A stretch of 64,000 nt of DNA from Gemmatimonas aurantiaca T-27 (GCF_000010305.1 NC_012489.1:1178001-1242000), one strand, 5' to 3'; numbered from the stretch's first letter, positions 1 to 64,000 are shown. Notes: a model not told the origin generated them from the letters alone. Made by a program: numbers and translations.

Positions 1-880
1 ACGGGTCGAAGGGGATGCGATACACTTCTTCGAGCGGCTTGCCTACGGCAGCCATCGCCGGCAGACCAGTCAGTTGCTCCGCCAACGCGTTCATCGTGAT
101 GATGTTGCCGGAGGTATCGGTGGTGATGACGGCATCGCCGATGCTGCGCAGCGTGGTGTCGAGTCGTTCGCGCTCGGCCACCAACTGGTCGGCGGCCTGA
201 CCACGAGCCGCCAGTTCACGACGCAAGACGATCACGAACCCGAGAAAGGCGACCAAGGCGGCCAGCCCCGCAAAGACGCCACTGCGTGCGGCCTGTTTGT
301 AGGTGCGGTCGGCCACCGCCTCACGGACGTGCAGGAGCTCCCGCTCGTTACTGACCATCGCGTTGACGAGGGTCCGCAGTGAGTCACTGAGACGATTCCC
401 CTCCCGCCCCACCATTACGCGCTGCGCGGCGGCGAAGCCCTGCCGGGCGGCGGTCTCCTGCAATCGACTCAATGCGTCCAGGCGTACGTTGGCAAATGCC
501 TCGATGCTCTCGAGCCGACCACGTTGCAGGGTATTGTCCACGACCAGGGTGTCGAGGACACGAACGCGTTGTTCCAGTGCGGTGCGTACGTCGGCAATCT
601 GCACAAAGTCGAGCGAATCGCGGGTGACCACAAACGCACGTGCCCGTGTTTCCGCGTCGTTGACGAGCAACAACAGGTTCGACAGCTCGTTGACCACCTG
701 ATGGCTATGCTCCAGCCAACCGGCGTTCTGTTCGGTCTCACGCGTATTGCGAACCGTGAGCGGAACGTTGATCGCCAAGACGGCCGCTGCCACGATCGCG
801 CCCCACGTGAGGGAGCGTGTGGTGAGGCGGTCGAACGGGTTGATGAGGGATTTCTGGGAACCGCGCGGCAGCAGCGACAT
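1..880 (-). CDS. Sensor histidine kinase N-terminus, CHASE3-PAS (partial)
   Basis: The gene reads leftward from the ATG at 878-880 and leaves the window still open, so only about 292 residues are visible. Seen: a first membrane helix at about residues 24-42, a helical periplasmic region (about 43-196) containing RAFVVTRDSLDF, which resembles the conserved part of CHASE3 sensors, a second membrane helix at about 200-219, a short coiled linker, and the start of a PAS domain (GDAVITTDTSGNIITMN) from about 240. In known families this order is followed by HisKA and HATPase domains, which would lie outside the window, so the kinase label is an inference. It starts 18 bp after the stop of the SRPBCC gene and is probably co-transcribed with it. 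It could instead be a diguanylate cyclase or chemoreceptor with the same sensory half. Confidence 0.8.
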   Translation of the reverse strand, partial: MSLLPRGSQKSLINPFDRLTTRSLTWGAIVAAAVLAINVPLTVRNTRETEQNAGWLEHSHQVVNELSNLLLLVNDAETRARAFVVTRDSLDFVQIADVRTALEQRVRVLDTLVVDNTLQRGRLESIEAFANVRLDALSRLQETAARQGFAAAQRVMVGREGNRLSDSLRTLVNAMVSNERELLHVREAVADRTYKQAARSGVFAGLAALVAFLGFVIVLRRELAARGQAADQLVAERERLDTTLRSIGDAVITTDTSGNIITMNALAEQLTGLPAMAAVGKPLEEVYRIPFDP

Positions 881-898
881 GCGACAGAAGAAAGGAGA

Positions 899-1402
899 TC
901 AGGGCGACAGTGCCAGCCGTGTCTGCCAGAGGGCAATCAATCGATCGAGGGCGCGTTCCGGATCGGGATCGAGCAGCGGGTCGTGGATGGCCCCCGATTC
1001 GGTTGGCTCAAGGTGCAGCGACGGGCTGGGATTGCCAACCGGATGGTGTGTCGCCGGCGGCTGGATATCCGCCGCATCGAGCACCACCACCAGTTCGATA
1101 TCGGTGCCCCATCCATCTGCACGCTCGGCAAACCACAAATCCCAACTGTGCCGTGCGTATTCGGAGGTGACGGTGGTCCAGGTCAGCAACCGGCCAGGCA
1201 CATCGGCCGTGCACACGGTTTCCCAGGTGCAGGGGACCGCGTTGCAGAGCGCGCGCCAGCGAGTCCGGGCGCCGTACATGACGGCCTGCACATCGGGCGC
1301 GAAGTCAGACGCCAGCGTGGCGTGGTCCCGCCAATGGGCGTAGGCCACCTGCGCGGAAGCCCGCACGGCAAATGATCGGATGTAGCGGCGAACTGGAGAC
1401 AC
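899..1402 (-). CDS. SRPBCC (START-like) family protein
   Basis: A 167-residue protein with no signal peptide or membrane segment. The N-terminus (RRYIRSFAVRASAQVAYAHW) and the later pattern WETVCTADVPGRLLTWTT match the SRPBCC/polyketide-cyclase fold, where a strand and helix pair opens the domain and a conserved W..E.....P...L.W segment lies mid-domain. Members bind hydrophobic ligands in a deep cavity; the ligand here cannot be told. The only plausible start is a GTG at 1402 with a weak ribosome-binding site. The last 50 residues are acidic and proline-rich and probably disordered. It is the upstream partner of the sensor kinase gene, with an 18 bp gap, so it may belong to the same signalling unit. 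Confidence 0.65.
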   Translation of the reverse strand: MSPVRRYIRSFAVRASAQVAYAHWRDHATLASDFAPDVQAVMYGARTRWRALCNAVPCTWETVCTADVPGRLLTWTTVTSEYARHSWDLWFAERADGWGTDIELVVVLDAADIQPPATHHPVGNPSPSLHLEPTESGAIHDPLLDPDPERALDRLIALWQTRLALSP

Positions 1403-1510
1403 TCACACACCGGCGCGGGCGAATGCAGGAGCCACACATACCTCGCGGGGCATGCTGTGACGACGCAATGCTGTCGATCGCCTGTGCGACCGTTCCGGAA
1501 AGTCGTCACC

Positions 1511-1556
1511 GGGACTGACGCGGGACACTATCCAAAAGGGATAGAACCGAAGTCCC
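1511..1556. other. Nested inverted repeat in a 418-bp gene-free region
   Basis: The stretch 1403-1820 holds no convincing gene. Within it GGGACT (1511-1516) can pair with AGTCCC (1551-1556), enclosing CTATCC (1528-1533) paired with GGATAG (1539-1544). It could be a folded leader or a transcription-factor site upstream of the SRPBCC gene. High-GC sequence throws up such pairs by chance, so no function is claimed. Confidence 0.3.
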
Positions 1557-1731
1557 GGTTCGGGGTCCCTACGGGATCGCCCTGTGTCTCGGCGTCGCCG
1601 CGCCATTCCCCGAAAGGATCAGTTTCACATCGTCGAAAGGGTCAGCGCAAAGATCGGTCGGCGGGCCAACTGTCTGGACCGCGCATCTGTACGAACCTTC
1701 TGGCGTAGCGAATGCGGTACCGAACCTGATG

Positions 1732-1755
1732 GCCATATGGCGTGATCGCATCACG
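1732..1755. promoter_or_regulatory. Two adjacent perfect dyads upstream of csbD
   Basis: GCCATATGGC (1732-1741) is a perfect 10-bp palindrome and abuts CGTGAT-CGC-ATCACG (1741-1755), a perfect 6-bp dyad with a 3-bp centre. They lie 66-89 bp before the csbD start, where an operator would be expected. No clear -35/-10 pair is visible beside them. Which protein binds is unknown. Confidence 0.4.
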
Positions 1756-1820
1756 TGGTGTCCTCAGGATCGATCTGCCGCATTGCACACATCTCTCCGA
1801 CCCGACAAAGGAGGACTGCC

Positions 1821-2084
1821 ATGAATACGGATCGCGCCATGGGTGCCTGGACGCAGGTCAAAGGCAAGATGAAGGAGCAGTGGGGCAAGCTCACCGACGA
1901 TGAGCTGGACCAGATGGAAGGCAAGTGGGAGCAGCTCTCCGGTCTGATCCAGCAGCGCTACGGCGAAGCAAAGGACAAGGTCGAGGAAGAGCTCAATCGC
2001 TATCGCGATCTGATGAAAGACGAGCGCGCCGCTCCCCCACCACCGCCGGCCACACCTCCGGGCTCACTCAAAGGCAGCCTATGA
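1821..2084 (+). CDS. CsbD-family stress-response protein
   Basis: An 87-residue soluble, highly charged protein. The ATG at 1821 follows an AGGAGG ribosome-binding site (about 1809-1814) at good spacing. The first 65 residues show the CsbD/YjbJ signature: an early W in GAWTQVKGKMKEQWGKLTDDEL and a second W-containing helix (EGKWEQLSGLIQQRYGEAKD). The tail is a proline-rich stretch of about 20 residues. The family is known for general-stress induction in Bacillus and E. coli; its biochemical role is unknown. The stop codon overlaps the ATG of the next gene (ATGA), so both are probably translated together. Confidence 0.88.
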   Translation: MNTDRAMGAWTQVKGKMKEQWGKLTDDELDQMEGKWEQLSGLIQQRYGEAKDKVEEELNRYRDLMKDERAAPPPPPATPPGSLKGSL

Positions 2085-3310
2085 CATTGACCTCACGGCG
2101 GCGGCTGCGGCGTGGCGAATCTGTCTGGGCCGGTGACACCGGTACCACAGTGTTCTCTGCGCCGCTGCCAACCACCGTGATGGCCGATGTGATCGTGGTG
2201 GGCGCGGGGATCAGTGGTGCACTGGTCACCCGCGCTCTTCGCGCGTCTGGACGTGATGTGGTGATGGTCGATCGGAAGCGGCCCATCATGGGCAGTACGA
2301 TGGCATCAACCGCCTTGCTGCAATACGAACTTGATCTACCGCTGCATCGGCTCGCCGAACGCATCGGCTGGTCGCGCGCGGCGAGGGCCTGGCGCCGATC
2401 TGCTCGCGCGGTGCAGGAGCTGGGTGACATCGTGCGCATCGATCGTCTCCGATGCCAGTTTGCGGCGCGCGACAGTCTCTATGTTGCCGGCACCCAGTAC
2501 GGACACCGCGCATTGGCACATGAAGCGGTCGCTCGGGAACGGGCGGGGCTCCGAGCCACCTTCCTCAATGGGTCGGCAGTCCGAGCCGTGTATGGGGTGA
2601 ATCGCACGGGGGCCATTGTCGGGCATGGTGCGGCGGTCGCCCACCCGGCCCGACTCACGGCCGGACTGCTGCGTCGAGCGGTCTCGGACGGTGTGCGGCT
2701 CTATCACGATGCCAACGTGATTGACGTGGACCCTGTGCGCGGTGGTGTGCTGTTGTCCACCGACGATGGTCGTGTACTCATTGCGAATCACGTCGTGTTC
2801 TGCTGCGGCTATCAGGTGCCTCGGCTCGTGCCCCCACGCTCCCATCGTATTCGCAGTACCTGGGCTCTCGCGGCGGAGGCACGCGGTGTGTTGCCGTCAT
2901 GGCTGCGTCACACTGTGGTTTGGGAGGCGTCGGACCCCTATCTGTATCTGCGCACTTTGCCCGACGGATCTGTTGTTGCCGGCGGCCGGGATGAGCGGGA
3001 TGGCAGTGCGCACGCGGACGTCCAGGCGTTGTTTCCGAAGGCGCGGCTGCTGCGTGACGATGTGGAGGCATTGCTCCCCGGGCTCGCGCTGCGGGTCACG
3101 CATCGATGGGCCGGTGCGTTTGGCGAGTCCCCATCATCGCTTCCCTTGATCGACCGCCTGCCGGGCCATTCGCGGGCCTGGGTCGTGGCGGGCTTTGGCG
3201 GCAATGGCATCACCTTCAGCGTGGTCGCGTCGCAGATCGTGGCGGCGGCGTTGCGCGGCGAACGGGATCCCGATGCATCCTTGTTCACTCTCGACGCACA
3301 CCTTGGCTGA
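2081..3310 (+). CDS. FAD-dependent oxidoreductase (DAO family)
   Basis: A 409-residue soluble flavoprotein. The dinucleotide-binding motif VIVVGAGISGALVTRAL lies at about residues 35-51, followed by an acidic strand end (VVMVDRK). The C-terminal FAD-contact segment is GFGGNGITFSV at about 370. This is the layout of the D-amino-acid oxidase/glycine oxidase group, which oxidises amines and passes electrons to oxygen or a quinone; the substrate cannot be read from sequence. The chosen ATG at 2081 overlaps the csbD stop by 4 bp; the frame stays open upstream but lies inside csbD. Pairing with a stress protein suggests induction by stress. It converges on the hybrid kinase gene, with 47 bp between the stops. 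Confidence 0.82.
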   Translation: MTLTSRRRLRRGESVWAGDTGTTVFSAPLPTTVMADVIVVGAGISGALVTRALRASGRDVVMVDRKRPIMGSTMASTALLQYELDLPLHRLAERIGWSRAARAWRRSARAVQELGDIVRIDRLRCQFAARDSLYVAGTQYGHRALAHEAVARERAGLRATFLNGSAVRAVYGVNRTGAIVGHGAAVAHPARLTAGLLRRAVSDGVRLYHDANVIDVDPVRGGVLLSTDDGRVLIANHVVFCCGYQVPRLVPPRSHRIRSTWALAAEARGVLPSWLRHTVVWEASDPYLYLRTLPDGSVVAGGRDERDGSAHADVQALFPKARLLRDDVEALLPGLALRVTHRWAGAFGESPSSLPLIDRLPGHSRAWVVAGFGGNGITFSVVASQIVAAALRGERDPDASLFTLDAHLG

Positions 3311-3357
3311 GTGGCACCGCGTCGTGCGATCGTCGACGGGCGATGACCGACGTGCGA

Positions 3358-5349
3358 TCACGACAGCGCACGCTCCACGCGTTGCAGATACTCCCGCGAA
3401 TCGAACGGCTTGGCGATGAGGGAGTCAGGAAATTCGGCGGCGATGTCGGCCAGTTCCGTGGCTGCCACGTCCCCTGTCACGAACAGGAAGCGGGGAACCA
3501 ACGATGGCAGATCGGATCTGATCCACTGAAACAAGGCGATGCCACTTTCCCCCGGCATCTTTACATCGCACAGGATGGCGTGAAACTCGCGTTGCGCGAT
3601 GGCGGCACGCGCAGCGGCCACACTGTCACAGGATTCCACCTCGACATCGAGTCGCTTGAGCAACAGACGTTGCGCGCGCTGGATGGAGGGCTCGTCGTCG
3701 ATGATCAGGACTCGCTGCTTGTGCGTCGCCGAGCGGAGGGGAAGGGCCACATGGGACTCGACCTTTGGTGGTACCGCTTTGGGATCGTGAGACCGGACAA
3801 AACGCAGTGTGAAGCGTGCCCCACCACTCTCGCGATTCTCGGCGGTGACGGAGCCGCCGAACGAGGTCATGAATCGATAGGTCAGTGCCAGCCCAAGGCC
3901 GGTGCCTTCGCCAACGCCTTTGGTGGTGTAAAACGCTTCGAACACCCGAGAAGGATCCCGAAGTCCCGGCCCATCGTCTTCCACAACGACGACTACCGTG
4001 TCGGTGGCGATCCGCGTGGAGACGTGGACACGTCCTTTGTGCCGGGGAGCCAGCGCGTCGAGGGCGTTGTTGACCACATTGAGCAACACGCCCTGGAGCT
4101 GCTGACGCTCCGCCATCACCACCACATCGTCGAATGGATCGATCTGCAGGGTGATCCCGGCGCCTGCGAAGGCGAACTGTCGGAGTTCACGAACCACATC
4201 GATGGACTCCCGCAACGATACCGGGCCGATGTCACTTTCTCCACGCCGCGCGAACTGCAGCAGACTGCGCACCAGCAGACGCGCGCGCTGTGCTTCCCGT
4301 CGCATCGGTTCGACGAACTCCACCGAGAGCTGCTCCATGGTGGGTGGATCGTTCTCGTTGAGCCGTGTGGCCAGCAACTCGCTGCTGGCGAGTACCGTGG
4401 CCAGCGGGTTGTTGAGCTCATGGGCCAGGCCCGCGGTCATGCGACCGATCGCGCCCAGCTTTTCCGCCTGCACCAGCTCATCTTGCGTGGCGCGCACACG
4501 GGCCAGCGCCGCCGACAGGGCATCGTTGCGGGCCTCGAGATCGGCGCGTGCCGTGGCGAGGCTGGCCGACATGTCATTGAAGGCCTGGAAGGTCGAGGAG
4601 AACTCACGATCCGCCGCGAGTGGCATGCGGACGTCGAGGTCACCGGCACCGACCTGTTCCACCGCTGCCGTGAACTGCGCCAACGGATCGGTCACTCGCC
4701 GCCGCACGAATCGCATGGCCAGGAACAGTTGCAGCAGAAACATGCTGGCAATGAACACGATGCTGCCGATGGTGAGTCGTCGCAGGGTGTTTCCCTGCGT
4801 ATCGGCCAGTGTGGTCAGGGCACGTTCGCGAAGATCCACGAAGCCCTGCAGCGCATCGAGCAACCGAAAAGCGTGCTGCACCATTTCGTTGTTGCCGGCA
4901 ACTGCCGTGGCCATTTGCTGATCGTCCGCGGCCATCACGCGCCGAGCTGCCACTTCCATCTGCTGATGCTCTTCTTTCACTGATTCGATCTGCAGGCGCT
5001 CCGCGGGCGACAGGGTGCGGAAGAGATACTGGCGCACGTCGTCGTACACGCCATGGCCGATCGAATCAAAGGCAGCAAGTCGTTCCTGTGAGCCGCGGCT
5101 GGTGGGATCGCCGGCGATGGCCAGTTGTCTCATCACACCGCGGATAACCGCATCGCCAATACGCTGCTCTTCGTTCACGTGGCCGGCTGTGCGGCGCAAC
5201 TGAAGCTGCTCCCGTGACCCCGCGAATGCGATGACGGCGAGCGCCACGACGGCGCTGACCGTCATGGTGACGCCCGCCAGGAACAAACGCTCCCGCAACG
5301 CCCGTGGGCGCCGTGGAGGCCTGGCGAGATGGTCGCGATTCTTCCGCAT
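3358..5349 (-). CDS. Hybrid sensor histidine kinase with C-terminal receiver domain
   Basis: A 663-residue inner-membrane kinase. Order: membrane helix at about 22-44, helical periplasmic sensor of about 145 residues, membrane helix at about 193-215, HAMP, coiled coil, HisKA with the H-box GLAHELNNP (His near 310), HATPase with N-box NVVNNALDAL, G1 EDDGPGL and G2 GEGTGLGLAL, then a receiver domain with acidic pocket IDDEPS, phospho-acceptor Asp in CDVKMPG (near 595) and conserved Lys in AKPF. The C-terminal receiver would pass phosphate to a histidine phosphotransferase or act as a phosphate sink; no phosphotransferase is visible. The ATG at 5349 lies 10 bp after the stop of the solute-binding lipoprotein gene; a TTG at 5379 would overlap it. 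Coupling to that gene suggests the lipoprotein presents a ligand to the sensor domain. Confidence 0.93.
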   Translation of the reverse strand: MRKNRDHLARPPRRPRALRERLFLAGVTMTVSAVVALAVIAFAGSREQLQLRRTAGHVNEEQRIGDAVIRGVMRQLAIAGDPTSRGSQERLAAFDSIGHGVYDDVRQYLFRTLSPAERLQIESVKEEHQQMEVAARRVMAADDQQMATAVAGNNEMVQHAFRLLDALQGFVDLRERALTTLADTQGNTLRRLTIGSIVFIASMFLLQLFLAMRFVRRRVTDPLAQFTAAVEQVGAGDLDVRMPLAADREFSSTFQAFNDMSASLATARADLEARNDALSAALARVRATQDELVQAEKLGAIGRMTAGLAHELNNPLATVLASSELLATRLNENDPPTMEQLSVEFVEPMRREAQRARLLVRSLLQFARRGESDIGPVSLRESIDVVRELRQFAFAGAGITLQIDPFDDVVVMAERQQLQGVLLNVVNNALDALAPRHKGRVHVSTRIATDTVVVVVEDDGPGLRDPSRVFEAFYTTKGVGEGTGLGLALTYRFMTSFGGSVTAENRESGGARFTLRFVRSHDPKAVPPKVESHVALPLRSATHKQRVLIIDDEPSIQRAQRLLLKRLDVEVESCDSVAAARAAIAQREFHAILCDVKMPGESGIALFQWIRSDLPSLVPRFLFVTGDVAATELADIAAEFPDSLIAKPFDSREYLQRVERALS

Positions 5350-5359
5350 CACCGCAGGG

Positions 5360-6466
5360 TCATGGGGAATTGGTGGCAACGGCGTCCGGCGCCGGAATGC
5401 GTCGCAGAATCGGATCGCGCTGCACGTCGCCGTCCAGGGAAAACGAAATCAGTCCCGTGACGCCGTGCACAGCCTGACGTTCCCGGCCCAGTTGATCGAG
5501 AAAACGTCGTACGTCGTCGCCGGTCCGTGCGCCGCTGCGGACGGCTTCCAGCAGCACCAGCATGGCGTCGTAGGCCAACGCTTCGCCGCCGCCTGGTGTG
5601 TGTCCGAATCGGGCGCGATAGCGATCGCGGAATCGACGTCCTTCAGGAGTGGCGTCGAGGTCCACGAAGTCCACGTACCGAACGCCGGTCAGCACACCGT
5701 CCGGATTGCCTCGCAGACTCCAGGTCGTCGTGGCGTCGCTGGCAAACACGGGCACGTCGCCGAGCGATGGGCGTATGGCGGGGAGCACGGAGTGCAACGA
5801 TCCCGGCCGCCCCAGCCAGACAATCACATTGGGTTTTGTCTGGATGACAGTTTGAATATCCTCGAGGACCGTGCGGGTCTTTCCCGGGCTGTCGAGATGC
5901 GGCAGATCTGCGACGACAGAGATCTCGAGAGAATCGAGCGCGGCGCCCACCACCGACCGTAAGCTGCGCCCGTAGTCATCATTCACATACAGCAAGGCCA
6001 CGCGGGCATCACGTGGTCGTTCTCTTGCGACGGCCTGGGCGAGCACCCAACCCTGCCGATGGTCGGACGGGACCATGCGAAATGAGTAGGGGCCCGCTGC
6101 GGAGTACAACTGTGCCGTCGAGGTGGGCGCGAGCTCCACGACCTTGGCATCGTTGTACAATTGCGCGGCGGCGAGACTGGCACTGCTGTTGGTATGACCG
6201 ACCACTGCCACCAGACTCGGCTTCGAAAGCAGGGTCGTAGCCAGTTGAATGGCTGATGCGGCGACGGAACTGCGCTCTGCGAGCAGCAGGGCATCCGCGA
6301 CGGCGGTTGTTCCGGAGGGTGTGGCGTCCTCGAGGGCCATCGTGACCGCTTCATTGAACGTACTTCCCAGCGCGGTCCCGATCAGGGGGCGCGGTTGCTC
6401 ACGACAGGCCAGTATCAGGACAACTGGAAGGACGAGCAGTGGAGGACGCCAGAATACCATGCGCAT
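5360..6466 (-). CDS. Periplasmic solute-binding lipoprotein (Leu/Ile/Val-binding fold)
   Basis: A 368-residue protein with a lipoprotein signal: hydrophobic LLVLPVVLILA followed by Cys21. The rest matches the type I periplasmic-binding fold of branched-chain amino-acid receptors (Peripla_BP_6): VVGHTNSSASLAAAQLYND, the serine-rich VELAPTSTAQLYS, RMVPSDHRQGW and ALLYVNDDYGRSL. No permease or ATPase gene lies nearby. The next gene, 10 bp downstream, is a hybrid kinase, so the protein more likely acts as a sensor subunit than in transport. The start is uncertain: the ATG at 6466 gives a normal lipoprotein signal, a GTG at 6526 would add 20 residues, and an ATG at 6460 is also possible. It is divergent from the glutathione peroxidase gene. 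Confidence 0.85.
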   Translation of the reverse strand: MRMVFWRPPLLVLPVVLILACREQPRPLIGTALGSTFNEAVTMALEDATPSGTTAVADALLLAERSSVAASAIQLATTLLSKPSLVAVVGHTNSSASLAAAQLYNDAKVVELAPTSTAQLYSAAGPYSFRMVPSDHRQGWVLAQAVARERPRDARVALLYVNDDYGRSLRSVVGAALDSLEISVVADLPHLDSPGKTRTVLEDIQTVIQTKPNVIVWLGRPGSLHSVLPAIRPSLGDVPVFASDATTTWSLRGNPDGVLTGVRYVDFVDLDATPEGRRFRDRYRARFGHTPGGGEALAYDAMLVLLEAVRSGARTGDDVRRFLDQLGRERQAVHGVTGLISFSLDGDVQRDPILRRIPAPDAVATNSP

Positions 6467-6557
6467 CGGGAAAAACACGTCATGCCCCGGGGAAGGTCGC
6501 AACAACCTGCCGTAGAGTATCGGCACCAGAAGCCCGGCTCGCTAGGTTGTGGGTACC

Positions 6558-7070
6558 ATGACGATACCCACCCCGGCCTTTCGCGACTTCGCCCTGCGCT
6601 CCATCGACGGGGAGCCCCTCCCCATGTCCCGGTTCGATGGGCAGGTGGTTTTGCTGGTCAACGTCGCCAGCCAGTGCGGCTTCACGCCGCAGTACGAGGG
6701 GCTGGAGCGCCTGTGGCGACGCTTCGGTGACCGTGGGCTCGTGATCCTCGGCTGCCCCTGCGATCAGTTCGGGGCGCAGGAGCCGGGCGACGAAGCGGAG
6801 ATCGCCCGCTTCTGCTCACTCACCTACGACGTGACATTCCCGCTGTCGTCCAAGCTGGACGTGAACGGCGATGCGGCCGACCCGCTCTGGCAGTGGGTGA
6901 AAGCTGAGGAGCCTGGGGTGTTGGGTACGACGTCGGTCAAGTGGAACTTCACCAAGTTCCTGATCGGTCGCGATGGGACGGTGCTGGAACGCTTCGCGCC
7001 GACGGTGACACCTGATGAACTGGTGGCACCGGTGGAACAGGCGCTCGCTGCTCCACCGGTCGCTGGGTAG
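6558..7070 (+). CDS. Glutathione peroxidase family protein (thiol peroxidase)
   Basis: A 170-residue cytoplasmic enzyme of normal length for bacterial glutathione peroxidases, which reduce peroxides using thioredoxin or glutathione. The active-site segment VNVASQCGFTPQYEG carries Cys40 in place of selenocysteine. Also present are the QFGAQEPG block with the catalytic Gln and the WNFTKFLI block with the catalytic Trp/Asn. Oddity: the usual FPCNQF is CPCDQF here, giving an extra Cys and Asp for Asn. The ATG at 6558 is preferred over an in-frame GTG at 6549. The gene stands alone, divergent from the binding lipoprotein, and converges on the M56 gene. Confidence 0.93.
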   Translation: MTIPTPAFRDFALRSIDGEPLPMSRFDGQVVLLVNVASQCGFTPQYEGLERLWRRFGDRGLVILGCPCDQFGAQEPGDEAEIARFCSLTYDVTFPLSSKLDVNGDAADPLWQWVKAEEPGVLGTTSVKWNFTKFLIGRDGTVLERFAPTVTPDELVAPVEQALAAPPVAG

Positions 7071-7094
7071 CGATACGCGCGTCTCCCGTTGGGG

Positions 7095-8474
7095 TCAGCG
7101 GGGGGCGGTCACGGTGATTTCGAATGTCCGGATATCCACGGGCGCAACCGTGACCGGCGCCGGCGCCACGCCGGGCACATCGAAGTGATACACCAGCCGA
7201 ACCAACTGCTTCACGTTTCTGCCACCGACACGGGCTGGTGTGAAGCGCGCCGCGGCAGCCGCCCGCGCAACACTCTCACCAATCGCGGGATGGCTGGCGC
7301 TGACGATTTTCACCGATCCGGCCACCACTAGCCCTGACGAATCGACGACCAACTGCGCCAGGCTGGAGCCATTGGTCCGCGTCGCGAGCAATGCGGCAGG
7401 ATATTGCGGGACGGCCGTGCCGGCGATGAGTGAGGCTTGGCTGTCGATCTTGAATTCAACCATCGGCTTGGCCGGTGGTTGTGCGGTATTCACGGCCGGT
7501 GATAGCACCCGCGTCTCGCGCACGCTCGCCAACGCGCGTGCGAATCTGGGCGACGCACCGATGGCGATGGCAAGGATCGCCGCGGTGCCCAGAACAACCG
7601 ATCGGATGCTGCGAGATTGACGCGAGAGTGTGGGAGGACGCATAGCGGCGATTCTCCGGTGCAGGGTGGTGGGCGAACCGGCCATGTGCGAGCCAAGTGT
7701 TGCCGCAGCCGGTGAGGCGGCAAACAGCGGATGACTGTGCTGGCGATGTGCGACGAACAGCAGCAACTGCGCATACTGGTTCGGCGTGGCGCCAGCGCCG
7801 AGCACACGACGATCGCAGTCCACCTCCGTGGAGACACGTGTGCGACGTGCCAGCGCCCATACCACCGGATTCCATGGCACGAGCACCGTGAGCGCACGGG
7901 CGACGGTGAGCGTGACCTGATCGCGCGCGCGGACATGTTCGAGTTCGTGCGACAAGATCATCGCGCGCAGCACGCTGTCCATTTCGAAAAACCACGACGG
8001 CAGCACCATACGGGGACGCAGTACGCCGACGATCGCCGGGCCGATATCCCGTGTCACGAGGGCCGACTGCCCGTCGATATCGTGCGGCTTCGCATCGCGC
8101 ATGTGCCGGCGCAACACGCGGGCGAGTAGTCCCCATCGCACTGCCAGCCAGAAGGTGGTCAGAGCCCAGACGATCAACAGGGGCATATCCAGCAGGCCCA
8201 GTTGTGTGCGCAGACCGGCAAGGGAAGACGTCTCGGCGGGCTGCACACTGCTGATCGTCGTCGCCGTACTCAGCACCCGGGTCACTCCGGTCGTGGCTTC
8301 CGGCGTCAGCAGCATCGGCGCGAGCACAGGCCACACCACCGCAGCAAGGGTGGCCACGATCCAGACTCCACGAGTTTGGCGCGCACTCAGTTGCAGCAGG
8401 GCATCCAACGTCAGTGCGGCGATGAACAGCACGGCACTGAACGCGATACTACTCACCATCCAGAGCGCGATCAT
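7095..8474 (-). CDS. M56 (BlaR1/MecR1-type) membrane metalloprotease with TonB-like C-terminus
   Basis: A 459-residue membrane protein. Several N-terminal helices (residues 1-120) precede a cytoplasmic zinc-protease domain with SHELEHVRARD (HELEH at 176-180) and a downstream acidic helix (STEVDCDR) that would supply the third ligand. Another helix lies near 300. The last 100 residues carry a TonB-type fold (YPAALLATRTNGSSLAQLVVDSSG...ARFTPARVGGR) in place of the penicillin-binding sensor of BlaR1. In the known paradigm the protease is activated by a cell-envelope signal and removes BlaI. The ATG at 8474 overlaps the stop of the repressor gene (ATGA), so the two are coupled. The signal is unknown, and no beta-lactamase gene is in the window. 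Confidence 0.9.
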   Translation of the reverse strand: MIALWMVSSIAFSAVLFIAALTLDALLQLSARQTRGVWIVATLAAVVWPVLAPMLLTPEATTGVTRVLSTATTISSVQPAETSSLAGLRTQLGLLDMPLLIVWALTTFWLAVRWGLLARVLRRHMRDAKPHDIDGQSALVTRDIGPAIVGVLRPRMVLPSWFFEMDSVLRAMILSHELEHVRARDQVTLTVARALTVLVPWNPVVWALARRTRVSTEVDCDRRVLGAGATPNQYAQLLLFVAHRQHSHPLFAASPAAATLGSHMAGSPTTLHRRIAAMRPPTLSRQSRSIRSVVLGTAAILAIAIGASPRFARALASVRETRVLSPAVNTAQPPAKPMVEFKIDSQASLIAGTAVPQYPAALLATRTNGSSLAQLVVDSSGLVVAGSVKIVSASHPAIGESVARAAAAARFTPARVGGRNVKQLVRLVYHFDVPGVAPAPVTVAPVDIRTFEITVTAPR

Positions 8475-8908
8475 GACGACCGCCGGCGCTTTGTGGTGGA
8501 CGGCTGATTGGGCACCGGACGGGAACCCGTGTCCCGACGCCGGAGGTCCTGTCCTTCCGTGATGCGTCGTGCGATGGCCTGCAGTTCTGCAGCATCGACA
8601 TGCTGATCGTCGACGAGCCGAGCCAACAGGCTCTCCGCCGATCCCCCGAAGAAGCTGCCCAGTACTCGCTGCAAGGCCGACTGCTGCGCGATGCGCTGCT
8701 CGACGCGCGGGAAGTACCGATGCGCACGGCCTTCAGGCTCGTGCCGCAGCAGGCCTTTGGCTTCGAGATTGCGCAGGATGGTCAGGACCGTGGTGTAGGC
8801 GAGGTCCGCCTCCAGCCGTTCGCGGATTTCTGTGGCGGTTCCACTCCCGTGTTGCCACAGGAGTGTCATCACATCGAGTTCACGGGCACCGAGCGAAAAG
8901 TCGTCCAT
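8471..8908 (-). CDS. BlaI/MecI/CopY-family transcriptional repressor
   Basis: A 145-residue repressor. The winged-helix N-terminus is typical: LGARELDVMTLLWQHGSGTATEI, then LAYTTVLTILRNLEAKGLL as recognition helix and wing entry, then the wing RAHRYFP. The second half is the helical dimerisation region (SFFGGSAESLLARLVDD). In the family, dimers bind an ACTA-N6-TAGT-like dyad and are cleaved or released on signalling by the partner M56 protein. The ATG at 8908 is chosen; an in-frame TTG at 8932 would lie within the operator. Promoter and two matching dyads lie directly upstream, indicating autoregulation. The last 25 residues are basic and probably disordered. Confidence 0.93.
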   Translation of the reverse strand: MDDFSLGARELDVMTLLWQHGSGTATEIRERLEADLAYTTVLTILRNLEAKGLLRHEPEGRAHRYFPRVEQRIAQQSALQRVLGSFFGGSAESLLARLVDDQHVDAAELQAIARRITEGQDLRRRDTGSRPVPNQPSTTKRRRSS

Positions 8909-8931
8909 GGTGAGCCGGGTGGGGGAGTTCA

Positions 8932-8988
8932 ACTATTTGCATAGTAGATATAGGATAGCCTTTTCCTGTTGTCAACTATGGTGTTAGT
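8932..8988 (-). promoter_or_regulatory. BlaI-type promoter with two operator dyads
   Basis: On the minus strand a near-consensus sigma70 promoter is visible: TTGACA (plus-strand 8970-8975), exactly 17 bp, then TATATC (8947-8952), pointing at the repressor gene. ACTAT-TTGC-ATAGT (8932-8945) sits where transcription would begin, and ACTAT-GGTG-TTAGT (8975-8988) overlaps the -35 box. Both fit the 14-bp BlaI/MecI operator pattern. Their centres are 43 bp apart, about four helical turns, so the dimers would face the same side of the DNA. The same block lies about 20-80 bp before the divergent DUF4159 gene and may repress it too. Confidence 0.8.
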
Positions 8989-9009
8989 AGTCGATGACGG
9001 TCTGGACGG

Positions 9010-9783
9010 ATGGTATCTTTCGGGATGACGTCGGATTGCTCGCGTCGCGCGTTCCTCGCGCGCCTTGGAAGGCTTGCTGGTGGGGCCGCTGTGCTCGGCG
9101 GCGCCGGCAGTGTGTTGCCGTTTGCGCAGGCGAAAGCGCTTGGTGCTCCGTCTGTTGTGTCACCCCGGTGGTTCGAGTTCACATTCGCACGCCTGCGCTA
9201 CGACTCGGGGGACTGGGACTACAATCCCAAGGTGTGCGCCAATCTGCTCGACGCGGTGGTGCAGTACACCGATATTCCGGTGAATCAACAGGAAGTGGTC
9301 ATCACCGCCGACTCCGCAGAACTGTCCGCGTTTCCCTTTCTGTTCATGACTGGACACAAGCTCGTGCGCTTCAGTGATGCCGAGCGAAAGGGTTTGGTGC
9401 GCTTTGTGGAGAACGGTGGGTTGTTGTTCAGCGACGACTGCAACCACGATGTGAACGGCTTGTATGCCAAGACGTTCGAAGCCGAGATGAGCAAGGCCTT
9501 TGGCGTGAATGCGATGCCGAAGATCGCGCGCACGCATGCCTTGTACTCGAGTTTCTTCCAGTTCCCCGATGGGCCGCCACGCACCTCCCATGAGCTCAAC
9601 GGGTGGGGCGACAATGTCGTGCACGATTACCTGCGCGGTGTGGAGCGTCGCGGGCGACTGGGCGTCTTGTATTCCAACAAGGACTACGGCTGCGAATGGG
9701 ACTACGACTGGAAGAACAAACGCTTCCGACGTCGGGACAACACCCGCTTCGGGGTGAATGTGGTCGTCTACGCGATGACCTGA
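9010..9783 (+). CDS. Tat-exported DUF4159 protein
   Basis: A 257-residue exported protein. The N-terminus carries a twin-arginine signal (CSRRAFLARLG, then a hydrophobic stretch ending near AQAKA). The mature part matches DUF4159: an opening FTFARLRYDSGDWD, ITADSAELSAFPFLFMTGH, then an ENGGLLFSDDC segment like the hinge of glutamine-amidotransferase-like folds, and a closing Arg-rich NTRFGVNVVVYAM. Its biochemical function is unknown; relatives often sit near MoxR/Bat-type genes, as here. The ATG at 9010 is the longest start and an ATG at 9025 is equally possible; neither has a strong ribosome-binding site. Two BlaI-type dyads lie just upstream, and a strong terminator follows at 9952-9988. 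Confidence 0.85.
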   Translation: MVSFGMTSDCSRRAFLARLGRLAGGAAVLGGAGSVLPFAQAKALGAPSVVSPRWFEFTFARLRYDSGDWDYNPKVCANLLDAVVQYTDIPVNQQEVVITADSAELSAFPFLFMTGHKLVRFSDAERKGLVRFVENGGLLFSDDCNHDVNGLYAKTFEAEMSKAFGVNAMPKIARTHALYSSFFQFPDGPPRTSHELNGWGDNVVHDYLRGVERRGRLGVLYSNKDYGCEWDYDWKNKRFRRRDNTRFGVNVVVYAMT

Positions 9784-9807
9784 GGCCCCAGCAGGTACTG
9801 TGGGCTG

Positions 9808-9946
9808 TCCTGCTTCCTGTGTCCTCTCCAACTCCTTCCTGTGTCCTCTAGAAACCAATGACGCCGTGGCGACCAGCACTCGTCGCTACGGCGTCACGAT
9901 ATCAAGAGGATACAGGAAGGAGTTGGAGAGGGTGCGGGAAGCAGGA
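9808..9946. repeat. Nested inverted repeat (42-bp arms with an inner hairpin)
   Basis: The arms 9808-9849 and 9905-9946 are reverse complements at 37 of 42 positions. Between them TGACGCCGTGGCGA (9859-9872) pairs with 9883-9896 at 13 of 14 positions, around a 10-nt loop. The left arm itself contains CTTCCTGTGTCCTCT twice (9813-9827 and 9835-9849), 22 bp apart. The whole could extrude as a long cruciform or fold as a long RNA hairpin. It has no coding potential. Size and form suggest a REP/MITE-like dispersed element, but only this copy is in the window. Confidence 0.7.
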
Positions 9947-9951
9947 AAGAC

Positions 9952-9988
9952 AAGCGGGGCCGGCGACGCTGTCGCGGGCCCCGCTTTT
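9952..9988 (+). terminator. Strong intrinsic terminator
   Basis: AAGCGGGGCC (9952-9961) pairs perfectly with GGCCCCGCTT (9977-9986). The loop holds a second stem, GCGAC-GCT-GTCGC, and the downstream arm runs into a T tract (9985-9988). It would end transcripts of the DUF4159 gene and lies just beyond the stop of the converging TldD gene. Confidence 0.8.
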
Positions 9989-10008
9989 CTGTTCGTCGTG
10001 CCAGTGGT

Positions 10009-11685
10009 TCAATCGAAGGCGGCACCCACGTTGATCTTGCGGATCAGCATCCACGGCGAGCCGTGTGAGATACTGTTGGTCTGCGTCGGCTGACCCTTGG
10101 CGTCACCGCCGGTGCCGTGCATCTGCCACTCCTTCGGGCCAGTGATGCCGTCGAGATTGGCCCAGAAGTCGGTGGTGATGGCGTTGTACGTCACGTCGGT
10201 GACCTGGCGGGTGATCTTGCCGTTCTTGATCTCCCAGAAAATGTGGCCGCCGAACTGACCGTTATAGCGCTGCTGATCGATGGAATAGCTGCCGCGTCCA
10301 TCGATCATCACGCCGTCCTTCACATCGGCGATGAGCTCATCACGCGTGGGCGAGTTGGCCGGTCCCGGTTCCACATGCACGTTGGGCATGCGCAGGAACG
10401 GGTAGTCGCGCCACGTGCTGCCGAAGGTGCAGCCACGGCTTTCCTTTTCCCCCACGAAGTGTGCGGTTTCGCGGTTGGTCTGCAGGCCCACCAGCACACC
10501 ATCGCGAATGAGCGGCCACTTCTGCGTTTTCACACCGTCATCGTCGAAGCCCACCGTGCCGAGGCCGGCGCTGGTCTTGTCACAGGTGACATTGAACTGT
10601 TTGGAACCGTACTTGAGTTTGCCCACGTCGGAGAGTTTCACAAAACTCGTACCGGCATAGTTGGCTTCGTACCCCACGATACGATCCACTTCCGTGGCGT
10701 GCGCGACGATCTCGTGAATGGTGAGCATCGCGTGCGACGGCGACAGGATGAGGTCCTTGAGTCCACTCGAACCCAGCGGCTTCGCGGTGCACATCTCCAC
10801 GGCGTCGGTCGCGACTTTCTCCGCCTGATCGAGGAAGTCCGAGTTCTCGGCAAACTCCCATCCACCTGTACCAGCCACGCCGGAGTAATTCCGCGTGCGG
10901 GTGACTTCACCAACTCGCGCGGTCACCGAGAACGTGGGTGATGTGGTGAACAGCTCCTGCTCGATATACGAGCCTTCGCTGCTGGCGTAGTAGCGCCATT
11001 CGTAGCCGTGGTTGCAGGCCACATTCACCGCGGTCACACCCTTCACGGCAGCGGCTTTGTCGGCAATGGCTTGGGCCCACGCCTGCTTGTCTGTGACGGA
11101 CACCGATGTGGGGTGCTTGAGCATCGGCGTGATGTAGTGCTCCTGATACGGCTTGACCGGCGCGAGCTTCATGTCGGCTTTCTTCGCGATGGCACTGGCC
11201 TTCGCCACTTCGACGGCCACACGTGTGACACGACGCAGTTCGTCTTCAGTGAGAATGGGGCTCGATGCAAAGCCCCACACGCCGCTGTGAATCACGCGCA
11301 CACCAAAACCACCGGGCTGACGCTCGGCGTCCGACGGGATTCCCTGTACGCGACGGCCACCACCACCCCGACCACCGGGGCCACCGCCGCCGCCACGGCC
11401 ACCCCCAAAGCCACCCGCACCCGGACCGGCCGGAGCGCCACCCGGGCGAATGTTCACGGTCGCACCAGGCAGCGTGGACGTCATGGTGAAGCGCACGTCG
11501 GTGTAACTGCAGCCGGCCATCTTGCCTTCGGCCAGCACGATGTCGGCGAGTCCCTTGAAACGTGTTTCGAGCGGACGGCCCTGGGGCGAATCCGCGAGCA
11601 CCTGACCGAACAGATCACGCGAATAGAGCGTGAGCGCGGCACCGGCTCCGAACTTCTTCAGAAAATCACGACGGGAAGAGCTCAT
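10009..11685 (-). CDS. TldD-type metallopeptidase with Tat signal
   Basis: A 558-residue TldD homologue. The fold and the metal motif HEIVAH (residues 324-329, pattern HExxxH) are those of TldD, the catalytic subunit of the TldD/TldE protease, which degrades unfolded peptides and matures microcins in E. coli. Two differences stand out. The N-terminus is a twin-arginine signal (SSRRDFLKKFGAGAALTL), whereas E. coli TldD is cytoplasmic. Residues about 81-112 form a Gly/Arg-rich insertion. The gene lies 25 bp after its TldE-like partner, as last member of the long minus-strand operon. The ATG at 11685 places the RR motif normally. Export is inferred from the signal; the cysteine- and metal-dependent chemistry follows from the family. 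Confidence 0.9.
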   Translation of the reverse strand: MSSSRRDFLKKFGAGAALTLYSRDLFGQVLADSPQGRPLETRFKGLADIVLAEGKMAGCSYTDVRFTMTSTLPGATVNIRPGGAPAGPGAGGFGGGRGGGGGPGGRGGGGRRVQGIPSDAERQPGGFGVRVIHSGVWGFASSPILTEDELRRVTRVAVEVAKASAIAKKADMKLAPVKPYQEHYITPMLKHPTSVSVTDKQAWAQAIADKAAAVKGVTAVNVACNHGYEWRYYASSEGSYIEQELFTTSPTFSVTARVGEVTRTRNYSGVAGTGGWEFAENSDFLDQAEKVATDAVEMCTAKPLGSSGLKDLILSPSHAMLTIHEIVAHATEVDRIVGYEANYAGTSFVKLSDVGKLKYGSKQFNVTCDKTSAGLGTVGFDDDGVKTQKWPLIRDGVLVGLQTNRETAHFVGEKESRGCTFGSTWRDYPFLRMPNVHVEPGPANSPTRDELIADVKDGVMIDGRGSYSIDQQRYNGQFGGHIFWEIKNGKITRQVTDVTYNAITTDFWANLDGITGPKEWQMHGTGGDAKGQPTQTNSISHGSPWMLIRKINVGAAFD

Positions 11686-11710
11686 GGGAATATTCTGTCG
11701 AGGGAGTCGG

Positions 11711-13150
11711 TCAGACCGCAGGAGAAACGGACGTCATGTAGAACTCTTCGATGCGCACCGGCGGTACGAGCGCCGCCGTGCCGCTGTCGAAAGACTCGCC
11801 GAGCAACATCGGCACGGGCTTCCCCACGAGCGTGACGTTGTTGTAGCCAACGAGCGGAGACATGTTCCAGCGGAAATTCTGCACGGGGCCGACGATCTCA
11901 CCGTTTTCGATGAGGAAGAGACCGTCGCGTGTCATGCCCGTGTTGAGAAGTGGCTGTTCCTGCGATGGCACACCGCGGATGTACCAGAACGAGGTCACCA
12001 GCAGCCCACGACGCGTCTGCTTGATCATCTCTTCCACGGAGAGATTGCTGCCTTCCTGCACGAGGCTCTGGTTGGTGGACGCAGCCGCACCGGCGCCGAG
12101 TGTGCGCAGTACACCGTTCTCCACCCACGTGACGGGCGCCGCGGGCTTGTTGTCCGGGCCAATGGTGGACTGCCGCAGCACCTGATTGCCGATGTCGCTC
12201 TTGAGCGTGAAGAGATCGCTGAAGAGTTTGTCGCCGGGCTTCTTGCCGCGCATGAAGCTGTCGGGGCCACCGATGCCGCCGAACATGCCGCCGCCACCAC
12301 CGCCACCGCCTCCACCACCGCCAGGAGGACCACCGGCTGCCGCATCAGGCGCACCGCCGCCACCAGCGCCGCCGCCGCCACCCGGTGGACCTCCAAAGCC
12401 GCCACCACCGCGTGCGCCGAAGATGCCGGTCACCAGCGACAGGAAGCGCGCGTTGGCCCGCGGCTCGAGAATCACCGTGTAGCGGCCCGGCTCGAGTGCC
12501 TTGGCATTCCGGCTGCGCAGCGCCTTTTCGGACGCGCGTTCCGTGAGCGCCTTCACGTCGATCATGCTGAAGTCCTTCACCCCACTGATGGCGGCAAACC
12601 CCGAGCCGCTGCCATCGGCCATGCGGCAGGTCAGCACGAATCCGAGATCGGCCGAGCGATAGTAGGCGAAGAGCCCCTTCGAGTTGGCGGTGGCGTTGGC
12701 CATGTCGTTCTTCGGCATGTAGCCGGCGCCCACCACACCGCGAGACGCGGCAATGTCGATGCTCTCCTTCACCATGCGCCCACGTTCCGCTGGCCCCACG
12801 TTCACCATGTTCGGCAACACGGAATCGATCGGGATGTAATTCTGCGCGCCGAGCAGTTCGGGCAGGTTCTGCGAATCCTGCGCCGCCTGGGCATCGGCGA
12901 TGGCTTCCGCGACCATCGTCTTGAGACCGGCGTCCGACGTGTCGCGTGTGCTCGACGTGCCGACCTTCTGACCGACCCGCACCGTGACATTCACGTTGAG
13001 GTCGAACTGGACGAGGTTCGTGGTGATGGAGGAGTTTGCCCATCGGGTGCCGGAGCGTTCACCACCGGTGAACTGCACCTCGACGGCGTCAGCCTTTGCC
13101 ATGTCGATCACCTTGTCGGTGATCGCCTTCACTTGATCGCGTGTGTACAT
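11711..13150 (-). CDS. TldE/PmbA-type metallopeptidase subunit with poly-Gly insertion
   Basis: A 479-residue PmbA/TldE homologue, in known systems the non-catalytic partner of TldD. It has the N-terminal substrate-channel domain (VEVQFTGGERSGTRWANSSI), lacks the HExxxH motif, and ends with the conserved NFRWNMSPL...VGKPVPMLLGE region. Residues about 247-296 are an insertion made almost entirely of Gly, Pro and Ala, one of the most repetitive codings in the window. Unlike its TldD partner it shows no signal peptide. The ATG at 13150 begins MYTRDQVK; 50 bp separate it from the upstream gene and 25 bp from tldD. The partnership is inferred from adjacency and family. Confidence 0.9.
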   Translation of the reverse strand: MYTRDQVKAITDKVIDMAKADAVEVQFTGGERSGTRWANSSITTNLVQFDLNVNVTVRVGQKVGTSSTRDTSDAGLKTMVAEAIADAQAAQDSQNLPELLGAQNYIPIDSVLPNMVNVGPAERGRMVKESIDIAASRGVVGAGYMPKNDMANATANSKGLFAYYRSADLGFVLTCRMADGSGSGFAAISGVKDFSMIDVKALTERASEKALRSRNAKALEPGRYTVILEPRANARFLSLVTGIFGARGGGGFGGPPGGGGGAGGGGAPDAAAGGPPGGGGGGGGGGGGMFGGIGGPDSFMRGKKPGDKLFSDLFTLKSDIGNQVLRQSTIGPDNKPAAPVTWVENGVLRTLGAGAAASTNQSLVQEGSNLSVEEMIKQTRRGLLVTSFWYIRGVPSQEQPLLNTGMTRDGLFLIENGEIVGPVQNFRWNMSPLVGYNNVTLVGKPVPMLLGESFDSGTAALVPPVRIEEFYMTSVSPAV

Positions 13151-13200
13151 GCGCGGGTTACGCGGGGAAGAAGGGGATTGCTGGGACGGGACGAGCCAAA

Positions 13201-15042
13201 TCAGGGAGAGCCGCGACGCCTACGTAGCCACCATTCCGTCCCAAATGCGAGGGCCAGCGGCACGATCCACCAGCCGGACCGCATGGGGTGCCAGGGAGCG
13301 GTGTGGCGGCGGTCGCCGACGGCCGTGGCGACCAGGCCAGCCAGTGAGTCGATCGCGCTCGCCGGCAGTACCCGGCCCCCTCTGGATTGCGCCCACGCGG
13401 CCAACTGTTCGATCGGGCGATCGTCTGGTGGGGGCGGAACGGTGTCGTTGGGCAGGAGTGATACAAACGCCGTGTCGCCCGCGAAAATGCCTCGAAGCAG
13501 CACAGCCTGATGCGCCGTGGCGCCGTGCGGGAGCGCAATGGGCGGCCACGTGGCACGCCAGGTATTGGCCACATGGGTCGGCAACAGTCGCACCAACACG
13601 GTGTCGGTGGGGCCGATGCGCTGCACGATGGGGCGTGCGTCGGACCGCGTGCCGGATGGATCGATGCGCAACATCCGGGATCGCGGCGCGTCATTCCCCG
13701 CCGATGGTGCGACGAATGTGATTCGTGGCGCGCGCCGGAGGGCCGCGTCCGCGACGAGATCGCGCCAAGTGCCGTCGAAAGTGGAGCGCCCTTCGTCCCG
13801 GAATCGCCAGGCGTCGAAGGCGGAACTGACCAGCAGTGTGCCGCGTCCATGGGGCACGCGCCACACAACCGGTGCCGGTGAGTCTCCCGGCGACGGGGAG
13901 AGGTCTGCCACCGGTTCGGCATCCGTGGGCAAGCGCTGCGGTATCGCGATGGCCGTGGCCAGCAGATGCACCGAGTCACTTACCGAAACGAATCCGGACC
14001 GTTGGTGCACAGCACGTGGCACGTTGGACGGAAGCGCCGGCAGCAGGCGCCAGGTTCCGGTTCCCAGTATCGCATCCAACCCGTTGTGCACGGCGGACAG
14101 TGTGCCGTTGGCGAGCAGATGATCGGGCAACAGCAGCACCGAAAGACCATGGACCAGCATGAGGCGATCGAGAGCGGCCACGTCGGCCGCACTCAGCGCA
14201 TCGGGTGCGCCGACGATAAGGACATCGGGCAGCGAGGCCAGGCGCTCCACGGCCGCCAATGAGCCCGCGGCCTGGGTCGTTGCACGACTGATCTGGCGCG
14301 ACGTGACCACGCGGCTGCTCACCACAAAACGATCATCCCGTTCCACGGCGCGGCGTACAAAGGTCGACAACCAGGATGGACGCGCATCATAGACGAGCAC
14401 GCGCCATGGTGTGGCGCGCGCATGCATGGGGTGACGCCAGTGCAGGGTGTCCGCCCCGTCGATGAGGCGCACATCCAGCATGTGCGTTCCCACGCGGGTG
14501 GGCACGTAGGGCAGGCCCGTGGTCGTCCGCGATGCCGGCGTGAGAGACACTGCCTGTGTGGCCACCAGGGCGCCGTCTTCCCGTAACTCCAGCGTGGCAC
14601 GGGCGGTGTCTGCCATGCGTCGAACGGCTCCCGCATCCCGGGCCACACGCACCTGCAACGTGGTGCGACCATCGAGGGGCACCGATGTGGGCGCCGTCCA
14701 CTGCTCGACATGGAAGCCCTGCCGCGTGGGCGTGGCCACCACAAAACTGGCAATGGTATCGGATGCCACAGTGATGGGGAGACGCGAACCCACCACCACC
14801 TGCACGTCGGCGCCCGGCGTGGGACCGGCGACAACGGTCGCCTGCGCAGACAGGCGCTGTCGTACCCGCTGCAGCAAGGGCGCATGCCGGCTGCTGTCTG
14901 CCGAAAGCAGGGCCACAACGGGTGGTACCGACCGCGTCACGCTGAAAACGGGATCGATGATCCCGGTGAGAATGATGAGGATCGCGATCGTGCGCGCGAT
15001 TTGTTCTTTCAGCGGAACCGCAGGCTGCGAGGTGGCGTTCAC
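13201..15042 (-). CDS. Membrane-anchored protein with GATase/VWA-like core, function unknown
   Basis: A 613-residue protein I cannot assign to a named family. Seen: a membrane helix near the N-terminus (IARTIAILIILTGIIDPVFS), a long extracytoplasmic part, and a final helix (WWIVPLALAFGTEWWLRRRR) with a basic tail. The centre (PDVLIVGAPDALSAADVAAL, SVLLLPDH) resembles the class I glutamine-amidotransferase-like domain found in Bat-operon membrane proteins, without a recognisable catalytic Cys. The GTG start at 15042 overlaps the upstream stop (GTGA), so the two genes are translationally coupled. Its position between a DUF4175-like gene and TldE in a MoxR operon suggests a role in the same envelope complex. 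Confidence 0.75.
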   Translation of the reverse strand: MNATSQPAVPLKEQIARTIAILIILTGIIDPVFSVTRSVPPVVALLSADSSRHAPLLQRVRQRLSAQATVVAGPTPGADVQVVVGSRLPITVASDTIASFVVATPTRQGFHVEQWTAPTSVPLDGRTTLQVRVARDAGAVRRMADTARATLELREDGALVATQAVSLTPASRTTTGLPYVPTRVGTHMLDVRLIDGADTLHWRHPMHARATPWRVLVYDARPSWLSTFVRRAVERDDRFVVSSRVVTSRQISRATTQAAGSLAAVERLASLPDVLIVGAPDALSAADVAALDRLMLVHGLSVLLLPDHLLANGTLSAVHNGLDAILGTGTWRLLPALPSNVPRAVHQRSGFVSVSDSVHLLATAIAIPQRLPTDAEPVADLSPSPGDSPAPVVWRVPHGRGTLLVSSAFDAWRFRDEGRSTFDGTWRDLVADAALRRAPRITFVAPSAGNDAPRSRMLRIDPSGTRSDARPIVQRIGPTDTVLVRLLPTHVANTWRATWPPIALPHGATAHQAVLLRGIFAGDTAFVSLLPNDTVPPPPDDRPIEQLAAWAQSRGGRVLPASAIDSLAGLVATAVGDRRHTAPWHPMRSGWWIVPLALAFGTEWWLRRRRGSP

Positions 15043-17195
15043 GGTGGCGTGCTCCGTTGACGCACACGTCCGAGCTGCTGCTGGATATCGCGGATACCGG
15101 TTGCGTCGTCGCGCCCAGAGGCTCCCCGCGACAGGCCACCTGACAACGACGTGAGCCAGCCGGACAACGCCAGAGAGGCCGAATCGCGCGCTGCCTGGGC
15201 CGATGGTGTACGACCCGCCGATTGCTGGAGCCAGCCGGCGATACGCTGCGCCCGGGCATCGCCGGCATCGAGCTGCAATACCCGGAGTGCCAACTGATGG
15301 TAGGACGGGACCGGCTCTCCGGACGAGGGCCGTCCCTCACCACCAATCAGGACCGTGTCGAGGATGGCCCGAATCGCCAGGCGTTGTGTGGCGGGATCTC
15401 CGACCGGTGTGGGCAGTGGCGCACGCGCGACACTATCCAACGTCCCGCTGAGCCGGCGTGTGAAATCGAGCGCTTCCCGCTGTGAGAGCGCCCGCATGAG
15501 GAATCGCTGTCGGGCGAACGCTTCTTGCAAGTTGGTCAGTGCCGTTCTTTCGTGTCGCAGAGCGGTGGTGAGATCCTGCTCACCGAGGGTGAGCGCGGCG
15601 CGACTCATGGCACGGATGGCGGTGAGCAGTGCGGCGCGACCGCGATTCACCATGCGCCCCGCGGCGAGATCGGCTTCACTCTCGGCCTCATGAGACTCGT
15701 CGAGATCGGCAATCCCATTTTCGTCGGCGACCAGAGCTTGTTCAAACTCTCCGCCCATCATGAACACAAATTCCGCCCGCACGCGCCGTTGCTCGGCGGC
15801 CAGTTGACGGGATTGCTCTTCGACGGCCGTTCCGGCGAGTGACTTCTGCGCCGCAATCAGGCGTTCGGTCTTGAGGATGACCATTTGTTGACTGACGGCG
15901 TACCGGTCTTCCTCGGGGTCGAGCGCAAAGCCGGCCGCGGCGATGCCACCGGCCGCAGCACGTTCAACGATGAAGGCATCTGATTCCACCGGCGCCGCCC
16001 CAGGCCGAGCATCGGCCACACGTACCCGGTATACGACAAGGTCACCGGGTTCCTTGAGCAACGAATCGAGCGGAATGGTGCCGTTGGCCCGCCACTGTGT
16101 CGGTGCGCTCCGCACAATGTGTAGAGGAACGCGACCTTCATCGAAGGTGAATCGTTCTCCCGATCCGGATACCTTGGTGATGTGCAGTTCGAGCAGGCGA
16201 AGGCCGATATCATCCCCGGCTTCGATCGTGATTGGAAGTGACGTGCGTGTGCTGTCGACCACCAGATCGCGCGCCGGTGCGGTGATGCGAGCGGTGGGAG
16301 CGGCGTCGGTGCGCATGGCAATCGCCATCAGGTGCGGATCACCGGCTTGGGCCCCTGGCGTCAAGGCGACAAACCCATCCCGTTGCACCGTGCCGCGCCA
16401 TACAAAGTCGCCGCGTAGCGGTTTCGGTATCCGTGTTTCACCGGAGTCGGTGGCAACGACCAGTGTATCGGCCGTCGCTGCGGCGGTGATGAGCAGTGTA
16501 CTGCCTTCGAGCGCGTCGATGCGCGTTGGATTGCGTACGGATTGCGCGGGGCGGCCTGTGTAGGTCGGCGGTGTGATCGTGACATCGACGCGTGAGATCG
16601 ATGCCGTGCCGGCAACTCGCGCGATGGCATCACGTACACTGCGATCCGCCGCGCCGGCCGGAATCAGGCGCGCGGCGGCGACGGCCATGATCCACAGTGG
16701 CACTGCGACCCCAATTGCTCGGCCCACCCCCGTCCATGGCAACAGCGCCGCGACATTCACGGTGGATGCCAATTGCGCTGCCCGATCACGCACCAGATCG
16801 CGGATGTGCAGGCTCTCGGTGCCTCGCGTGGACGTTGCCGGGTCAGAGCGCTCGAGTGCGGTGAACAACAGGTTCCGTGAAGCCGGCACGAGTTTCTCCA
16901 TGTCGGCCGCCGCGGCCTGCGGTGTGCGCCGCAAACGCGCGAAGAGGTAACCCACCGCAGCGCCTATACCGGCGAAGAGCATGCCCCGCAACAACGCCCA
17001 CACCACCAGCGTGAGCGTTGTACCCTGCACGGGCACGAGGGGCGGGATCACCAGATGGCGCAATTCCCAGAGCACGCCAATGTCCACACCGATGGCAGCG
17101 CCCATGCCGGCGCTCAGCGCAGCACGCCGCGCACTGACCGCGTGCAGCAAATGCTCCACCGGTGCCGTGCGTGACGACACATTGGCCGCTTTCAT
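15039..17195 (-). CDS. DUF4175-like membrane protein, function unknown
   Basis: A 718-residue protein. Membrane helices lie at about residues 30-50 and 58-85 (GMLFAGIGAAVGYLFARL) and near 165-182 (VAVPLWIMAVAAARL). They are followed by a beta-rich extracytoplasmic part (VDVTITPPTYTGRP...LEGSTLLITAAA) and a long helical, charged C-terminal region (about 420-620), probably coiled coil. This is the organisation of DUF4175/Bat-operon proteins found beside MoxR and DUF58; no enzymatic motif is visible. The ATG at 17195 overlaps the stop of the BatA-like gene (ATGA); the frame stays open upstream into that gene and should not be used. A chaperone-like role with the MoxR ATPase is inference. Confidence 0.75.
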   Translation of the reverse strand: MKAANVSSRTAPVEHLLHAVSARRAALSAGMGAAIGVDIGVLWELRHLVIPPLVPVQGTTLTLVVWALLRGMLFAGIGAAVGYLFARLRRTPQAAAADMEKLVPASRNLLFTALERSDPATSTRGTESLHIRDLVRDRAAQLASTVNVAALLPWTGVGRAIGVAVPLWIMAVAAARLIPAGAADRSVRDAIARVAGTASISRVDVTITPPTYTGRPAQSVRNPTRIDALEGSTLLITAAATADTLVVATDSGETRIPKPLRGDFVWRGTVQRDGFVALTPGAQAGDPHLMAIAMRTDAAPTARITAPARDLVVDSTRTSLPITIEAGDDIGLRLLELHITKVSGSGERFTFDEGRVPLHIVRSAPTQWRANGTIPLDSLLKEPGDLVVYRVRVADARPGAAPVESDAFIVERAAAGGIAAAGFALDPEEDRYAVSQQMVILKTERLIAAQKSLAGTAVEEQSRQLAAEQRRVRAEFVFMMGGEFEQALVADENGIADLDESHEAESEADLAAGRMVNRGRAALLTAIRAMSRAALTLGEQDLTTALRHERTALTNLQEAFARQRFLMRALSQREALDFTRRLSGTLDSVARAPLPTPVGDPATQRLAIRAILDTVLIGGEGRPSSGEPVPSYHQLALRVLQLDAGDARAQRIAGWLQQSAGRTPSAQAARDSASLALSGWLTSLSGGLSRGASGRDDATGIRDIQQQLGRVRQRSTPP

Positions 17196-18487
17196 GATCG
17201 GCGGCGCATGATCCACTCCACCACGGCCAATACCAGCACCAGCATCCATCCCCACCGCGCCCAGGTGGGTGTGGAGTGCCGATCGGCCTGCGCGCCGATT
17301 CCAATGGGTGGCCCAGATGGCAACTGTTGCCATTGCTGCACCACCGCGGCACTCCGGAAGTCGCGGTCAATGCCGGCGCCTGCGCGCAGGCCCCGAATAG
17401 CAGGGTTGTCCGATAGCGCCAGCAGCACCGCCGTCGCGAGGGCGGGGTGTTCGGGAATCTGCGAGATCACCACCGGCATGTCGTCATGCACCACGCCGAT
17501 CAGCGCCGGAAATCCCGCGGCGTCAAAATGCAGGGGGACGTTCGTGGAGTCGGTCAGCGCGCTGTGGATGCTCGTGTCGGTCTGCAGCCGGGCGGTCATA
17601 TCGCGAACGGCCTGGTCGTCTGCGACCGCGAGCAGCCGCGCAATAGCTGGTGCGTCATCTGATGGCCTGATGGCACGACGCCGCAGGCGCTGCTGGTCGT
17701 TTGCTGTGCCCACCAGGAGTGGATGCTGCAACGTCGAATCGCCGCTCACCAACGTGGTGGTTGTCGGCAGGCGAAGCACCACCGCGCCTCCCAGCGCGTG
17801 AACTGCCGCCACCACATCCTCGGCCAGTTGCGCACTCAAGGCGGTGATCCACTGTACCGTATCGCGCGGTGCCCGCAGCTCGATGAGGCCTGGCCCCGCG
17901 CTTGGCGATGGGACCTCATGCACCAGGGTGAGGCGCAGGTCACGTGGCAGTGCCACGATGTCCGAGGAGTCGAGCGCACTGAACGGAAAACTGCTGCGGA
18001 CAACGAGTGCGCGAGGTGCGGCCTGCGTCTCGAGCCACGCGGCAGCGCGTGTGATGGCGGTACGCAGTTCGTCAGACTCGGCAAAGAGTACCAACGAGTC
18101 TCCGGTGGCTGCGATATGGTCCGCTGCTCCGCCGTACGCCGAATTTCCGGGCGTGCGACGTTCTATGACCGAGGCCGTGGCTGCCGCGGTGTTGCGGGAT
18201 CCGTTTTTGCCGGCCGAAGAGCTGGAAGAGGTGTTGGTGGCGCGATCCACCCACAACGGTTGTGCCAGCGCGGCGACCGCCACAGCCAGCAGTGCCATGC
18301 GCACGGCCAGCAGTGGCAGATCACTCACCGACGAACGCCGTGTCGGTCGCAGAGCGGAAGCTTCGAGGAACCGCAACGTGGGGAATTCCACGACCCGCGG
18401 CGGGCGTCGACTGAACAGGTGCACTACAATGGGTATCACCAGCGCACCAAGGCCCGCCCATGCCCAGGGATTGAGCCACTGAATCAT
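17192..18487 (-). CDS. BatA-like membrane protein (aerotolerance N-terminal domain)
   Basis: A 431-residue protein. The first 80 residues are the hallmark of the BatA/aerotolerance-regulator N-terminal domain: NPWAWAGLGALVIPIVVHLF, the RRPPRVVEFPTLRFLE block, and a second helix (LPLLAVRMALLAVAVAALA). A Ser/Asn-rich linker follows at about 85-105. The large extracytoplasmic part has a VWA/GATase-like fold without a clear metal site, and the last residues form a helix ending in Arg-Arg. Family members work with MoxR-type ATPases and DUF58 proteins in envelope stress or metal-enzyme maturation. It lies 34 bp after the DUF58 gene and overlaps the next gene by 4 bp. Confidence 0.85.
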   Translation of the reverse strand: MIQWLNPWAWAGLGALVIPIVVHLFSRRPPRVVEFPTLRFLEASALRPTRRSSVSDLPLLAVRMALLAVAVAALAQPLWVDRATNTSSSSSAGKNGSRNTAAATASVIERRTPGNSAYGGAADHIAATGDSLVLFAESDELRTAITRAAAWLETQAAPRALVVRSSFPFSALDSSDIVALPRDLRLTLVHEVPSPSAGPGLIELRAPRDTVQWITALSAQLAEDVVAAVHALGGAVVLRLPTTTTLVSGDSTLQHPLLVGTANDQQRLRRRAIRPSDDAPAIARLLAVADDQAVRDMTARLQTDTSIHSALTDSTNVPLHFDAAGFPALIGVVHDDMPVVISQIPEHPALATAVLLALSDNPAIRGLRAGAGIDRDFRSAAVVQQWQQLPSGPPIGIGAQADRHSTPTWARWGWMLVLVLAVVEWIMRRRS

Positions 18488-18521
18488 GACCGGCCCGCGT
18501 CAGACAACCGGGACAGGCCCG

Positions 18522-19466
18522 TCACGTGTTCTCCACACGAACCGCGTGTGACGCGCCGCTCGTGCGGCGGAGCAGATAGTCGCGCAGCGTCTGCTCCGGT
18601 GCCTCGCTGCAATCGAATCGACCGTAGTCGATGCCTTCCCGCTGCGCAAAGCGCTGGCAACGATCCAGAAAGGCGTGGTGTGCCGAGGCGTACCGTTCCC
18701 GCGCGGTGGGCGAGTCGACCAGCACACGACGTCCGGATTCTGCATCGCGCACATCGACTTGCTCCGTGAACGGCCACTGGCGCTCATCGGCTGCGACCAT
18801 CTGCAGCATTGCCACGTCGTGGCCTCGTTGTACCACATGCCGCAATTCGCGCTGTGTCTCGATCTCCTGATCGTAGAAGTCGGACAGCACCATGATGAGA
18901 CCGCGGCGTTGCAGCAGTTCGGCCGCGCGTCCGATGGCCAGTGGTGGATCCCAGACACCGTGCGCCGCGGCCTGTTCGAGGCGAGCCAGCAGGGCGCGCA
19001 GATGCACACGGCCGCTGCGTGCCGGCAGGTAGTGCATGGTGGTATCCTGCGCGCCCGCCGCGTGTGCCAGTGTCATCAATCCCACGGCGTTGCCCTGGCC
19101 AATGGCCAGATAGGCCAGGGCGGCGGCAAGCAGCACGGCATACCGCAGCTTCGAATGGACGGCACCGGCCGGATAGTTCATCGACTGGCTGGTATCGAGC
19201 ACCAGCATCACCCCGACATTGGTGGTCTCCCGGAACTGGCGTGTATAGAGCCGGTTGCTGCGGGCGTACACTTTCCAGTCGAGGTGCTTGAGATCATCGC
19301 CCGCACGATACAGTCGGTGCTGGTGGAACTCTGCACCGGCGCCATGAAACGGACTGCGATGGCCACCCACACGCAGTCCTTCCACCACGACCCGCGCAGC
19401 CAATTCGAGATCGTCGATGGCCGTGACGAGCGTGGGTGACAATCCTGCGGGGCGCGGTGCGTCCAT
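18522..19466 (-). CDS. DUF58 (VWA-like) protein
   Basis: A 314-residue soluble protein. The DUF58 signature is clear: EFHQHRLYRAGDDLKHLDWK followed by RQFRETTNVGVMLVLDTSQSM, where DTSQS is the metal-ion-dependent adhesion site of a VWA fold (about residues 91-95). DUF58 proteins are cytoplasmic partners of MoxR ATPases. The gene starts 11 bp after moxR, so the two form the head of the operon. The ATG at 19466 gives a short N-terminal tail before the conserved part. Its client is unknown; the downstream TldD/TldE or the Bat-like membrane proteins are candidates. Confidence 0.92.
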   Translation of the reverse strand: MDAPRPAGLSPTLVTAIDDLELAARVVVEGLRVGGHRSPFHGAGAEFHQHRLYRAGDDLKHLDWKVYARSNRLYTRQFRETTNVGVMLVLDTSQSMNYPAGAVHSKLRYAVLLAAALAYLAIGQGNAVGLMTLAHAAGAQDTTMHYLPARSGRVHLRALLARLEQAAAHGVWDPPLAIGRAAELLQRRGLIMVLSDFYDQEIETQRELRHVVQRGHDVAMLQMVAADERQWPFTEQVDVRDAESGRRVLVDSPTARERYASAHHAFLDRCQRFAQREGIDYGRFDCSEAPEQTLRDYLLRRTSGASHAVRVENT

Positions 19467-19477
19467 CGGGCGACCCT

Positions 19478-20464
19478 CTAGCGGTGCACCGTGTCGAGCA
19501 ACTGCCGAATCACGCGGTCGACCGACATGCCTTCGGCTTCGGCGCGGTAGTTCACCAGCAGGCGATGTCGCAGCACGGGGAGCGCCACGTGGGCGATGTC
19601 ATCCAGCGACGGGACGACACGACCGTCGAGCAGTGCCGTGGCCTTGGCCCCAAGCAGCAGCGCTTGCCCCGCGCGTGGGCCAGCGCCCCATCGTACCCAC
19701 TCACGGACTTCTGGCGGGCAGGTCGTGTCGGCGGGCCGGGTGGCGCGTACCAGTCGCAATGCGTAGTCCACCACATTCGATGCGGCTGGGAGAGCACGCA
19801 CCAGATGACGTGCCGCCTCGAGTTCTTCGCCCGTGGCAACGGGAGCCACGCTTGCCTGGGCCTCGGCCGTGGTATCGGCCAGGATGCGCCGCTCGTCGTC
19901 GATCTCCGGGTAATCGATCACGACGTTGAACATGAAGCGATCGAGCTGCGCCTCGGGCAGCGGATGTGTGCCTTCCTGCTCGATGGGATTTTCGGTGGCC
20001 AGCACGAACAGCGGGCGATCGAGCGCATGCCGCACACCACCCACCGTCACCTGGTACTCCTGCATGGCCTCGAGCAGCGCGGACTGCGTGCGTGGTGGCG
20101 TGCGATTGATTTCGTCCGCGAGGATGACATTGGCGAACACCGGGCCGGGGATGAACCGCACATGCCGTTTGCCGGTGTTCGGATCTTCTTCAATGACTTC
20201 CGTGCCGAGGATGTCGGACGGCATCAGGTCGGGCGTGAACTGAATGCGGCTGAAGCGCAGGTGCATCGCGTCCGCCAGCGTCTTGATCAGCAGGGTTTTG
20301 GCCAGCCCGGGGACACCACGCAGCAGGCAGTGTCCACCGGCCAACAGGCAGGTCAGGACTTCCCGCCGCACCTGGCGCTGACCAATGATCACCCGACCGA
20401 TTTCCTGATCGAGTCGATGGGCAAGGGCCGCGGCGGATTCGAACTGCGCGTCGGGTGTGGTCAT
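19478..20464 (-). CDS. MoxR-family AAA+ ATPase
   Basis: A 328-residue AAA+ ATPase of normal MoxR length. Walker A is GVPGLAKT (50-57) and Walker B NVILADEINR (112-121), followed by the MoxR-specific PPRTQSALLEAMQE and sensor 1 in FVLATENPIEQEGTHPLPEAQLDRF. The C-terminal lid ends near VDRIVRQLL-type sequence. MoxR ATPases act with VWA proteins as chaperones that assemble or activate metal enzymes and envelope complexes. This is the first gene of the seven-gene minus-strand operon 20464-10009. It is divergent from the PqiA-like gene, with 92 bp between for both promoters; no strong promoter match stands out there. Confidence 0.95.
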   Translation of the reverse strand: MTTPDAQFESAAALAHRLDQEIGRVIIGQRQVRREVLTCLLAGGHCLLRGVPGLAKTLLIKTLADAMHLRFSRIQFTPDLMPSDILGTEVIEEDPNTGKRHVRFIPGPVFANVILADEINRTPPRTQSALLEAMQEYQVTVGGVRHALDRPLFVLATENPIEQEGTHPLPEAQLDRFMFNVVIDYPEIDDERRILADTTAEAQASVAPVATGEELEAARHLVRALPAASNVVDYALRLVRATRPADTTCPPEVREWVRWGAGPRAGQALLLGAKATALLDGRVVPSLDDIAHVALPVLRHRLLVNYRAEAEGMSVDRVIRQLLDTVHR

Positions 20465-20556
20465 GGAGCCGGCGTAGCGTCGTTGGGGCAGGGGCAGGAT
20501 GTGGGAAGATACGCCGATGTCTGGAGGAGCGGAGCGCCAGGTGGTAACGTCGAGTC

Positions 20557-21063
20557 ATGACGAACCGGAACCGCCTCGCTCTCCTGCTCTCGGTGATCTC
20601 GCTTGCGCTGCTTTGGCCCGGACTGGTGGAGCCGGTGCTGACCATCAAAGCCACGATGGACCTGTTCGGGGTCACGCGGGAGCTCACCAACGAAACACGC
20701 AGTGTCGTGGGGGCCATCCGCAGTCTGCACGACACGGGCAACGACTTTGTGGCGGGGCTGATCTTGTTGTTCAGCGTCCTGGTGCCACTCACCAAGGCGG
20801 CCCTGCTGGTCCCGATTCTTGCGCTGCGTGGGTCGCCGTGGTCGTACCGGCTGTTTGTGTTCGTGCGTGCGATCAGCAAGTGGTCGATGGCCGACGTGTT
20901 TGCGGTCGGCATGTTGATCGCCCTGCTCGTGGCCAAGGGGACGGCGAATCTTTCGGCGATCGCCGGTGTGGGCTTCTACTATTTCGCGGCCTATTGCCTC
21001 GTATCGAACGCGGCCTTTCAGTTGTTGCAGATCGAGCGAGTCCCGGCCTCACCCCAGGCGTGA
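20557..21063 (+). CDS. PqiA-like inner-membrane protein
   Basis: A 168-residue protein with four likely membrane helices (LALLLSVISLALLWP, AGLILLFSVLVPLTKAALLV, a central one through DVFAVGMLIALLVA, and a last one at GVGFYYFAAYCLV). The motif SKWSMADVFAVG before the third helix matches the paraquat-inducible protein A domain. PqiA proteins are inner-membrane partners of MCE-type lipid transporters, but no MCE gene is in the window and this is only half of the usual two-domain PqiA. The long loop after helix 1 (about 30-60) is charged. The ATG at 20557 is the first in frame. Divergent from moxR. Confidence 0.75.
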   Translation: MTNRNRLALLLSVISLALLWPGLVEPVLTIKATMDLFGVTRELTNETRSVVGAIRSLHDTGNDFVAGLILLFSVLVPLTKAALLVPILALRGSPWSYRLFVFVRAISKWSMADVFAVGMLIALLVAKGTANLSAIAGVGFYYFAAYCLVSNAAFQLLQIERVPASPQA

Positions 21064-21069
21064 TCCGTG

Positions 21070-21096
21070 CACCGGCGAGGGTGACCACCGCCGGTG
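21070..21096. terminator. Possible bidirectional hairpin between convergent genes
   Basis: CACCGGCG (21070-21077) pairs perfectly with CGCCGGTG (21089-21096) around an 11-nt loop, between the stops of the PqiA-like and small exported-protein genes. No T tract follows on either strand, so termination is only inferred from position. Confidence 0.4.
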
Positions 21097-21106
21097 GCCG
21101 TTCGCA

Positions 21107-21601
21107 CTAACGCGGCGGCGCGGCGGGCTTGGCCGGCGTGATACGGAATTTGGCAATCGGCTTGTTGTCGAGATTCACCATGCCCTCGATGACCCGCGCG
21201 GCGGCCGATGCGCCCGAGAGTGTGCCGTCGTGTTCGAGCAACCGGTTCTCTGGCGCGGTGACCACAAAACGAAGGCGATTGCCGTCTTTCACCACTTTGG
21301 CGATCGGCCCCGCACCCTGACCAGGAACCATGGCCACGCCACCCAGCGCGCCATTGGTCTGCGTGAAGTTGTATGTGACCGGCACGACAATGGTGCTGTC
21401 ACCCAGGGGAATCGTGGCGGTGCCGGACCATGCGCCGAGTAGTGTCGAGGCGTCGTCCGTTTTGGAGGTGGCACTGGCCTGGCGGTTGGTCCCCTTGTTG
21501 ACGCCCGGTTGTGGCTTGGACGGCCCCTGGGCCTCACTCGCACGCGGGACCGCGAGCAGGCAGAGCGCGAACAGAGTGGCCAGTGCGGTCGAACGAATCA
21601 T
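21107..21601 (-). CDS. Small exported protein, function unknown
   Basis: A 164-residue protein with a clear Sec signal peptide (MIRSTALATLFALCLLAVPRASEA, cleavage probably after EA). The ATG at 21601 is fixed by the signal peptide and by an AGGAG ribosome-binding site directly upstream; the frame is open further upstream but without either. The mature part has a linker of about 35 residues, then a beta-rich domain (LGAWSGTATIPLGDSTIVVPVTYNF...LRFVVTAPENRLLEHDGTLSG) that looks like a small beta-barrel or sandwich binding module. I do not recognise a named family. It converges on the PqiA-like gene. Confidence 0.75.
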   Translation of the reverse strand: MIRSTALATLFALCLLAVPRASEAQGPSKPQPGVNKGTNRQASATSKTDDASTLLGAWSGTATIPLGDSTIVVPVTYNFTQTNGALGGVAMVPGQGAGPIAKVVKDGNRLRFVVTAPENRLLEHDGTLSGASAAARVIEGMVNLDNKPIAKFRITPAKPAAPPR

Positions 21602-21719
21602 CCAGAAATCTCCTGAGCAGGGCGACGAAGCCGGAACACGCCAGTACACGAAAGCTGTCTCCGGGTGCCGAAGGATGGGAGGGTGCCGTTCGCGGTGTGA
21701 TGCAGGACAGATTTCCCGC

Positions 21720-22850
21720 ATGGCGGAACCCTTCAAGAATTTCATCAATGCGGAGCTCGTGCGGAGCGCCGCGAATCAGTTGCAGCGGGTCGACGCCCGC
21801 TTCAAGGCAAAGCCGTTCGTCGCCCGTGTGGTGCCCCAACTCGATGCGCTCGAGCTCAAGGCCCGCGCGTTGTGTGTGGCTGATGCACTGGCCGACGCCC
21901 TGCCGGCTGATTTTGACGATGCCACCAACTTGCTCGAGCGCGCCCTTGCTCCCGTCGGAGTGCGCGATGATGCGCCGGCCATGCACCTGTCGGGCGATGG
22001 TCTGAGCGGATGGTTTCTCTGGTCGGTGGGGGAGTATGCCTCGCGCCGTGGCATCGACCATCCCGAGCGCGCCCTGACCTTTCTGCATGCGCTCACACAG
22101 CGCTTCACGGCGGAATTTGCCATTCGGGCACTGATCGTGGCGCATCCCGAACTGGTGTACCGCAGTCTGGCGCAGTGGGTGCATGACGACAGTGAACACG
22201 TGCGGCGTCTGGTGAGTGAGGGAACGCGTCCGCGGTTGCCCTGGGGGCTACAATTGCGGACCCTCATTGCCGACCCGTCGCCATCACTGCCGCTGCTCGA
22301 GGTCCTGCTGGATGATCCCAGCGAATACGTGCGACGCAGTGTGGCCAATCACCTGAACGACATTGCCAAAGATCATCCGGCCCTGGTGGCCACCTGGGTG
22401 GAGAAACACCTGCCGGGTGCATCGCCCGAACGACGCGCGTTGCTCAAGCATGCCTGTCGCACGCTGATCAAGAAGGGCGATCCGCGCATTCTCGAGGCGT
22501 GGGGACTGGGCGCGAAATTCCGCGGCACCGCCACGCTGTCCATCGCCCCGCGTCGCATCACGCTGGGCGGTGCGGTGGAACTCACGCTGGACCTCACGTC
22601 CACGTCGAAGCAGCCCCAGTCACTGGTGATCGACTATCTGGTGCACCATGTGAAAGCCGACGGTCGCACATCGCCCAAGGTGTTCAAGGGGTGGACCGTG
22701 ACGTTACCGGCGCGCGCGGCTCGTACGCTCACCCGCAAGCACGCCGTCAAGCCGATCACCACACGCACCTACTACGCGGGGGTGCATCGTGTGGAAGTCC
22801 AGATCAACGGCACGGTGGTGGCTGAGGCGGAATTCCGACTGGCGCTCTAG
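21720..22850 (+). CDS. DNA alkylation repair protein, AlkC-like
   Basis: A 376-residue soluble protein of ARM/HEAT helical repeats (about 1-250) followed by a beta-rich C-terminal domain of about 110 residues. The segment HVRRLVSEGTRPRLPWGLQL and the later DPSEYVRRSVANHLNDIAKDHP are typical of the AlkC/AlkD superfamily, whose HEAT repeats wrap DNA and remove positively charged 3-methyl-purines. The extra C-terminal Ig-like domain (GGAVELTLDLTSTSKQPQSL) is as described for AlkC-type enzymes, which use it to intercalate DNA. Catalytic acidic and aromatic residues cannot be fixed without alignment. The ATG at 21720 is inferred from the conserved N-terminus (MAEPFKNFIN). The stop overlaps that of the converging LysR gene by 3 bp. 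Confidence 0.85.
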   Translation: MAEPFKNFINAELVRSAANQLQRVDARFKAKPFVARVVPQLDALELKARALCVADALADALPADFDDATNLLERALAPVGVRDDAPAMHLSGDGLSGWFLWSVGEYASRRGIDHPERALTFLHALTQRFTAEFAIRALIVAHPELVYRSLAQWVHDDSEHVRRLVSEGTRPRLPWGLQLRTLIADPSPSLPLLEVLLDDPSEYVRRSVANHLNDIAKDHPALVATWVEKHLPGASPERRALLKHACRTLIKKGDPRILEAWGLGAKFRGTATLSIAPRRITLGGAVELTLDLTSTSKQPQSLVIDYLVHHVKADGRTSPKVFKGWTVTLPARAARTLTRKHAVKPITTRTYYAGVHRVEVQINGTVVAEAEFRLAL

Positions 22851-23752
22851 AGACGCCACGGGATGGGCGTGAGGGCTTGTTGCAGCGCACGCACAAAGGC
22901 CGTCGTGCGCGCGCTGCGTCCTTTGCGTGGGCCAATGAGTGCCACGACCGGCGCATCGGGCAGGGCATAGCCGTCGAGCAGTCGCACCAGACGACCGGTG
23001 TGCAGGTCGTCGGCGACGCTCCACTCCGACCGCACGATGATGCCTTCACCGCTCAGCGCCCAGGCCCGGACGACGTCGCCATCATTGCTCGCCAGTACGG
23101 GTTCGATGCGAACCTGCGTGGCCGGTGTGCCCCGTCGAGCAAATCGCCAGAGCGTGACATCCTCGTCATTCTCGCGCAGTGCGATGCAGCGATGGACGAG
23201 CAGATCACGAGGCACCTCCGGTATCCCGTGACGCTGCAGATAGTCGGGCGCGGCGCACAACACGCGGTCATTGGCCGCGAGAGGACGCGTGACAAACGAC
23301 GACTCGGGCATTTCCCCGATGTGCACCGCGACATCCCATGAATGATCGGTCGCTTTGCCGCGTCGATCCGACAGCATGAGATCAATCGTGACCGCCGGAT
23401 GCGCACGCTGAAACGTCGCCACCACCGGCGCGATGTAGGCCCGCCCGAATCCGAACGGCGCCACCACCCGCAAGTGGCCCGCCACGGCGCCTCCGCGCGC
23501 CGACAGCGTTTCCGTCAGCTCAGCGATCTCGTCGGCCAGGATGCGACCGCGCGAGGCCAGCAGCTCCCCTTCATCGGTGAGTGCGATATGTCGTCCGCTG
23601 CGATCGACCAGCCGAACGCCCAGTCGTCGCTCGAGTTCCTGCAGGCGTTGCGTGACCGCCGATGGCGTGACGTCGAGCTCACGCGCTGCGGCCGCCAGGG
23701 ACGGCGATCGGGCCACCGTGCTGAAGAAGTCGAGGTCCGCCGTGGTGAGCAT
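22847..23752 (-). CDS. LysR-family transcriptional regulator
   Basis: A 301-residue LysR regulator of normal length. The N-terminal winged helix-turn-helix is clear: LDFFSTVARSPSLAAAARELDVTPSAVTQRLQ, then the linker helix LERRLGVRLVDRSGRHIALTDEG. The C-terminal effector-binding domain begins near GHLRVVAPFGFGRAYIAPV, similar to the CrgA/DsdC-like subgroup. The ATG at 23752 is the conserved start. LysR genes often control the divergent neighbour, here the P450-like gene, with about 80 bp shared; the effector is unknown. Confidence 0.95.
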   Translation of the reverse strand: MLTTADLDFFSTVARSPSLAAAARELDVTPSAVTQRLQELERRLGVRLVDRSGRHIALTDEGELLASRGRILADEIAELTETLSARGGAVAGHLRVVAPFGFGRAYIAPVVATFQRAHPAVTIDLMLSDRRGKATDHSWDVAVHIGEMPESSFVTRPLAANDRVLCAAPDYLQRHGIPEVPRDLLVHRCIALRENDEDVTLWRFARRGTPATQVRIEPVLASNDGDVVRAWALSGEGIIVRSEWSVADDLHTGRLVRLLDGYALPDAPVVALIGPRKGRSARTTAFVRALQQALTPIPWRL

Positions 23753-23831
23753 TCAGTTCAATCTACACGATCCGGCGACAATCGTTACTCGGGAGCTTCA
23801 TGGAATTGACGGTTCGGCAAGGCTATGTTGG

Positions 23832-24977
23832 GTGACCGTCGCTGCCTCGCTACCTCTGGGATGGGGTTCAAAATCTCTTGCCGATGAAGACCGACGTTTG
23901 GGGCGCGCGTTGGCGCGGCGCACACTGATTCCGCCGAGCGACGGGGCTGAGCGGCCGCAGTCCGTGGGGCTGGCTCCGCACTTCAGTGCGTCGCAGCAGG
24001 CCTGGATCGTGCACCGACCTGAGGACATCCGCGCAGTGTTGCGAGATGGTCGGTTCGGTCAACTCGGTGCGCCCGTGCGTGGTGAGGCTTCGAACGCTGA
24101 TGCGTCCAACCAGCCGGCGCTCGCCGAACAACCGCAGCGGTGGTGGATATCGCCTGAGAGTGCTGCGCTGCTTCGGCCGGATGCGCGGTCGATGGAAGGG
24201 TTTGTCCGGCAGCTCCGACATCTGATTTCCATTCAGACCGATCGCACGCCTCCGAACGTGCCGACAACCGTGGATCTCATGGCGACGATCATCCGCCCAT
24301 GGTGCCATCATGTGACGGCAGTGTTGTTGGATCTGCCGATCGCGGTGGTGAACGAGGCGGAACCGCTGACCCGGCAGGTCTTCGAAAGCGCGGCACTCGT
24401 GATGCCGGCGGAGGATGCGGTGTCCTCCGTGTCTGATGCCGCCGGAGCGACGCAGGCGTTGTCGGATCGATTGGCGCCGTATCGCTCCGCGCAGCGTCCC
24501 GGTGATGGGCTCGACATTCAGGCTTGGGTCGCACTCACCCAATCCTTGCCGGCACTGATCGGGGCTGGAGCACGGCGACTGGTGGCGCCTGATACGACGA
24601 ACACCTGCCCATTCGCCGGGTCGGAGACAGGGATGGCCCGGGCCATCAACGACGCGTTGCTGGCGGCGGCGTCGCCCGTGCGTGCTCTGTTCCGCACGGC
24701 CCTGCAGCCCGCCACCATTGCGGATACCGTCATCGTGCCGGGCGATCGTGTCATGCTGATGGTCGAAGGCCATGCCGAATTGGTGTTCGGTGACGGCCCG
24801 CACCGCTGTGCAGGGGCCACTCTGGTCCGCGCGCTCTTTGGGGCCGCTCTGCGGGTGCTCGGAGACGCGCCCATCACGGGGCTCGCCGATCCGGCGCCTG
24901 GGCGTGCCGTCTGGGTCGATGGGGCGGCCCTGCGGGTGCTGCGGTCACTTTCCGTGGAAATGCACCGGCCGTTGTAA
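23832..24977 (+). CDS. Degenerate cytochrome P450-like protein
   Basis: About 381 residues. The heme-ligand loop VFGDGPHRCAGATLVRAL (Cys near residue 326) matches the P450 signature FGxGxHxCxGxxLA, and IVHRPEDIRAVLRDGRF near the N-terminus fits the start of a class I P450. Other hallmarks are missing: no I-helix AGxx(T/S), the K-helix ExxR is replaced by INDALL, and only about 8 residues separate GDRVMLM from the heme loop, where normal P450s have about 30 including the meander. It is therefore a shortened, probably non-monooxygenase relative or a decaying gene, though no frameshift is visible. The start is uncertain: GTG at 23832 is the best of several weak candidates. Divergent from LysR. 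Confidence 0.6.
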   Translation: MTVAASLPLGWGSKSLADEDRRLGRALARRTLIPPSDGAERPQSVGLAPHFSASQQAWIVHRPEDIRAVLRDGRFGQLGAPVRGEASNADASNQPALAEQPQRWWISPESAALLRPDARSMEGFVRQLRHLISIQTDRTPPNVPTTVDLMATIIRPWCHHVTAVLLDLPIAVVNEAEPLTRQVFESAALVMPAEDAVSSVSDAAGATQALSDRLAPYRSAQRPGDGLDIQAWVALTQSLPALIGAGARRLVAPDTTNTCPFAGSETGMARAINDALLAAASPVRALFRTALQPATIADTVIVPGDRVMLMVEGHAELVFGDGPHRCAGATLVRALFGAALRVLGDAPITGLADPAPGRAVWVDGAALRVLRSLSVEMHRPL

Positions 24978-24978
24978 G

Positions 24979-25107
24979 GCACTTGTAAGGCAAAACCCGA
25001 CCTTCGGCTATCAAGCCTGGCGAATCAATCCCGACACTGAAGTGAGTGAGCAGTAGGCTGGCGCCGATGTCAGCACCGGTATCGCGAGGCGATACCTACT
25101 CTTTTTG
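24979..25107 (+). promoter_or_regulatory. Candidate riboswitch/attenuator leader (c-di-GMP-I-like)
   Basis: Between the P450-like stop and the first fibre-subunit gene lies a folded leader. CACTT (24980-24984) pairs with AAGTG (25040-25044) and encloses AAGGCAAAACC, a CCGA-ccT-TCGG hairpin, and CTATCAAGCC. This order resembles the c-di-GMP-I (GEMM) aptamer, where CAC..AGGGCAAACC, a hairpin and ACGCAAAGCC follow each other, but with UAUCAAGCC in the third block. Then GCTG/CAGC (25057-25074) and AGTAGG (25052-25057), which could pair with CCTACT (25095-25100) in competition with the terminator at 25078-25107. The ribosome-binding site follows at once, so a terminator here must control the downstream genes. 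Ligand assignment is inference. Confidence 0.45.
25078..25107 (+). terminator. Intrinsic terminator in the fibre-operon leader
   Basis: GGTATCGC (25078-25085), a 3-nt loop GAG, and GCGATACC (25089-25096) make a perfect 8-bp stem, followed by TACTCTTTTTG. It ends only 31 bp before the first start codon, leaving no room for a separate downstream promoter beside the ribosome-binding site, so it is more likely an attenuator than a simple end of the P450-like transcript. Confidence 0.8.
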
Positions 25108-25137
25108 TGGTCCATTGGTTTGTCCGTGGAGGTCCAT

Positions 25138-25683
25138 ATGTCGCTGTACCCTTCGTACCCGCAGTCGGGGCTTCGTGTGTTCCGGCTGTCTGCAGAATTG
25201 ATCATTGCGGTGGCCTTGTTGCTGTTGATGTTCGATGCGCCCCGTCTGGAGGCGCAGACGGCGGCCAGTGCCAATGTCACGGCGTCGGTGTCGCAGCCGT
25301 TGTCGGTCAGTGCCACCAATGGCCTGGGGTTTGGCGCGCTCTTTCCGGGCAACGCCAAGACGGTGGCGGTGACGGATGCCGCTGCGGCGGCGTTTGCCAT
25401 CTCGGGTGCCGCCAGTGGCAACGTCAGCATGACGTTCAGCATTCCGAACACCATTACGAGCGGTGGCAATTCGCTCAGTGTCGACACGTGGACGGCACGT
25501 CGCAACACGTCGAACAGCGCGAGTGCGGGCACGGATTTCACGCCCAGCGCGTCGGCGACCCAGGCTGTGCTCAGTGGCTCGGGTAACCTGTATGTGTTTG
25601 TCGGTGCCACCGCACATCCCGGTGCCTCGCAGGCCGCCGGTGCCTACACCGGTACACTGACACTCACCGTTGTGTACTTCTGA
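25138..25683 (+). CDS. DUF4402 fibre-subunit-like exported protein
   Basis: A 181-residue exported protein. The ATG at 25138 follows a perfect GGAGG site (25129-25133). The long signal peptide (SAELIIAVALLLLMFDAPRLEAQ) ends near AQT. The mature part is a Gly/Ala/Ser/Thr-rich beta protein: TASVSQPLSVSATNGLGFGALFPG opens a DUF4402 domain and AAGAYTGTLTLTVVYF closes it. This closing strand, ending with an aromatic residue at the very C-terminus, is the pattern seen in chaperone-dependent pilins. There are no cysteines in the mature part. As first gene of the operon, behind an attenuator and followed by an intercistronic hairpin, it is likely the major subunit. The subunit role is inference from context. 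Confidence 0.8.
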   Translation: MSLYPSYPQSGLRVFRLSAELIIAVALLLLMFDAPRLEAQTAASANVTASVSQPLSVSATNGLGFGALFPGNAKTVAVTDAAAAAFAISGAASGNVSMTFSIPNTITSGGNSLSVDTWTARRNTSNSASAGTDFTPSASATQAVLSGSGNLYVFVGATAHPGASQAAGAYTGTLTLTVVYF

Positions 25684-25712
25684 CAATGATCAGGGCATTG
25701 AATGATCGCGGT

Positions 25713-25726
25713 CACACCAATGTGTG
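25713..25726 (+). other. Intercistronic hairpin after the major subunit gene
   Basis: CACAC (25713-25717), loop CAAT, GTGTG (25722-25726), lying 9 nt before an AGGAG ribosome-binding site. Small hairpins between a major pilin and its chaperone gene are often RNA-stability or processing sites that keep subunit output high; here the role is a guess from position. Confidence 0.35.
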
Positions 25727-25754
25727 GCACGCACAGGAGTGGATCCATGAAACA

Positions 25755-26588
25755 ATGCGATGGGTGCGGATTGCAGCGGGTGTGGTCGCCTTGGCGGCCA
25801 CACCGCTGTCCGCGCAGTCAGTACTGATCGCTCCCACGGCGATCATCATCGATGCCAATCGGCCGTCCACCGCGATCACGCTGGTGAATACCGGGACGGC
25901 GCCGGCGGAAGTCTCACTGACGTTCACGTTCGGACTGCCGGCGACAGACAGCGCCGGCAATATGCATATCAAGCTGGATGACGCACCTGCCGACAGTTTG
26001 CCGTCGGCGGTGGATTTTGTGCATGCGTACCCGGCGCGTCTGGTGCTGCCGGCTGGTGGACGCCAGGTCGTGCGTCTGGTGGCCGCTCCACAGCGCAAAC
26101 TCGAAGCCCGTGAATACTGGGCACGCCTGATCGTCACGAGTCGTCAGGGGCGTCCCTTGTCGTTGGCGGCCGCGGATGCACCGTCCGAGGCGCAGGTGGC
26201 GCTCGACCTCGAAGTGCGCTCGGTCCTGGCGGTCTTCTATCGCCCTGCAGGCGTATCCACGGCGCTCGATATGGCGAAGCCGGAAGCGCGCCTGGCCAAC
26301 GGCCAGATCGAGACCCGCGTGCGTCTGTCACGTGGCGGCAATGCCGCGTTTGTCGGATCGGTGTCCGCCGTGCTGCGCGACAGTGTGGGACGCGTGTATG
26401 GCAAGAAGGACATGCCGCTTGGGGTGTACTACGATCTCGAGCCACTCATCTCGTTGGGGCTCGCGTTGGTACCCAAGGGCACGTATGAGCTGGAGCTTTC
26501 CGCACGCGCGGAACGCCCGGATGTGCCAGACAACATGTTGCTGCCGGCGAAAGTGGTGAAGCAACGCACCATCGTTGTGGTGCCCTGA
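25755..26588 (+). CDS. PapD-like periplasmic fibre chaperone
   Basis: A 277-residue exported protein. After a signal peptide (MRWVRIAAGVVALAATPLSAQ) comes a PapD-like Ig domain: VLIAPTAIIIDANRPSTAITLVNTG, YPARLVLPAGGRQVVRLVAAP, then YWARLIVTSR. A second beta domain follows, ending KVVKQRTIVVV. Periplasmic chaperones donate a strand to pilin subunits and hand them to the usher. The start is unclear: the ATG at 25755 gives a normal signal peptide but lies 15 nt from AGGAG (25735-25739), which is well placed for an out-of-frame ATG at 25747 that stops after 25 codons; an ATG at 25686 is a longer in-frame option. The stop overlaps the next ATG (TGATG). Confidence 0.8.
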   Translation: MRWVRIAAGVVALAATPLSAQSVLIAPTAIIIDANRPSTAITLVNTGTAPAEVSLTFTFGLPATDSAGNMHIKLDDAPADSLPSAVDFVHAYPARLVLPAGGRQVVRLVAAPQRKLEAREYWARLIVTSRQGRPLSLAAADAPSEAQVALDLEVRSVLAVFYRPAGVSTALDMAKPEARLANGQIETRVRLSRGGNAAFVGSVSAVLRDSVGRVYGKKDMPLGVYYDLEPLISLGLALVPKGTYELELSARAERPDVPDNMLLPAKVVKQRTIVVVP

Positions 26589-27091
26589 TGCTCGGGTTGC
26601 GGCGCTGGCGCTGTGGAGTTCCTCGCGGGCTGACCCTGATCACCAGCGTGCTGCTGCTGCTCGGGGCCACGCGCGTTGCGTCTGCGCAGACGACCGTGAC
26701 TGCCCTGACGGGGCTGAGTTTCGGCACGATCATCAGTGGCACCACCACGACCATCGCCTCGAGCTCTCCTTCGGCGATGTCGTTCCGCATTCGTGCGAAC
26801 GTGGGGCTCAGCCTGGGCATGTCGTTCACATTGCCCACGACACTCACCCGCGTCGGCGGGGGTGGCACGATGCCGGTGTCGTTTTGCAGCACCTGCGCGT
26901 TGTATCGGGTCAACAGTGCCAATCCTGCCGGAGCTCTGCCGTTCAATCCGAATGTGGGGCTATTGGGTTTGCTGCTCTTGGTGTCGTCCGATGTGTATGT
27001 CTGGGTAGGCGCATCGACGTCGCCGCCACTCAATCAGCCCGCGGGCAACTATACGGGGACGGTGGTGCTCACCATCGCCGCGATCCTCTGA
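26588..27091 (+). CDS. Second DUF4402-like fibre subunit
   Basis: A 167-residue exported protein with a signal peptide (LTLITSVLLLLGATRVASAQ). The mature part repeats the subunit pattern: TTVTALTGLSFGTIISGTT at the N-terminus and PAGNYTGTVVLTIAAIL at the end, as in the first subunit's AGAYTGTLTLTVVYF. Two differences: a CSTC pair near residue 100 that could form a disulfide, and a hydrophobic stretch (GLLGLLLLVSSDVYVWVG) before the last strands. This may be a minor or tip subunit; that is inferred from being a second copy placed between chaperone and usher. The ATG at 26588 overlaps the chaperone stop by 1 bp. Confidence 0.75.
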   Translation: MLGLRRWRCGVPRGLTLITSVLLLLGATRVASAQTTVTALTGLSFGTIISGTTTTIASSSPSAMSFRIRANVGLSLGMSFTLPTTLTRVGGGGTMPVSFCSTCALYRVNSANPAGALPFNPNVGLLGLLLLVSSDVYVWVGASTSPPLNQPAGNYTGTVVLTIAAIL

Positions 27092-27098
27092 GACCGAC

Positions 27099-30056
27099 GT
27101 GCGGACCGTGCATAGGACGGGCATCACGCGGCAGGTGACGTTGGTGCTCGGTGGCATGAGCCTCGCGCTGGCCATGGCATCCCATTCGGTGGGCGCACAG
27201 TCTGTCGATGCGCTGCTCGGCGCGCCGGCTGTGGTGTCTGCCGATGCGATCGCACGTGGGCGGTACTTCGAGATCGCCCTCGAGCTCAACATCGACAACG
27301 TCTATCGCGCGACGGTCCTGGCCCATCAGCAACTCGATGGCATCATTCTGCTGGACGCGCGCGACATTCTCGCGCATGCCGGATGGCGTCGCACGCCACC
27401 GGGCGCGGCCGTGCGCGTGAAGCCACATGCCGGGGAGTCTCACACGACACTCTGCCGGTCCGTCGCCAATCGGCGAGAGCCGAGTTGTTTCGTGCCGGCG
27501 GCGACCCTCGCTGCGGCGCTCGATGTCATCCTGGAAGTGGATCTCGCGTCGGCCGTGGTGGTGATTCGCGAGGCCGCGCACCTGCCCGTGGTGCGTCGTG
27601 CCCGGTTGCTGCGTGAGAGCCGCATCGCTGCCGCGCCCGATCGATCGGCCGCCGAAACGGCGCGCCGGCAGGCCGAGGCAGAACGACGGCGCATCGCCGA
27701 CAGTGTGTTCGTGTTGTCCACGTTGCCGATCACCGTGGACGCCACACCGCCCATGCTGTTGCCACGCGCTGTGGGCGGCACACTCGGTGTGGTGCAACTC
27801 GACTACCTGTTGTCGGCCCAGCACGGTATTTCACGCAGCCGGTCCGTGTCCGGCGACGCGTTGCCGGGCGCATGGCAATTCGGGGCGCTGATGCGCGCCT
27901 CGACACATCTGGCCGGTGGTGATCTTGGCACCGATCTGCGGCGAGATTTCACGGGCACGAAACTGGACAACACCACGTGGACATTCCGTCCACGTCCCGG
28001 CAGCACCCGCCCGATTGTGCATGTGGGCGTCGTGGACGATGCGAGTCCACAACCGGTGCGCCTGGATGGGGTGATGTTTGGACGGCCCATCCGTGAGAAC
28101 TATCGGCCACGCATGGTCTCCATCGCGACGGCGGCGCGACCGGAATGGAACTATGTCGGCCTCGTGAACGATCAGTTGATCAACATGCAGCGCCTCGCCG
28201 ATACCAGCATGGCGATGACCATTCCCGTGACAGGTGATGCGGTTCGCTACGATGTCATCGGCTGGGGCGCCGATGGTCTCGAGCGGCGGTATTCCCGTAT
28301 GGTGCATTCGCCGGCCGCTCAATTGCCTCGTGGTGATGTGCGCTATCTCGCATCGGTGGGTCGATGCACAGCCGCGATCACGTTGTTTGTCGCCGACAGT
28401 GCGCCGTGTCGCTGGCGCGCGGCCACGGACTGGCGGGTGGGGCTGCATCCACGCTTCACAGGTCGGGCCGGCGCCACGTGGACCGACGGACAATGGCAAC
28501 CTTATGTGGGCGCGAATGCCTTGGTGGGTTCGGCGATTGTTCTCGAGGCACTCTTCGGCGCACCGCGTCCTGGCGAGACCTTGTCACAATGGCAGGCCAC
28601 CTGGAATCCGACTCCCTGGCATCTCCTCACCGTGAGTGGCAGCCGGTCGCTCGGACGTTCACTGCATTCGGCGCAGTGGCAGGTCGGCGTGCCCGCAATC
28701 AAGCGCCTGTCGTTGATGGGCATGTGGAATCGCGCGGCGGGACTGTCCGATCAGATGGATCTTGGGCATATCGGGCTGGTGGGGCAGGTCGGTGCGTTCC
28801 GTACCGAGGTCTTCGGCCGCCTGAACCGGATGCGGCTCGGCACCTCGGTGCGCATGCCGCCAATCTCGATGGCCTGGGACGCGGAGACGCAGTCACCCTC
28901 GACGACGACCGCGTCGATGTTGCTCCGCGCCTCGTCCATCAGCGCGCCAACGGGTTCGCTGGTGACGATGGGTTCGTCGAATGTGAATACCATGACGGTA
29001 CAATCGACGGGCATCGATGTGAGCGCTGCTCCACGATGGATGTCGATGCGTGGAGCGCCGTGGTGGATTCGGGGTTCGTTGGCGCTGGATGAACGGCAGA
29101 GCGGCACGACCAGCCAGGGCCGCACCATGCGGCTCGATCTGCGGCTCAATGGTTCGTTGCCACGCGCCGAAATCGAGATCGGACGGACGTTTTCCCAGGC
29201 GCAGCGGACGGGTCGATGGATGTTGATGATCTCGCCGCGACTACCGCAGACACGTCTGACGACATCGGCTTCGCACAATACGGCCGTGGGCAATATCGAC
29301 GGCCGGCCCTGGATCGAACGGGTCTCGACGGTGACGCAGATGGCGACGGGATCGGTTCTGCTCAATGCTCGTGAACAGAGTGTGCGAGCCACCGCCGACC
29401 GTGCGGTGCGCGGTGGCGGGTTGCGCATACGCGTCTATCTCGATCTCGACAACAACGGACGCTACGACTCGTCGGAGCCCGTGTTGCGGCAGGTGGGTGT
29501 GGTGGCGGGCAATCGCCGCGCCAGCACGGATGTCGAAGGCCGGGCGGAGATCATCGGCTTGCCGGCGAGTGAGCCGGTGATTGTGAGTGTCGACTCCACC
29601 TCGTTGCCGTTGCCGTGCTGGCGACCGATCTCGCAGCAGTGGGTGGTACAGGTGCCATCGGCCGGCATCGGTGAGATCGATCTCGGACTGCGGTATGGAG
29701 CCATCCTCGATGGGCGGCTCATTGCCGACGCGTCCACCGCACCGGGCGCCGCGTCGCCTCCGGTGTTGCCGTCTCGTTTGATCCTCACGCATCTCGAACG
29801 GAACGAGCGCTTCGAAGTGGATGTGATGAATGACGGAGGGTTCTACCTGCTTGGCTTGCCCGCGGGGCCCTACCGTGTACTGCGCCGGGATGCGCCGAGT
29901 GGTGGCCTCGCCTCGTCAGGTCGTCCGTCCGGGGGGGACACCTTGGTGATTCCCGCCCCACCGGCGGGGCTCGCGGCGCCATCGACGTGTCACGTCGTCA
30001 CGACACAACTGCCTCTTGCGTCGGTTACTCTCGCGCCGGCCCGTTCCGCGCCATAG
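27099..30056 (+). CDS. Divergent usher-like outer-membrane protein
   Basis: A 985-residue exported protein that starts (GTG at 27099) 7 bp after the minor subunit gene. Seen: an N-terminal signal (about 1-34), a mixed domain (about 35-200) with two Cys (LCRSVANRREPSCF) and a charged helix (AETARRQAEAERRRIAD), a long beta-rich middle (about 220-760) of alternating strands and short turns consistent with a barrel, and C-terminal beta-sandwich modules: YLDLDNNGRYDSSEPVLRQV near 778, where D/N spacing resembles the calcium-like loop of SdrD/usher C-terminal domains, and a last one near 900. The operon context (subunit, chaperone, subunit, large outer-membrane protein) makes an usher the best reading, but I see no clean match to the FimD family motifs; it may be of the CFA/alternate-usher type or a separate lineage. 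Confidence 0.65.
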   Translation: MRTVHRTGITRQVTLVLGGMSLALAMASHSVGAQSVDALLGAPAVVSADAIARGRYFEIALELNIDNVYRATVLAHQQLDGIILLDARDILAHAGWRRTPPGAAVRVKPHAGESHTTLCRSVANRREPSCFVPAATLAAALDVILEVDLASAVVVIREAAHLPVVRRARLLRESRIAAAPDRSAAETARRQAEAERRRIADSVFVLSTLPITVDATPPMLLPRAVGGTLGVVQLDYLLSAQHGISRSRSVSGDALPGAWQFGALMRASTHLAGGDLGTDLRRDFTGTKLDNTTWTFRPRPGSTRPIVHVGVVDDASPQPVRLDGVMFGRPIRENYRPRMVSIATAARPEWNYVGLVNDQLINMQRLADTSMAMTIPVTGDAVRYDVIGWGADGLERRYSRMVHSPAAQLPRGDVRYLASVGRCTAAITLFVADSAPCRWRAATDWRVGLHPRFTGRAGATWTDGQWQPYVGANALVGSAIVLEALFGAPRPGETLSQWQATWNPTPWHLLTVSGSRSLGRSLHSAQWQVGVPAIKRLSLMGMWNRAAGLSDQMDLGHIGLVGQVGAFRTEVFGRLNRMRLGTSVRMPPISMAWDAETQSPSTTTASMLLRASSISAPTGSLVTMGSSNVNTMTVQSTGIDVSAAPRWMSMRGAPWWIRGSLALDERQSGTTSQGRTMRLDLRLNGSLPRAEIEIGRTFSQAQRTGRWMLMISPRLPQTRLTTSASHNTAVGNIDGRPWIERVSTVTQMATGSVLLNAREQSVRATADRAVRGGGLRIRVYLDLDNNGRYDSSEPVLRQVGVVAGNRRASTDVEGRAEIIGLPASEPVIVSVDSTSLPLPCWRPISQQWVVQVPSAGIGEIDLGLRYGAILDGRLIADASTAPGAASPPVLPSRLILTHLERNERFEVDVMNDGGFYLLGLPAGPYRVLRRDAPSGGLASSGRPSGGDTLVIPAPPAGLAAPSTCHVVTTQLPLASVTLAPARSAP

Positions 30057-30118
30057 AGTATCGATAGGGAAGGTATTGGGGTTGTCAGCCCCGTGTCGTC
30101 CAGTGCGTGAGGTGCAGA

Positions 30119-32365
30119 ATGAAGCGGTTGCTTGCCCTGATGGGTGTGGAAGAATTGGTGGAGTTGCGATTGCGTCACCTCCACCGGGTTGCATTGCTCT
30201 CGCTGGGGATCGTGGCAACGATCACCATCTTTGGCGGTCTGGCACTCGAACGGGCCACTGGCTGGGTGCATCACACCCGCGAAGTGATGCGCCTCGTGCG
30301 TTCACTGCAGGCGGAGCTGTTTGCGCACGAGACCATTGCGCTCCGGGGTTCGGAGAGGATCGTGGAGCGTACGGCCGTGGAGCGTCCCTCGGCGGAACTC
30401 GCCACTGCGGAACTCGCCACTGCGGAACTCGCGGCTACGGAACTGGCTGCTGCGGCTTTGCCGCTGAGCACCGAGCTCCTGACCGTGATGGATTCCCTGT
30501 TGGTGCTGACCAAGGACAATCCTGCGCAATTCCGTCGCGCCGCGTTGCTGACGGCGTCGGTTCATCGGTGGAATGATGGTGTGCGGACTATTGCCCGCGA
30601 AGGCAGTGCGGTCGCGGCTTTGGAGGCCAAGCTGCTTCTGCAGCAGGCCCTGCAGGAATTTCAGAGCGAAGAACATCGCCTCTACGAAGCGCGGACGACC
30701 GTCGAGCGCCGCTGGCGATTGGCTCTGTTGGCAACGATTCTCGTTTCCCTGGTGGTGATCTGGTATGCACTCAATCGTTTCGTGCGCACCATGGTGCGCG
30801 AAACCCGCGATGCACGGGAAGCCAAGGCGTTGCGCGACCGGACGGCAGAGCGGCTCACGGTCTTGATGGACATTTCACCGAATCCCTTCGCCATTGTGGG
30901 ATTGGACGATGCGTTGGTGCTGGTGAACACGGCGTGGCACCGGCTCGAATCGGCGAACCCTGCGAGTGATGGCCTCTTCGGTCGACTGGATCCGTCGTTC
31001 ATCACCCCGTTGCGGCAGATCGTCGATCAGGCACGTGCGACTCACCAGACCCAGCGCATCGAGCTGACCGATCCTGCGGTGATCGAGGACGTCTCCGGTG
31101 TGCGCACGCCGCGCGTGTGGACGGCCACCGGCTACCGGGTGGACCAGGGGGCCGATCTGGAAGGCGCCGTCTGTGTCACCCTGGTGGATGTCACATCGAT
31201 TCGAGCCATCGAGCAGCAGATGCGGCAGGCGCAACGCCTCGAATCCATCGGACGCCTGGCGGGTGGTGTGGCGCACGATTTCAACAACATCCTCACGGCC
31301 GTCATTGGTTTCACGGATATGGCGGCCGCAGAAGCTGGCGAGAGCGGGCGTCTGCAGGCGGATCTCCACCAAGTGCGAAGAGCTGCGGATCGTGCGTCCG
31401 TGCTCACTCGACAACTGCTGTCGTTCAGTCGTCAGCAGGTGTTGCATCCCAGGGTGCATAGCCTGGGTGACATTGTGCGCGACCTCGAGCTGATGATCCG
31501 GCGATTGATCGGCTCACACATCACCGTTGCCGTGCGCATTGCACCGGACACCGGTCATGTGTTGGTCGACCTCGGGCGGATTGAGCAGGTGATCCTCAAT
31601 CTGACCATCAATGCCCGTGATGCGATGGGTGCGGGTGGTTCGCTCACGGTGGAAGTGGGCAACGCGACCCCCGAAGACCTCGCGGCGGCGCATGAACGCG
31701 GAGATATCCCCGCCGAGGCGATGAATGGTTCTTACACGCTCTTGCGGGTGCGCGACACCGGGACGGGCATGACGCCGGAGGTGCAGCGGCGCATCTTCGA
31801 GCCGTTCTTCACGACCAAACCGGTTGGGCAAGGTACCGGCCTTGGATTGGCTACCGTGCTCAATGTGGTGCGTGAATCGAGTGGATTCATCGGCCTGGAG
31901 AGCGCTCCCGACTGGGGTACGACGTTCGAGCTCTTCTTGCCACGAACGACGGAGGCGCTGTCCGTCGCCGTCCCCACGATGGCGGTGCATCAACTGCAGC
32001 GGCAGAGTGGTACGGTGTTGGTGGTCGAAGATGATCGCGACGTGCGTCAGCTAACGGAGTACGTGCTGAGCGAAGCTGGCTACACGGTGCATGTCGCCAG
32101 AAATGGCGTTGATGCACTGGAGGTGTTGCGGCGGAAGGGTCCGGAGATCGACCTGCTTGTCACCGATCTCGTCATGCCCGGACTCGGCGGGGTGGATCTC
32201 GCCCGGCATGATCTGGTGGCGGCACGGAAGCTGCCCGTTCTGTTTCTCACCGGGTACGCCACGGACGCCACGGTGAACATGACGGTGCTGCCATCCGAGG
32301 CCCATGTCCTCGCCAAGCCATTTACTCCCGCCCAATTGGTGGAAGACGTCCTGTCCGCGTTGTAG
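30119..32365 (+). CDS. Hybrid sensor histidine kinase (PAS) with receiver domain
   Basis: A 748-residue membrane kinase. Order: membrane helix (about 25-43), periplasmic helical sensor (about 44-195) containing a four-fold pentapeptide repeat, second helix (about 200-218), PAS-like domain (VLMDISPNPFAIVGLDDALVLVN), HisKA with GVAHDFNNILTAVIGF (His near 386), HATPase with NLTINARDAM, DTGTGM and GQGTGLGLATV, and a receiver with VVEDDRD, phospho-acceptor in VTDLVMPG and AKPF. The HDFNN form is typical of NtrB-like hybrid kinases. The ATG at 30119 has GAGG upstream; it lies 62 bp after the usher-like gene on the same strand, so it may be co-transcribed and could control or sense fibre assembly (inference). 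It converges on an OmpR-type regulator. Confidence 0.92.
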   Translation: MKRLLALMGVEELVELRLRHLHRVALLSLGIVATITIFGGLALERATGWVHHTREVMRLVRSLQAELFAHETIALRGSERIVERTAVERPSAELATAELATAELAATELAAAALPLSTELLTVMDSLLVLTKDNPAQFRRAALLTASVHRWNDGVRTIAREGSAVAALEAKLLLQQALQEFQSEEHRLYEARTTVERRWRLALLATILVSLVVIWYALNRFVRTMVRETRDAREAKALRDRTAERLTVLMDISPNPFAIVGLDDALVLVNTAWHRLESANPASDGLFGRLDPSFITPLRQIVDQARATHQTQRIELTDPAVIEDVSGVRTPRVWTATGYRVDQGADLEGAVCVTLVDVTSIRAIEQQMRQAQRLESIGRLAGGVAHDFNNILTAVIGFTDMAAAEAGESGRLQADLHQVRRAADRASVLTRQLLSFSRQQVLHPRVHSLGDIVRDLELMIRRLIGSHITVAVRIAPDTGHVLVDLGRIEQVILNLTINARDAMGAGGSLTVEVGNATPEDLAAAHERGDIPAEAMNGSYTLLRVRDTGTGMTPEVQRRIFEPFFTTKPVGQGTGLGLATVLNVVRESSGFIGLESAPDWGTTFELFLPRTTEALSVAVPTMAVHQLQRQSGTVLVVEDDRDVRQLTEYVLSEAGYTVHVARNGVDALEVLRRKGPEIDLLVTDLVMPGLGGVDLARHDLVAARKLPVLFLTGYATDATVNMTVLPSEAHVLAKPFTPAQLVEDVLSAL
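30392..30451 (+). repeat. Four-copy 15-bp in-frame tandem repeat
   Basis: Units start at 30392, 30407, 30422 and 30437; the first two are identical (GCGGAACTCGCCACT), the others differ at 3-5 positions. They encode a repeat of Ala-Glu-Leu-Ala-Thr type in the periplasmic sensor of the hybrid kinase. The 15-bp unit keeps the reading frame, so copy-number changes would lengthen or shorten the sensor helix without breaking the gene. Confidence 0.85.
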
Positions 32366-32382
32366 GGGCGCCCGCGATGGCC

Positions 32383-33057
32383 TCAGTGCGAGGTGATCTG
32401 TACACCGACGTTGCGCACGCTCACGATGGTGGACTGCGCGGATACCGACGACACCTTTTGCCGGATACGTGAAAGGGCCACGTCGAGCACACTGGTACCC
32501 GGATCGAAGTCATACCCCCACACGTCGGCCAGCAGGGTGGCACGAGCCACCACTTCACCCGGGCGGCCCATGAGTGTGGCGAGCAATTGGAACTCCTTCG
32601 CTGTCAACTGCACTTCGCCGTTGGTGCCAGCCAGTTTGCGGGACTGTCGGTCGAGCCGCAGGTCACCAACCGTCAGCCGATCCGGCATGGTATGACGTCG
32701 CAACACGGCCGCGATCCGGGCGCGCAGCACGGATGCGGACACGGGTTTGTGCATGAAGTCGTCCGCACCTGCCATCAGCCCATTCACGACCGCATCGTCG
32801 TCGCTGTAGCCGGAGAGCATGAGAATGGCGGCGTCGGGTACGGTCTTCCGCAATGACTGTACCGCCTCGGTGCCCAATCCATCCGGCAACTCAAAATCGA
32901 CGATGGCCACCTGGATCGGCGTGCGATGGATCATCAGCAGTGCTTCGCGCACGGATGCTGCCACGTGCACATGCCAGCCGTCTTCCCGGAGCAATCGCGC
33001 GATCCACGCGACCACTGCGGGATCGTCGTCAACCACCAGCGCCTCCATTAGCTCCAT
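32383..33057 (-). CDS. OmpR-family response regulator
   Basis: A 224-residue regulator, the normal length. Receiver domain: LVVDDDPAVVAWIARLL with acidic pocket, phospho-acceptor Asp in AIVDFELPDG, Thr/Ser switch in MLSGYSDDD and Lys in HKPVS. C-terminal winged helix: LTAKEFQLLATLMGRPGEVVARATLL and the recognition region SVLDVALSRIRQKV. The start at 33057 has GAGG upstream at good spacing; an in-frame ATG at 33081 would add 8 residues. It converges on the hybrid kinase (17 bp between the stops) and is divergent from the ATPase gene. Whether that kinase is its partner is not shown; hybrid kinases usually need a phosphotransferase intermediate. Confidence 0.92.
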   Translation of the reverse strand: MELMEALVVDDDPAVVAWIARLLREDGWHVHVAASVREALLMIHRTPIQVAIVDFELPDGLGTEAVQSLRKTVPDAAILMLSGYSDDDAVVNGLMAGADDFMHKPVSASVLRARIAAVLRRHTMPDRLTVGDLRLDRQSRKLAGTNGEVQLTAKEFQLLATLMGRPGEVVARATLLADVWGYDFDPGTSVLDVALSRIRQKVSSVSAQSTIVSVRNVGVQITSH

Positions 33058-33211
33058 CGACAGGCCTCGGCGAATGGACATACGATTGGATTGCGAGAGC
33101 GCGGCATTGAAAACCTGACTCCCCCTTCCAAGCAACGGGCTGGTCTTTGCTCTCGCAAGTATCGCCGTTCCATGTATCCAGTAGACTGACGAGATCGCCA
33201 TATTTCCCGTT

Positions 33212-34372
33212 ATGATCGAGACGATCGCCATCAGCGGGTACCGCTCTCTGCGCGATGTGCGCCTCGCGCTGAGTCCACTCACCGTGGTGACCGGCGCCAA
33301 CGGCACCGGCAAGTCGAGTGTCTATCGCGCGCTGCGATTGATGACACAGATCGCGCACGGACGCCTGATCAGTTCCCTCGCTGCCGAAGGCGGTCTGACG
33401 TCCACGCTCTGGGCAGGCCCCGAATCGATCGGGGCGGCCGTGAAGCGTGGAGACTTTCCGGTCCAAGGCACGCGGCGAACGCACCCCGTGTCGCTCAAGC
33501 TGGGGTTCGCTGGGGAGGACTATGGGTACGCCATCGATATTGGCCTGCCAAAGCCGAGCTTGTCATTGTTCGCTCGGGATCCGGAGATCAAGGCCGAGGC
33601 GATGTGGTTCGGTCTCCGGCCCGGTCGGCACAATGTGATTGCCGAACGGACGGGCCCCAGCGTGCGGGTGCGGAATCGCGAAAATGAGTGGGGGCAGGCG
33701 CTCACCTCGCTGGCGTCGTGGGACAGCATGATGACACATGCCGGCGACCCGCGCGAAAGCTCGGAACTCATCGTGTTGCGCGATGCCATGCGCGACTGGC
33801 GTTTCTACGATCATTTCGATTGTGGCGCGGAGGCGCCGGCGCGGCGGGCGCAGATCGGTACCCGCACACCGGTACTCGCGTCGGATGGCCGTGACCTCGC
33901 CGCCGCCATCGAAACGATCCGGGAGCTCGGAGATCAGGAGGCGCTCAACGCGGCCGTCGATGATGCGTTCCCAGGGGCTTCTCTCGAAGTATCCACACGG
34001 TCCGGCTATTTCGAGTTGACCATGCATCAGCATGGGTTGCTTCGCCCACTGGGCATGGCCGAGCTCTCCGATGGCACGTTGCGCTTTCTGCTGTTGGCGG
34101 CGGCGCTGTTGTCACCGCGTCCTCCTGCGCTGATGGTGCTGAACGAACCGGAGACCAGCCTGCACGGGGACCTCCTGCCTGCCCTCGCCCGATTGATCGC
34201 CCGGGCGGCCACGCGCAGCCAGTTGATCGTCGTCTCGCATGCCCCCTCGCTGATTCAGGCGCTCGAGGAGCAGGGTGATTGCCGGCGGATCACCCTGGCC
34301 AAGTCTTTTGGTGAGACCGGGGTTGAGGGCGATGACGAGGGGGAGCCGGCCTGGAGTTGGCCCAGTCGCTGA
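33212..34372 (+). CDS. AAA ATPase of the OLD/RecF-like type (AAA_21)
   Basis: A 386-residue soluble ATPase. Walker A is VTGANGTGKSSVYRAL (about 27-42) after the typical IAISGYRSLRDVRL entry strand. The C-terminal half has the ABC-type signature region (MAELSDGTLRFLLLAAALL), Walker B as LMVLNEPETSLHGDLLP and the switch His in LIVVSHAPSLIQAL. This matches the single-chain ABC/SMC-like ATPases of COG4637 and OLD relatives. There is no TOPRIM nuclease domain and no nuclease gene beside it, so a defence role cannot be claimed. The ATG at 33212 starts the conserved strand directly. Divergent from the response regulator; 128 bp before the carbonic anhydrase gene. Confidence 0.88.
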   Translation: MIETIAISGYRSLRDVRLALSPLTVVTGANGTGKSSVYRALRLMTQIAHGRLISSLAAEGGLTSTLWAGPESIGAAVKRGDFPVQGTRRTHPVSLKLGFAGEDYGYAIDIGLPKPSLSLFARDPEIKAEAMWFGLRPGRHNVIAERTGPSVRVRNRENEWGQALTSLASWDSMMTHAGDPRESSELIVLRDAMRDWRFYDHFDCGAEAPARRAQIGTRTPVLASDGRDLAAAIETIRELGDQEALNAAVDDAFPGASLEVSTRSGYFELTMHQHGLLRPLGMAELSDGTLRFLLLAAALLSPRPPALMVLNEPETSLHGDLLPALARLIARAATRSQLIVVSHAPSLIQALEEQGDCRRITLAKSFGETGVEGDDEGEPAWSWPSR

Positions 34373-34500
34373 CCCGTCTTTGGGTCGGGGTGGAACTCCG
34401 ACACTCATGTGGGGTTGCTGGCGGACGCACGTGTGACCTGCCAGCTTCGCGGGATCACCGTACTCGCCGCCCACGGGTCCCGACCCCCTATTGTGCTCCG

Positions 34501-35157
34501 ATGCCTTCCATTCCGTACGAGCAGCTCTTCGAGAACAGCGCCCGTTGGGCCGCGTCGCTCACCGCGAAAGATCCCACGTATTTCGAACGGCTCGCCTCAG
34601 AACAACGCCCGGACTACCTGTACATCGGGTGTTCCGACAGCCGTGTGCCGGCCAATGAGATCATGGGGGTGGAGCCCGGTGACGTCTTCGTGCACCGCAA
34701 CATTGCCAACGTGGTGGTGCACACCGATCTGAACGTCGGATCGGTGATCGAGTACGCGGTGTCGCACCTCAACGTGAAACACATCATCGTCTGCGGTCAC
34801 TACAACTGCGGCGGCGTGAAAGCCGCCATGCAGCCACGCGATCTGGGTCTGCTCAATCCCTGGTTGCGCAACATCCGCGACGTGTATCGCATGCACGAGA
34901 CGGAACTCGAGGCGATCACCGACGAGAACCAGCGCTACGAGCGGTTGATCGAATTCAACGTGATCGAGCAGTGTATGAACGTCATCAAGACTGCCGCCGT
35001 GCAGCGGGCCTATCTGCACCATGGCGGTCCCATTGTGCACGGTTGGGTGTTCGACCTGCACAAGGGCAAGTTGATCGACCTCAATATCGATTTCGAGGCC
35101 AGCCTCAAGAGCGTACAGCGTCTCTACAATCTCGAAGGCGAAGTTGGTTCCCGTTGA
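34501..35157 (+). CDS. can: Beta-class carbonic anhydrase
   Basis: A 218-residue cytoplasmic enzyme for reversible CO2 hydration. The zinc ligands are plain: Cys44 with Asp46 and Arg48 in IGCSDSRVP, and His100/Cys103 in VCGHYNCGGV. The proteobacterial clade B features WLRNIRDVY and HGWVFDLHKG are also there. Length and start (MPSIPYEQLFENSARWA) match E. coli Can. The leader 34373-34500 has several inverted repeats, for example GGGTCGGG (34382-34389) with CCCGACCC (34479-34486), but these may be chance in GC-rich DNA. It converges on the 1590-residue signalling gene, 39 bp apart. Confidence 0.96.
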   Translation: MPSIPYEQLFENSARWAASLTAKDPTYFERLASEQRPDYLYIGCSDSRVPANEIMGVEPGDVFVHRNIANVVVHTDLNVGSVIEYAVSHLNVKHIIVCGHYNCGGVKAAMQPRDLGLLNPWLRNIRDVYRMHETELEAITDENQRYERLIEFNVIEQCMNVIKTAAVQRAYLHHGGPIVHGWVFDLHKGKLIDLNIDFEASLKSVQRLYNLEGEVGSR

Positions 35158-35196
35158 TCACGAATTGATCTGTTCTGCCCGCGTGTACGTGATCGC

Positions 35197-38100
35197 TCAG
35201 GACGCCTGTGCGATCACGCGCATGGAACCGCTGACACGCGGCAGACGATCTCCCTGCAGTCGTTGCACCAGTGGCGTGTAACCATGGGCGCGTGCCTGTA
35301 CCAGCAAGCGGGCACGCGCCGCCGCCACATCGGCGGTGTTCACACGGAAGACATGCGCACACTCGGCTGCCAGCCAAAGTGCGGCATACGGATCCTGCAT
35401 CTCCACGCGTGACAGGGTGGCCAACAGGCGAGCCCGCGTGCTCGAAACCGACACGCGACGCGCCTCGAGCCGCAGTTGCAGCGCCTCCACCAGTTCACGG
35501 CCCTGGAACCACGCAAAGCGGGTGCTGAGCATCGCCTCCACGCGTTCGGCGAGTTGCTCGGCGGCCGGCACCGAGTTGAGGTCGAGTTCTGCCAGTCCTG
35601 CGCCGGCGAGTGCACCGATTTCCACGTCCTGGTGACCGATGTTGGCGGCCAGCAGTGCACAGGTGTCGTACAGCTCGAGTGCCGCCGCTGCGTCGTTTTC
35701 GAGACGGGACAGGTGGGCCAGATTGTACAGGGCCGCCAGTCGATATCGATCGTGCTTGATCGATTCGAAGTCTCGCAGGGCATCGCTGAATCGTTGACGC
35801 GCCGGCTCTCCTCGGCCCGTTTTCATGAGCAACACTCCGAGGTTGAGTGCTGCCACACCTCCCAGGTCCGTGGCGCGCAATTCACGGGCGAGCTCACAGG
35901 CCGTCAGGAACGATACTTCGGCTGCCGGGTGATTGCCCGCGCGATCACAGGCGGTGCCGATGTTGATATGGCAACGCAACTGTCCATGACGATCACCCAC
36001 GGACAACGACAGATCGAGAGAGCGCCGGTAGTGTGGGATGGCCGACTCCGGACTCTCCGCGAGCAACACGGAGCCCAGACGCAGCAGCGCGCCGGCCAGC
36101 ACAGCCGGTTGTTCCAGACGCTCGGCTGCCGCCACGGCCTCTCGCGCCATGCGATCCGCTTCGACGATCGTGCCTGATTGCTGCAGCACCGAAGACATCA
36201 TGATGCGCAGGGCCACCTCTTCAGCGTGATTCCCGACGGCCAGTGCCGTGGCATGCAATGCCGTGCAGGCCTCCAGCACCGCGCGATAGTCCACGCCGCG
36301 CTGCAGCCGCAGGCGTTCCCGCATACGGCCGATGGTCAGCGTGCGACCCGCTGCCGCGGTCGCATCGGCGTACTCACTCAAGGCCCGGTCGCAGTGCACT
36401 TCCGCCTGCGCCAACTGCGCGGCGGCTTCGGCGACGGTGGCCAGGCGAAATTCCACATCGGCCTTGTCGGCCGCGGTGTGTGCGTGACGCTGGGCCACAC
36501 GACACCACTCGATGGCCATTTCGTACGCGAACACCCGATGTGCCTGCTCACTGGCTTCGATGGCCGCGCTGAACGCCTGGGATGACATGCCGGCGCGGTC
36601 GTAGTGCCGGGCCAGCGTGCCGGAGTCTGCGGCCTCTCGTGTCGCCACCGCCTGGGCCACACGCGCGTGTAGCTGCTGGCGTCGCAATGGATTCACTTCC
36701 GCCAGCAGCAACTCGGTCAGCAAGCCATGGGCAAACGCGAGCGTGTGCTGCAGGTGTTCGGTGGTGATCAGCACGGAGCTCGACAGGCCCTCGTCGAGCG
36801 CTTCATGCACCGTGGACTCTGCGGCATCACATGCCGCCACCAGCACACTGGGGTCGAATTCACGACCCAGGATCGCAGCCAACGCGAGAATTTCGCGGTG
36901 CGGGCGCGACAGGGACTCCACGCGCTGGGCGAGCAGGTCGCCGATCGCGGCCGGCAGCGCCGACGAGCTGTCATCGCGGTAGGTCCAGCCATCGCTGGTC
37001 CATTGCAACTGCCCGTCGTCGGTCATGGCGCGCAGCAACTGCACGGCGAAGAGGGCATTGCCTTCGCTGCGTGTGAAGATGGCGGTCAGCAAGGCCGGCG
37101 GCGGTGTTTGCCCACCGAGGGCGTCCCGCAGCCAATGCGTGAGATCCGCTTCCGACAGGCGACGCAGGCGCAGCGTGGTACAGCGCTCCGAGCGGGTCAG
37201 TCGTCGTACGCGACGCTCCGCCTCCGGCAACGCACTTTCGGGGCGCAGCGTGAGGCCGAGCAGCAGGCGATGGTCATTGAGCCGCGTGACGAGGTACTCG
37301 AGTGCGTCCCAACTGCGAGGATCGGCCCACTGCAGGTCGTCGAACATGAGTACCAGCGGCCGCTGTGTCGCGGCCAATCGCAGGCACTCCTCGAGTTCTT
37401 CGTGCAGGGCGCGGGCAAACGCCCGTCCTTCCGTTGCTGGCGCAGGGGTGCCGAGTTCGGGAACCAGATGGGCGAGATACGGCCATTCCCGCTGCGGCAA
37501 CAGGCCGCTGCGGTGCATGGCGAGCAGAATGTCGCACCATGGCCCATAGGGCGTGGCCATGTCCGTCTCGAGACAGTGCCCGATAAGGAACGCTCCACCC
37601 CGTACACCGAGATCCGGCCCGAGCTGCTTGAGCAGCGTCGACTTGCCGACGCCTGCTTCACCAGTCACCAGCACCACGGAGGGTTGTCCGCGTGATGCGT
37701 TGGCAAAGTGCTCGCGTAGCCGTGTGCGCTCGGACTCGCGTCCCACAACGGTTTGCAGCACGAGTTGTTGACGCCCACCCTGCAGACGAGAGGCCGGCAC
37801 GACCTGATTGCGGCCGGCATGCTTCGCCTGGTACAGGGCATTGTCCGCAGCGCCGAACAGGGCGTCCAGCGTGGTTCCATGCTGGGGCGCACACGCCACG
37901 CCCAGCGACACTGATACGACAATGGGCACCGCCTGCTCGACGTTCGTGAGCGCGGGCGGCAAGGCGATCGACGTGGCAGCCACGGTCGCGCGAATACGCT
38001 CGGCTACCCGTGTGGCTTCCTCGAATCGCACGCCGGACAACAGCACCACAAACTCATCGCCCGCGTAACGGCCTACAAAGTCTGCGGGTCGGACGGTCGC

Positions 38101-39969
38101 ACGGATGGCCTGGGCCACATGCTGCAGCACCAGATCTCCAGCACCCGTCCCGAACTGTTCGTTCACGACGCCGAGTTGGTCCACATCGAGGATGAGCAGT
38201 GCCACCGGTCGGCCGGTGGTGTGACGCGCTTCCAGCGTGCGCGACGCCGTCTGGCGAAACGCGCGCCGCAGCGCCACGCCCGTCAGTTCGTCGAGCGCGG
38301 GCGCCGAACTGTCCACCGTGGCGACTTGCTCCTCCTGGCGATTGTCCAGCGGAGATTCCACGGTGTGCGAACGGCGCGCCCATTCCCCCTCGATCTGTTC
38401 GAACCAGGCAAACACCATCGGATCGAAGAACGTGCCCACATCCTTTCGCAGGATGGCCATGGTTTCGTCGTGCGTCAGTGCGCGTTTGTAGCTGCGTACC
38501 GACGTCAGCGCATCGTACACATCGGCGATGGTGAGGATGCGTGCCACCAACGGGATATCGTTGCCCGCCAGACCATGGGGATACCCCAGGCCGTCCCATC
38601 GCTCATGATGCGATTCCACCATGGGACGCACATCCCACGGGAATTCGATCTCGTTCAGCATCTCGGCGCCGGCCGTGGTGTGGCTCTTCATGAGCGCCCA
38701 CTCGGTGTCGTCCAGCTTGCCGGGTTTGTTGAGCACTTCTTCCGGAATGACCAGCTTGCCCACGTCATGCAGGAGTGCGCCGATACGGAACCAGAACAAC
38801 GAGGTCTGGTCCATGCCACTGACTTCCGCGATCGCGCACGCCAGTTCTGCGACGCGCTGGCAATGCCCTTGGGTGTACCGATCCTTGGCTTCAATCGACT
38901 CACCCCAACGCCGCGCTACGTGCACAAACTCCTGTTCGAGCTGTTCCACACGTGAGCCGATATCGCGCAGCTCCGACTGTGCCCGGAGATGCGAGAACAA
39001 ACGGTGGGCGCGATTGAGTTGCTGCAGTACATCGCGGTTACGTCCCGTACGGCGCGCCAGCGCGGCCCGGTCCCGGGCAATTTCGGCCAGCAGGAGCTTC
39101 TCGCCGCGGGCGGTGGCCACTTCTTCGGCCTGCAGGAGGTGTTGCTCAGCCTCGTCGTACTTGCCGGTGTTACTGGCGATGACGCCGAGCAGCTTGGTGG
39201 ACTTCGCGATGGCGGAACCGTCGCCCAACTGCACGGCAGCGGCCTGCGCAGCCGTCACGGCGCCGTGTGCGCGGGCATACTCACCCTGCGCCACCCATAG
39301 TTCGGCCAGATTGATGTCCAACTGCAGACGGACGTTCACATCGTTGAGCGGCTCGCATACGCGCACGCCTTCCAGCAGCGCATCTTCGGCGTCTTCCCAA
39401 CGCTTCTGCGCGATGTAGAGCAGCCCGAGATTGTTGAGGGCCACACACACGTCGGTCATGAGTCCGAGTGACCGATAGTCGTCGAGACTCACACGATACT
39501 GCCGTTCGGCGAGCGCAAAATCACCGCGGATATTGGCCAGCACGCCCAGATTCTGCGCCGTCATGGCGGCCAGCTTGGCATCACCGGCGTGCAAGGCACG
39601 CTGACGCGCCAGCAGATACAAGCGTTCCGCTTCGTCGAGGTCACCGGTCTGCCAGTGCACCACGGCCTGCACATTGAAGGCATGGCCGGCCGCGGCGTGG
39701 TCGTGCCAGGCTTCGGCCACGGTGAGCGCCGCGTCGAGGCATTCGAGCGCCGCCGCACCGTCGCCGTCGGCAATGTATGTGCGGGCGATCCAGCGCAATA
39801 CATCACTGGTTTCCCGGGCGTCTTCCGGGCGGGTGAATTGCCGCAGCGCGGATTCATACGCATTGCGCGCGGCGAGCCGATGCCCGGCCTTTTCCTCTCG
39901 CTGCGCCAAGGCCACCAGTTCGTGGAAGGTGCCGAGCTGCAGGGGAGGATGCGACATACGGTCAGTCAT
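35197..39969 (-). CDS. Giant TPR / HD-GYP / GGDEF / STAND ATPase / TPR signalling protein
   Basis: A 1590-residue soluble protein. Residues about 15-330 are TPR repeats (ALNNLGLLYIAQKRWEDAEDAL). About 350-520 is an HD-GYP c-di-GMP phosphodiesterase: IEAKDRYTQGHCQRV, HDVGK (401-405), SHHERWDGLGYPHGL. About 560-730 is a GGDEF diguanylate cyclase: LILDVDQLGVVN, YAGDEF (active-site variant AGDEF, about 636-640) with an RxxD inhibitory site (RPAD) five residues upstream. About 745-1080 is a STAND/AAA_16 ATPase: GEAGVGKSTLL Walker A, LVLMFDDLQWAD Walker B. About 1150-1560 is a second TPR block. Both c-di-GMP activities look possible. The ATG at 39969 overlaps the stop of the upstream permease gene by 8 bp; ATG 39957 is an alternative. 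Confidence 0.92.
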   Translation of the reverse strand: MTDRMSHPPLQLGTFHELVALAQREEKAGHRLAARNAYESALRQFTRPEDARETSDVLRWIARTYIADGDGAAALECLDAALTVAEAWHDHAAAGHAFNVQAVVHWQTGDLDEAERLYLLARQRALHAGDAKLAAMTAQNLGVLANIRGDFALAERQYRVSLDDYRSLGLMTDVCVALNNLGLLYIAQKRWEDAEDALLEGVRVCEPLNDVNVRLQLDINLAELWVAQGEYARAHGAVTAAQAAAVQLGDGSAIAKSTKLLGVIASNTGKYDEAEQHLLQAEEVATARGEKLLLAEIARDRAALARRTGRNRDVLQQLNRAHRLFSHLRAQSELRDIGSRVEQLEQEFVHVARRWGESIEAKDRYTQGHCQRVAELACAIAEVSGMDQTSLFWFRIGALLHDVGKLVIPEEVLNKPGKLDDTEWALMKSHTTAGAEMLNEIEFPWDVRPMVESHHERWDGLGYPHGLAGNDIPLVARILTIADVYDALTSVRSYKRALTHDETMAILRKDVGTFFDPMVFAWFEQIEGEWARRSHTVESPLDNRQEEQVATVDSSAPALDELTGVALRRAFRQTASRTLEARHTTGRPVALLILDVDQLGVVNEQFGTGAGDLVLQHVAQAIRATVRPADFVGRYAGDEFVVLLSGVRFEEATRVAERIRATVAATSIALPPALTNVEQAVPIVVSVSLGVACAPQHGTTLDALFGAADNALYQAKHAGRNQVVPASRLQGGRQQLVLQTVVGRESERTRLREHFANASRGQPSVVLVTGEAGVGKSTLLKQLGPDLGVRGGAFLIGHCLETDMATPYGPWCDILLAMHRSGLLPQREWPYLAHLVPELGTPAPATEGRAFARALHEELEECLRLAATQRPLVLMFDDLQWADPRSWDALEYLVTRLNDHRLLLGLTLRPESALPEAERRVRRLTRSERCTTLRLRRLSEADLTHWLRDALGGQTPPPALLTAIFTRSEGNALFAVQLLRAMTDDGQLQWTSDGWTYRDDSSSALPAAIGDLLAQRVESLSRPHREILALAAILGREFDPSVLVAACDAAESTVHEALDEGLSSSVLITTEHLQHTLAFAHGLLTELLLAEVNPLRRQQLHARVAQAVATREAADSGTLARHYDRAGMSSQAFSAAIEASEQAHRVFAYEMAIEWCRVAQRHAHTAADKADVEFRLATVAEAAAQLAQAEVHCDRALSEYADATAAAGRTLTIGRMRERLRLQRGVDYRAVLEACTALHATALAVGNHAEEVALRIMMSSVLQQSGTIVEADRMAREAVAAAERLEQPAVLAGALLRLGSVLLAESPESAIPHYRRSLDLSLSVGDRHGQLRCHINIGTACDRAGNHPAAEVSFLTACELARELRATDLGGVAALNLGVLLMKTGRGEPARQRFSDALRDFESIKHDRYRLAALYNLAHLSRLENDAAAALELYDTCALLAANIGHQDVEIGALAGAGLAELDLNSVPAAEQLAERVEAMLSTRFAWFQGRELVEALQLRLEARRVSVSSTRARLLATLSRVEMQDPYAALWLAAECAHVFRVNTADVAAARARLLVQARAHGYTPLVQRLQGDRLPRVSGSMRVIAQAS

Positions 39970-40804
39970 GGATCACCAGCGAGGAATTCAATCGTTCGGC
40001 AAGCGTTGCGGTCAGCAGCATGGTGCCCAGCAGCGCTGCACATGGCACGACGAGTGGCCACCAGGCCCGGGCAATGTCCGGCAAGGCATCCTGGATCATG
40101 CGCCCCCAGCTCACGGTCGGTTCGGGCACACCAAGCCCCACGACCCCCAACGCCGCCTCGGCCGCCAGCAGTTCTCCAAGCAGGATGACGGCGAGGCCGA
40201 GCAACATGGGCAGCAGGTGTGGCAGCATGTGATGTGTGAACGTGCGGACAGGTGAGACGCCGAGGGCATGCGCCGCGTCGCTCCACGGACGCACGGAGAG
40301 TTGCTGCATTTCGGCGTGAATCACGCGACAGACCAGCGGCACCGCGAGACAACCCATGGCCACCGCGAGCGGCGCAGGTGTCAGTGCACCACCCGCAGCC
40401 GCACCGATAGCCAACAGCATCAACAAACGTGGGATTCCACGCATGGCGTCGACGATCGCCAGCATGCCGCTCGCCAGCCAGTGTCCGCCGTATTGCACGA
40501 GGGCTGCGCACACCACACCACCAGCCAGGGCCGTCGCTGTACCGAGCATGGCAATGGTCAACGACGTACGTCCACCATGCAGCACCCGGCTGAGCAGGTC
40601 ACGTGAGGCGCTGTCGGTGCCCAGCCAGTGATCGACACCGGGCATGCGGAGCGTCTGATGCACCAGATCGAGCGGTGAAGCCGGGTCGTGTGGGGCAATC
40701 CATGGCGCACCAATGACCAGCAGTGAGAGGGCCGTCAACGACAGGATCAGCCAGGAGTGCCCCTCCGGCAGCCGCACCGTTTCGGTGCGCGTCAGCGTCT
40801 TCAT
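39962..40804 (-). CDS. Peptide/nickel-type ABC transporter permease (DppC-like)
   Basis: A 280-residue inner-membrane permease with an N-terminal helix (WLILSLTALSLLVIGAPWIAP), the DppC-type HWLGTDSASRDLLSRVLHGGRTSL block, and five further helices. The cytoplasmic EAA loop is AAHALGVSPVRTFTHHMLPHLLP, in which the conserved Gly is kept. Known partners are DppB, a DppA-type binding protein and DppD/F ATPases; the ATPases are not in the window. The ATG at 40804 overlaps the DppB-like stop (ATGA), and its own stop overlaps the start of the giant signalling gene (ATGACTGA). Confidence 0.93.
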   Translation of the reverse strand: MKTLTRTETVRLPEGHSWLILSLTALSLLVIGAPWIAPHDPASPLDLVHQTLRMPGVDHWLGTDSASRDLLSRVLHGGRTSLTIAMLGTATALAGGVVCAALVQYGGHWLASGMLAIVDAMRGIPRLLMLLAIGAAAGGALTPAPLAVAMGCLAVPLVCRVIHAEMQQLSVRPWSDAAHALGVSPVRTFTHHMLPHLLPMLLGLAVILLGELLAAEAALGVVGLGVPEPTVSWGRMIQDALPDIARAWWPLVVPCAALLGTMLLTATLAERLNSSLVIHD

Positions 40805-41805
40805 GACGTGAGCACCGCGGTACGTGTATCAGAGCGTGCCGGCAAACCAGTACGAGGATCGGCCCATGCGAGCATGAGTTCCGTAGCCACACTGGCCAAT
40901 GCCAGCAGCGTCGATGTGACGAGCAAAGCGCCAACCACCAACGGATAGTCTCGTGTGCCGATACCGAGTACGATCAGCCGCCCGAGTCCTGGCCAACTGA
41001 AGATTGTTTCGGCCACGATCGTACCGCTGACGAGTGCCGGAAACATCATGCCAATGGTCGTCACACTGGATGGCAATGCCACGCGCGCGCCATATCGCAT
41101 CCACAGGGACAGAGGCGCGACCCCACGTGAGAGTGCCGCGCGTGTGGCAAGCGACTGACGGGCCGACTGCGTGGCAATCGCTTGTTGTCTGGCCACCACG
41201 GCCGACCACGCCAGTGCGAGCGAGCCAGCGGGCAGTATGAGGTGATGCAGGCGATCGAGCACACGCGACCCCGCATCACCGGTGTAGGCCACGATCGGAT
41301 CCGACACACCACCCACGGGGAACCACCGTACTTTCACGGCAAAAACCAACAGCAGTCCCAGCGCCACCATGAACTCGGGCAATACCGTGAGCGCGGTGAC
41401 CGCATGAAAGACGGCGCGAATTCCGCGATGATCGGCGAACCATCCCCGAGCGCTTCCCAACAGCAGCCCGAGGGCTGCGGCACCCAGCAGCGCAGGCACT
41501 GCCAGTTGCAGGCTCAGCGCCGCGGCGCGCGCGACGTCGGGGGCAATGGGACGTCCGTCAATGAGTGACGTGCCCAGATCGCCACGCACGACGCGTGACA
41601 GGTACACGGCGCCCTGCTCCATGAGGGAGGCATCGAGTGCATAGCGCGCCCGCAACGCGGCGCGCGCTTCCGGCGTGCGTCCACGCTGCTCGATGGACTG
41701 CGAGAGCGGATCACCGGGAAGCAGGCGCAACATGACAAAGCCCGCCGTCGTCGCTATCGCGACAACGAGCAGGCATCGTGCGAGCCGCCGCGCAATCCAT
41801 CTCAC
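40801..41805 (-). CDS. Peptide/nickel-type ABC transporter permease (DppB-like)
   Basis: A 334-residue inner-membrane permease. N-terminal helix with VMLRLLPGDPLSQSIEQRG, the hallmark opening of DppB/OppB, then a periplasmic loop (GDLGTSLIDGRPI), five more helices, and an EAA loop with TRAALSRGVAPLSLWMRYGAR. The region FPALVSGTIVAETIFSWPGLGRL is the family's signature near the C-terminus. The GTG at 41805 overlaps the binding-protein stop (GTGA); a GTG at 41853 would lie inside that gene. Forms the heteromeric channel with the DppC-like protein. Confidence 0.93.
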   Translation of the reverse strand: MRWIARRLARCLLVVAIATTAGFVMLRLLPGDPLSQSIEQRGRTPEARAALRARYALDASLMEQGAVYLSRVVRGDLGTSLIDGRPIAPDVARAAALSLQLAVPALLGAAALGLLLGSARGWFADHRGIRAVFHAVTALTVLPEFMVALGLLLVFAVKVRWFPVGGVSDPIVAYTGDAGSRVLDRLHHLILPAGSLALAWSAVVARQQAIATQSARQSLATRAALSRGVAPLSLWMRYGARVALPSSVTTIGMMFPALVSGTIVAETIFSWPGLGRLIVLGIGTRDYPLVVGALLVTSTLLALASVATELMLAWADPRTGLPARSDTRTAVLTS

Positions 41806-43493
41806 CGCGCAGGCGCTCCCGCATCGACCGTCCAGTCGGGAATGCCGGCCCACCAGGCATCGGCGCGCAGGGGCGTGGGACGCACGCGTTCACGCATCAG
41901 GGCCATGTTGCGTGGCTCGTACAGCCAGATGGCGGGTACATCACGCACGAGTTCCGCGAAGGCGCGATGAAAGAGTGTTCGGCGTCGGGTCGGATCAAAC
42001 GTCGTGGCGGCGGTATCGAAGGCCGCGTCCACCGTGGTATTGCGATACCGACCGAAATTTCCACCCACATCATTGCCGCGTGGGGAGCCCCACACATCCC
42101 GTACGGCCATCGGACTGGGATCGGCGTGCCACATGTTGAGCGCCGCGTCGAAGTCCCCACTGCCGACTCGTGCGAAGAACTGCGCTGGCTCGATGGCGGC
42201 GATACGCATGTCGACTCCGCGCGCGCGGAACTGCGCCTGCATGAGAGTGGCCATGCGCTGACGGGTGGCGCTCGATGCCGGGACAATCACCTCGAAACGC
42301 AGCGGTGTACCGCTACGGCTCCGGAGTCCGTTGGCACCACGGCTCCAACCCAGCGAGTCCAGCGTGCGATCGGCGGCGGTGGTGTCATAGGCGATCTGCG
42401 CCACGGCGGTGTCAGCCGCAGGCACCGCGCGGGTAAATGGTCCGAGTGCGACCAGACCGAGCTCGCCGAGTACGTTCTGCACCAAAGCCTGGCGGTCGAG
42501 ACTGGCCGAGAGCGCAACCCGGAAGGCGTGGTCGGCAAACAGTTGCTGTGTCGCGGCGGAGCGTGCGCTGAAATTGAACGCGAGATACGCGTAGTCGAGC
42601 GTGTGATAGGGCACGAGGGCCAGCCCCTTGGTGGCAGCGGCTTGCGCGTAGGCATCGAGACGAATGGCCTCCAGCAGATCGGCTTCACCGGAGAGCACTC
42701 GCAGACTCGCAGCCGTGGCATCGGGCGTCACATTCCAGATCACGCGGGCGATGCCGGGCGCACCGCGATAGTTGTTCGTGTCCGCTTCGAAGACCAGCAT
42801 CTGACTGCGGGTCCATGCGCCGAAGCGATAGCGCCCGGATCCGATCGGATGGCGCGCAAACTCCGATTGGGCCAGCGCACCACGAGGCACCGACGACAAC
42901 AGGTGTGCCGGCATGATGGCGAGATTGTACGCCACCTGAAAGAACTGTTCCGGATGACGACGGCTCCACCAGACAACGGCGGTGGAGGCATCGCGTGCGG
43001 TCACGGAGTCGATGCCCGCGAATGCGCCGGCATGCGGAGAGGCTACACTGCTGTCGGTATACAGCGCATAGGAGAAGACGACATCGCTCGCCCCTACGGG
43101 CTGGCCGTCATGCCACCGTGCCGCGGAGTCGATGGTGAAGGCGATGGACAGCGAATCGGCCGCCCAGCTCCAGCGCGACGCCAGTTGAGGAGCAAAGCCG
43201 GCATCGCCCACCGTTTCGATGGCACCGGTCGGACGGGCCAGCATATCGAACAACAGATCGACCGCCTGCTTGCCCTGCAGCGACGCCACAATGGGCGGAA
43301 TGAGCGCATCGGCGTCGGCCGGTGTGGCGATGGTGAGCACACCGGACGGACCCTTGGTGGCCGTCTCCGCATCTGAGCAGCCGGCCACCAGTATCACACC
43401 GCCGGCGATGCCTGTCATGAACGTTCGACGGATCACGGAGGCGGCACGAACCACGGCTGCCACACGATGTGCGGGGTGTTTCACTCGGAGCAT
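41802..43493 (-). CDS. Peptide-binding lipoprotein of the SBP_bac_5 family
   Basis: A 563-residue exported binding protein. A lipoprotein signal is visible: RRTFMTGIAGGVILVAGC with Arg-Arg before the hydrophobic run and a lipobox ending VAGC; the RR could also allow Tat export. The mature part has the family's features: GVLTIATPADADALIPPI, LASRWSWAADSLSIAFTID, WHDGQPVGASDVVFSY, HPIGSGRYRF and the FARHPIGSG/hinge region. It would deliver oligopeptides (or nickel or other solutes) to the two permeases. The start is uncertain: the ATG at 43493 gives a 39-residue N-region before the lipobox, the ATG at 43574 a longer one. Overlaps the DppB-like gene by 4 bp. Confidence 0.9.
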   Translation of the reverse strand: MLRVKHPAHRVAAVVRAASVIRRTFMTGIAGGVILVAGCSDAETATKGPSGVLTIATPADADALIPPIVASLQGKQAVDLLFDMLARPTGAIETVGDAGFAPQLASRWSWAADSLSIAFTIDSAARWHDGQPVGASDVVFSYALYTDSSVASPHAGAFAGIDSVTARDASTAVVWWSRRHPEQFFQVAYNLAIMPAHLLSSVPRGALAQSEFARHPIGSGRYRFGAWTRSQMLVFEADTNNYRGAPGIARVIWNVTPDATAASLRVLSGEADLLEAIRLDAYAQAAATKGLALVPYHTLDYAYLAFNFSARSAATQQLFADHAFRVALSASLDRQALVQNVLGELGLVALGPFTRAVPAADTAVAQIAYDTTAADRTLDSLGWSRGANGLRSRSGTPLRFEVIVPASSATRQRMATLMQAQFRARGVDMRIAAIEPAQFFARVGSGDFDAALNMWHADPSPMAVRDVWGSPRGNDVGGNFGRYRNTTVDAAFDTAATTFDPTRRRTLFHRAFAELVRDVPAIWLYEPRNMALMRERVRPTPLRADAWWAGIPDWTVDAGAPAR

Positions 43494-43725
43494 GGTGGCG
43501 TGGGTATTGGTCAAGAGTGCGCGCAAAGCCGGAGCGGCGCATTCCGACCGCATTCCGCATGGATTCATCGTCATTCAAAATTTCGACACCAGACAGCAGC
43601 GACTTGAGGTGGTGACGAGTGCTCTTATGCATGTCGCAATCGGTCTGCCGTCATGCCGGAAAAGTGATAGCGATTAATTCTGACGAAGCGTGCCATTGCG
43701 GTGACGAACTCCTCAAGTCGAGGCC

Positions 43726-43797
43726 AGAGGGTGACGAATCTCACCGGCAGGTGGGCTACACCCGCCAACCTGACGCGAAGTCGCGTCACCACCCTCT
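43726..43797 (+). promoter_or_regulatory. Highly folded leader of the ZU5-like lipoprotein gene
   Basis: The divergent region 43494-43813 holds no gene. Its last 80 nt contain, in order, GGTGA/TCACC (43730-43745), CAGGT/ACCTG (43748-43772), TGACGCG-AAGT-CGCGTCA (43771-43788, perfect 7 bp), all enclosed by AGAGGGTG (43726-43733) paired with CACCCTCT (43790-43797). The outer stem ends 6 nt before the ribosome-binding site AAGGA. This looks like a multibranched cis-regulatory RNA acting on translation. It matches no riboswitch class I know; no ligand is proposed. The rest of the region (43494-43725) presumably carries both divergent promoters, none of which is obvious. Confidence 0.45.
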
Positions 43798-43813
43798 CAC
43801 TCCAAGGATGGAC

Positions 43814-44473
43814 ATGCTTATCGGAACCACCACCTCGCCCAAGGTCAGCCTCTTCCGTCGTGCGCGACGGACCGCGGCGGTACTCGGCCTCAGCTTGTCC
43901 GTTGGTGCGTGCTCGCAAGACGCGCCTTCGGCCCCGGTTGCCCCTGATGTCCAGGCGGCAAATGGGTTGCTCGGTTCCACGCTCGGACTCGTGAATGGAC
44001 TGCTGTCCAATGTCACGGCACTTCTGCGCCTCACACCACTCAATGCACCGATCACGCGATCGGTGACGGTCAACAATGCGACCGGTGGTGTGCTGCTGGT
44101 CCCCGAAACGGGACTCGAAGTGATCATTCCGGCTGGTGCTTTGCCAACAAGCCAGATGACGATCACCGTCAAGGCGCTCCCCGGTCGCGCCGTGGCCTAC
44201 GACTTCGAGCCGCATGGCACGCAGTTCGTGAAGCCGCTCCAGTTCCGTCAGTCGCTCGGGCTCACGCTGTACACGTTGTTGCCGATCAAGCCCACGCTCT
44301 CCGGTGGGTATTTTGCCAACACGAATCAGGTCAACACCACGACCGGCCAGGCCAACCTCACCGAGGTCATCAACGCCTCGATCGTGGGTGGCACGGTGCG
44401 GTTCAACATCAATCACTTCTCCGGCTACATGGTCTCAACGGGTCGCTCTTCGGAGCAGTTCGATGAGTTTTGA
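43814..44473 (+). CDS. Secreted lipoprotein with ZU5-like domain
   Basis: A 219-residue lipoprotein: RRARRTAAVLGLSLSVGAC gives a signal and lipobox (VGAC). A leucine-rich helical stretch follows (GLLGSTLGLVNGLLSNVTALLRL), then a beta domain, GGVLLVPETGLEVIIPAGALP, MTITVKALPG, which matches the start of ZU5 domains (GG..... G..L.IP.GAL). In eukaryotes ZU5 is found in ankyrin and UNC5; bacterial ones occur in surface proteins of unknown function. The ATG at 43814 has AAGGA at good spacing; an ATG at 43808 is possible. Follows a folded leader and ends at a strong terminator. Confidence 0.8.
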   Translation: MLIGTTTSPKVSLFRRARRTAAVLGLSLSVGACSQDAPSAPVAPDVQAANGLLGSTLGLVNGLLSNVTALLRLTPLNAPITRSVTVNNATGGVLLVPETGLEVIIPAGALPTSQMTITVKALPGRAVAYDFEPHGTQFVKPLQFRQSLGLTLYTLLPIKPTLSGGYFANTNQVNTTTGQANLTEVINASIVGGTVRFNINHFSGYMVSTGRSSEQFDEF

Positions 44474-44530
44474 TACGACGCCGGGGTACAATGTGATTGT
44501 CGGGTGAGGATCGCCCGTCGCTGACTCGTG

Positions 44531-44562
44531 GGGGCGGTGCGCACATCGTGGCGCACCGCCCC
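44531..44562. terminator. Bidirectional terminator hairpin
   Basis: GGGGCGGTGCGC (44531-44542) and GCGCACCGCCCC (44551-44562) form a perfect 12-bp stem with an 8-nt loop, between the convergent lipoprotein and amidohydrolase genes. The T tract is weak (TTCGTGT), but stem strength and position make termination for both strands likely. Confidence 0.7.
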
Positions 44563-44577
44563 TTCGTGTCTATGGCA

Positions 44578-45900
44578 TCAGGGAGTGCGTACCGCTTGTC
44601 CTTTGAGGAACACCTGGCGGATGCGTGTGGTGGCACTGATATCGATGAGTGGATTGGCGTCGAGCAACACCAGATCGGCCACACGCCCGGCCGCCACGGT
44701 ACCATGGGTTTTGCCACGTCCCATGGCCCGCGCCGGCACGATGGTCGCGCTCGCGAGCGCCGCTGCCGGTGACAATCCCGCCTCCACCAGCCGCGCCAGT
44801 TCTTTGTGAATGTTGGGCAGTGCATCGGCATCATTGCCGATCATGCCATCGGTGCCGGCGAGAATGGGAATGCCGATCGTGTGTGCACGGCGCGTCACGG
44901 CGAGGCTCCAGGCGCGCATGACGGGGGCGGTGGTGGGCCGTCCGACAAAGACCTCCAGCGTGGGCTCCAGAAACGTCCCGCGTGTGCGCATGGCCTGCAG
45001 CAGCGACTCGATGGCTGGCGCGTCGGCTGGCACCTGTTCGTATGGACCATTGGCGCGATTGAATGCGTCTTCCGGCTTCGCCGTGGTCGCGCCCTGCCAC
45101 GACAGATACGGCACATGTGTCAGGATATCGACGCCGCCTGCCACGAGTTGTGATGGCCTCGCGGGGAACACTGTTCCATGTGCCACTACCCGCATGCCCT
45201 GACGATGTGCTTCCGCGATGAGTCGCGCGGCCAACGTACTGTCGATCATCGCATAGAGCTTCAACACTTCGGCGCCCGATCCACGGGCGGCGCTGACGGC
45301 GCGCACGACATCGGTGGATGATGTCACCGCCTGCGCCCAGGGGGCGGTGCCAAAGGCAAAGCCCACACTGGCGCCACGAAATCGCGGGTCGACAAAAAAG
45401 TCCGGCCCGGCCATGACCGACGCGTAGGCGATCTCGGGCCCCGGCAGTTCACGCGCCAGCACGGCACGGGCATACTCACCGGCGGTCCGATTGTCGCCGG
45501 CCATGGCATTCACCATGGTCACGCCACCGCGGGCCGTCTGGGTGAGGGCGCGGGACATGCCCGGGGTGAGGTGCACGTGATGATCGACCAGCCCCGGGAT
45601 CAGATAGCCGCCTCGCCCCTCCACACGCACATCCACCGTATCGGGCAGGCGCTCGCTCATCGCCCCTACCGAAAGCACGGAATCGCCACGGAGGACCACG
45701 CGTCGGTTCGGCGTGACCATCTGCTTCTCCACATCGACCACCTGCACATCGTCGATGACCGTGATCGGTGCTCGTCGTACGGCGCCGCGCTGCGTACTGT
45801 TGGGCGTGCCGCCACCTTGCGCCAACAAACCTGGCGCCGTCAGAGGAGCTCCCGAGAGCGAAGCGGTGAGCAGAAGCGTCGTGAGAGCAGTCGGGCGCAT
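44578..45900 (-). CDS. Secreted amidohydrolase
   Basis: A 440-residue exported enzyme. Signal peptide MRPTALTTLLLTASLSGAPLTAPGLLAQ; the ATG at 45900 is fixed by it, while the open frame further upstream is not coding-like. Amidohydrolase superfamily features: IPGLVDHHVHLTPG (metal HxH), lysine in AEVLKLYAMIDSTLA, His in RVVAHGTVFP and DILTHVPY, Asp in ILAGTDGMIG, and the final ALASATIVPARAMG...GTVAAGRVADLVLLDANP composite-domain signature. The closest known groups are imidazolonepropionase-like and prolidase-like peptidases that cleave dipeptides; the substrate is unknown. Divergent from another amidohydrolase, which suggests shared regulation. Confidence 0.9.
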   Translation of the reverse strand: MRPTALTTLLLTASLSGAPLTAPGLLAQGGGTPNSTQRGAVRRAPITVIDDVQVVDVEKQMVTPNRRVVLRGDSVLSVGAMSERLPDTVDVRVEGRGGYLIPGLVDHHVHLTPGMSRALTQTARGGVTMVNAMAGDNRTAGEYARAVLARELPGPEIAYASVMAGPDFFVDPRFRGASVGFAFGTAPWAQAVTSSTDVVRAVSAARGSGAEVLKLYAMIDSTLAARLIAEAHRQGMRVVAHGTVFPARPSQLVAGGVDILTHVPYLSWQGATTAKPEDAFNRANGPYEQVPADAPAIESLLQAMRTRGTFLEPTLEVFVGRPTTAPVMRAWSLAVTRRAHTIGIPILAGTDGMIGNDADALPNIHKELARLVEAGLSPAAALASATIVPARAMGRGKTHGTVAAGRVADLVLLDANPLIDISATTRIRQVFLKGQAVRTP

Positions 45901-46136
45901 GGTGTGGTCGGTGCCTGTCGACGAATTAGGAGGGACAAACGTGTGCTGGACGATGCCGGGATGGGGCCTCGGGAAGCTAGGGCTGCCACGAAGGGCCAGC
46001 CAGCAATGCGCCCGCCCATCCGGTACCGCCTCCTCCGTCCCGCTTGCACTCGCCTCCCGCCACGCCCCTATTTGACGAGTTGCGTGTCTCGTCGGACCGG
46101 CTTGCGGTCGGCCGACTGAACCCCGGAGGATGCCTC

Positions 46137-49100
46137 GTGTTGCGATCGCTCCCGTTGTCCGCCCTCGCGCTGGCGGTGTCGTTACTCCCTGCTTCGTCAC
46201 TGGTGGCGCAGGCCGCTGCTGGTGGAGCGCGCGGCACACCGCCGCGGCCATTGCCACTCGAAGCCACGCGCAGCTATGCGCTGGATACCAGAGAAGGCAC
46301 GTGGTTGTCCGTGGACATCAGTCCCGATGGCAAGCAGATCGTGTTCGATATGCTCGGCGATCTGTATACGATGCCGTTTGCCGGCGGCGAAGCCACGCGC
46401 ATCACCAACGGTCTCGCGTTCGACGCGCAGCCGCGCTTCAGTCCCGACGGCAAGTCGGTGGTGTTCATCTCGGACCGACAGGGCGCCGACAACGTGCACA
46501 CCATCGATCTCGCGACCAACGAGATCAAGGAGATCACGCGCGGCCGCACCAACGTGTATCTGTCTCCCGAGTATTCGCCGGACGGGCAGTACATCGTGGC
46601 CAGCAAAGGCAGTTTCCGCGGCGCCTTGCCCACCTTGTGGATGTACCATGTGCGCGGGGGCAGTGGCGTGTCGCTGTACACGGCGCCCGCCAACGCGGCG
46701 CCTGGCACCGCCGTGCAGCAGGCCGGCGCATCGTTCAGCCCTGATGGACGCTATCTGTGGTACACGCAGCGCACAGGCGCCTGGCACTACAACGCACAGT
46801 TCCCGCAGTACCAGGTGTGGACATACGACCGCGAGACTGGCGAACGGGAAATCCAGTCCACGCGATACGGATCGGCGGTACGCCCCACCGTGAGCCCCGA
46901 CGGCAAGTGGATGGTGTACGGCTCGCGCTATGAAAACAAAACCGGACTGCGCATCCGCGACCTGGCTTCGGGTGACGAGCGCTGGCTGGCCTATCCGACG
47001 CAGCGCGACGAGATGGAGACGCGTGCCCCGCTCGACGCATTGCCCGGCATGAGCTTCACGCCCGACTCCAAGGAGATCGTGGCGAGCTACGGCAAAAAAC
47101 TGTGGCGCGTGGCGGTGGACGGCAGTGGTCAGGTGGAGATCCCGTTCCATGTGAAGGCCGACGTGGCCGTTGGTCCGGAGGTCTCGTTCACCTATCCCAT
47201 CTCCGACAGCGCCCAGTTCACCGTACGCCAGATCCGCGACGGTGTGATGTCGCCCGACGGCAAGCAGTTGGCGTTCATCTCACTGGACAAGTTGTACGTG
47301 ATGGACTGGCCGTCCGGCACACCGCGCCGCGTCTCCACGCTGAATGACATCGAAGCGGAACCGGCCTGGTCACCCGATGGCCGTTCGCTCGCCTGGGTGA
47401 CATGGGCCAACAATGGTGGCCGCTTGTACAAGAGCGCCATGGTCGCTGGGCGCGCCACACGTGTGCTGCCCGTGAGCGCGAGTACTGGCACGTTCCGGCA
47501 GCCGGTGTGGTCGCCCAATGGCGCACGCATTCTGGTGTTGCAGTCTGGGGCCCAGGGCCGTCGCGATCAGACCGGCGTGACGGGCACGACGCAGCTCATG
47601 TGGTTCGCCGCCAACTCCACCAGCACCAACGGTGACGCCGGCACACTCATCGCCCGCGCGGCTGGACGCAGCAAGCCTCACTTCTCACGCGACACCACCC
47701 GCATCTATCTGTCGTCCAACAACGGTCTCGTCTCCATTCGCTGGGATGGTACCGACGAGCAGCGCCACCTCCGTGTGGTCGGTGGCGGCGGTGACGGTGC
47801 GGCCGATGATGATCATGCGCACACCGACATGACGGTGGCCGAGCTCGAGCTGCAGCGCACACCGGAGGAACCCAACTCCCCCGGGCCGCCAGCGCAACTC
47901 GTGATGATCTCGCCCAACGGCGATGTCGCCCTCGCGCAGATCAACCAGGACTTCTACACCGTCACCATCCCACCGCGTGGTACGCAGGCCACGGTCAACA
48001 TCGCCGATCCCAACACGGCGAGTTTCCCGGCGCGCAAGCTCACCGATATTGGCGGGCAGTTCCCGGCCTGGTCGAGCGATGGCAAGCGGCTGCACTGGTC
48101 CATCGGCAATGCGTTCGTGTCGTTCGATGTCGACTCGGCCGCAGCACGCGACGCCGCCATTGCCATCGCTCGTCGCGACAGTGTGCCCGAGGCCTCACGG
48201 CCACGTCCGTACGTGCCGCTCGAGCAGCGCATCGTCATGCAGGGCACGCGTGATATTCCGTCGGCCACCGTGGTGCTGCGCAACGCCAAGCTGGTGACGA
48301 TGAAGGGCGATGAAGTCATTGCCCGCGGTGATGTGGTGGTGAAGAACAATCGCATCACGGCCATCGGTGCTGCAGGCACGGTGACGGTGCCGTCCGGCGC
48401 CACCGAGATGGATCTGGCCGGCGCCACGATCATTCCCGGTTTCGTGGACACGCATGCCCACCTGCGCGCCGAACGTGGCTCCATTCACGAATCGCAGCCG
48501 TGGGCATATCTGGCCAATCTGGCGTTCGGGGTGACCACCACGCGCGATCCGCAGACGGCGACCACCGACGTGCTCACGTATCAGGATCTGGTGGAAACAG
48601 GGCAGATCATTGGCCCGCGCGTCTACTCCACCGGCCCCGGCATCTTCAGCACCGACAATATTCGCGACCAGGAGCATGCCCGCAGCCTGCTCAAGCGCTA
48701 CAGCAGCTACTACGACACGAAGACGATCAAGATGTACGTGTCGGGTGTGCGTCAGGTGCGACAGTGGATCATCACGGCGGCGCGTGAGCAGCAGCTCATG
48801 CCGACCACCGAAGGTTCGCTCGACGTGAAGTTGAATCTCACGGAAACGCTCGACGGATATCCGGGTCTCGAACATTCCATCGGCATCGTGCCGCTGGGTG
48901 CCGACATCGTCAACTTCCTGGCCTGGTCGAAGCGTACATACACGCCCACACTGCTGGTGAACTATGGCGGACCGTGGGCCGAGAACTACTTCTACACGAA
49001 GGAAGACCCGTGGGCCAATCCAAAGCTGCAGCGCTTCACGGCCTACGAAGAGCTCGCACTCAAGACACGTCGCCGTATGGCCAGCATGCCCAATGGTGGT

Positions 49101-49550
49101 ACAGCGGGCGGTTGGTTCCGCGATGATGAGTACATCTTCCCGCAGCTAGCCACCGACGCGGCCGGGGTGTTGCGCGCCGGTGGACGCATCGGCGTGGGTA
49201 GCCACGGTCAGCTCCAGGGCCTCGGATATCACTGGGAGTTGTGGGCCATGGCCACGGGTGGTCTCACCACGCTCGAAGCCTTGCGCGTGTCCACCATCAT
49301 CGGCGCCACCGCCATCGGTCTGCAGAATGACCTTGGCTCGCTGGAAGTGGGCAAGCTGGCCGACCTGTTGGTACTCGACCGCGACCCAACGACGGATATC
49401 CGCAATACCAACAGCATCCGCTACGTCATGAAGAACGGCCGCTTGTACGACGGTAATACGTTGGCCGAGCAGTATCCGACCAAGCGTACGGGGCCCGAAG
49501 TGCCAAACCGCCCCATCACGCCGAATACCAAGGCGGGCACGGGCAACTGA
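46137..49550 (+). CDS. TolB-like beta-propeller fused to amidohydrolase
   Basis: A 1137-residue secreted protein. The GTG at 46137 has GGAGGA (46125-46130) at ideal distance and begins a signal peptide (SLPLSALALAVSLLPASSLVAQ); an out-of-frame ATG at 46130 overlaps it. Residues about 45-720 hold about ten WD40/PD40 blades of the type SPDGKQIVFDM, FSPDGRYLWYTQ, WSPDGRSLAWV. Residues about 720-1110 are an amidohydrolase: IIPGFVDTHAHLRAERGS (HxH), VGSHGQLQGLGYHWELWAMA and GSLEVGKLADLLVLDRDP. The fusion is known in several environmental phyla, and the propeller probably feeds or gates peptide substrates. Ends at a perfect 11-bp terminator. Confidence 0.93.
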   Translation: MLRSLPLSALALAVSLLPASSLVAQAAAGGARGTPPRPLPLEATRSYALDTREGTWLSVDISPDGKQIVFDMLGDLYTMPFAGGEATRITNGLAFDAQPRFSPDGKSVVFISDRQGADNVHTIDLATNEIKEITRGRTNVYLSPEYSPDGQYIVASKGSFRGALPTLWMYHVRGGSGVSLYTAPANAAPGTAVQQAGASFSPDGRYLWYTQRTGAWHYNAQFPQYQVWTYDRETGEREIQSTRYGSAVRPTVSPDGKWMVYGSRYENKTGLRIRDLASGDERWLAYPTQRDEMETRAPLDALPGMSFTPDSKEIVASYGKKLWRVAVDGSGQVEIPFHVKADVAVGPEVSFTYPISDSAQFTVRQIRDGVMSPDGKQLAFISLDKLYVMDWPSGTPRRVSTLNDIEAEPAWSPDGRSLAWVTWANNGGRLYKSAMVAGRATRVLPVSASTGTFRQPVWSPNGARILVLQSGAQGRRDQTGVTGTTQLMWFAANSTSTNGDAGTLIARAAGRSKPHFSRDTTRIYLSSNNGLVSIRWDGTDEQRHLRVVGGGGDGAADDDHAHTDMTVAELELQRTPEEPNSPGPPAQLVMISPNGDVALAQINQDFYTVTIPPRGTQATVNIADPNTASFPARKLTDIGGQFPAWSSDGKRLHWSIGNAFVSFDVDSAAARDAAIAIARRDSVPEASRPRPYVPLEQRIVMQGTRDIPSATVVLRNAKLVTMKGDEVIARGDVVVKNNRITAIGAAGTVTVPSGATEMDLAGATIIPGFVDTHAHLRAERGSIHESQPWAYLANLAFGVTTTRDPQTATTDVLTYQDLVETGQIIGPRVYSTGPGIFSTDNIRDQEHARSLLKRYSSYYDTKTIKMYVSGVRQVRQWIITAAREQQLMPTTEGSLDVKLNLTETLDGYPGLEHSIGIVPLGADIVNFLAWSKRTYTPTLLVNYGGPWAENYFYTKEDPWANPKLQRFTAYEELALKTRRRMASMPNGGTAGGWFRDDEYIFPQLATDAAGVLRAGGRIGVGSHGQLQGLGYHWELWAMATGGLTTLEALRVSTIIGATAIGLQNDLGSLEVGKLADLLVLDRDPTTDIRNTNSIRYVMKNGRLYDGNTLAEQYPTKRTGPEVPNRPITPNTKAGTGN

Positions 49551-49560
49551 TCTTTGGGAA

Positions 49561-49590
49561 TGCCGAGGCGCTCGCTTGGGCGCCTCGGCA
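49561..49590 (+). terminator. Intrinsic terminator after the TolB-amidohydrolase gene
   Basis: TGCCGAGGCGC (49561-49571) and GCGCCTCGGCA (49580-49590) form a perfect 11-bp stem with an 8-nt loop, 10 bp after the stop. The following ATACCGGGTTTCTT gives a weak T tract. Confidence 0.75.
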
Positions 49591-49677
49591 ATACCGGGTT
49601 TCTTGAAATGACGGTTGCGCAGCCGATTCTGCGCATAGCAGGAAGGACGTCCTTTCACGCCTCCTTCCCGTCGTGCC

Positions 49678-51714
49678 ATGCCTCGTTCTTTCGGTGGGCC
49701 TCTCGCATCGCGCGCCGTACGCGCGCTTCTGCTGTTTTCGTGGGTGTTGTCGTCGGCATGCGGCGGCGGGGGCGGGGGAGACGGCACGCCGGTCATCCCC
49801 ACCACACCAACACCGACCGGCGGCTTCATCTTGTCGGTCCTGGCCCCCGTGACGATCACGGCCGGACAATCCGGTACGGCCACGGTCGTCATCACCCGTA
49901 CCAATGGCTTCACGGGCGAAGTGAGTGTGGCGGCGCCATCTGCACCCACCGGAATCACCGCGACCGTGACGGGCTCACCAACCACATTGTCCGGCGTTTC
50001 AGTTACGGTGGCGGTCGCTTCGACCGTGGCAGCGGGAAGTTATGCCGTTCCGCTGCGTGCCACGGCGACCGGTATCGCCGAACAAAGTGCCTCGATTGCG
50101 GTAACTGTGAATGCTGCGCAGCCAGTCGCGTTTTCACTGTCGGTTGATCCGGTGGAGTTCGAGTTGCCGGCGGGCAACGGATGGACCGCCAATGGCATTG
50201 TGAGTATCGTGCGCAATGCCGGCTTTACCGGCGCCGTCAATGTGTCGGTTACGGGATTGAGTGGGGCGAGCGGCGCCGTCGTCGCAGCATCTCCATCGGC
50301 CATTGCCGCGACGGAAACCGCCAGCAATCTCATGGCTCTCACACTCGAAGGCGCTGCGCCTGGTGTGTACACAGGTACCGTGCGCGCCACGGCGACAGGT
50401 TTTGGTGAACAGACTGCCACGGTACGCGTGCGAGTGTCGGCCCCGAGTACGGGTACGGTGCGTTGGACGTTCTGCAATGCGAGTCGGGTACCGCGGTTCT
50501 TTGCCGTGCGAGACGGCAGTGGGGCGTGGCGACACATCGTGCCAGCCGGACCGGCCGCCGCCACCACCGGCAATCCAACCACGTTTTCCTTCTCGCTCGC
50601 GCAATCGACGGCGGGCATTGCGATGGTCAGCCTCGGCGAGAAAACCAGCGCCTCGCCGCTCATTCAAGGCTTTCGCTGGGACGTGTACTACCTCACCGCG
50701 CAAGAGGTGGCCGAGCAGGCTGCTGCCGAGTGTGTGCGGTGGCCCGATGTCACCACACGCACGGCCACGGCAACGGTGAGCGGCTATCAGTCGTTCGATG
50801 CGATGGTTGCATCGGCGAGTCGCTACGCGCTGGTCAACACCGGCACCACCGGGACCGCATCCACCACATTGACCGCGAACAATCTCAAAGCGGGCAGCTT
50901 CGATCTGTTCGTCACCCGTTCTTCGTTCACCGGCGGCGGCACGTCTCCCATCGTGCCACAAGGGGTGATCCTGCGCCGTGCGCTCGATCCGGCGAACGGC
51001 GCCGTGCTGTCGGCACTCAACTACGGCACGGAAGGATTTGCTCCGGCGGTTGGCACGGTGACATTTGGCAACACGAACGGTGAGTCGTTCTTCACCGCGC
51101 AGACGTTCATGACGAGTAACGCACTCAATGGACTGTTCAGCGCGGTAGCCTCTTACACACAAATTGCGCGGCCGTGGTATGGTGTGCCGGCGTCGCGTCT
51201 GCAGGCGGGTGATCTGCATCAGATTGTGGCCACGACCAGCACCAGTGCGGCCCGTCGTGCGGTGATTGCGTTTGCCGATCAGGTGTCCACTCGCACGCTC
51301 GATTTTGGTCCGGCTCTACCCACGCCATCTGTGGCGGCTGGTGCGACCGCCACGCCATGGCTCATTCGCGCCACCGGCACATTGCCCACAGAGTACCACG
51401 CACGCGCTTCGTTGTATCTGCGCGAAACTATCGCCGACCCACGCGCCGTGATGATCACTGCCTCACGCGGCTATCTTGGCGGATCGGGTACGTACGAGGT
51501 GAGTATCCCCGATCTGTCGGCTGCCACGGGCTTCACGTTCTTCTGGAATGTGCGCCGCGGCACGCCGGTGCGTTGGACCGTGACGGGCGGCGAGGGGGAC
51601 GCTGGATCGGTCGACGAAACCTTCTGCATGCTGATCGGCATCTGTCCGGTGAAGCCGGTCAGTGGCATGGTGTACAAGTCGGCACAGGCGACGGGCTCGG
51701 TGGTCGTGCCCTAG
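49678..51714 (+). CDS. Large lipoprotein with Ig-like repeats, function unknown
   Basis: A 678-residue surface lipoprotein. The signal VRALLLFSWVLSSAC is followed by a flexible poly-Gly stretch after the lipobox Cys and by a Thr/Pro spacer. Residues about 48-240 contain two copies of a beta-sandwich repeat: FILSVLAPVTITAGQSGTAT and FSLSVDPVEFELPAGNG open them, each closing with an IAVTV/VRVRV strand after an ATATG..EQ motif. About 250-670 is a beta-rich region of unknown fold with four Cys (FCNAS, AECVRW and a C-terminal FCMLIGICPV pair). It may bind polymers or other cell-surface partners; no enzymatic motif is visible. The ATG at 49678 has no clear ribosome-binding site. 51 bp before the YfhO gene. 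Confidence 0.75.
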   Translation: MPRSFGGPLASRAVRALLLFSWVLSSACGGGGGGDGTPVIPTTPTPTGGFILSVLAPVTITAGQSGTATVVITRTNGFTGEVSVAAPSAPTGITATVTGSPTTLSGVSVTVAVASTVAAGSYAVPLRATATGIAEQSASIAVTVNAAQPVAFSLSVDPVEFELPAGNGWTANGIVSIVRNAGFTGAVNVSVTGLSGASGAVVAASPSAIAATETASNLMALTLEGAAPGVYTGTVRATATGFGEQTATVRVRVSAPSTGTVRWTFCNASRVPRFFAVRDGSGAWRHIVPAGPAAATTGNPTTFSFSLAQSTAGIAMVSLGEKTSASPLIQGFRWDVYYLTAQEVAEQAAAECVRWPDVTTRTATATVSGYQSFDAMVASASRYALVNTGTTGTASTTLTANNLKAGSFDLFVTRSSFTGGGTSPIVPQGVILRRALDPANGAVLSALNYGTEGFAPAVGTVTFGNTNGESFFTAQTFMTSNALNGLFSAVASYTQIARPWYGVPASRLQAGDLHQIVATTSTSAARRAVIAFADQVSTRTLDFGPALPTPSVAAGATATPWLIRATGTLPTEYHARASLYLRETIADPRAVMITASRGYLGGSGTYEVSIPDLSAATGFTFFWNVRRGTPVRWTVTGGEGDAGSVDETFCMLIGICPVKPVSGMVYKSAQATGSVVVP

Positions 51715-51765
51715 CGACTGGACTGTCGAATAGCCGCCGCTCTCGCGTCGCGCTAAAATCCCGAC

Positions 51766-54114
51766 ATGTCCAAGCCTGTGGTCACCATTCGGCACCATCT
51801 CATCGCGTTCGCGGTGTGTACGGCGGCCGCGTTGCTGCTGCTCTGGCCCGTGTTGGGTGGCCAGATCCTGTTCGGCGGCAGCCGGTCAGACATGTTCATT
51901 GCGGGATACTCGTTTCGGTTGTTCGGCGCCGAGTCGTGGCTGAACACCGGGAGTATCCCACAATGGAACCCCTACATCTTTGGGGGGCTGCCGTACATCG
52001 GCGCCATGCACGGCGACATCTTCTATCCAACTGCATGGCTGCGTTGGACAATGCCGGTGGACATCGCCATCACATTGGGTATGGCGTTGCACTTCGTGCT
52101 CGCAGGGTGGTTCACCTATCGCTTTGTGCAGGCGCTCGGGCTCAGCGTGGGAGCCGCCCTCTTTGCCGGCGTGGCCTACGAGCTCACCGGTATTGTTGCT
52201 TCGCAGATGAGCCCAGGACACGATGGCAAGCTGTTTGTCTCGGCGCTCACACCACTGGCCTTCTGGGTGTTGTTGCGGGCCATACGCCATGATCAACGCT
52301 GGGCGTTTGGTGCCTTTGCCATTGTGGTCGCACTGATTGTGCTCGGCCACTATCACATGGCCTATTTTTTGTTGCTCGCGCTCGGATTGTGGGCGCTCTA
52401 TCTGGCATGCTGGGATACGGAGCGGTCCCGGACGCATCCAGCATGGAAGCCGCTGGTGTGGTCGCTGGGAGCCGTGGTGGTGGGACTTGGCATCGCCGCG
52501 CTGCAGGTGCTGCCGTTTGTGTCCTACATCCCCTTCTCGCCCCGTGCCGATGGCGGTCCCGATACGGGTTGGCAATTCGCCACCAGCTACGCGTTCCCGC
52601 CATCGGAAGTCATGACGTTGCTGCTGCCGCAGTTCAACGGCGTGCTCGATCAGTATTGGGGAAACAACCCCATCAAGCTGCACACCGAGTACATGGGCGC
52701 CTTGCCGCTCGTACTGGCGGCATTGGCTATTGGCGATGTCCCCCGTCGCCGCATGGTTGTGGCGCTTGGTGTAGGTGCGGCGTTTTTTCTGCTGCTGTCG
52801 TTCGGCGGGCATACCCCGTTCTATCGTCCGTTCTATGAACTGCTGCCTTTGCTCAAGAAGATTCGGGCAATGGGTATGGTGTTCTATCTGCCGGCGTTCC
52901 TCATCTGTGTGATGTCGGCGTTTGGCGTCGAGCGGTTGCTTGCCCGGCAGGCGAGTGCACGCTCCATACTGACTTCGGGCGGTGTTGTGGTTGGTATCGC
53001 CGTCCTTGGGTCGCTTGGAGGACTGCAGGCGTTCGCCGAAGCGCTGGCGATCCCGGAACGAGCGGAGGCTGTCATGGCCAACGCGGCCGCCCTGCGCGAA
53101 GGATCCCTGCGGCTCCTGGTGGTGGCCGTGCTCGCCTTCAGCGCGATATGGGCCGCCAATACCGCGCGCACGACGAAGACCACATCGATGGCGCTGTTGC
53201 TTGGGGTGCTGTGTCTCGATTTGTGGAGCATCGATCGCATGTTCTACAACTTCTCGCCCAGGGCATCGGCGTTGTTTGCCGATGATGCCATTACCACCAG
53301 ACTGCGGCAGGTGAAGGAGCCCTATCGGGTACTGGATGTGGCCGACAGTTATGGCTGGTCGTTGTTGATGGCCTATCGCATCCCGTCCGCACGTGGCTAT
53401 CACGGGTTTTCGCTTCAGCGCTACAACGAATTGGGTGGAGCGCAGGAGGGCTGGCGCAATCTCTATGCGCCAACGACGCTGGATCTGCTGGCCATCAACC
53501 ACTTGATCCTGCCGGATACGCAGTCTGTCAGTGGATTCCATCGTGTGATTGGCCCCGTACAGACGACATTCGGTACGTCGGCCGTGCTGTATGAGCGCGA
53601 CGAGTATGCACCCTATGCGCGCGTTGTGGCGTCTGTCGCGAAGGTGCCGGATACACAGAGCGCTGCGCTCATCAGCGACCCACGGTTTCCCGTACGACAG
53701 GTGGCACTGTTGCCTGATTCGGCGGCCACGCCGGTGCCGGTTTCCATCACACCACCATTCTTGTCGTCCACGGTGACCGCTTCGGTGACGAGCTGGTCGC
53801 CGGGAATCATTGCGATTGCACTGAACGGTGCAGCAGTCGCCGCCACGCAACTGGTGGTCTCCGAAAACTGGTTCCCGGATTGGCATGCCGAAGTCGACGG
53901 ACAGCCAGCGGTGGTCCGGCGCGCTGACCATGCGCTGCTGGCGGTGGACCTCCCGCCCGGCGCGAAGGAGGTACAACTGCGCTTCGAATCCGCGAGTTAT
54001 GCCCGAGGGAAGCAGATCAGCGCTATCTCGCTGCTTGTCGCGTTGGGCATGATAATCGTGCCGGCGTGGCGCAGCAGGCGGCGCATGGCACCCACGCCGG
54101 CTACATCGACGTAG
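51766..54114 (+). CDS. YfhO-family membrane protein (GT-C-like)
   Basis: A 782-residue polytopic membrane protein. The N-terminal 520 residues carry about 11 helices (AFAVCTAAALLLLWPVLGG, VVALIVLGHYHMAYFLLLAL, GAAFFLLLSFGG). The first loop has SDMFIAGY and the IPQWNPYIFGGLPYI motif, both known from YfhO and GT-C glycosyltransferases. A large extracytoplasmic C-terminal domain ends in a last helix (QISAISLLVALGMIIVP). Bacillus YfhO glycosylates lipoteichoic acid using lipid-linked sugar; in diderms the target is unknown. The ATG at 51766 begins the conserved N-terminus. The stop overlaps that of the converging amidase gene by 14 bp. Confidence 0.85.
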   Translation: MSKPVVTIRHHLIAFAVCTAAALLLLWPVLGGQILFGGSRSDMFIAGYSFRLFGAESWLNTGSIPQWNPYIFGGLPYIGAMHGDIFYPTAWLRWTMPVDIAITLGMALHFVLAGWFTYRFVQALGLSVGAALFAGVAYELTGIVASQMSPGHDGKLFVSALTPLAFWVLLRAIRHDQRWAFGAFAIVVALIVLGHYHMAYFLLLALGLWALYLACWDTERSRTHPAWKPLVWSLGAVVVGLGIAALQVLPFVSYIPFSPRADGGPDTGWQFATSYAFPPSEVMTLLLPQFNGVLDQYWGNNPIKLHTEYMGALPLVLAALAIGDVPRRRMVVALGVGAAFFLLLSFGGHTPFYRPFYELLPLLKKIRAMGMVFYLPAFLICVMSAFGVERLLARQASARSILTSGGVVVGIAVLGSLGGLQAFAEALAIPERAEAVMANAAALREGSLRLLVVAVLAFSAIWAANTARTTKTTSMALLLGVLCLDLWSIDRMFYNFSPRASALFADDAITTRLRQVKEPYRVLDVADSYGWSLLMAYRIPSARGYHGFSLQRYNELGGAQEGWRNLYAPTTLDLLAINHLILPDTQSVSGFHRVIGPVQTTFGTSAVLYERDEYAPYARVVASVAKVPDTQSAALISDPRFPVRQVALLPDSAATPVPVSITPPFLSSTVTASVTSWSPGIIAIALNGAAVAATQLVVSENWFPDWHAEVDGQPAVVRRADHALLAVDLPPGAKEVQLRFESASYARGKQISAISLLVALGMIIVPAWRSRRRMAPTPATST

Positions 54115-55315
54115 CCGACGCAATACGGCACGCGGCATCCAGCAGCAGTTCGTCATTCCCGCGCGCGGCGATGAGGGACAGGCCAATTGGTCCGCCTTCG
54201 ACCTTGGCCAGCGGCATGGAGAGCTGTGGCAACCCACCAAGCCCCGCGATGCAGAGCAGGGCCAGCGAGCGTTCACGTACGGTCACCGTTTCCGGCAACG
54301 GCAGGCCGCGCCGTGGCGCGCAATCTGGCACGGTGGGCAAGACCATCACCGCGTTGTCGGCGAGCAGGGCATCGAGACGCTGCTGGATACGCACGCGCTC
54401 GGCGGTCATCGCTTCCACCTCCGGCACGGTCACCTTCGACGCCGCTTCGAAACGCGGGGCAATCTGCGCGCCAAACGTTGGGCGCATCTGACGGACCCAC
54501 CCACCATGGGTCTTCCAGATCTCGCCGAATTGCAGCACACGAAACACCTCGTACCATGCAGGCAGACCATCGGGGCTCACCGTCACCGGACGTAAAGCCC
54601 CAAGCACACCACTCACCGCGCTGACCGCGGGCATGAGCGCATCATCGACCCCCGGCATGGTGTGGGCAAACGCGTCGGAAGCGTAGAGCAAGGCGCCCGG
54701 TTCTCCGGACTCGTGCGCACCAGACGATGCAAACAGTACCTGGCCGACCCGACGCAGCAGCTCGGGATCCCGTGCAAACCACCCACAGGTATCGAACATC
54801 GGCGCCAGCGGGCACGCTCCGGCGAGGGAGATACGGCCATGGGTGGGACGCAGGCCGTAGATGCCGCAGAAGCTGGCCGGTGCCCGCACCGAACCACCGG
54901 TGTCGCTACCGATCGCAAAGTCCACCAGGCCACCGGCCACCGCGCTCGCCGATCCGCTCGACGATCCACCCGGCACGCGGTCCGGCGCCGCCGGATTGAT
55001 GGGCGTGCCGTAGTGTGCGTTTTCGCCGGTGAGACTGAACGTCATCTCCTCGGTGTGTGTCTTGCCCACCATGCGCGCGCCCGCCGCGAGCAGGGTGTCG
55101 AGTACCGGCGTGTTCTGCATCGCCGGCGGATGCGTGCGGAACCAATCGGGGCTGCCGAAACCGGTGCGATGTCCGGCCACATCGAAGTTGTCTTTGAGTC
55201 CGAACGTCAGGCCGACCAAGGGCCCTTCGGTGGCACCACCCAACGCCACATGCGTGTGACGGCAGAACGCGTTGAACGGATCGCGTGAGAGAATGGAATC
55301 CGCTGGATGGTTCAT
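54101..55315 (-). CDS. Amidase (amidase-signature family)
   Basis: A 404-residue soluble amide hydrolase. The Ser-cisSer-Lys triad is readable: Lys41 in GLKDNFDVAG, the cis-Ser in PGGSSSGSASAVA (near 119) and the nucleophile in GSDTGGSVRAP (near 142). The size fits smaller members such as AtzF- or AMI1-type amidases. Substrate cannot be deduced. The ATG at 55315 overlaps the stop of the small membrane-protein gene (ATGA), which itself lies 11 bp after the antiporter gene, so the three form one operon. Converges on YfhO with 14 bp of overlap. Confidence 0.92.
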   Translation of the reverse strand: MNHPADSILSRDPFNAFCRHTHVALGGATEGPLVGLTFGLKDNFDVAGHRTGFGSPDWFRTHPPAMQNTPVLDTLLAAGARMVGKTHTEEMTFSLTGENAHYGTPINPAAPDRVPGGSSSGSASAVAGGLVDFAIGSDTGGSVRAPASFCGIYGLRPTHGRISLAGACPLAPMFDTCGWFARDPELLRRVGQVLFASSGAHESGEPGALLYASDAFAHTMPGVDDALMPAVSAVSGVLGALRPVTVSPDGLPAWYEVFRVLQFGEIWKTHGGWVRQMRPTFGAQIAPRFEAASKVTVPEVEAMTAERVRIQQRLDALLADNAVMVLPTVPDCAPRRGLPLPETVTVRERSLALLCIAGLGGLPQLSMPLAKVEGGPIGLSLIAARGNDELLLDAACRIASATSM

Positions 55316-55554
55316 GGCTCAACCGGAGGGGACGGCGGCGTGGTCGGTGTCGACGACGCACGATCAAACGGTGTGTCTTTCGACGGATCTCTTGACGCGT
55401 CGAGTTGCCCCGTGCCTTTGCGGCCTGTGATGGCCAACAGCACCACCGATCCGAACATCATCGATGTGCGGATGACGAGCGCGAGCAACAACACGAGGAA
55501 CAGCACGATGGCGCCCTGCGCGATCCAGTTCCCCCACGACCCGGCCTGTTCCAT
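55312..55554 (-). CDS. Small single-span membrane protein, function unknown
   Basis: An 80-residue protein: short polar start (MEQAGSWGNW), one hydrophobic helix (IAQGAIVLFLVLLLALVI), a second weaker hydrophobic run (MMFGSVVLLAITG), then a charged, Pro/Thr/Ser-rich tail. I do not recognise a family. It is real by context: it sits between the antiporter stop (11 bp) and the amidase ATG (4-bp overlap), in the same direction. It might be an accessory subunit of the antiporter; that is a guess. Confidence 0.65.
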   Translation of the reverse strand: MEQAGSWGNWIAQGAIVLFLVLLLALVIRTSMMFGSVVLLAITGRKGTGQLDASRDPSKDTPFDRASSTPTTPPSPPVEP

Positions 55555-55565
55555 CGCTGGCGATC

Positions 55566-57068
55566 CTAGCGCTGCGAGGGGCGCGGATGATCACCACTGA
55601 CGGTCAACAACGAATCCGACAACGACAGCGACGGCGCCCGCACTACGGCCAATAGCGGTGCGGTCATCACCGTGGTCACCAACGCCATCACCACCATCAT
55701 GGCGAAGAGTTCGGGGGAGATCACGCCGAGATCGAGTCCCATGTGCAATACCACGAGCTCCATGAGGCCGCGGGTGTTCATCAGCACGCCCAGTGCGCCG
55801 GCATCCCGCCAGGACTGTCCACTCAAGCGGGCGGCGAATGCGGTGCCACCCACTTTGCCAGCCACAGCCACCACCAATACCGCCACGGTGATGAGCAATC
55901 CATCGCCGGCGGCAATCAGGTCGAAGCGGGTGCGCAGTCCGGTGTAGGCGAAGAACAGTGGCAACAGCAGGATCACGAGCAGATCACTCAACTGACTCGC
56001 GACGGCCTCGGGGAATGCATGGGCGCGGGGCATCGCTACACCGGCCAGGAACGCACCGAACAGTGCGTGAATGCCCAGCCACTCGGTCACCAACGCCGAC
56101 GACAGCACCGTCACAATCACGACGCCCATCGTGGACGCGCCAATGCGACCATTCACCAGCGGCTTCTCGGCGAGGCGGGCCAGCATCGGGCGCGCCACCT
56201 TCAACATCACGATCACGAACGCCAGCGATCCGCCCAGCGTGAACAGCAGCGTGGTCGCGACACCGTTCGCGCGTACCAGCGCGACCACAGCGGCCAGCAG
56301 GCACCACGCGGTCACATCATCCACCGCTGCGCAGGCGATCGCCAATCCACCGAGCGGGGTTTTGGTGAGCCCTTTGTCCTCGAGAATACGCGCGAGCACC
56401 GGGAACGCCGTCACACTCATGGCCGCGCCCACGAACAGCGCAAATGGCGCAAAGGCCACGTTGGACGGCGCGACCTTGGGATACAGCCACACCGCCAGTA
56501 CCACGCCCATCGTGAACGGTGCGGCAATGCTGGCGTGGCTCGCAATCACGGCGGCACCGGCCTGGCGCCGCAACGAGTTCAGATCGAGATGCAGGCCCAC
56601 GAGGAACAGGAACATCAGCACGCCCAACTGGCTGAGCGCACTGAGAAACCCGAGACTCTCGGCAGGGAACAGCGTGGTGCTCACGTCCGGCAACAAGGCA
56701 CCCAGAATGGACGGACCCAACAGAATGCCCGCCAACATTTCGCCAATCACACTGGGCTGTCCAATGCGCTCGAGCAGATAGCCGGTCGCACGGGCTGCGA
56801 TGAGCACCACTAGCAACTGCGCCACCAGCAGGCCGACTTTCACATTGGCGGAGGCTGTTGCTTTGGGTGCACTCGTGGTGGCTGCCTCTGCTATCGGCAC
56901 CGCGCTGGATGTACCGGCGGAGACCACTGCGCCATGCGGCGTGTTGCTCGTGATGGTCGCAAGTGTGGACTGCTGGTCCGGACCGAACCACAACACCAGT
57001 GCCAGCACGATGGCCGGAATGCCCACCAGCAGCAGGTAGTGCAATGGTGATACACGGGTTTCGGACAT
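55566..57068 (-). CDS. Cation:proton antiporter (CPA2, KefB/NapA-type)
   Basis: A 500-residue integral membrane protein. After a first helix and a Ser/Thr/Ala-rich periplasmic linker (about 35-80, absent from most relatives), 12 or so helices follow. Family features: ERIGQPSVIGEMLAGILLGPS, VLMFLFLVGLHLDLNSLR, ALFVGAAMSVTAFPVLARIL and the paired acidic site AIACAAVDDVTAWCL, whose Asp-Asp pair is that of electrogenic Na+/H+ exchangers. No Kef-type RCK domain follows the transport part. First gene of an operon with the small membrane protein and amidase. Divergent from the third amidohydrolase; 131 bp hold both promoters. Confidence 0.92.
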   Translation of the reverse strand: MSETRVSPLHYLLLVGIPAIVLALVLWFGPDQQSTLATITSNTPHGAVVSAGTSSAVPIAEAATTSAPKATASANVKVGLLVAQLLVVLIAARATGYLLERIGQPSVIGEMLAGILLGPSILGALLPDVSTTLFPAESLGFLSALSQLGVLMFLFLVGLHLDLNSLRRQAGAAVIASHASIAAPFTMGVVLAVWLYPKVAPSNVAFAPFALFVGAAMSVTAFPVLARILEDKGLTKTPLGGLAIACAAVDDVTAWCLLAAVVALVRANGVATTLLFTLGGSLAFVIVMLKVARPMLARLAEKPLVNGRIGASTMGVVIVTVLSSALVTEWLGIHALFGAFLAGVAMPRAHAFPEAVASQLSDLLVILLLPLFFAYTGLRTRFDLIAAGDGLLITVAVLVVAVAGKVGGTAFAARLSGQSWRDAGALGVLMNTRGLMELVVLHMGLDLGVISPELFAMMVVMALVTTVMTAPLLAVVRAPSLSLSDSLLTVSGDHPRPSQR

Positions 57069-57199
57069 CCTGCTGCTCCATGGTACGTTGGTCCTTTGGC
57101 CACTGGCGACCCGGAGAGGAACATAATGGGTCGCCCAAAACCCGATGTATCACCTCTTCCTTGATTTGACCGACCGCCGAGGGTGGGGTATGCTCTGGC

Positions 57200-58507
57200 A
57201 TGATCAGACGCGTGTGGAGCCCGGCCCGGCTGGTCTGCGCCCTGGCATGTTGGCTGAGCGTCGGCACAGCGGCTCGGGCACAGAATCCTGCTCATCCTCC
57301 CGCGATGGGGCAGGCGCGCACCTACGCCATCACCGGTGGCCATTGGTTCAATGGCACACGTTTTGTGCGTGACACCTGGTATGTGGTGCAGGGGCGTTTT
57401 CGCCATGCGCCCCCCGCGCGTATCGACACCACGATCGAACTCGATGGCGCTTTTGTGGTGCCACCGTTCGGCGAAGCGCACAATCACAATATCGACTCCA
57501 CATCGCGTCTCGCGGGTCTGCTCACGCGATACCGCCAGGATGGGGTGTTCTTTGTGCAGAACCCGAGCATCCTTCCCGCCTCACGGGATGCGCTCACGGG
57601 CGTGGTGAACGTCCCGGCTTCTCTCGATGTGACGTTTGCGCTCGGCGGACTCACGGGACCGGGAGGGCATCCGTGGTTGGTGGCCAAGCGCAACCTCGAC
57701 CGGGGTGCCTGGACAGTCGCACAGACCGATGGGGCCTTCTACTGGACGGTCGCCAACCGGGATGAACTCGAGGCGAAGATGCCGCAGTTGCTCGCGCAGC
57801 GTCCCGACTTCATCAAGGTGTTTCTGCTCTACGCCGATGAATATGCCCGTCGTCTCGCCGACAGCAGCTCCATCGGCTGGCGTGGCATCGATCCCGCTCT
57901 GCTTCCTGTGCTTGTCACGCGCGCGCATGCTGCAGGAAAGCGTGTGGTGGCGCACATCGAAACGGCGGCGGATTTTCGGATCGCGGTACAGGCGGGCGTG
58001 GATCAGATCGCCCACATGCCCGGCTTTCGAGGTGACGAACGTGTCCGGCTTCCCGTGCCTTCGCGCTATCTCCTCACCGAGGCCGATGCGCGCCTCGCGA
58101 TGCAGCGCGGTACGGTGGTGATCACGACGCTGGGGGGGGCGGCCACTCTCGATCCGGCCGGACCGGATAGCAGCACACGCAGAGCGCTCGATGTGTTGCA
58201 CCGTGAGAACCTGCGCACGCTGCAGCGCCAGCGCGTACGCCTCGCGATCGGCAGCGATACCTATAGCGATGACTCACGCGACGAAGTGGCGTACCTGCGC
58301 ACCTTGCGTGTGCTTTCTGATACCACGCTGCTGCGTATCTGGGCGATGGACACGCCGCGGGCAATTTTCCCGTCGCGCCGTCTGGGTCGGTTTGTCGAGG
58401 GATTCGAAGCCCATCTGCTGGCGCTCGATTGCAACCCGTTGATGCGTTTCGACTGCACCACATCCATCCGCCTTCGCATGAAGGCGGGTCAGTTGCTGAC
58501 TCCCTGA
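57200..58507 (+). CDS. Secreted amidohydrolase-like protein
   Basis: A 435-residue exported protein; signal peptide MIRRVWSPARLVCALACWLSVGTAARA. Amidohydrolase features: VVPPFGEAHNHNID (HxH), Lys in DFIKVFLLY, His in RVVAHIETAADFR and DQIAHMPGFRGD, Asp in LAIGSDTYSDD. The C-terminal signature differs from the other two amidohydrolases: the usual GxxxAGxxADLVLLD is EGFEAHLLALDCNPL here, with two Cys nearby. The first segment FNGTRFVRDTWYV is the usual N-terminal beta-sandwich. Substrate unknown. Ends inside a hairpin shared with the converging permease gene. Confidence 0.85.
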   Translation: MIRRVWSPARLVCALACWLSVGTAARAQNPAHPPAMGQARTYAITGGHWFNGTRFVRDTWYVVQGRFRHAPPARIDTTIELDGAFVVPPFGEAHNHNIDSTSRLAGLLTRYRQDGVFFVQNPSILPASRDALTGVVNVPASLDVTFALGGLTGPGGHPWLVAKRNLDRGAWTVAQTDGAFYWTVANRDELEAKMPQLLAQRPDFIKVFLLYADEYARRLADSSSIGWRGIDPALLPVLVTRAHAAGKRVVAHIETAADFRIAVQAGVDQIAHMPGFRGDERVRLPVPSRYLLTEADARLAMQRGTVVITTLGGAATLDPAGPDSSTRRALDVLHRENLRTLQRQRVRLAIGSDTYSDDSRDEVAYLRTLRVLSDTTLLRIWAMDTPRAIFPSRRLGRFVEGFEAHLLALDCNPLMRFDCTTSIRLRMKAGQLLTP

Positions 58508-58532
58508 CACAGCGCGCTATGCGCGCCGTGTC
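58506..58532. terminator. Bidirectional hairpin overlapping two stop codons
   Basis: GACAC-A-GCGCGC (58506-58517), loop TAT, GCGCGC-C-GTGTC (58521-58532): 11 paired bases with one mismatch. It covers the end of the amidohydrolase stop and the stop of the converging permease gene. No T tract is present, so termination is inferred from position and stem strength. Confidence 0.55.
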
Positions 58533-59806
58533 CGGGTTGCCACGACAAAAAAGCCGGTCGCCACGCCCAACGTGACCAGCAGTACCACCCACTCGGCCTG
58601 CGTGATGCTCGTCAGCAGCCACGCGATCAAGGCGATGGTGATGAACGGAATGATCGGACCACCCGGCACCGCAAATGGCACCGCACCTTCCTGACGAATG
58701 CCCCGCCGGCGCAGCATGATCGTTGCCGCCGCACAACCGGCGTACAACAGCAGTGCTGCCAGATTCGAGATCACGGCCAGTGCTTCGAACGAATTGAACA
58801 CGGCCAACGAAGCCACCAGTGTGGTCTGCAGCAAAATGGCCACATGCGGTGTGCGCCACGTGGGATGGATCGATCCCACCACCTTGGGCAACAAGCCGTC
58901 CTCCGCAAACCGGTACAGCGCGCGCGGGACGGCCAGCGTCATGCCGCTCACGTAGCCGAACATCGAGATCGATGCGCCGATCAGCAACAGCAGGCGGCCC
59001 GGTGTCCCCAGGAATGATTCGGCCGCAAACGCCAGCGGCGCGGCCGTGCTCGTGGCCAACCGATCACCAAGCAAACCTGCCGCGACCAGGTGTACCGCGA
59101 GATACAGCAGCGTCACGCCGATCATCGCGATGGCCAGGGCACGTGGCACGGTGCGCGCCGGATCCTTCACTTCGCCGCTCGGCACCAGTGCCGTTTCCAC
59201 ACCGCTGAATGCAAACACCAGCACGATGGCCGCCCGGGCCATGCTCGACGCACTGGGCAACTCGCGCACCGCGATATTGTCGGGCTGGATGAAAAACACA
59301 CCGATGGCCACGAACGCGATCAGTGGCAGCAGCTTCGCCACGCTGGCCACCATGATCAGCTTCGTGCCTTGCTCCACGCCACGCATGTTGATTGCCGCGA
59401 GCAGCAGGAACATCGCGACGATGATGGGCACGCGTAGTCCGTCCACACCGAAGAGCGCGCCCAGTCCCTCGGCAAATGCCGACGACACACCGGCCACGGC
59501 CGTGGTGCCAAGCATCCACAGCAGCACCCCCGCCAGAAAGCCCACGTAGCGGCCGAACACCGCCTCGACGTACGCGTACGGGCCGCCGGTCAGTGTGATG
59601 CGACTGCCGGCTTCGGCGAAACACAACACCACGCAGCCCATCACGGCCGCGCAAATCAGATAGACAAAAGGCGCCGCCGGACCGGCGGCAGCGGCGGCAC
59701 TGGCCGGGAGGCGAAAGATGCCTCCACCGACGGTGACATTGAAAATGCTGGCGGCGAGGCCCCAAACGCCAACCGCGCGGACGAGTTCTCGTCCGCGCGG
59801 TGACAT
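58517..59806 (-). CDS. APC-family amino-acid permease
   Basis: A 429-residue permease with 12 predicted helices. The unwound helix 1 motif is NVTVGGGIFRLP, fitting the G-(S/G)-G-I-F substrate site of APC transporters; helix 6 carries VLVFAFSGVETALVPSGEVKDPART, the second hallmark. Closest in form to the amino-acid/polyamine antiporter group (YfnA, AdiC-like). Substrate unknown. The ATG at 59806 is chosen; a GTG at 59833 would overlap the pyrophosphatase stop by 8 bp (GTGCCTGA), a coupling arrangement also seen at 39969, and is a serious alternative. Co-directional with hppA and likely in its operon. Confidence 0.9.
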   Translation of the reverse strand: MSPRGRELVRAVGVWGLAASIFNVTVGGGIFRLPASAAAAAGPAAPFVYLICAAVMGCVVLCFAEAGSRITLTGGPYAYVEAVFGRYVGFLAGVLLWMLGTTAVAGVSSAFAEGLGALFGVDGLRVPIIVAMFLLLAAINMRGVEQGTKLIMVASVAKLLPLIAFVAIGVFFIQPDNIAVRELPSASSMARAAIVLVFAFSGVETALVPSGEVKDPARTVPRALAIAMIGVTLLYLAVHLVAAGLLGDRLATSTAAPLAFAAESFLGTPGRLLLLIGASISMFGYVSGMTLAVPRALYRFAEDGLLPKVVGSIHPTWRTPHVAILLQTTLVASLAVFNSFEALAVISNLAALLLYAGCAAATIMLRRRGIRQEGAVPFAVPGGPIIPFITIALIAWLLTSITQAEWVVLLVTLGVATGFFVVATRTRRA

Positions 59807-59825
59807 GGTGCTCGAAGATGTTTGA

Positions 59826-61865
<2,040 letters not shown>

Positions 61866-62036
61866 GTAGAGTTCCGTGGAGGGGAATTGTGTCGTCCGGG
61901 GCCCCCGCGGGAGCCCACGCGGGGCGCCTATTGGGGGGCAGCCCGAGGAAGATCATCGATAGGGCGGGCTGATGCCAGTGTTTTGGACATCCGCGGCTGC
62001 TTGTCCATGTGGGGGCTGGGCGGCAGCTTCCAGCCC

Positions 62037-63974
62037 ATGCCGATCACGTCCCCCACCGCGGCGCCTACAACGCCTCCCCGCCTCGCTGCTCGTTTTGCCT
62101 CCTCACTGGCACTGCTCACCCTCCTGACAGGCTGTCGGGCCGCTGGCGGACCCGCCGGAGGAGCCCCCGCCGTGGGGGGAGCAGGTGGGGCCGCGACCAC
62201 ATATCCCACCCTCCCGTCGGCTTATGTGATTGCCGAGGGGCAGTCGCAGGTCGCGCCGGCGTTTGCCGATAGCACGCAATGGATCCGCGAGCGGCTCTGG
62301 GTGGAGACGGAATTCGACTCCGACTTCGATGGAAAGCCGGACCGCGTCCACGTGGACGTGACACGGCCAGGCGTCACGGCGTCCGGCGTCAAGGTACCGG
62401 TGGTCTATGAGACCAGCCCGTATTTTGCCGGCACGCTGGGCAACGAGAACGTGTTCTGGCCGGTGAAGCAGGAGCTCGGCGCCGAGCCGCCGGCGCGGGT
62501 GTTGGGCAAAGGTGTGCCGTTCAACGCCGGCCGCACCCGCATCGCCAATTCCCAGGTGCGCACTTGGGTGCCGCGGGGATTCGCGGTGGTGCACTCCGAA
62601 TCGCCTGGCACGGGGCTCAGCCAAGGGTGCGTGACCATCGGCGGCATGAACGAATCACTGGCCCCCAAGGCGGTGGTGGACTGGCTCAACGGTCGCGCCA
62701 AGGGCTACACCACCGTGGACGGCACGCAGGAGGTGTCGGCGAGTGCCTGGTCCACCGGGAAGGTGGGTATGATCGGCACATCGTTCAACGGGACGCTGCC
62801 GGTGGCGGTAGCCACCACGGGCGTGGCTGGGCTCGAGGCCATCATCCCGGTGTCTCCCAACAACTCCTACTATCGCTACTACCGATCGAACGGCCTCGTA
62901 CGCGCGCCTGGTGGTTATCAGGGCGAAGACGTGGATGTGTTGTACGACTACGTGCAGAGCGGCAATCCGGCCACGCGTGCGATATGCAACGAGCGGGTAC
63001 GCGACGGGATCATCGCCAAGGGGATCGACCGGAAGACCGGGGACCTCAGTGATTTCTGGACGCAGCGCGACTATCTGCTGCAGGCCAAGGGCATTCGGGC
63101 CGCGATGCTCACCGCGCATGGCTTCAATGACTGGAACGTGATGCCCTCGCACACCGTGCTGATGGCCGATGCGGTGCGCGCCAACAAGGTGCCCGTGCAG
63201 ATGTACTTCCATCAGGGTGGGCATGGCGGCGAGCCGCCACTGGCGATGATGAACCGCTGGTTCACGCGCTATCTGCTGGGCGTGCAAAATGGCGTGGAGA
63301 AGGATCCCCGCTCGTATGTCGTGCGTGAAGCCGCCAATCGCCAGACGCCGACTCCGTATGCCGAGTATCCCAATCCCGGCGCCGCCCCGGTGACGCTGTT
63401 TCCCGGTAGCAGCGGACGGTCGGTGGGTGTGCTCGCCTTCACGGCGCTTGGCGGGCAGGGACGCGAAACGATCACCGATGACGTCAACCAGGCCGGCGCT
63501 GTGCTGGCCGCCGCGCCATCGTCGCCCAATCGCCTGATCTTCGCCACGCCGATTCTCACGCAGCCCGTACACATCTCGGGCACCGCGCAGGTCTCGCTGC
63601 GCGTATCGTCCAGCAAGGCGGCCGCCAATCTGTCGGTCTGGTTGGTGGAACTGCCGTGGCCCGCCGCCGTGGCGGGTGGCAGTGGCAACGGCGGTATCAT
63701 CACACGCGGCTGGGCCGATCCACAGAATGCCAAGTCGCTGCGCGTGTCCGAGCCGCTCAAGAGCGGCGAGTTCGTCACCGTGACATTCGATCTCGAACCC
63801 GATGACCAGATCGTGCCGGTGGGCAAGCGCATCGGGTTGATGGTCATGTCCAGCGACCGCGATTTCACGCTCTGGCCCGCGCCAGGCACCGTGCTCACGC
63901 TCGATCTCGATGCCAGTTCGCTGTCGCTGCCCGTGGTGGGCGGCGTGGCCGCACTGCAGCGTGCGATCCAATAA
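62037..63974 (+). CDS. Xaa-Pro dipeptidyl-peptidase-like secreted hydrolase (S15)
   Basis: A 645-residue lipoprotein of the S15/CocE group. Signal peptide ends at the lipobox LLTGC (Cys33), followed by a Gly/Ala/Pro linker. The N-terminal strand motif FDSDFDGKPDRVHVDVTRP is typical of Xaa-Pro dipeptidyl-peptidases. The likely triad is Ser249 in GMIGTSFNGTLP, Asp365 in HGFNDWNV and His396 in HQGGHGGE. The C-terminal jelly-roll (ISGTAQVSLRVSS...LEPDDQIVPVGKRIGLMVMSSD) is the CocE-type domain. Releases Xaa-Pro dipeptides in known members; ester hydrolysis cannot be excluded. The ATG at 62037 is chosen for a normal signal; an ATG at 62007 is also in frame. Confidence 0.9.
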   Translation: MPITSPTAAPTTPPRLAARFASSLALLTLLTGCRAAGGPAGGAPAVGGAGGAATTYPTLPSAYVIAEGQSQVAPAFADSTQWIRERLWVETEFDSDFDGKPDRVHVDVTRPGVTASGVKVPVVYETSPYFAGTLGNENVFWPVKQELGAEPPARVLGKGVPFNAGRTRIANSQVRTWVPRGFAVVHSESPGTGLSQGCVTIGGMNESLAPKAVVDWLNGRAKGYTTVDGTQEVSASAWSTGKVGMIGTSFNGTLPVAVATTGVAGLEAIIPVSPNNSYYRYYRSNGLVRAPGGYQGEDVDVLYDYVQSGNPATRAICNERVRDGIIAKGIDRKTGDLSDFWTQRDYLLQAKGIRAAMLTAHGFNDWNVMPSHTVLMADAVRANKVPVQMYFHQGGHGGEPPLAMMNRWFTRYLLGVQNGVEKDPRSYVVREAANRQTPTPYAEYPNPGAAPVTLFPGSSGRSVGVLAFTALGGQGRETITDDVNQAGAVLAAAPSSPNRLIFATPILTQPVHISGTAQVSLRVSSSKAAANLSVWLVELPWPAAVAGGSGNGGIITRGWADPQNAKSLRVSEPLKSGEFVTVTFDLEPDDQIVPVGKRIGLMVMSSDRDFTLWPAPGTVLTLDLDASSLSLPVVGGVAALQRAIQ

Positions 63975-64000
63975 TCGATTTTCGCCATGTCAAATTCTTC

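Follow-up and report, generated by a model that had tools for sequence, protein, structure and literature searches.

We describe in Gemmatimonas aurantiaca T-27 an operon that is, with a probability of about 0.9, a chaperone-usher fibre locus of a distinct, unnamed branch whose closest relative is the archaic (Csu) pathway. The operon lies at positions 25138-30056 of the window, the whole stretch of 64,000 nucleotides that was analysed, and comprises in a single run a DUF4402 subunit (S1), a PapD-like chaperone, a second DUF4402 subunit (S2) and an outer-membrane protein of 985 amino acids. The chaperone-usher pathway builds hair-like surface fibres and is familiar mostly from bacteria of the gut and urinary tract; the four genes of this soil bacterium are predicted to make up a complete set for it. 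The features of the locus, counted from the first letter of the window, are:

25138..25683, plus strand: S1, 181 aa, DUF4402 pilin, predicted to donate a strand from its N-terminal extension, probably the major (rod) subunit
25255..25302, plus strand: N-terminal extension of S1 (residues 40-55), predicted donor strand, unstructured in the AlphaFold2 model
25686..26588, plus strand: chaperone open reading frame, 300 aa, PapD-like periplasmic chaperone of the non-classical type, probable start at 25755
26588..27091, plus strand: S2, 167 aa, DUF4402 pilin lacking such an extension, probably the tip subunit
27099..30056, plus strand: usher-type outer-membrane assembly pore, 985 aa, GTG start, identified by AlphaFold2 model, Foldseek, VIA-align and hhalign
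27267..27569, plus strand: usher N-terminal domain (residues 57-157), from model segments, running colinear in hhalign with the N-terminal portion of archaic ushers
27789..29366, plus strand: 24-stranded barrel (residues 231-756), from the DSSP count, superposing on the FimD pore
28110..28307, plus strand: plug domain (residues 338-403), from the strand order, aligned with the region where archaic ushers have their conserved plug
28365..28409, plus strand: cysteine pair Cys423/Cys437, invariant in 39 of 39 aligned ushers, a hallmark of the family
29412..30014, plus strand: C-terminal beta domains with the D/N-rich module (residues 772-972), counterparts of the usher C-terminal domains

A run of four genes in the order subunit, chaperone, subunit and large outer-membrane protein had been proposed in the first-pass annotation, and the corresponding open reading frames were found. 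Reading of the junction sequences revealed a GGAGG ribosome site ahead of the S1 ATG, an overlap of the chaperone stop and the S2 start as TGATG, and an S2-usher spacing of 7 bp. The chaperone frame opens at 25686, but translation probably starts at the in-frame ATG at 25755, because the signal peptide then comes first, as in the homologous chaperones; the gap between S1 and the chaperone would therefore be 71 bp. A sigma-70-like promoter was looked for at the locus and none was found. In searches of the organism's own genome, the usher homologue, the PapD_N domain and both DUF4402 genes above the cut-off were obtained from this locus only.

The 985-aa protein was not recognised by existing sequence profiles. 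It had no Pfam match, the Usher profile included, and PF00577 (Usher) found zero matches in the entire genome, in agreement with the earlier remark that plain FimD motifs are lacking. NCBIfam yielded nothing over cut-off. Among 39 usher homologues, PF00577 was matched weakly by five (best E 0.0014), SdrD_B or CarboxypepD_reg was matched at the C-terminal module in 33-35, and TcfC-like and CS1-type C-terminal usher domains were absent from the Pfam matches listed (25 of 27 families, E up to 1). A direct search of the usher sequence against the PDB sequences gave no match, and with the usher profile the matches were limited to beta domains such as those of SdrD and NOMO. The predicted fold, however, is that of an usher. 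The AlphaFold2 model, a prediction rather than a solved structure, was built on a 39-row alignment and reached a mean pLDDT of 75 and a pTM of 0.68. Its barrel has 24 strands in the DSSP strand list, six (residues 231-328) before the plug and eighteen (414-756) after it; the plug is a six-strand insert at residues 338-403, following barrel strand 6. An N-terminal domain precedes the barrel and two beta domains follow, which is the classical usher plan: the classical FimC/FimD system of type 1 fimbriae shares the 24 strands, the plug after strand 6 and the N- and C-terminal domains, and has a pilin of the donor-strand type as well. The predicted barrel, plug and terminal domains thus bear out the usher-like character that had been ascribed to the protein; a non-barrel fold, named in the first-pass annotation as grounds for refutation, was not obtained. 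In a Foldseek search against the PDB, ranks 1-19 were all FimD or PapC with E values down to 2e-27, and SdrD followed at 6e-7. VIA-align gave Z scores of 22.7-18.6 for FimD and PapC, compared to 16.2 for the best non-usher barrel; the FimD pore superposed with Z 21.9 and an rmsd of 3.7 over 367 residues. The D/N-rich C-terminal beta module, likewise recognised in the earlier reading, is present and aligned in hhalign with the C-terminal domain of archaic ushers. The N-terminal domain is expected to recruit chaperone-subunit complexes, and Cys423 and Cys437 may form a disulfide.

The chaperone, already taken to be PapD-like, matched PF00345 (PapD_N) in Pfam with 28.8 bits at a cut-off of 23. 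Non-classical chaperones anchor the C-terminus of the subunit by an F1 arginine and a D2 tyrosine and not by the classical Arg/Lys pair, as described for CsuC (PMC4654587). In the family alignment, the F1 arginine (Arg147 in the window) was found in 35 of 41 chaperones and the D2 tyrosine (Tyr248) in 40, both at the archaic positions, while the D1 proline was invariant (41/41). The window chaperone thus shares these archaic-type, non-classical anchor residues with CsuC; their anchoring role is taken from the literature (PMC4654587). Unlike classical chaperones it carries alanines, Ala52 and Ala182, where the basic residues Arg8 and Lys112 of FimC stand in the alignment. Across the family, the Arg8 position is mostly alanine, with arginine in 6 of 41, and the Lys112 position is mostly P, A, G, S or T. 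In proteobacterial chaperones of the family the F1 arginine is shifted by two residues towards the N-terminus, and the Arg8 position is mostly occupied by arginine. In profile-profile comparison, archaic chaperones were nearest (98.0 %, E 2.7e-13).

Both subunits exceeded the curated cut-off of PF14352 (DUF4402, 25.2 bits), S1 with 36 bits and S2 with 28.4 bits, which confirms the affiliation proposed for them. They end in matching segments (G.YtGt..lTv.Y), as had been observed before. These segments, however, are not donor strands: they align with the archaic end G.YtDT..vTv.Y and are the last strand F, the edge bound by a chaperone. A candidate donor strand is located at the other end, in S1 only. 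From the end of the signal peptide to the L.FG motif, S1 has 23 residues (counted from A39-Q40) and S2 has 9, with the mature N-termini judged by eye from the A-x-A-Q pattern and not by a signal-peptide program. By the same spacing, the subunits of the family fall into two classes, read by eye from the alignment, of about 22-30 versus about 9-17 residues; the difference corresponds to one strand. Most operons encode pilins of both kinds, with and without the donor strand. The S1 model (pLDDT 85) shows an Ig-like domain with most residues from about 56 on above 90 and a loose N-terminal extension. Its best structural matches were chaperone-usher pilins, with CsuA/B as the top PDB entry (Z 9.1, 113 residues, rmsd 3.0). 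An incomplete Ig-like fold, an N-terminal donor extension and a C-terminal strand F motif, the marks of a pilin, are combined in S1. Archaic spore-coat-U pilins carry a conserved cysteine pair; S1 is free of cysteine, and Pfam assigns DUF4402 only. The DUF4402 profile matched the spore-coat-U pilins clearly but distantly (E 8.3e-13) and no other pilin profile, those of the alternate clade included. S2 without a donor strand could accept but not donate, therefore it is best read as the tip, and S1 probably forms the rod. Three related loci (L068, L069, L070) encode a short-class domain followed by a long-class domain in one protein, the order that donor-strand polarity predicts.

The gene set is conserved beyond the window. 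A search with the single usher protein matched 69 of 395 Gemmatimonadota genomes. The profile of the 39 homologues matched 118; by our count of the rows, the match extends over pore or plug in about 77 of these. The remaining profile matches are confined to the SdrD_B-like end and were left out as ushers. Fifty-eight usher loci were examined: 53 had an adjacent chaperone and 51 a chaperone together with DUF4402 subunits, and most of the remaining loci sit on short contigs. Retention of the operon in 51 of the 58 loci of other genomes means that the gene run is more than chance. The commonest orders were pilin-pilin-chaperone-usher (18 loci) and pilin-pilin-chaperone-pilin-usher (15 loci); the order of the window, pilin-chaperone-pilin-usher, occurred in three. 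Beyond the Gemmatimonadota, plasmids of Polaromonas, Sphingopyxis, Novosphingobium and Pseudoalteromonas (Alpha-, Beta- and Gammaproteobacteria) carry the same gene set; the annotation of their ushers reads carboxypeptidase regulatory-like, SdrD B-like or hypothetical protein. The window usher is long-branched and has a single close relative, and by our own count of the rows only 5 of 24 sampled genomes of the same genus possess the system, thus its local importance is uncertain. In three genomes of this genus (G289, G366, G249) a single open frame of 1156-1322 aa encodes both chaperone and usher, in itself an unusual arrangement. The fused frame is the sole strong chaperone match in each of them, and the fusions support a functional pairing of chaperone and usher.

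Three chaperone-usher families have been described, the classical and alternate families in Beta- and Gammaproteobacteria and the archaic family in Alpha-, Beta-, Gamma- and Deltaproteobacteria, Cyanobacteria and Deinococcus-Thermus (PMC4654587). The locus resembles the archaic Csu system of Acinetobacter in its subunit-chaperone-usher operon, and archaic profiles were nearest for usher, chaperone and pilin. The ushers of the DUF4402 type (D4) matched archaic ushers in hhalign with 99.6 % and E 1.6e-24 over 665 colinear columns, from the N- to the C-terminal domain. The match to classical ushers was weak (E 3e-10), and that to the alternate ushers, represented by a small sequence set, was the weakest (71 %, E 4e-5). 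The alternate (alpha) systems, E. coli common pilus (EcpABCDE) and CS1, have an usher homologous at the profile level; their chaperones belong to a non-classical group. Reversed-sequence controls of the profile-profile comparison yielded nothing. The relation was visible by profile-profile comparison only: in plain hmmsearch at E values up to 100, the D4 usher profile retrieved neither FimD nor EcpC nor the archaic usher of G068. This last genome was the only one among the 395 Gemmatimonadota with a Pfam Usher match over cut-off, and it carries an archaic spore-coat-U operon. The locus differs from archaic systems by DUF4402 pilins without the spore-coat-U disulfide, by an usher with an SdrD_B-like C-terminal module that PF00577 does not recognise, by a probable tip of one domain that has no adhesin domain, and by its place in the tree.

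In a tree of 51 ushers (464 columns), 29 D4 ushers were separated from 22 archaic, alternate and classical ushers with 99/98 support. It is conceivable, at somewhat less than even odds, that this set does not stand as a branch by itself and instead represents a sister group or offshoot of the archaic (sigma, Csu-like) pathway which evolved fast, losing the disulfide of its pilins and acquiring a C-terminal module of calcium-loop-like character. Such an origin agrees with the archaic clade being nearest for all three components, and the AU test did not reject a grouping of D4 with all archaic ushers (p 0.40) or with the long-branched archaic usher of Leptolyngbya (p 0.21). However, the free tree sets all 29 of 29 D4 ushers apart, and the AU test rejected their union with core archaic ushers, that of G068 (p 0.0195) and, marginally, that of Sphingomonas (p 0.047). 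Moreover, the profile match between archaic and classical ushers (E 5e-53) is far stronger than that between archaic and D4 ushers. Of the earlier suggestion of an unfamiliar branch and candidate new lineage, the first part stands, with a well-supported separate set that is mis-annotated in public records; a fourth lineage is not proven, since a position as sister to the archaic clade was not rejected. We give only just less than an even chance to the farther-reaching reading, a fourth primary lineage beside the classical, alternate and archaic ones, with DUF4402 pilins, widespread in Gemmatimonadota and present on proteobacterial plasmids, in which some Gemmatimonas relatives load and export their own subunits with a covalent chaperone-usher and without a free chaperone pool.

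For the distinct branch near the archaic pathway, the computations show the gene set, the conservation of the operon, the usher and pilin folds as predicted, the family relations and the two classes of subunit; we infer donor-strand exchange, export, fibre formation and the tip and rod roles from the family. S1 and S2 would reach the periplasm by Sec as Ig-like pilins missing their last strand. There the PapD-like chaperone would cap the groove of the pilin with a strand of its own and grip the subunit C-terminus via the non-classical anchors Arg147 and Tyr248. The complexes would dock on the N-terminal domain of the usher and then pass to its C-terminal domains. S2, solely an acceptor, would start the fibre as the tip, and each S1 would give its N-terminal extension to the preceding subunit, building the rod. 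The plug is expected to swing out, and the fibre would exit through the barrel. That such fibres would be adhesive is a guess.

Instead of visible pili, such a system might also produce short tips, a coat on the cell surface or a thin mesh resembling a capsule. The operon, which has only two small pilins and lacks a separate adhesin domain, would suit this, and classical systems of the Caf1 type form amorphous capsules by the same chemistry. We consider it less likely than not; S1 carries the full donor-strand architecture of polymer-forming subunits. Very improbable is the reading in which the large protein has no relation to ushers and is some other outer-membrane barrel, bearing a carboxypeptidase-regulatory-like domain and placed beside the chaperone incidentally, as the public annotation of relatives and the Pfam detection of only C-terminal domains in most of them would have it: the plug-bearing usher fold clearly separated from other barrels, the colinear profile match to ushers, the conserved operon and the natural fusions all strongly disfavour it.

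The literature searched contained no mention of DUF4402 and no description of Gemmatimonas fimbriae or of a further usher clade. As far as these searches show, the mechanism is familiar, whereas the lineage, the role of DUF4402 and the fusions are new. PF14352, a family without assigned function, is here placed as a chaperone-usher pilin and gains a probable function. The locus and its relatives extend the chaperone-usher pathway to the Gemmatimonadota and reveal ushers that are missed by current profiles. Being so divergent, they can serve to examine which features of usher and chaperone are indispensable, and the fusions in relatives open to experiment the question of whether the chaperone has to exist as a free pool at all.

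Three genomes from the window genome's own genus carry chaperone and usher as one ORF, and a second strong chaperone match was absent from each of these fusion-bearing genomes:

L069:2331-5798, minus strand, chaperone-usher fusion ORF
L068:1044-4529, plus strand, chaperone-usher fusion ORF
L121 (G249:C98), chaperone-usher fusion ORF, 1322-aa frame

Two of these loci and a further relative's locus, L070, encode tandem subunits with two DUF4402 domains each, the donor strand missing from the first domain and present in the second:

L068:4424-5458, tandem DUF4402 subunit
L069:1378-2484, minus strand, tandem DUF4402 subunit
L070:8604-9653, tandem DUF4402 subunit

Such a two-domain subunit would be a ready-made tip dimer. 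Among the structural matches of the model of S1 (25138-25683), the window pilin with the predicted donor-strand extension, are the cannula protein CanA of Pyrodictium, with Z 8.7 over 136 residues, and TTHA1873 of Thermus; both scored about level with many pilins. Among the 395 Gemmatimonadota genomes sampled, the sole operon above the cut-off of the Pfam Usher profile was a chaperone-usher operon of the archaic spore-coat-U type (L118 in G068).

Shortly 5' of S1, a terminator-like hairpin (window 25078-25096) is followed by a T-rich stretch; it could end the upstream gene or have a role in the leader. The upstream ORF (23541-24977) contains FGDGPHRCAGA, resembling a cytochrome P450 haem site, had no P450 match in Pfam and is possibly divergent or decayed. 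Directly 3' of the operon (30107-33312) lie possible regulators: a hybrid histidine kinase whose Pfam matches include a receiver domain, together with a response-regulator-like ORF.

On a conjugative Polaromonas plasmid, two IS6 transposases flank a DUF4402 fibre operon (L135:1099-8702), an arrangement resembling a mobile composite element.
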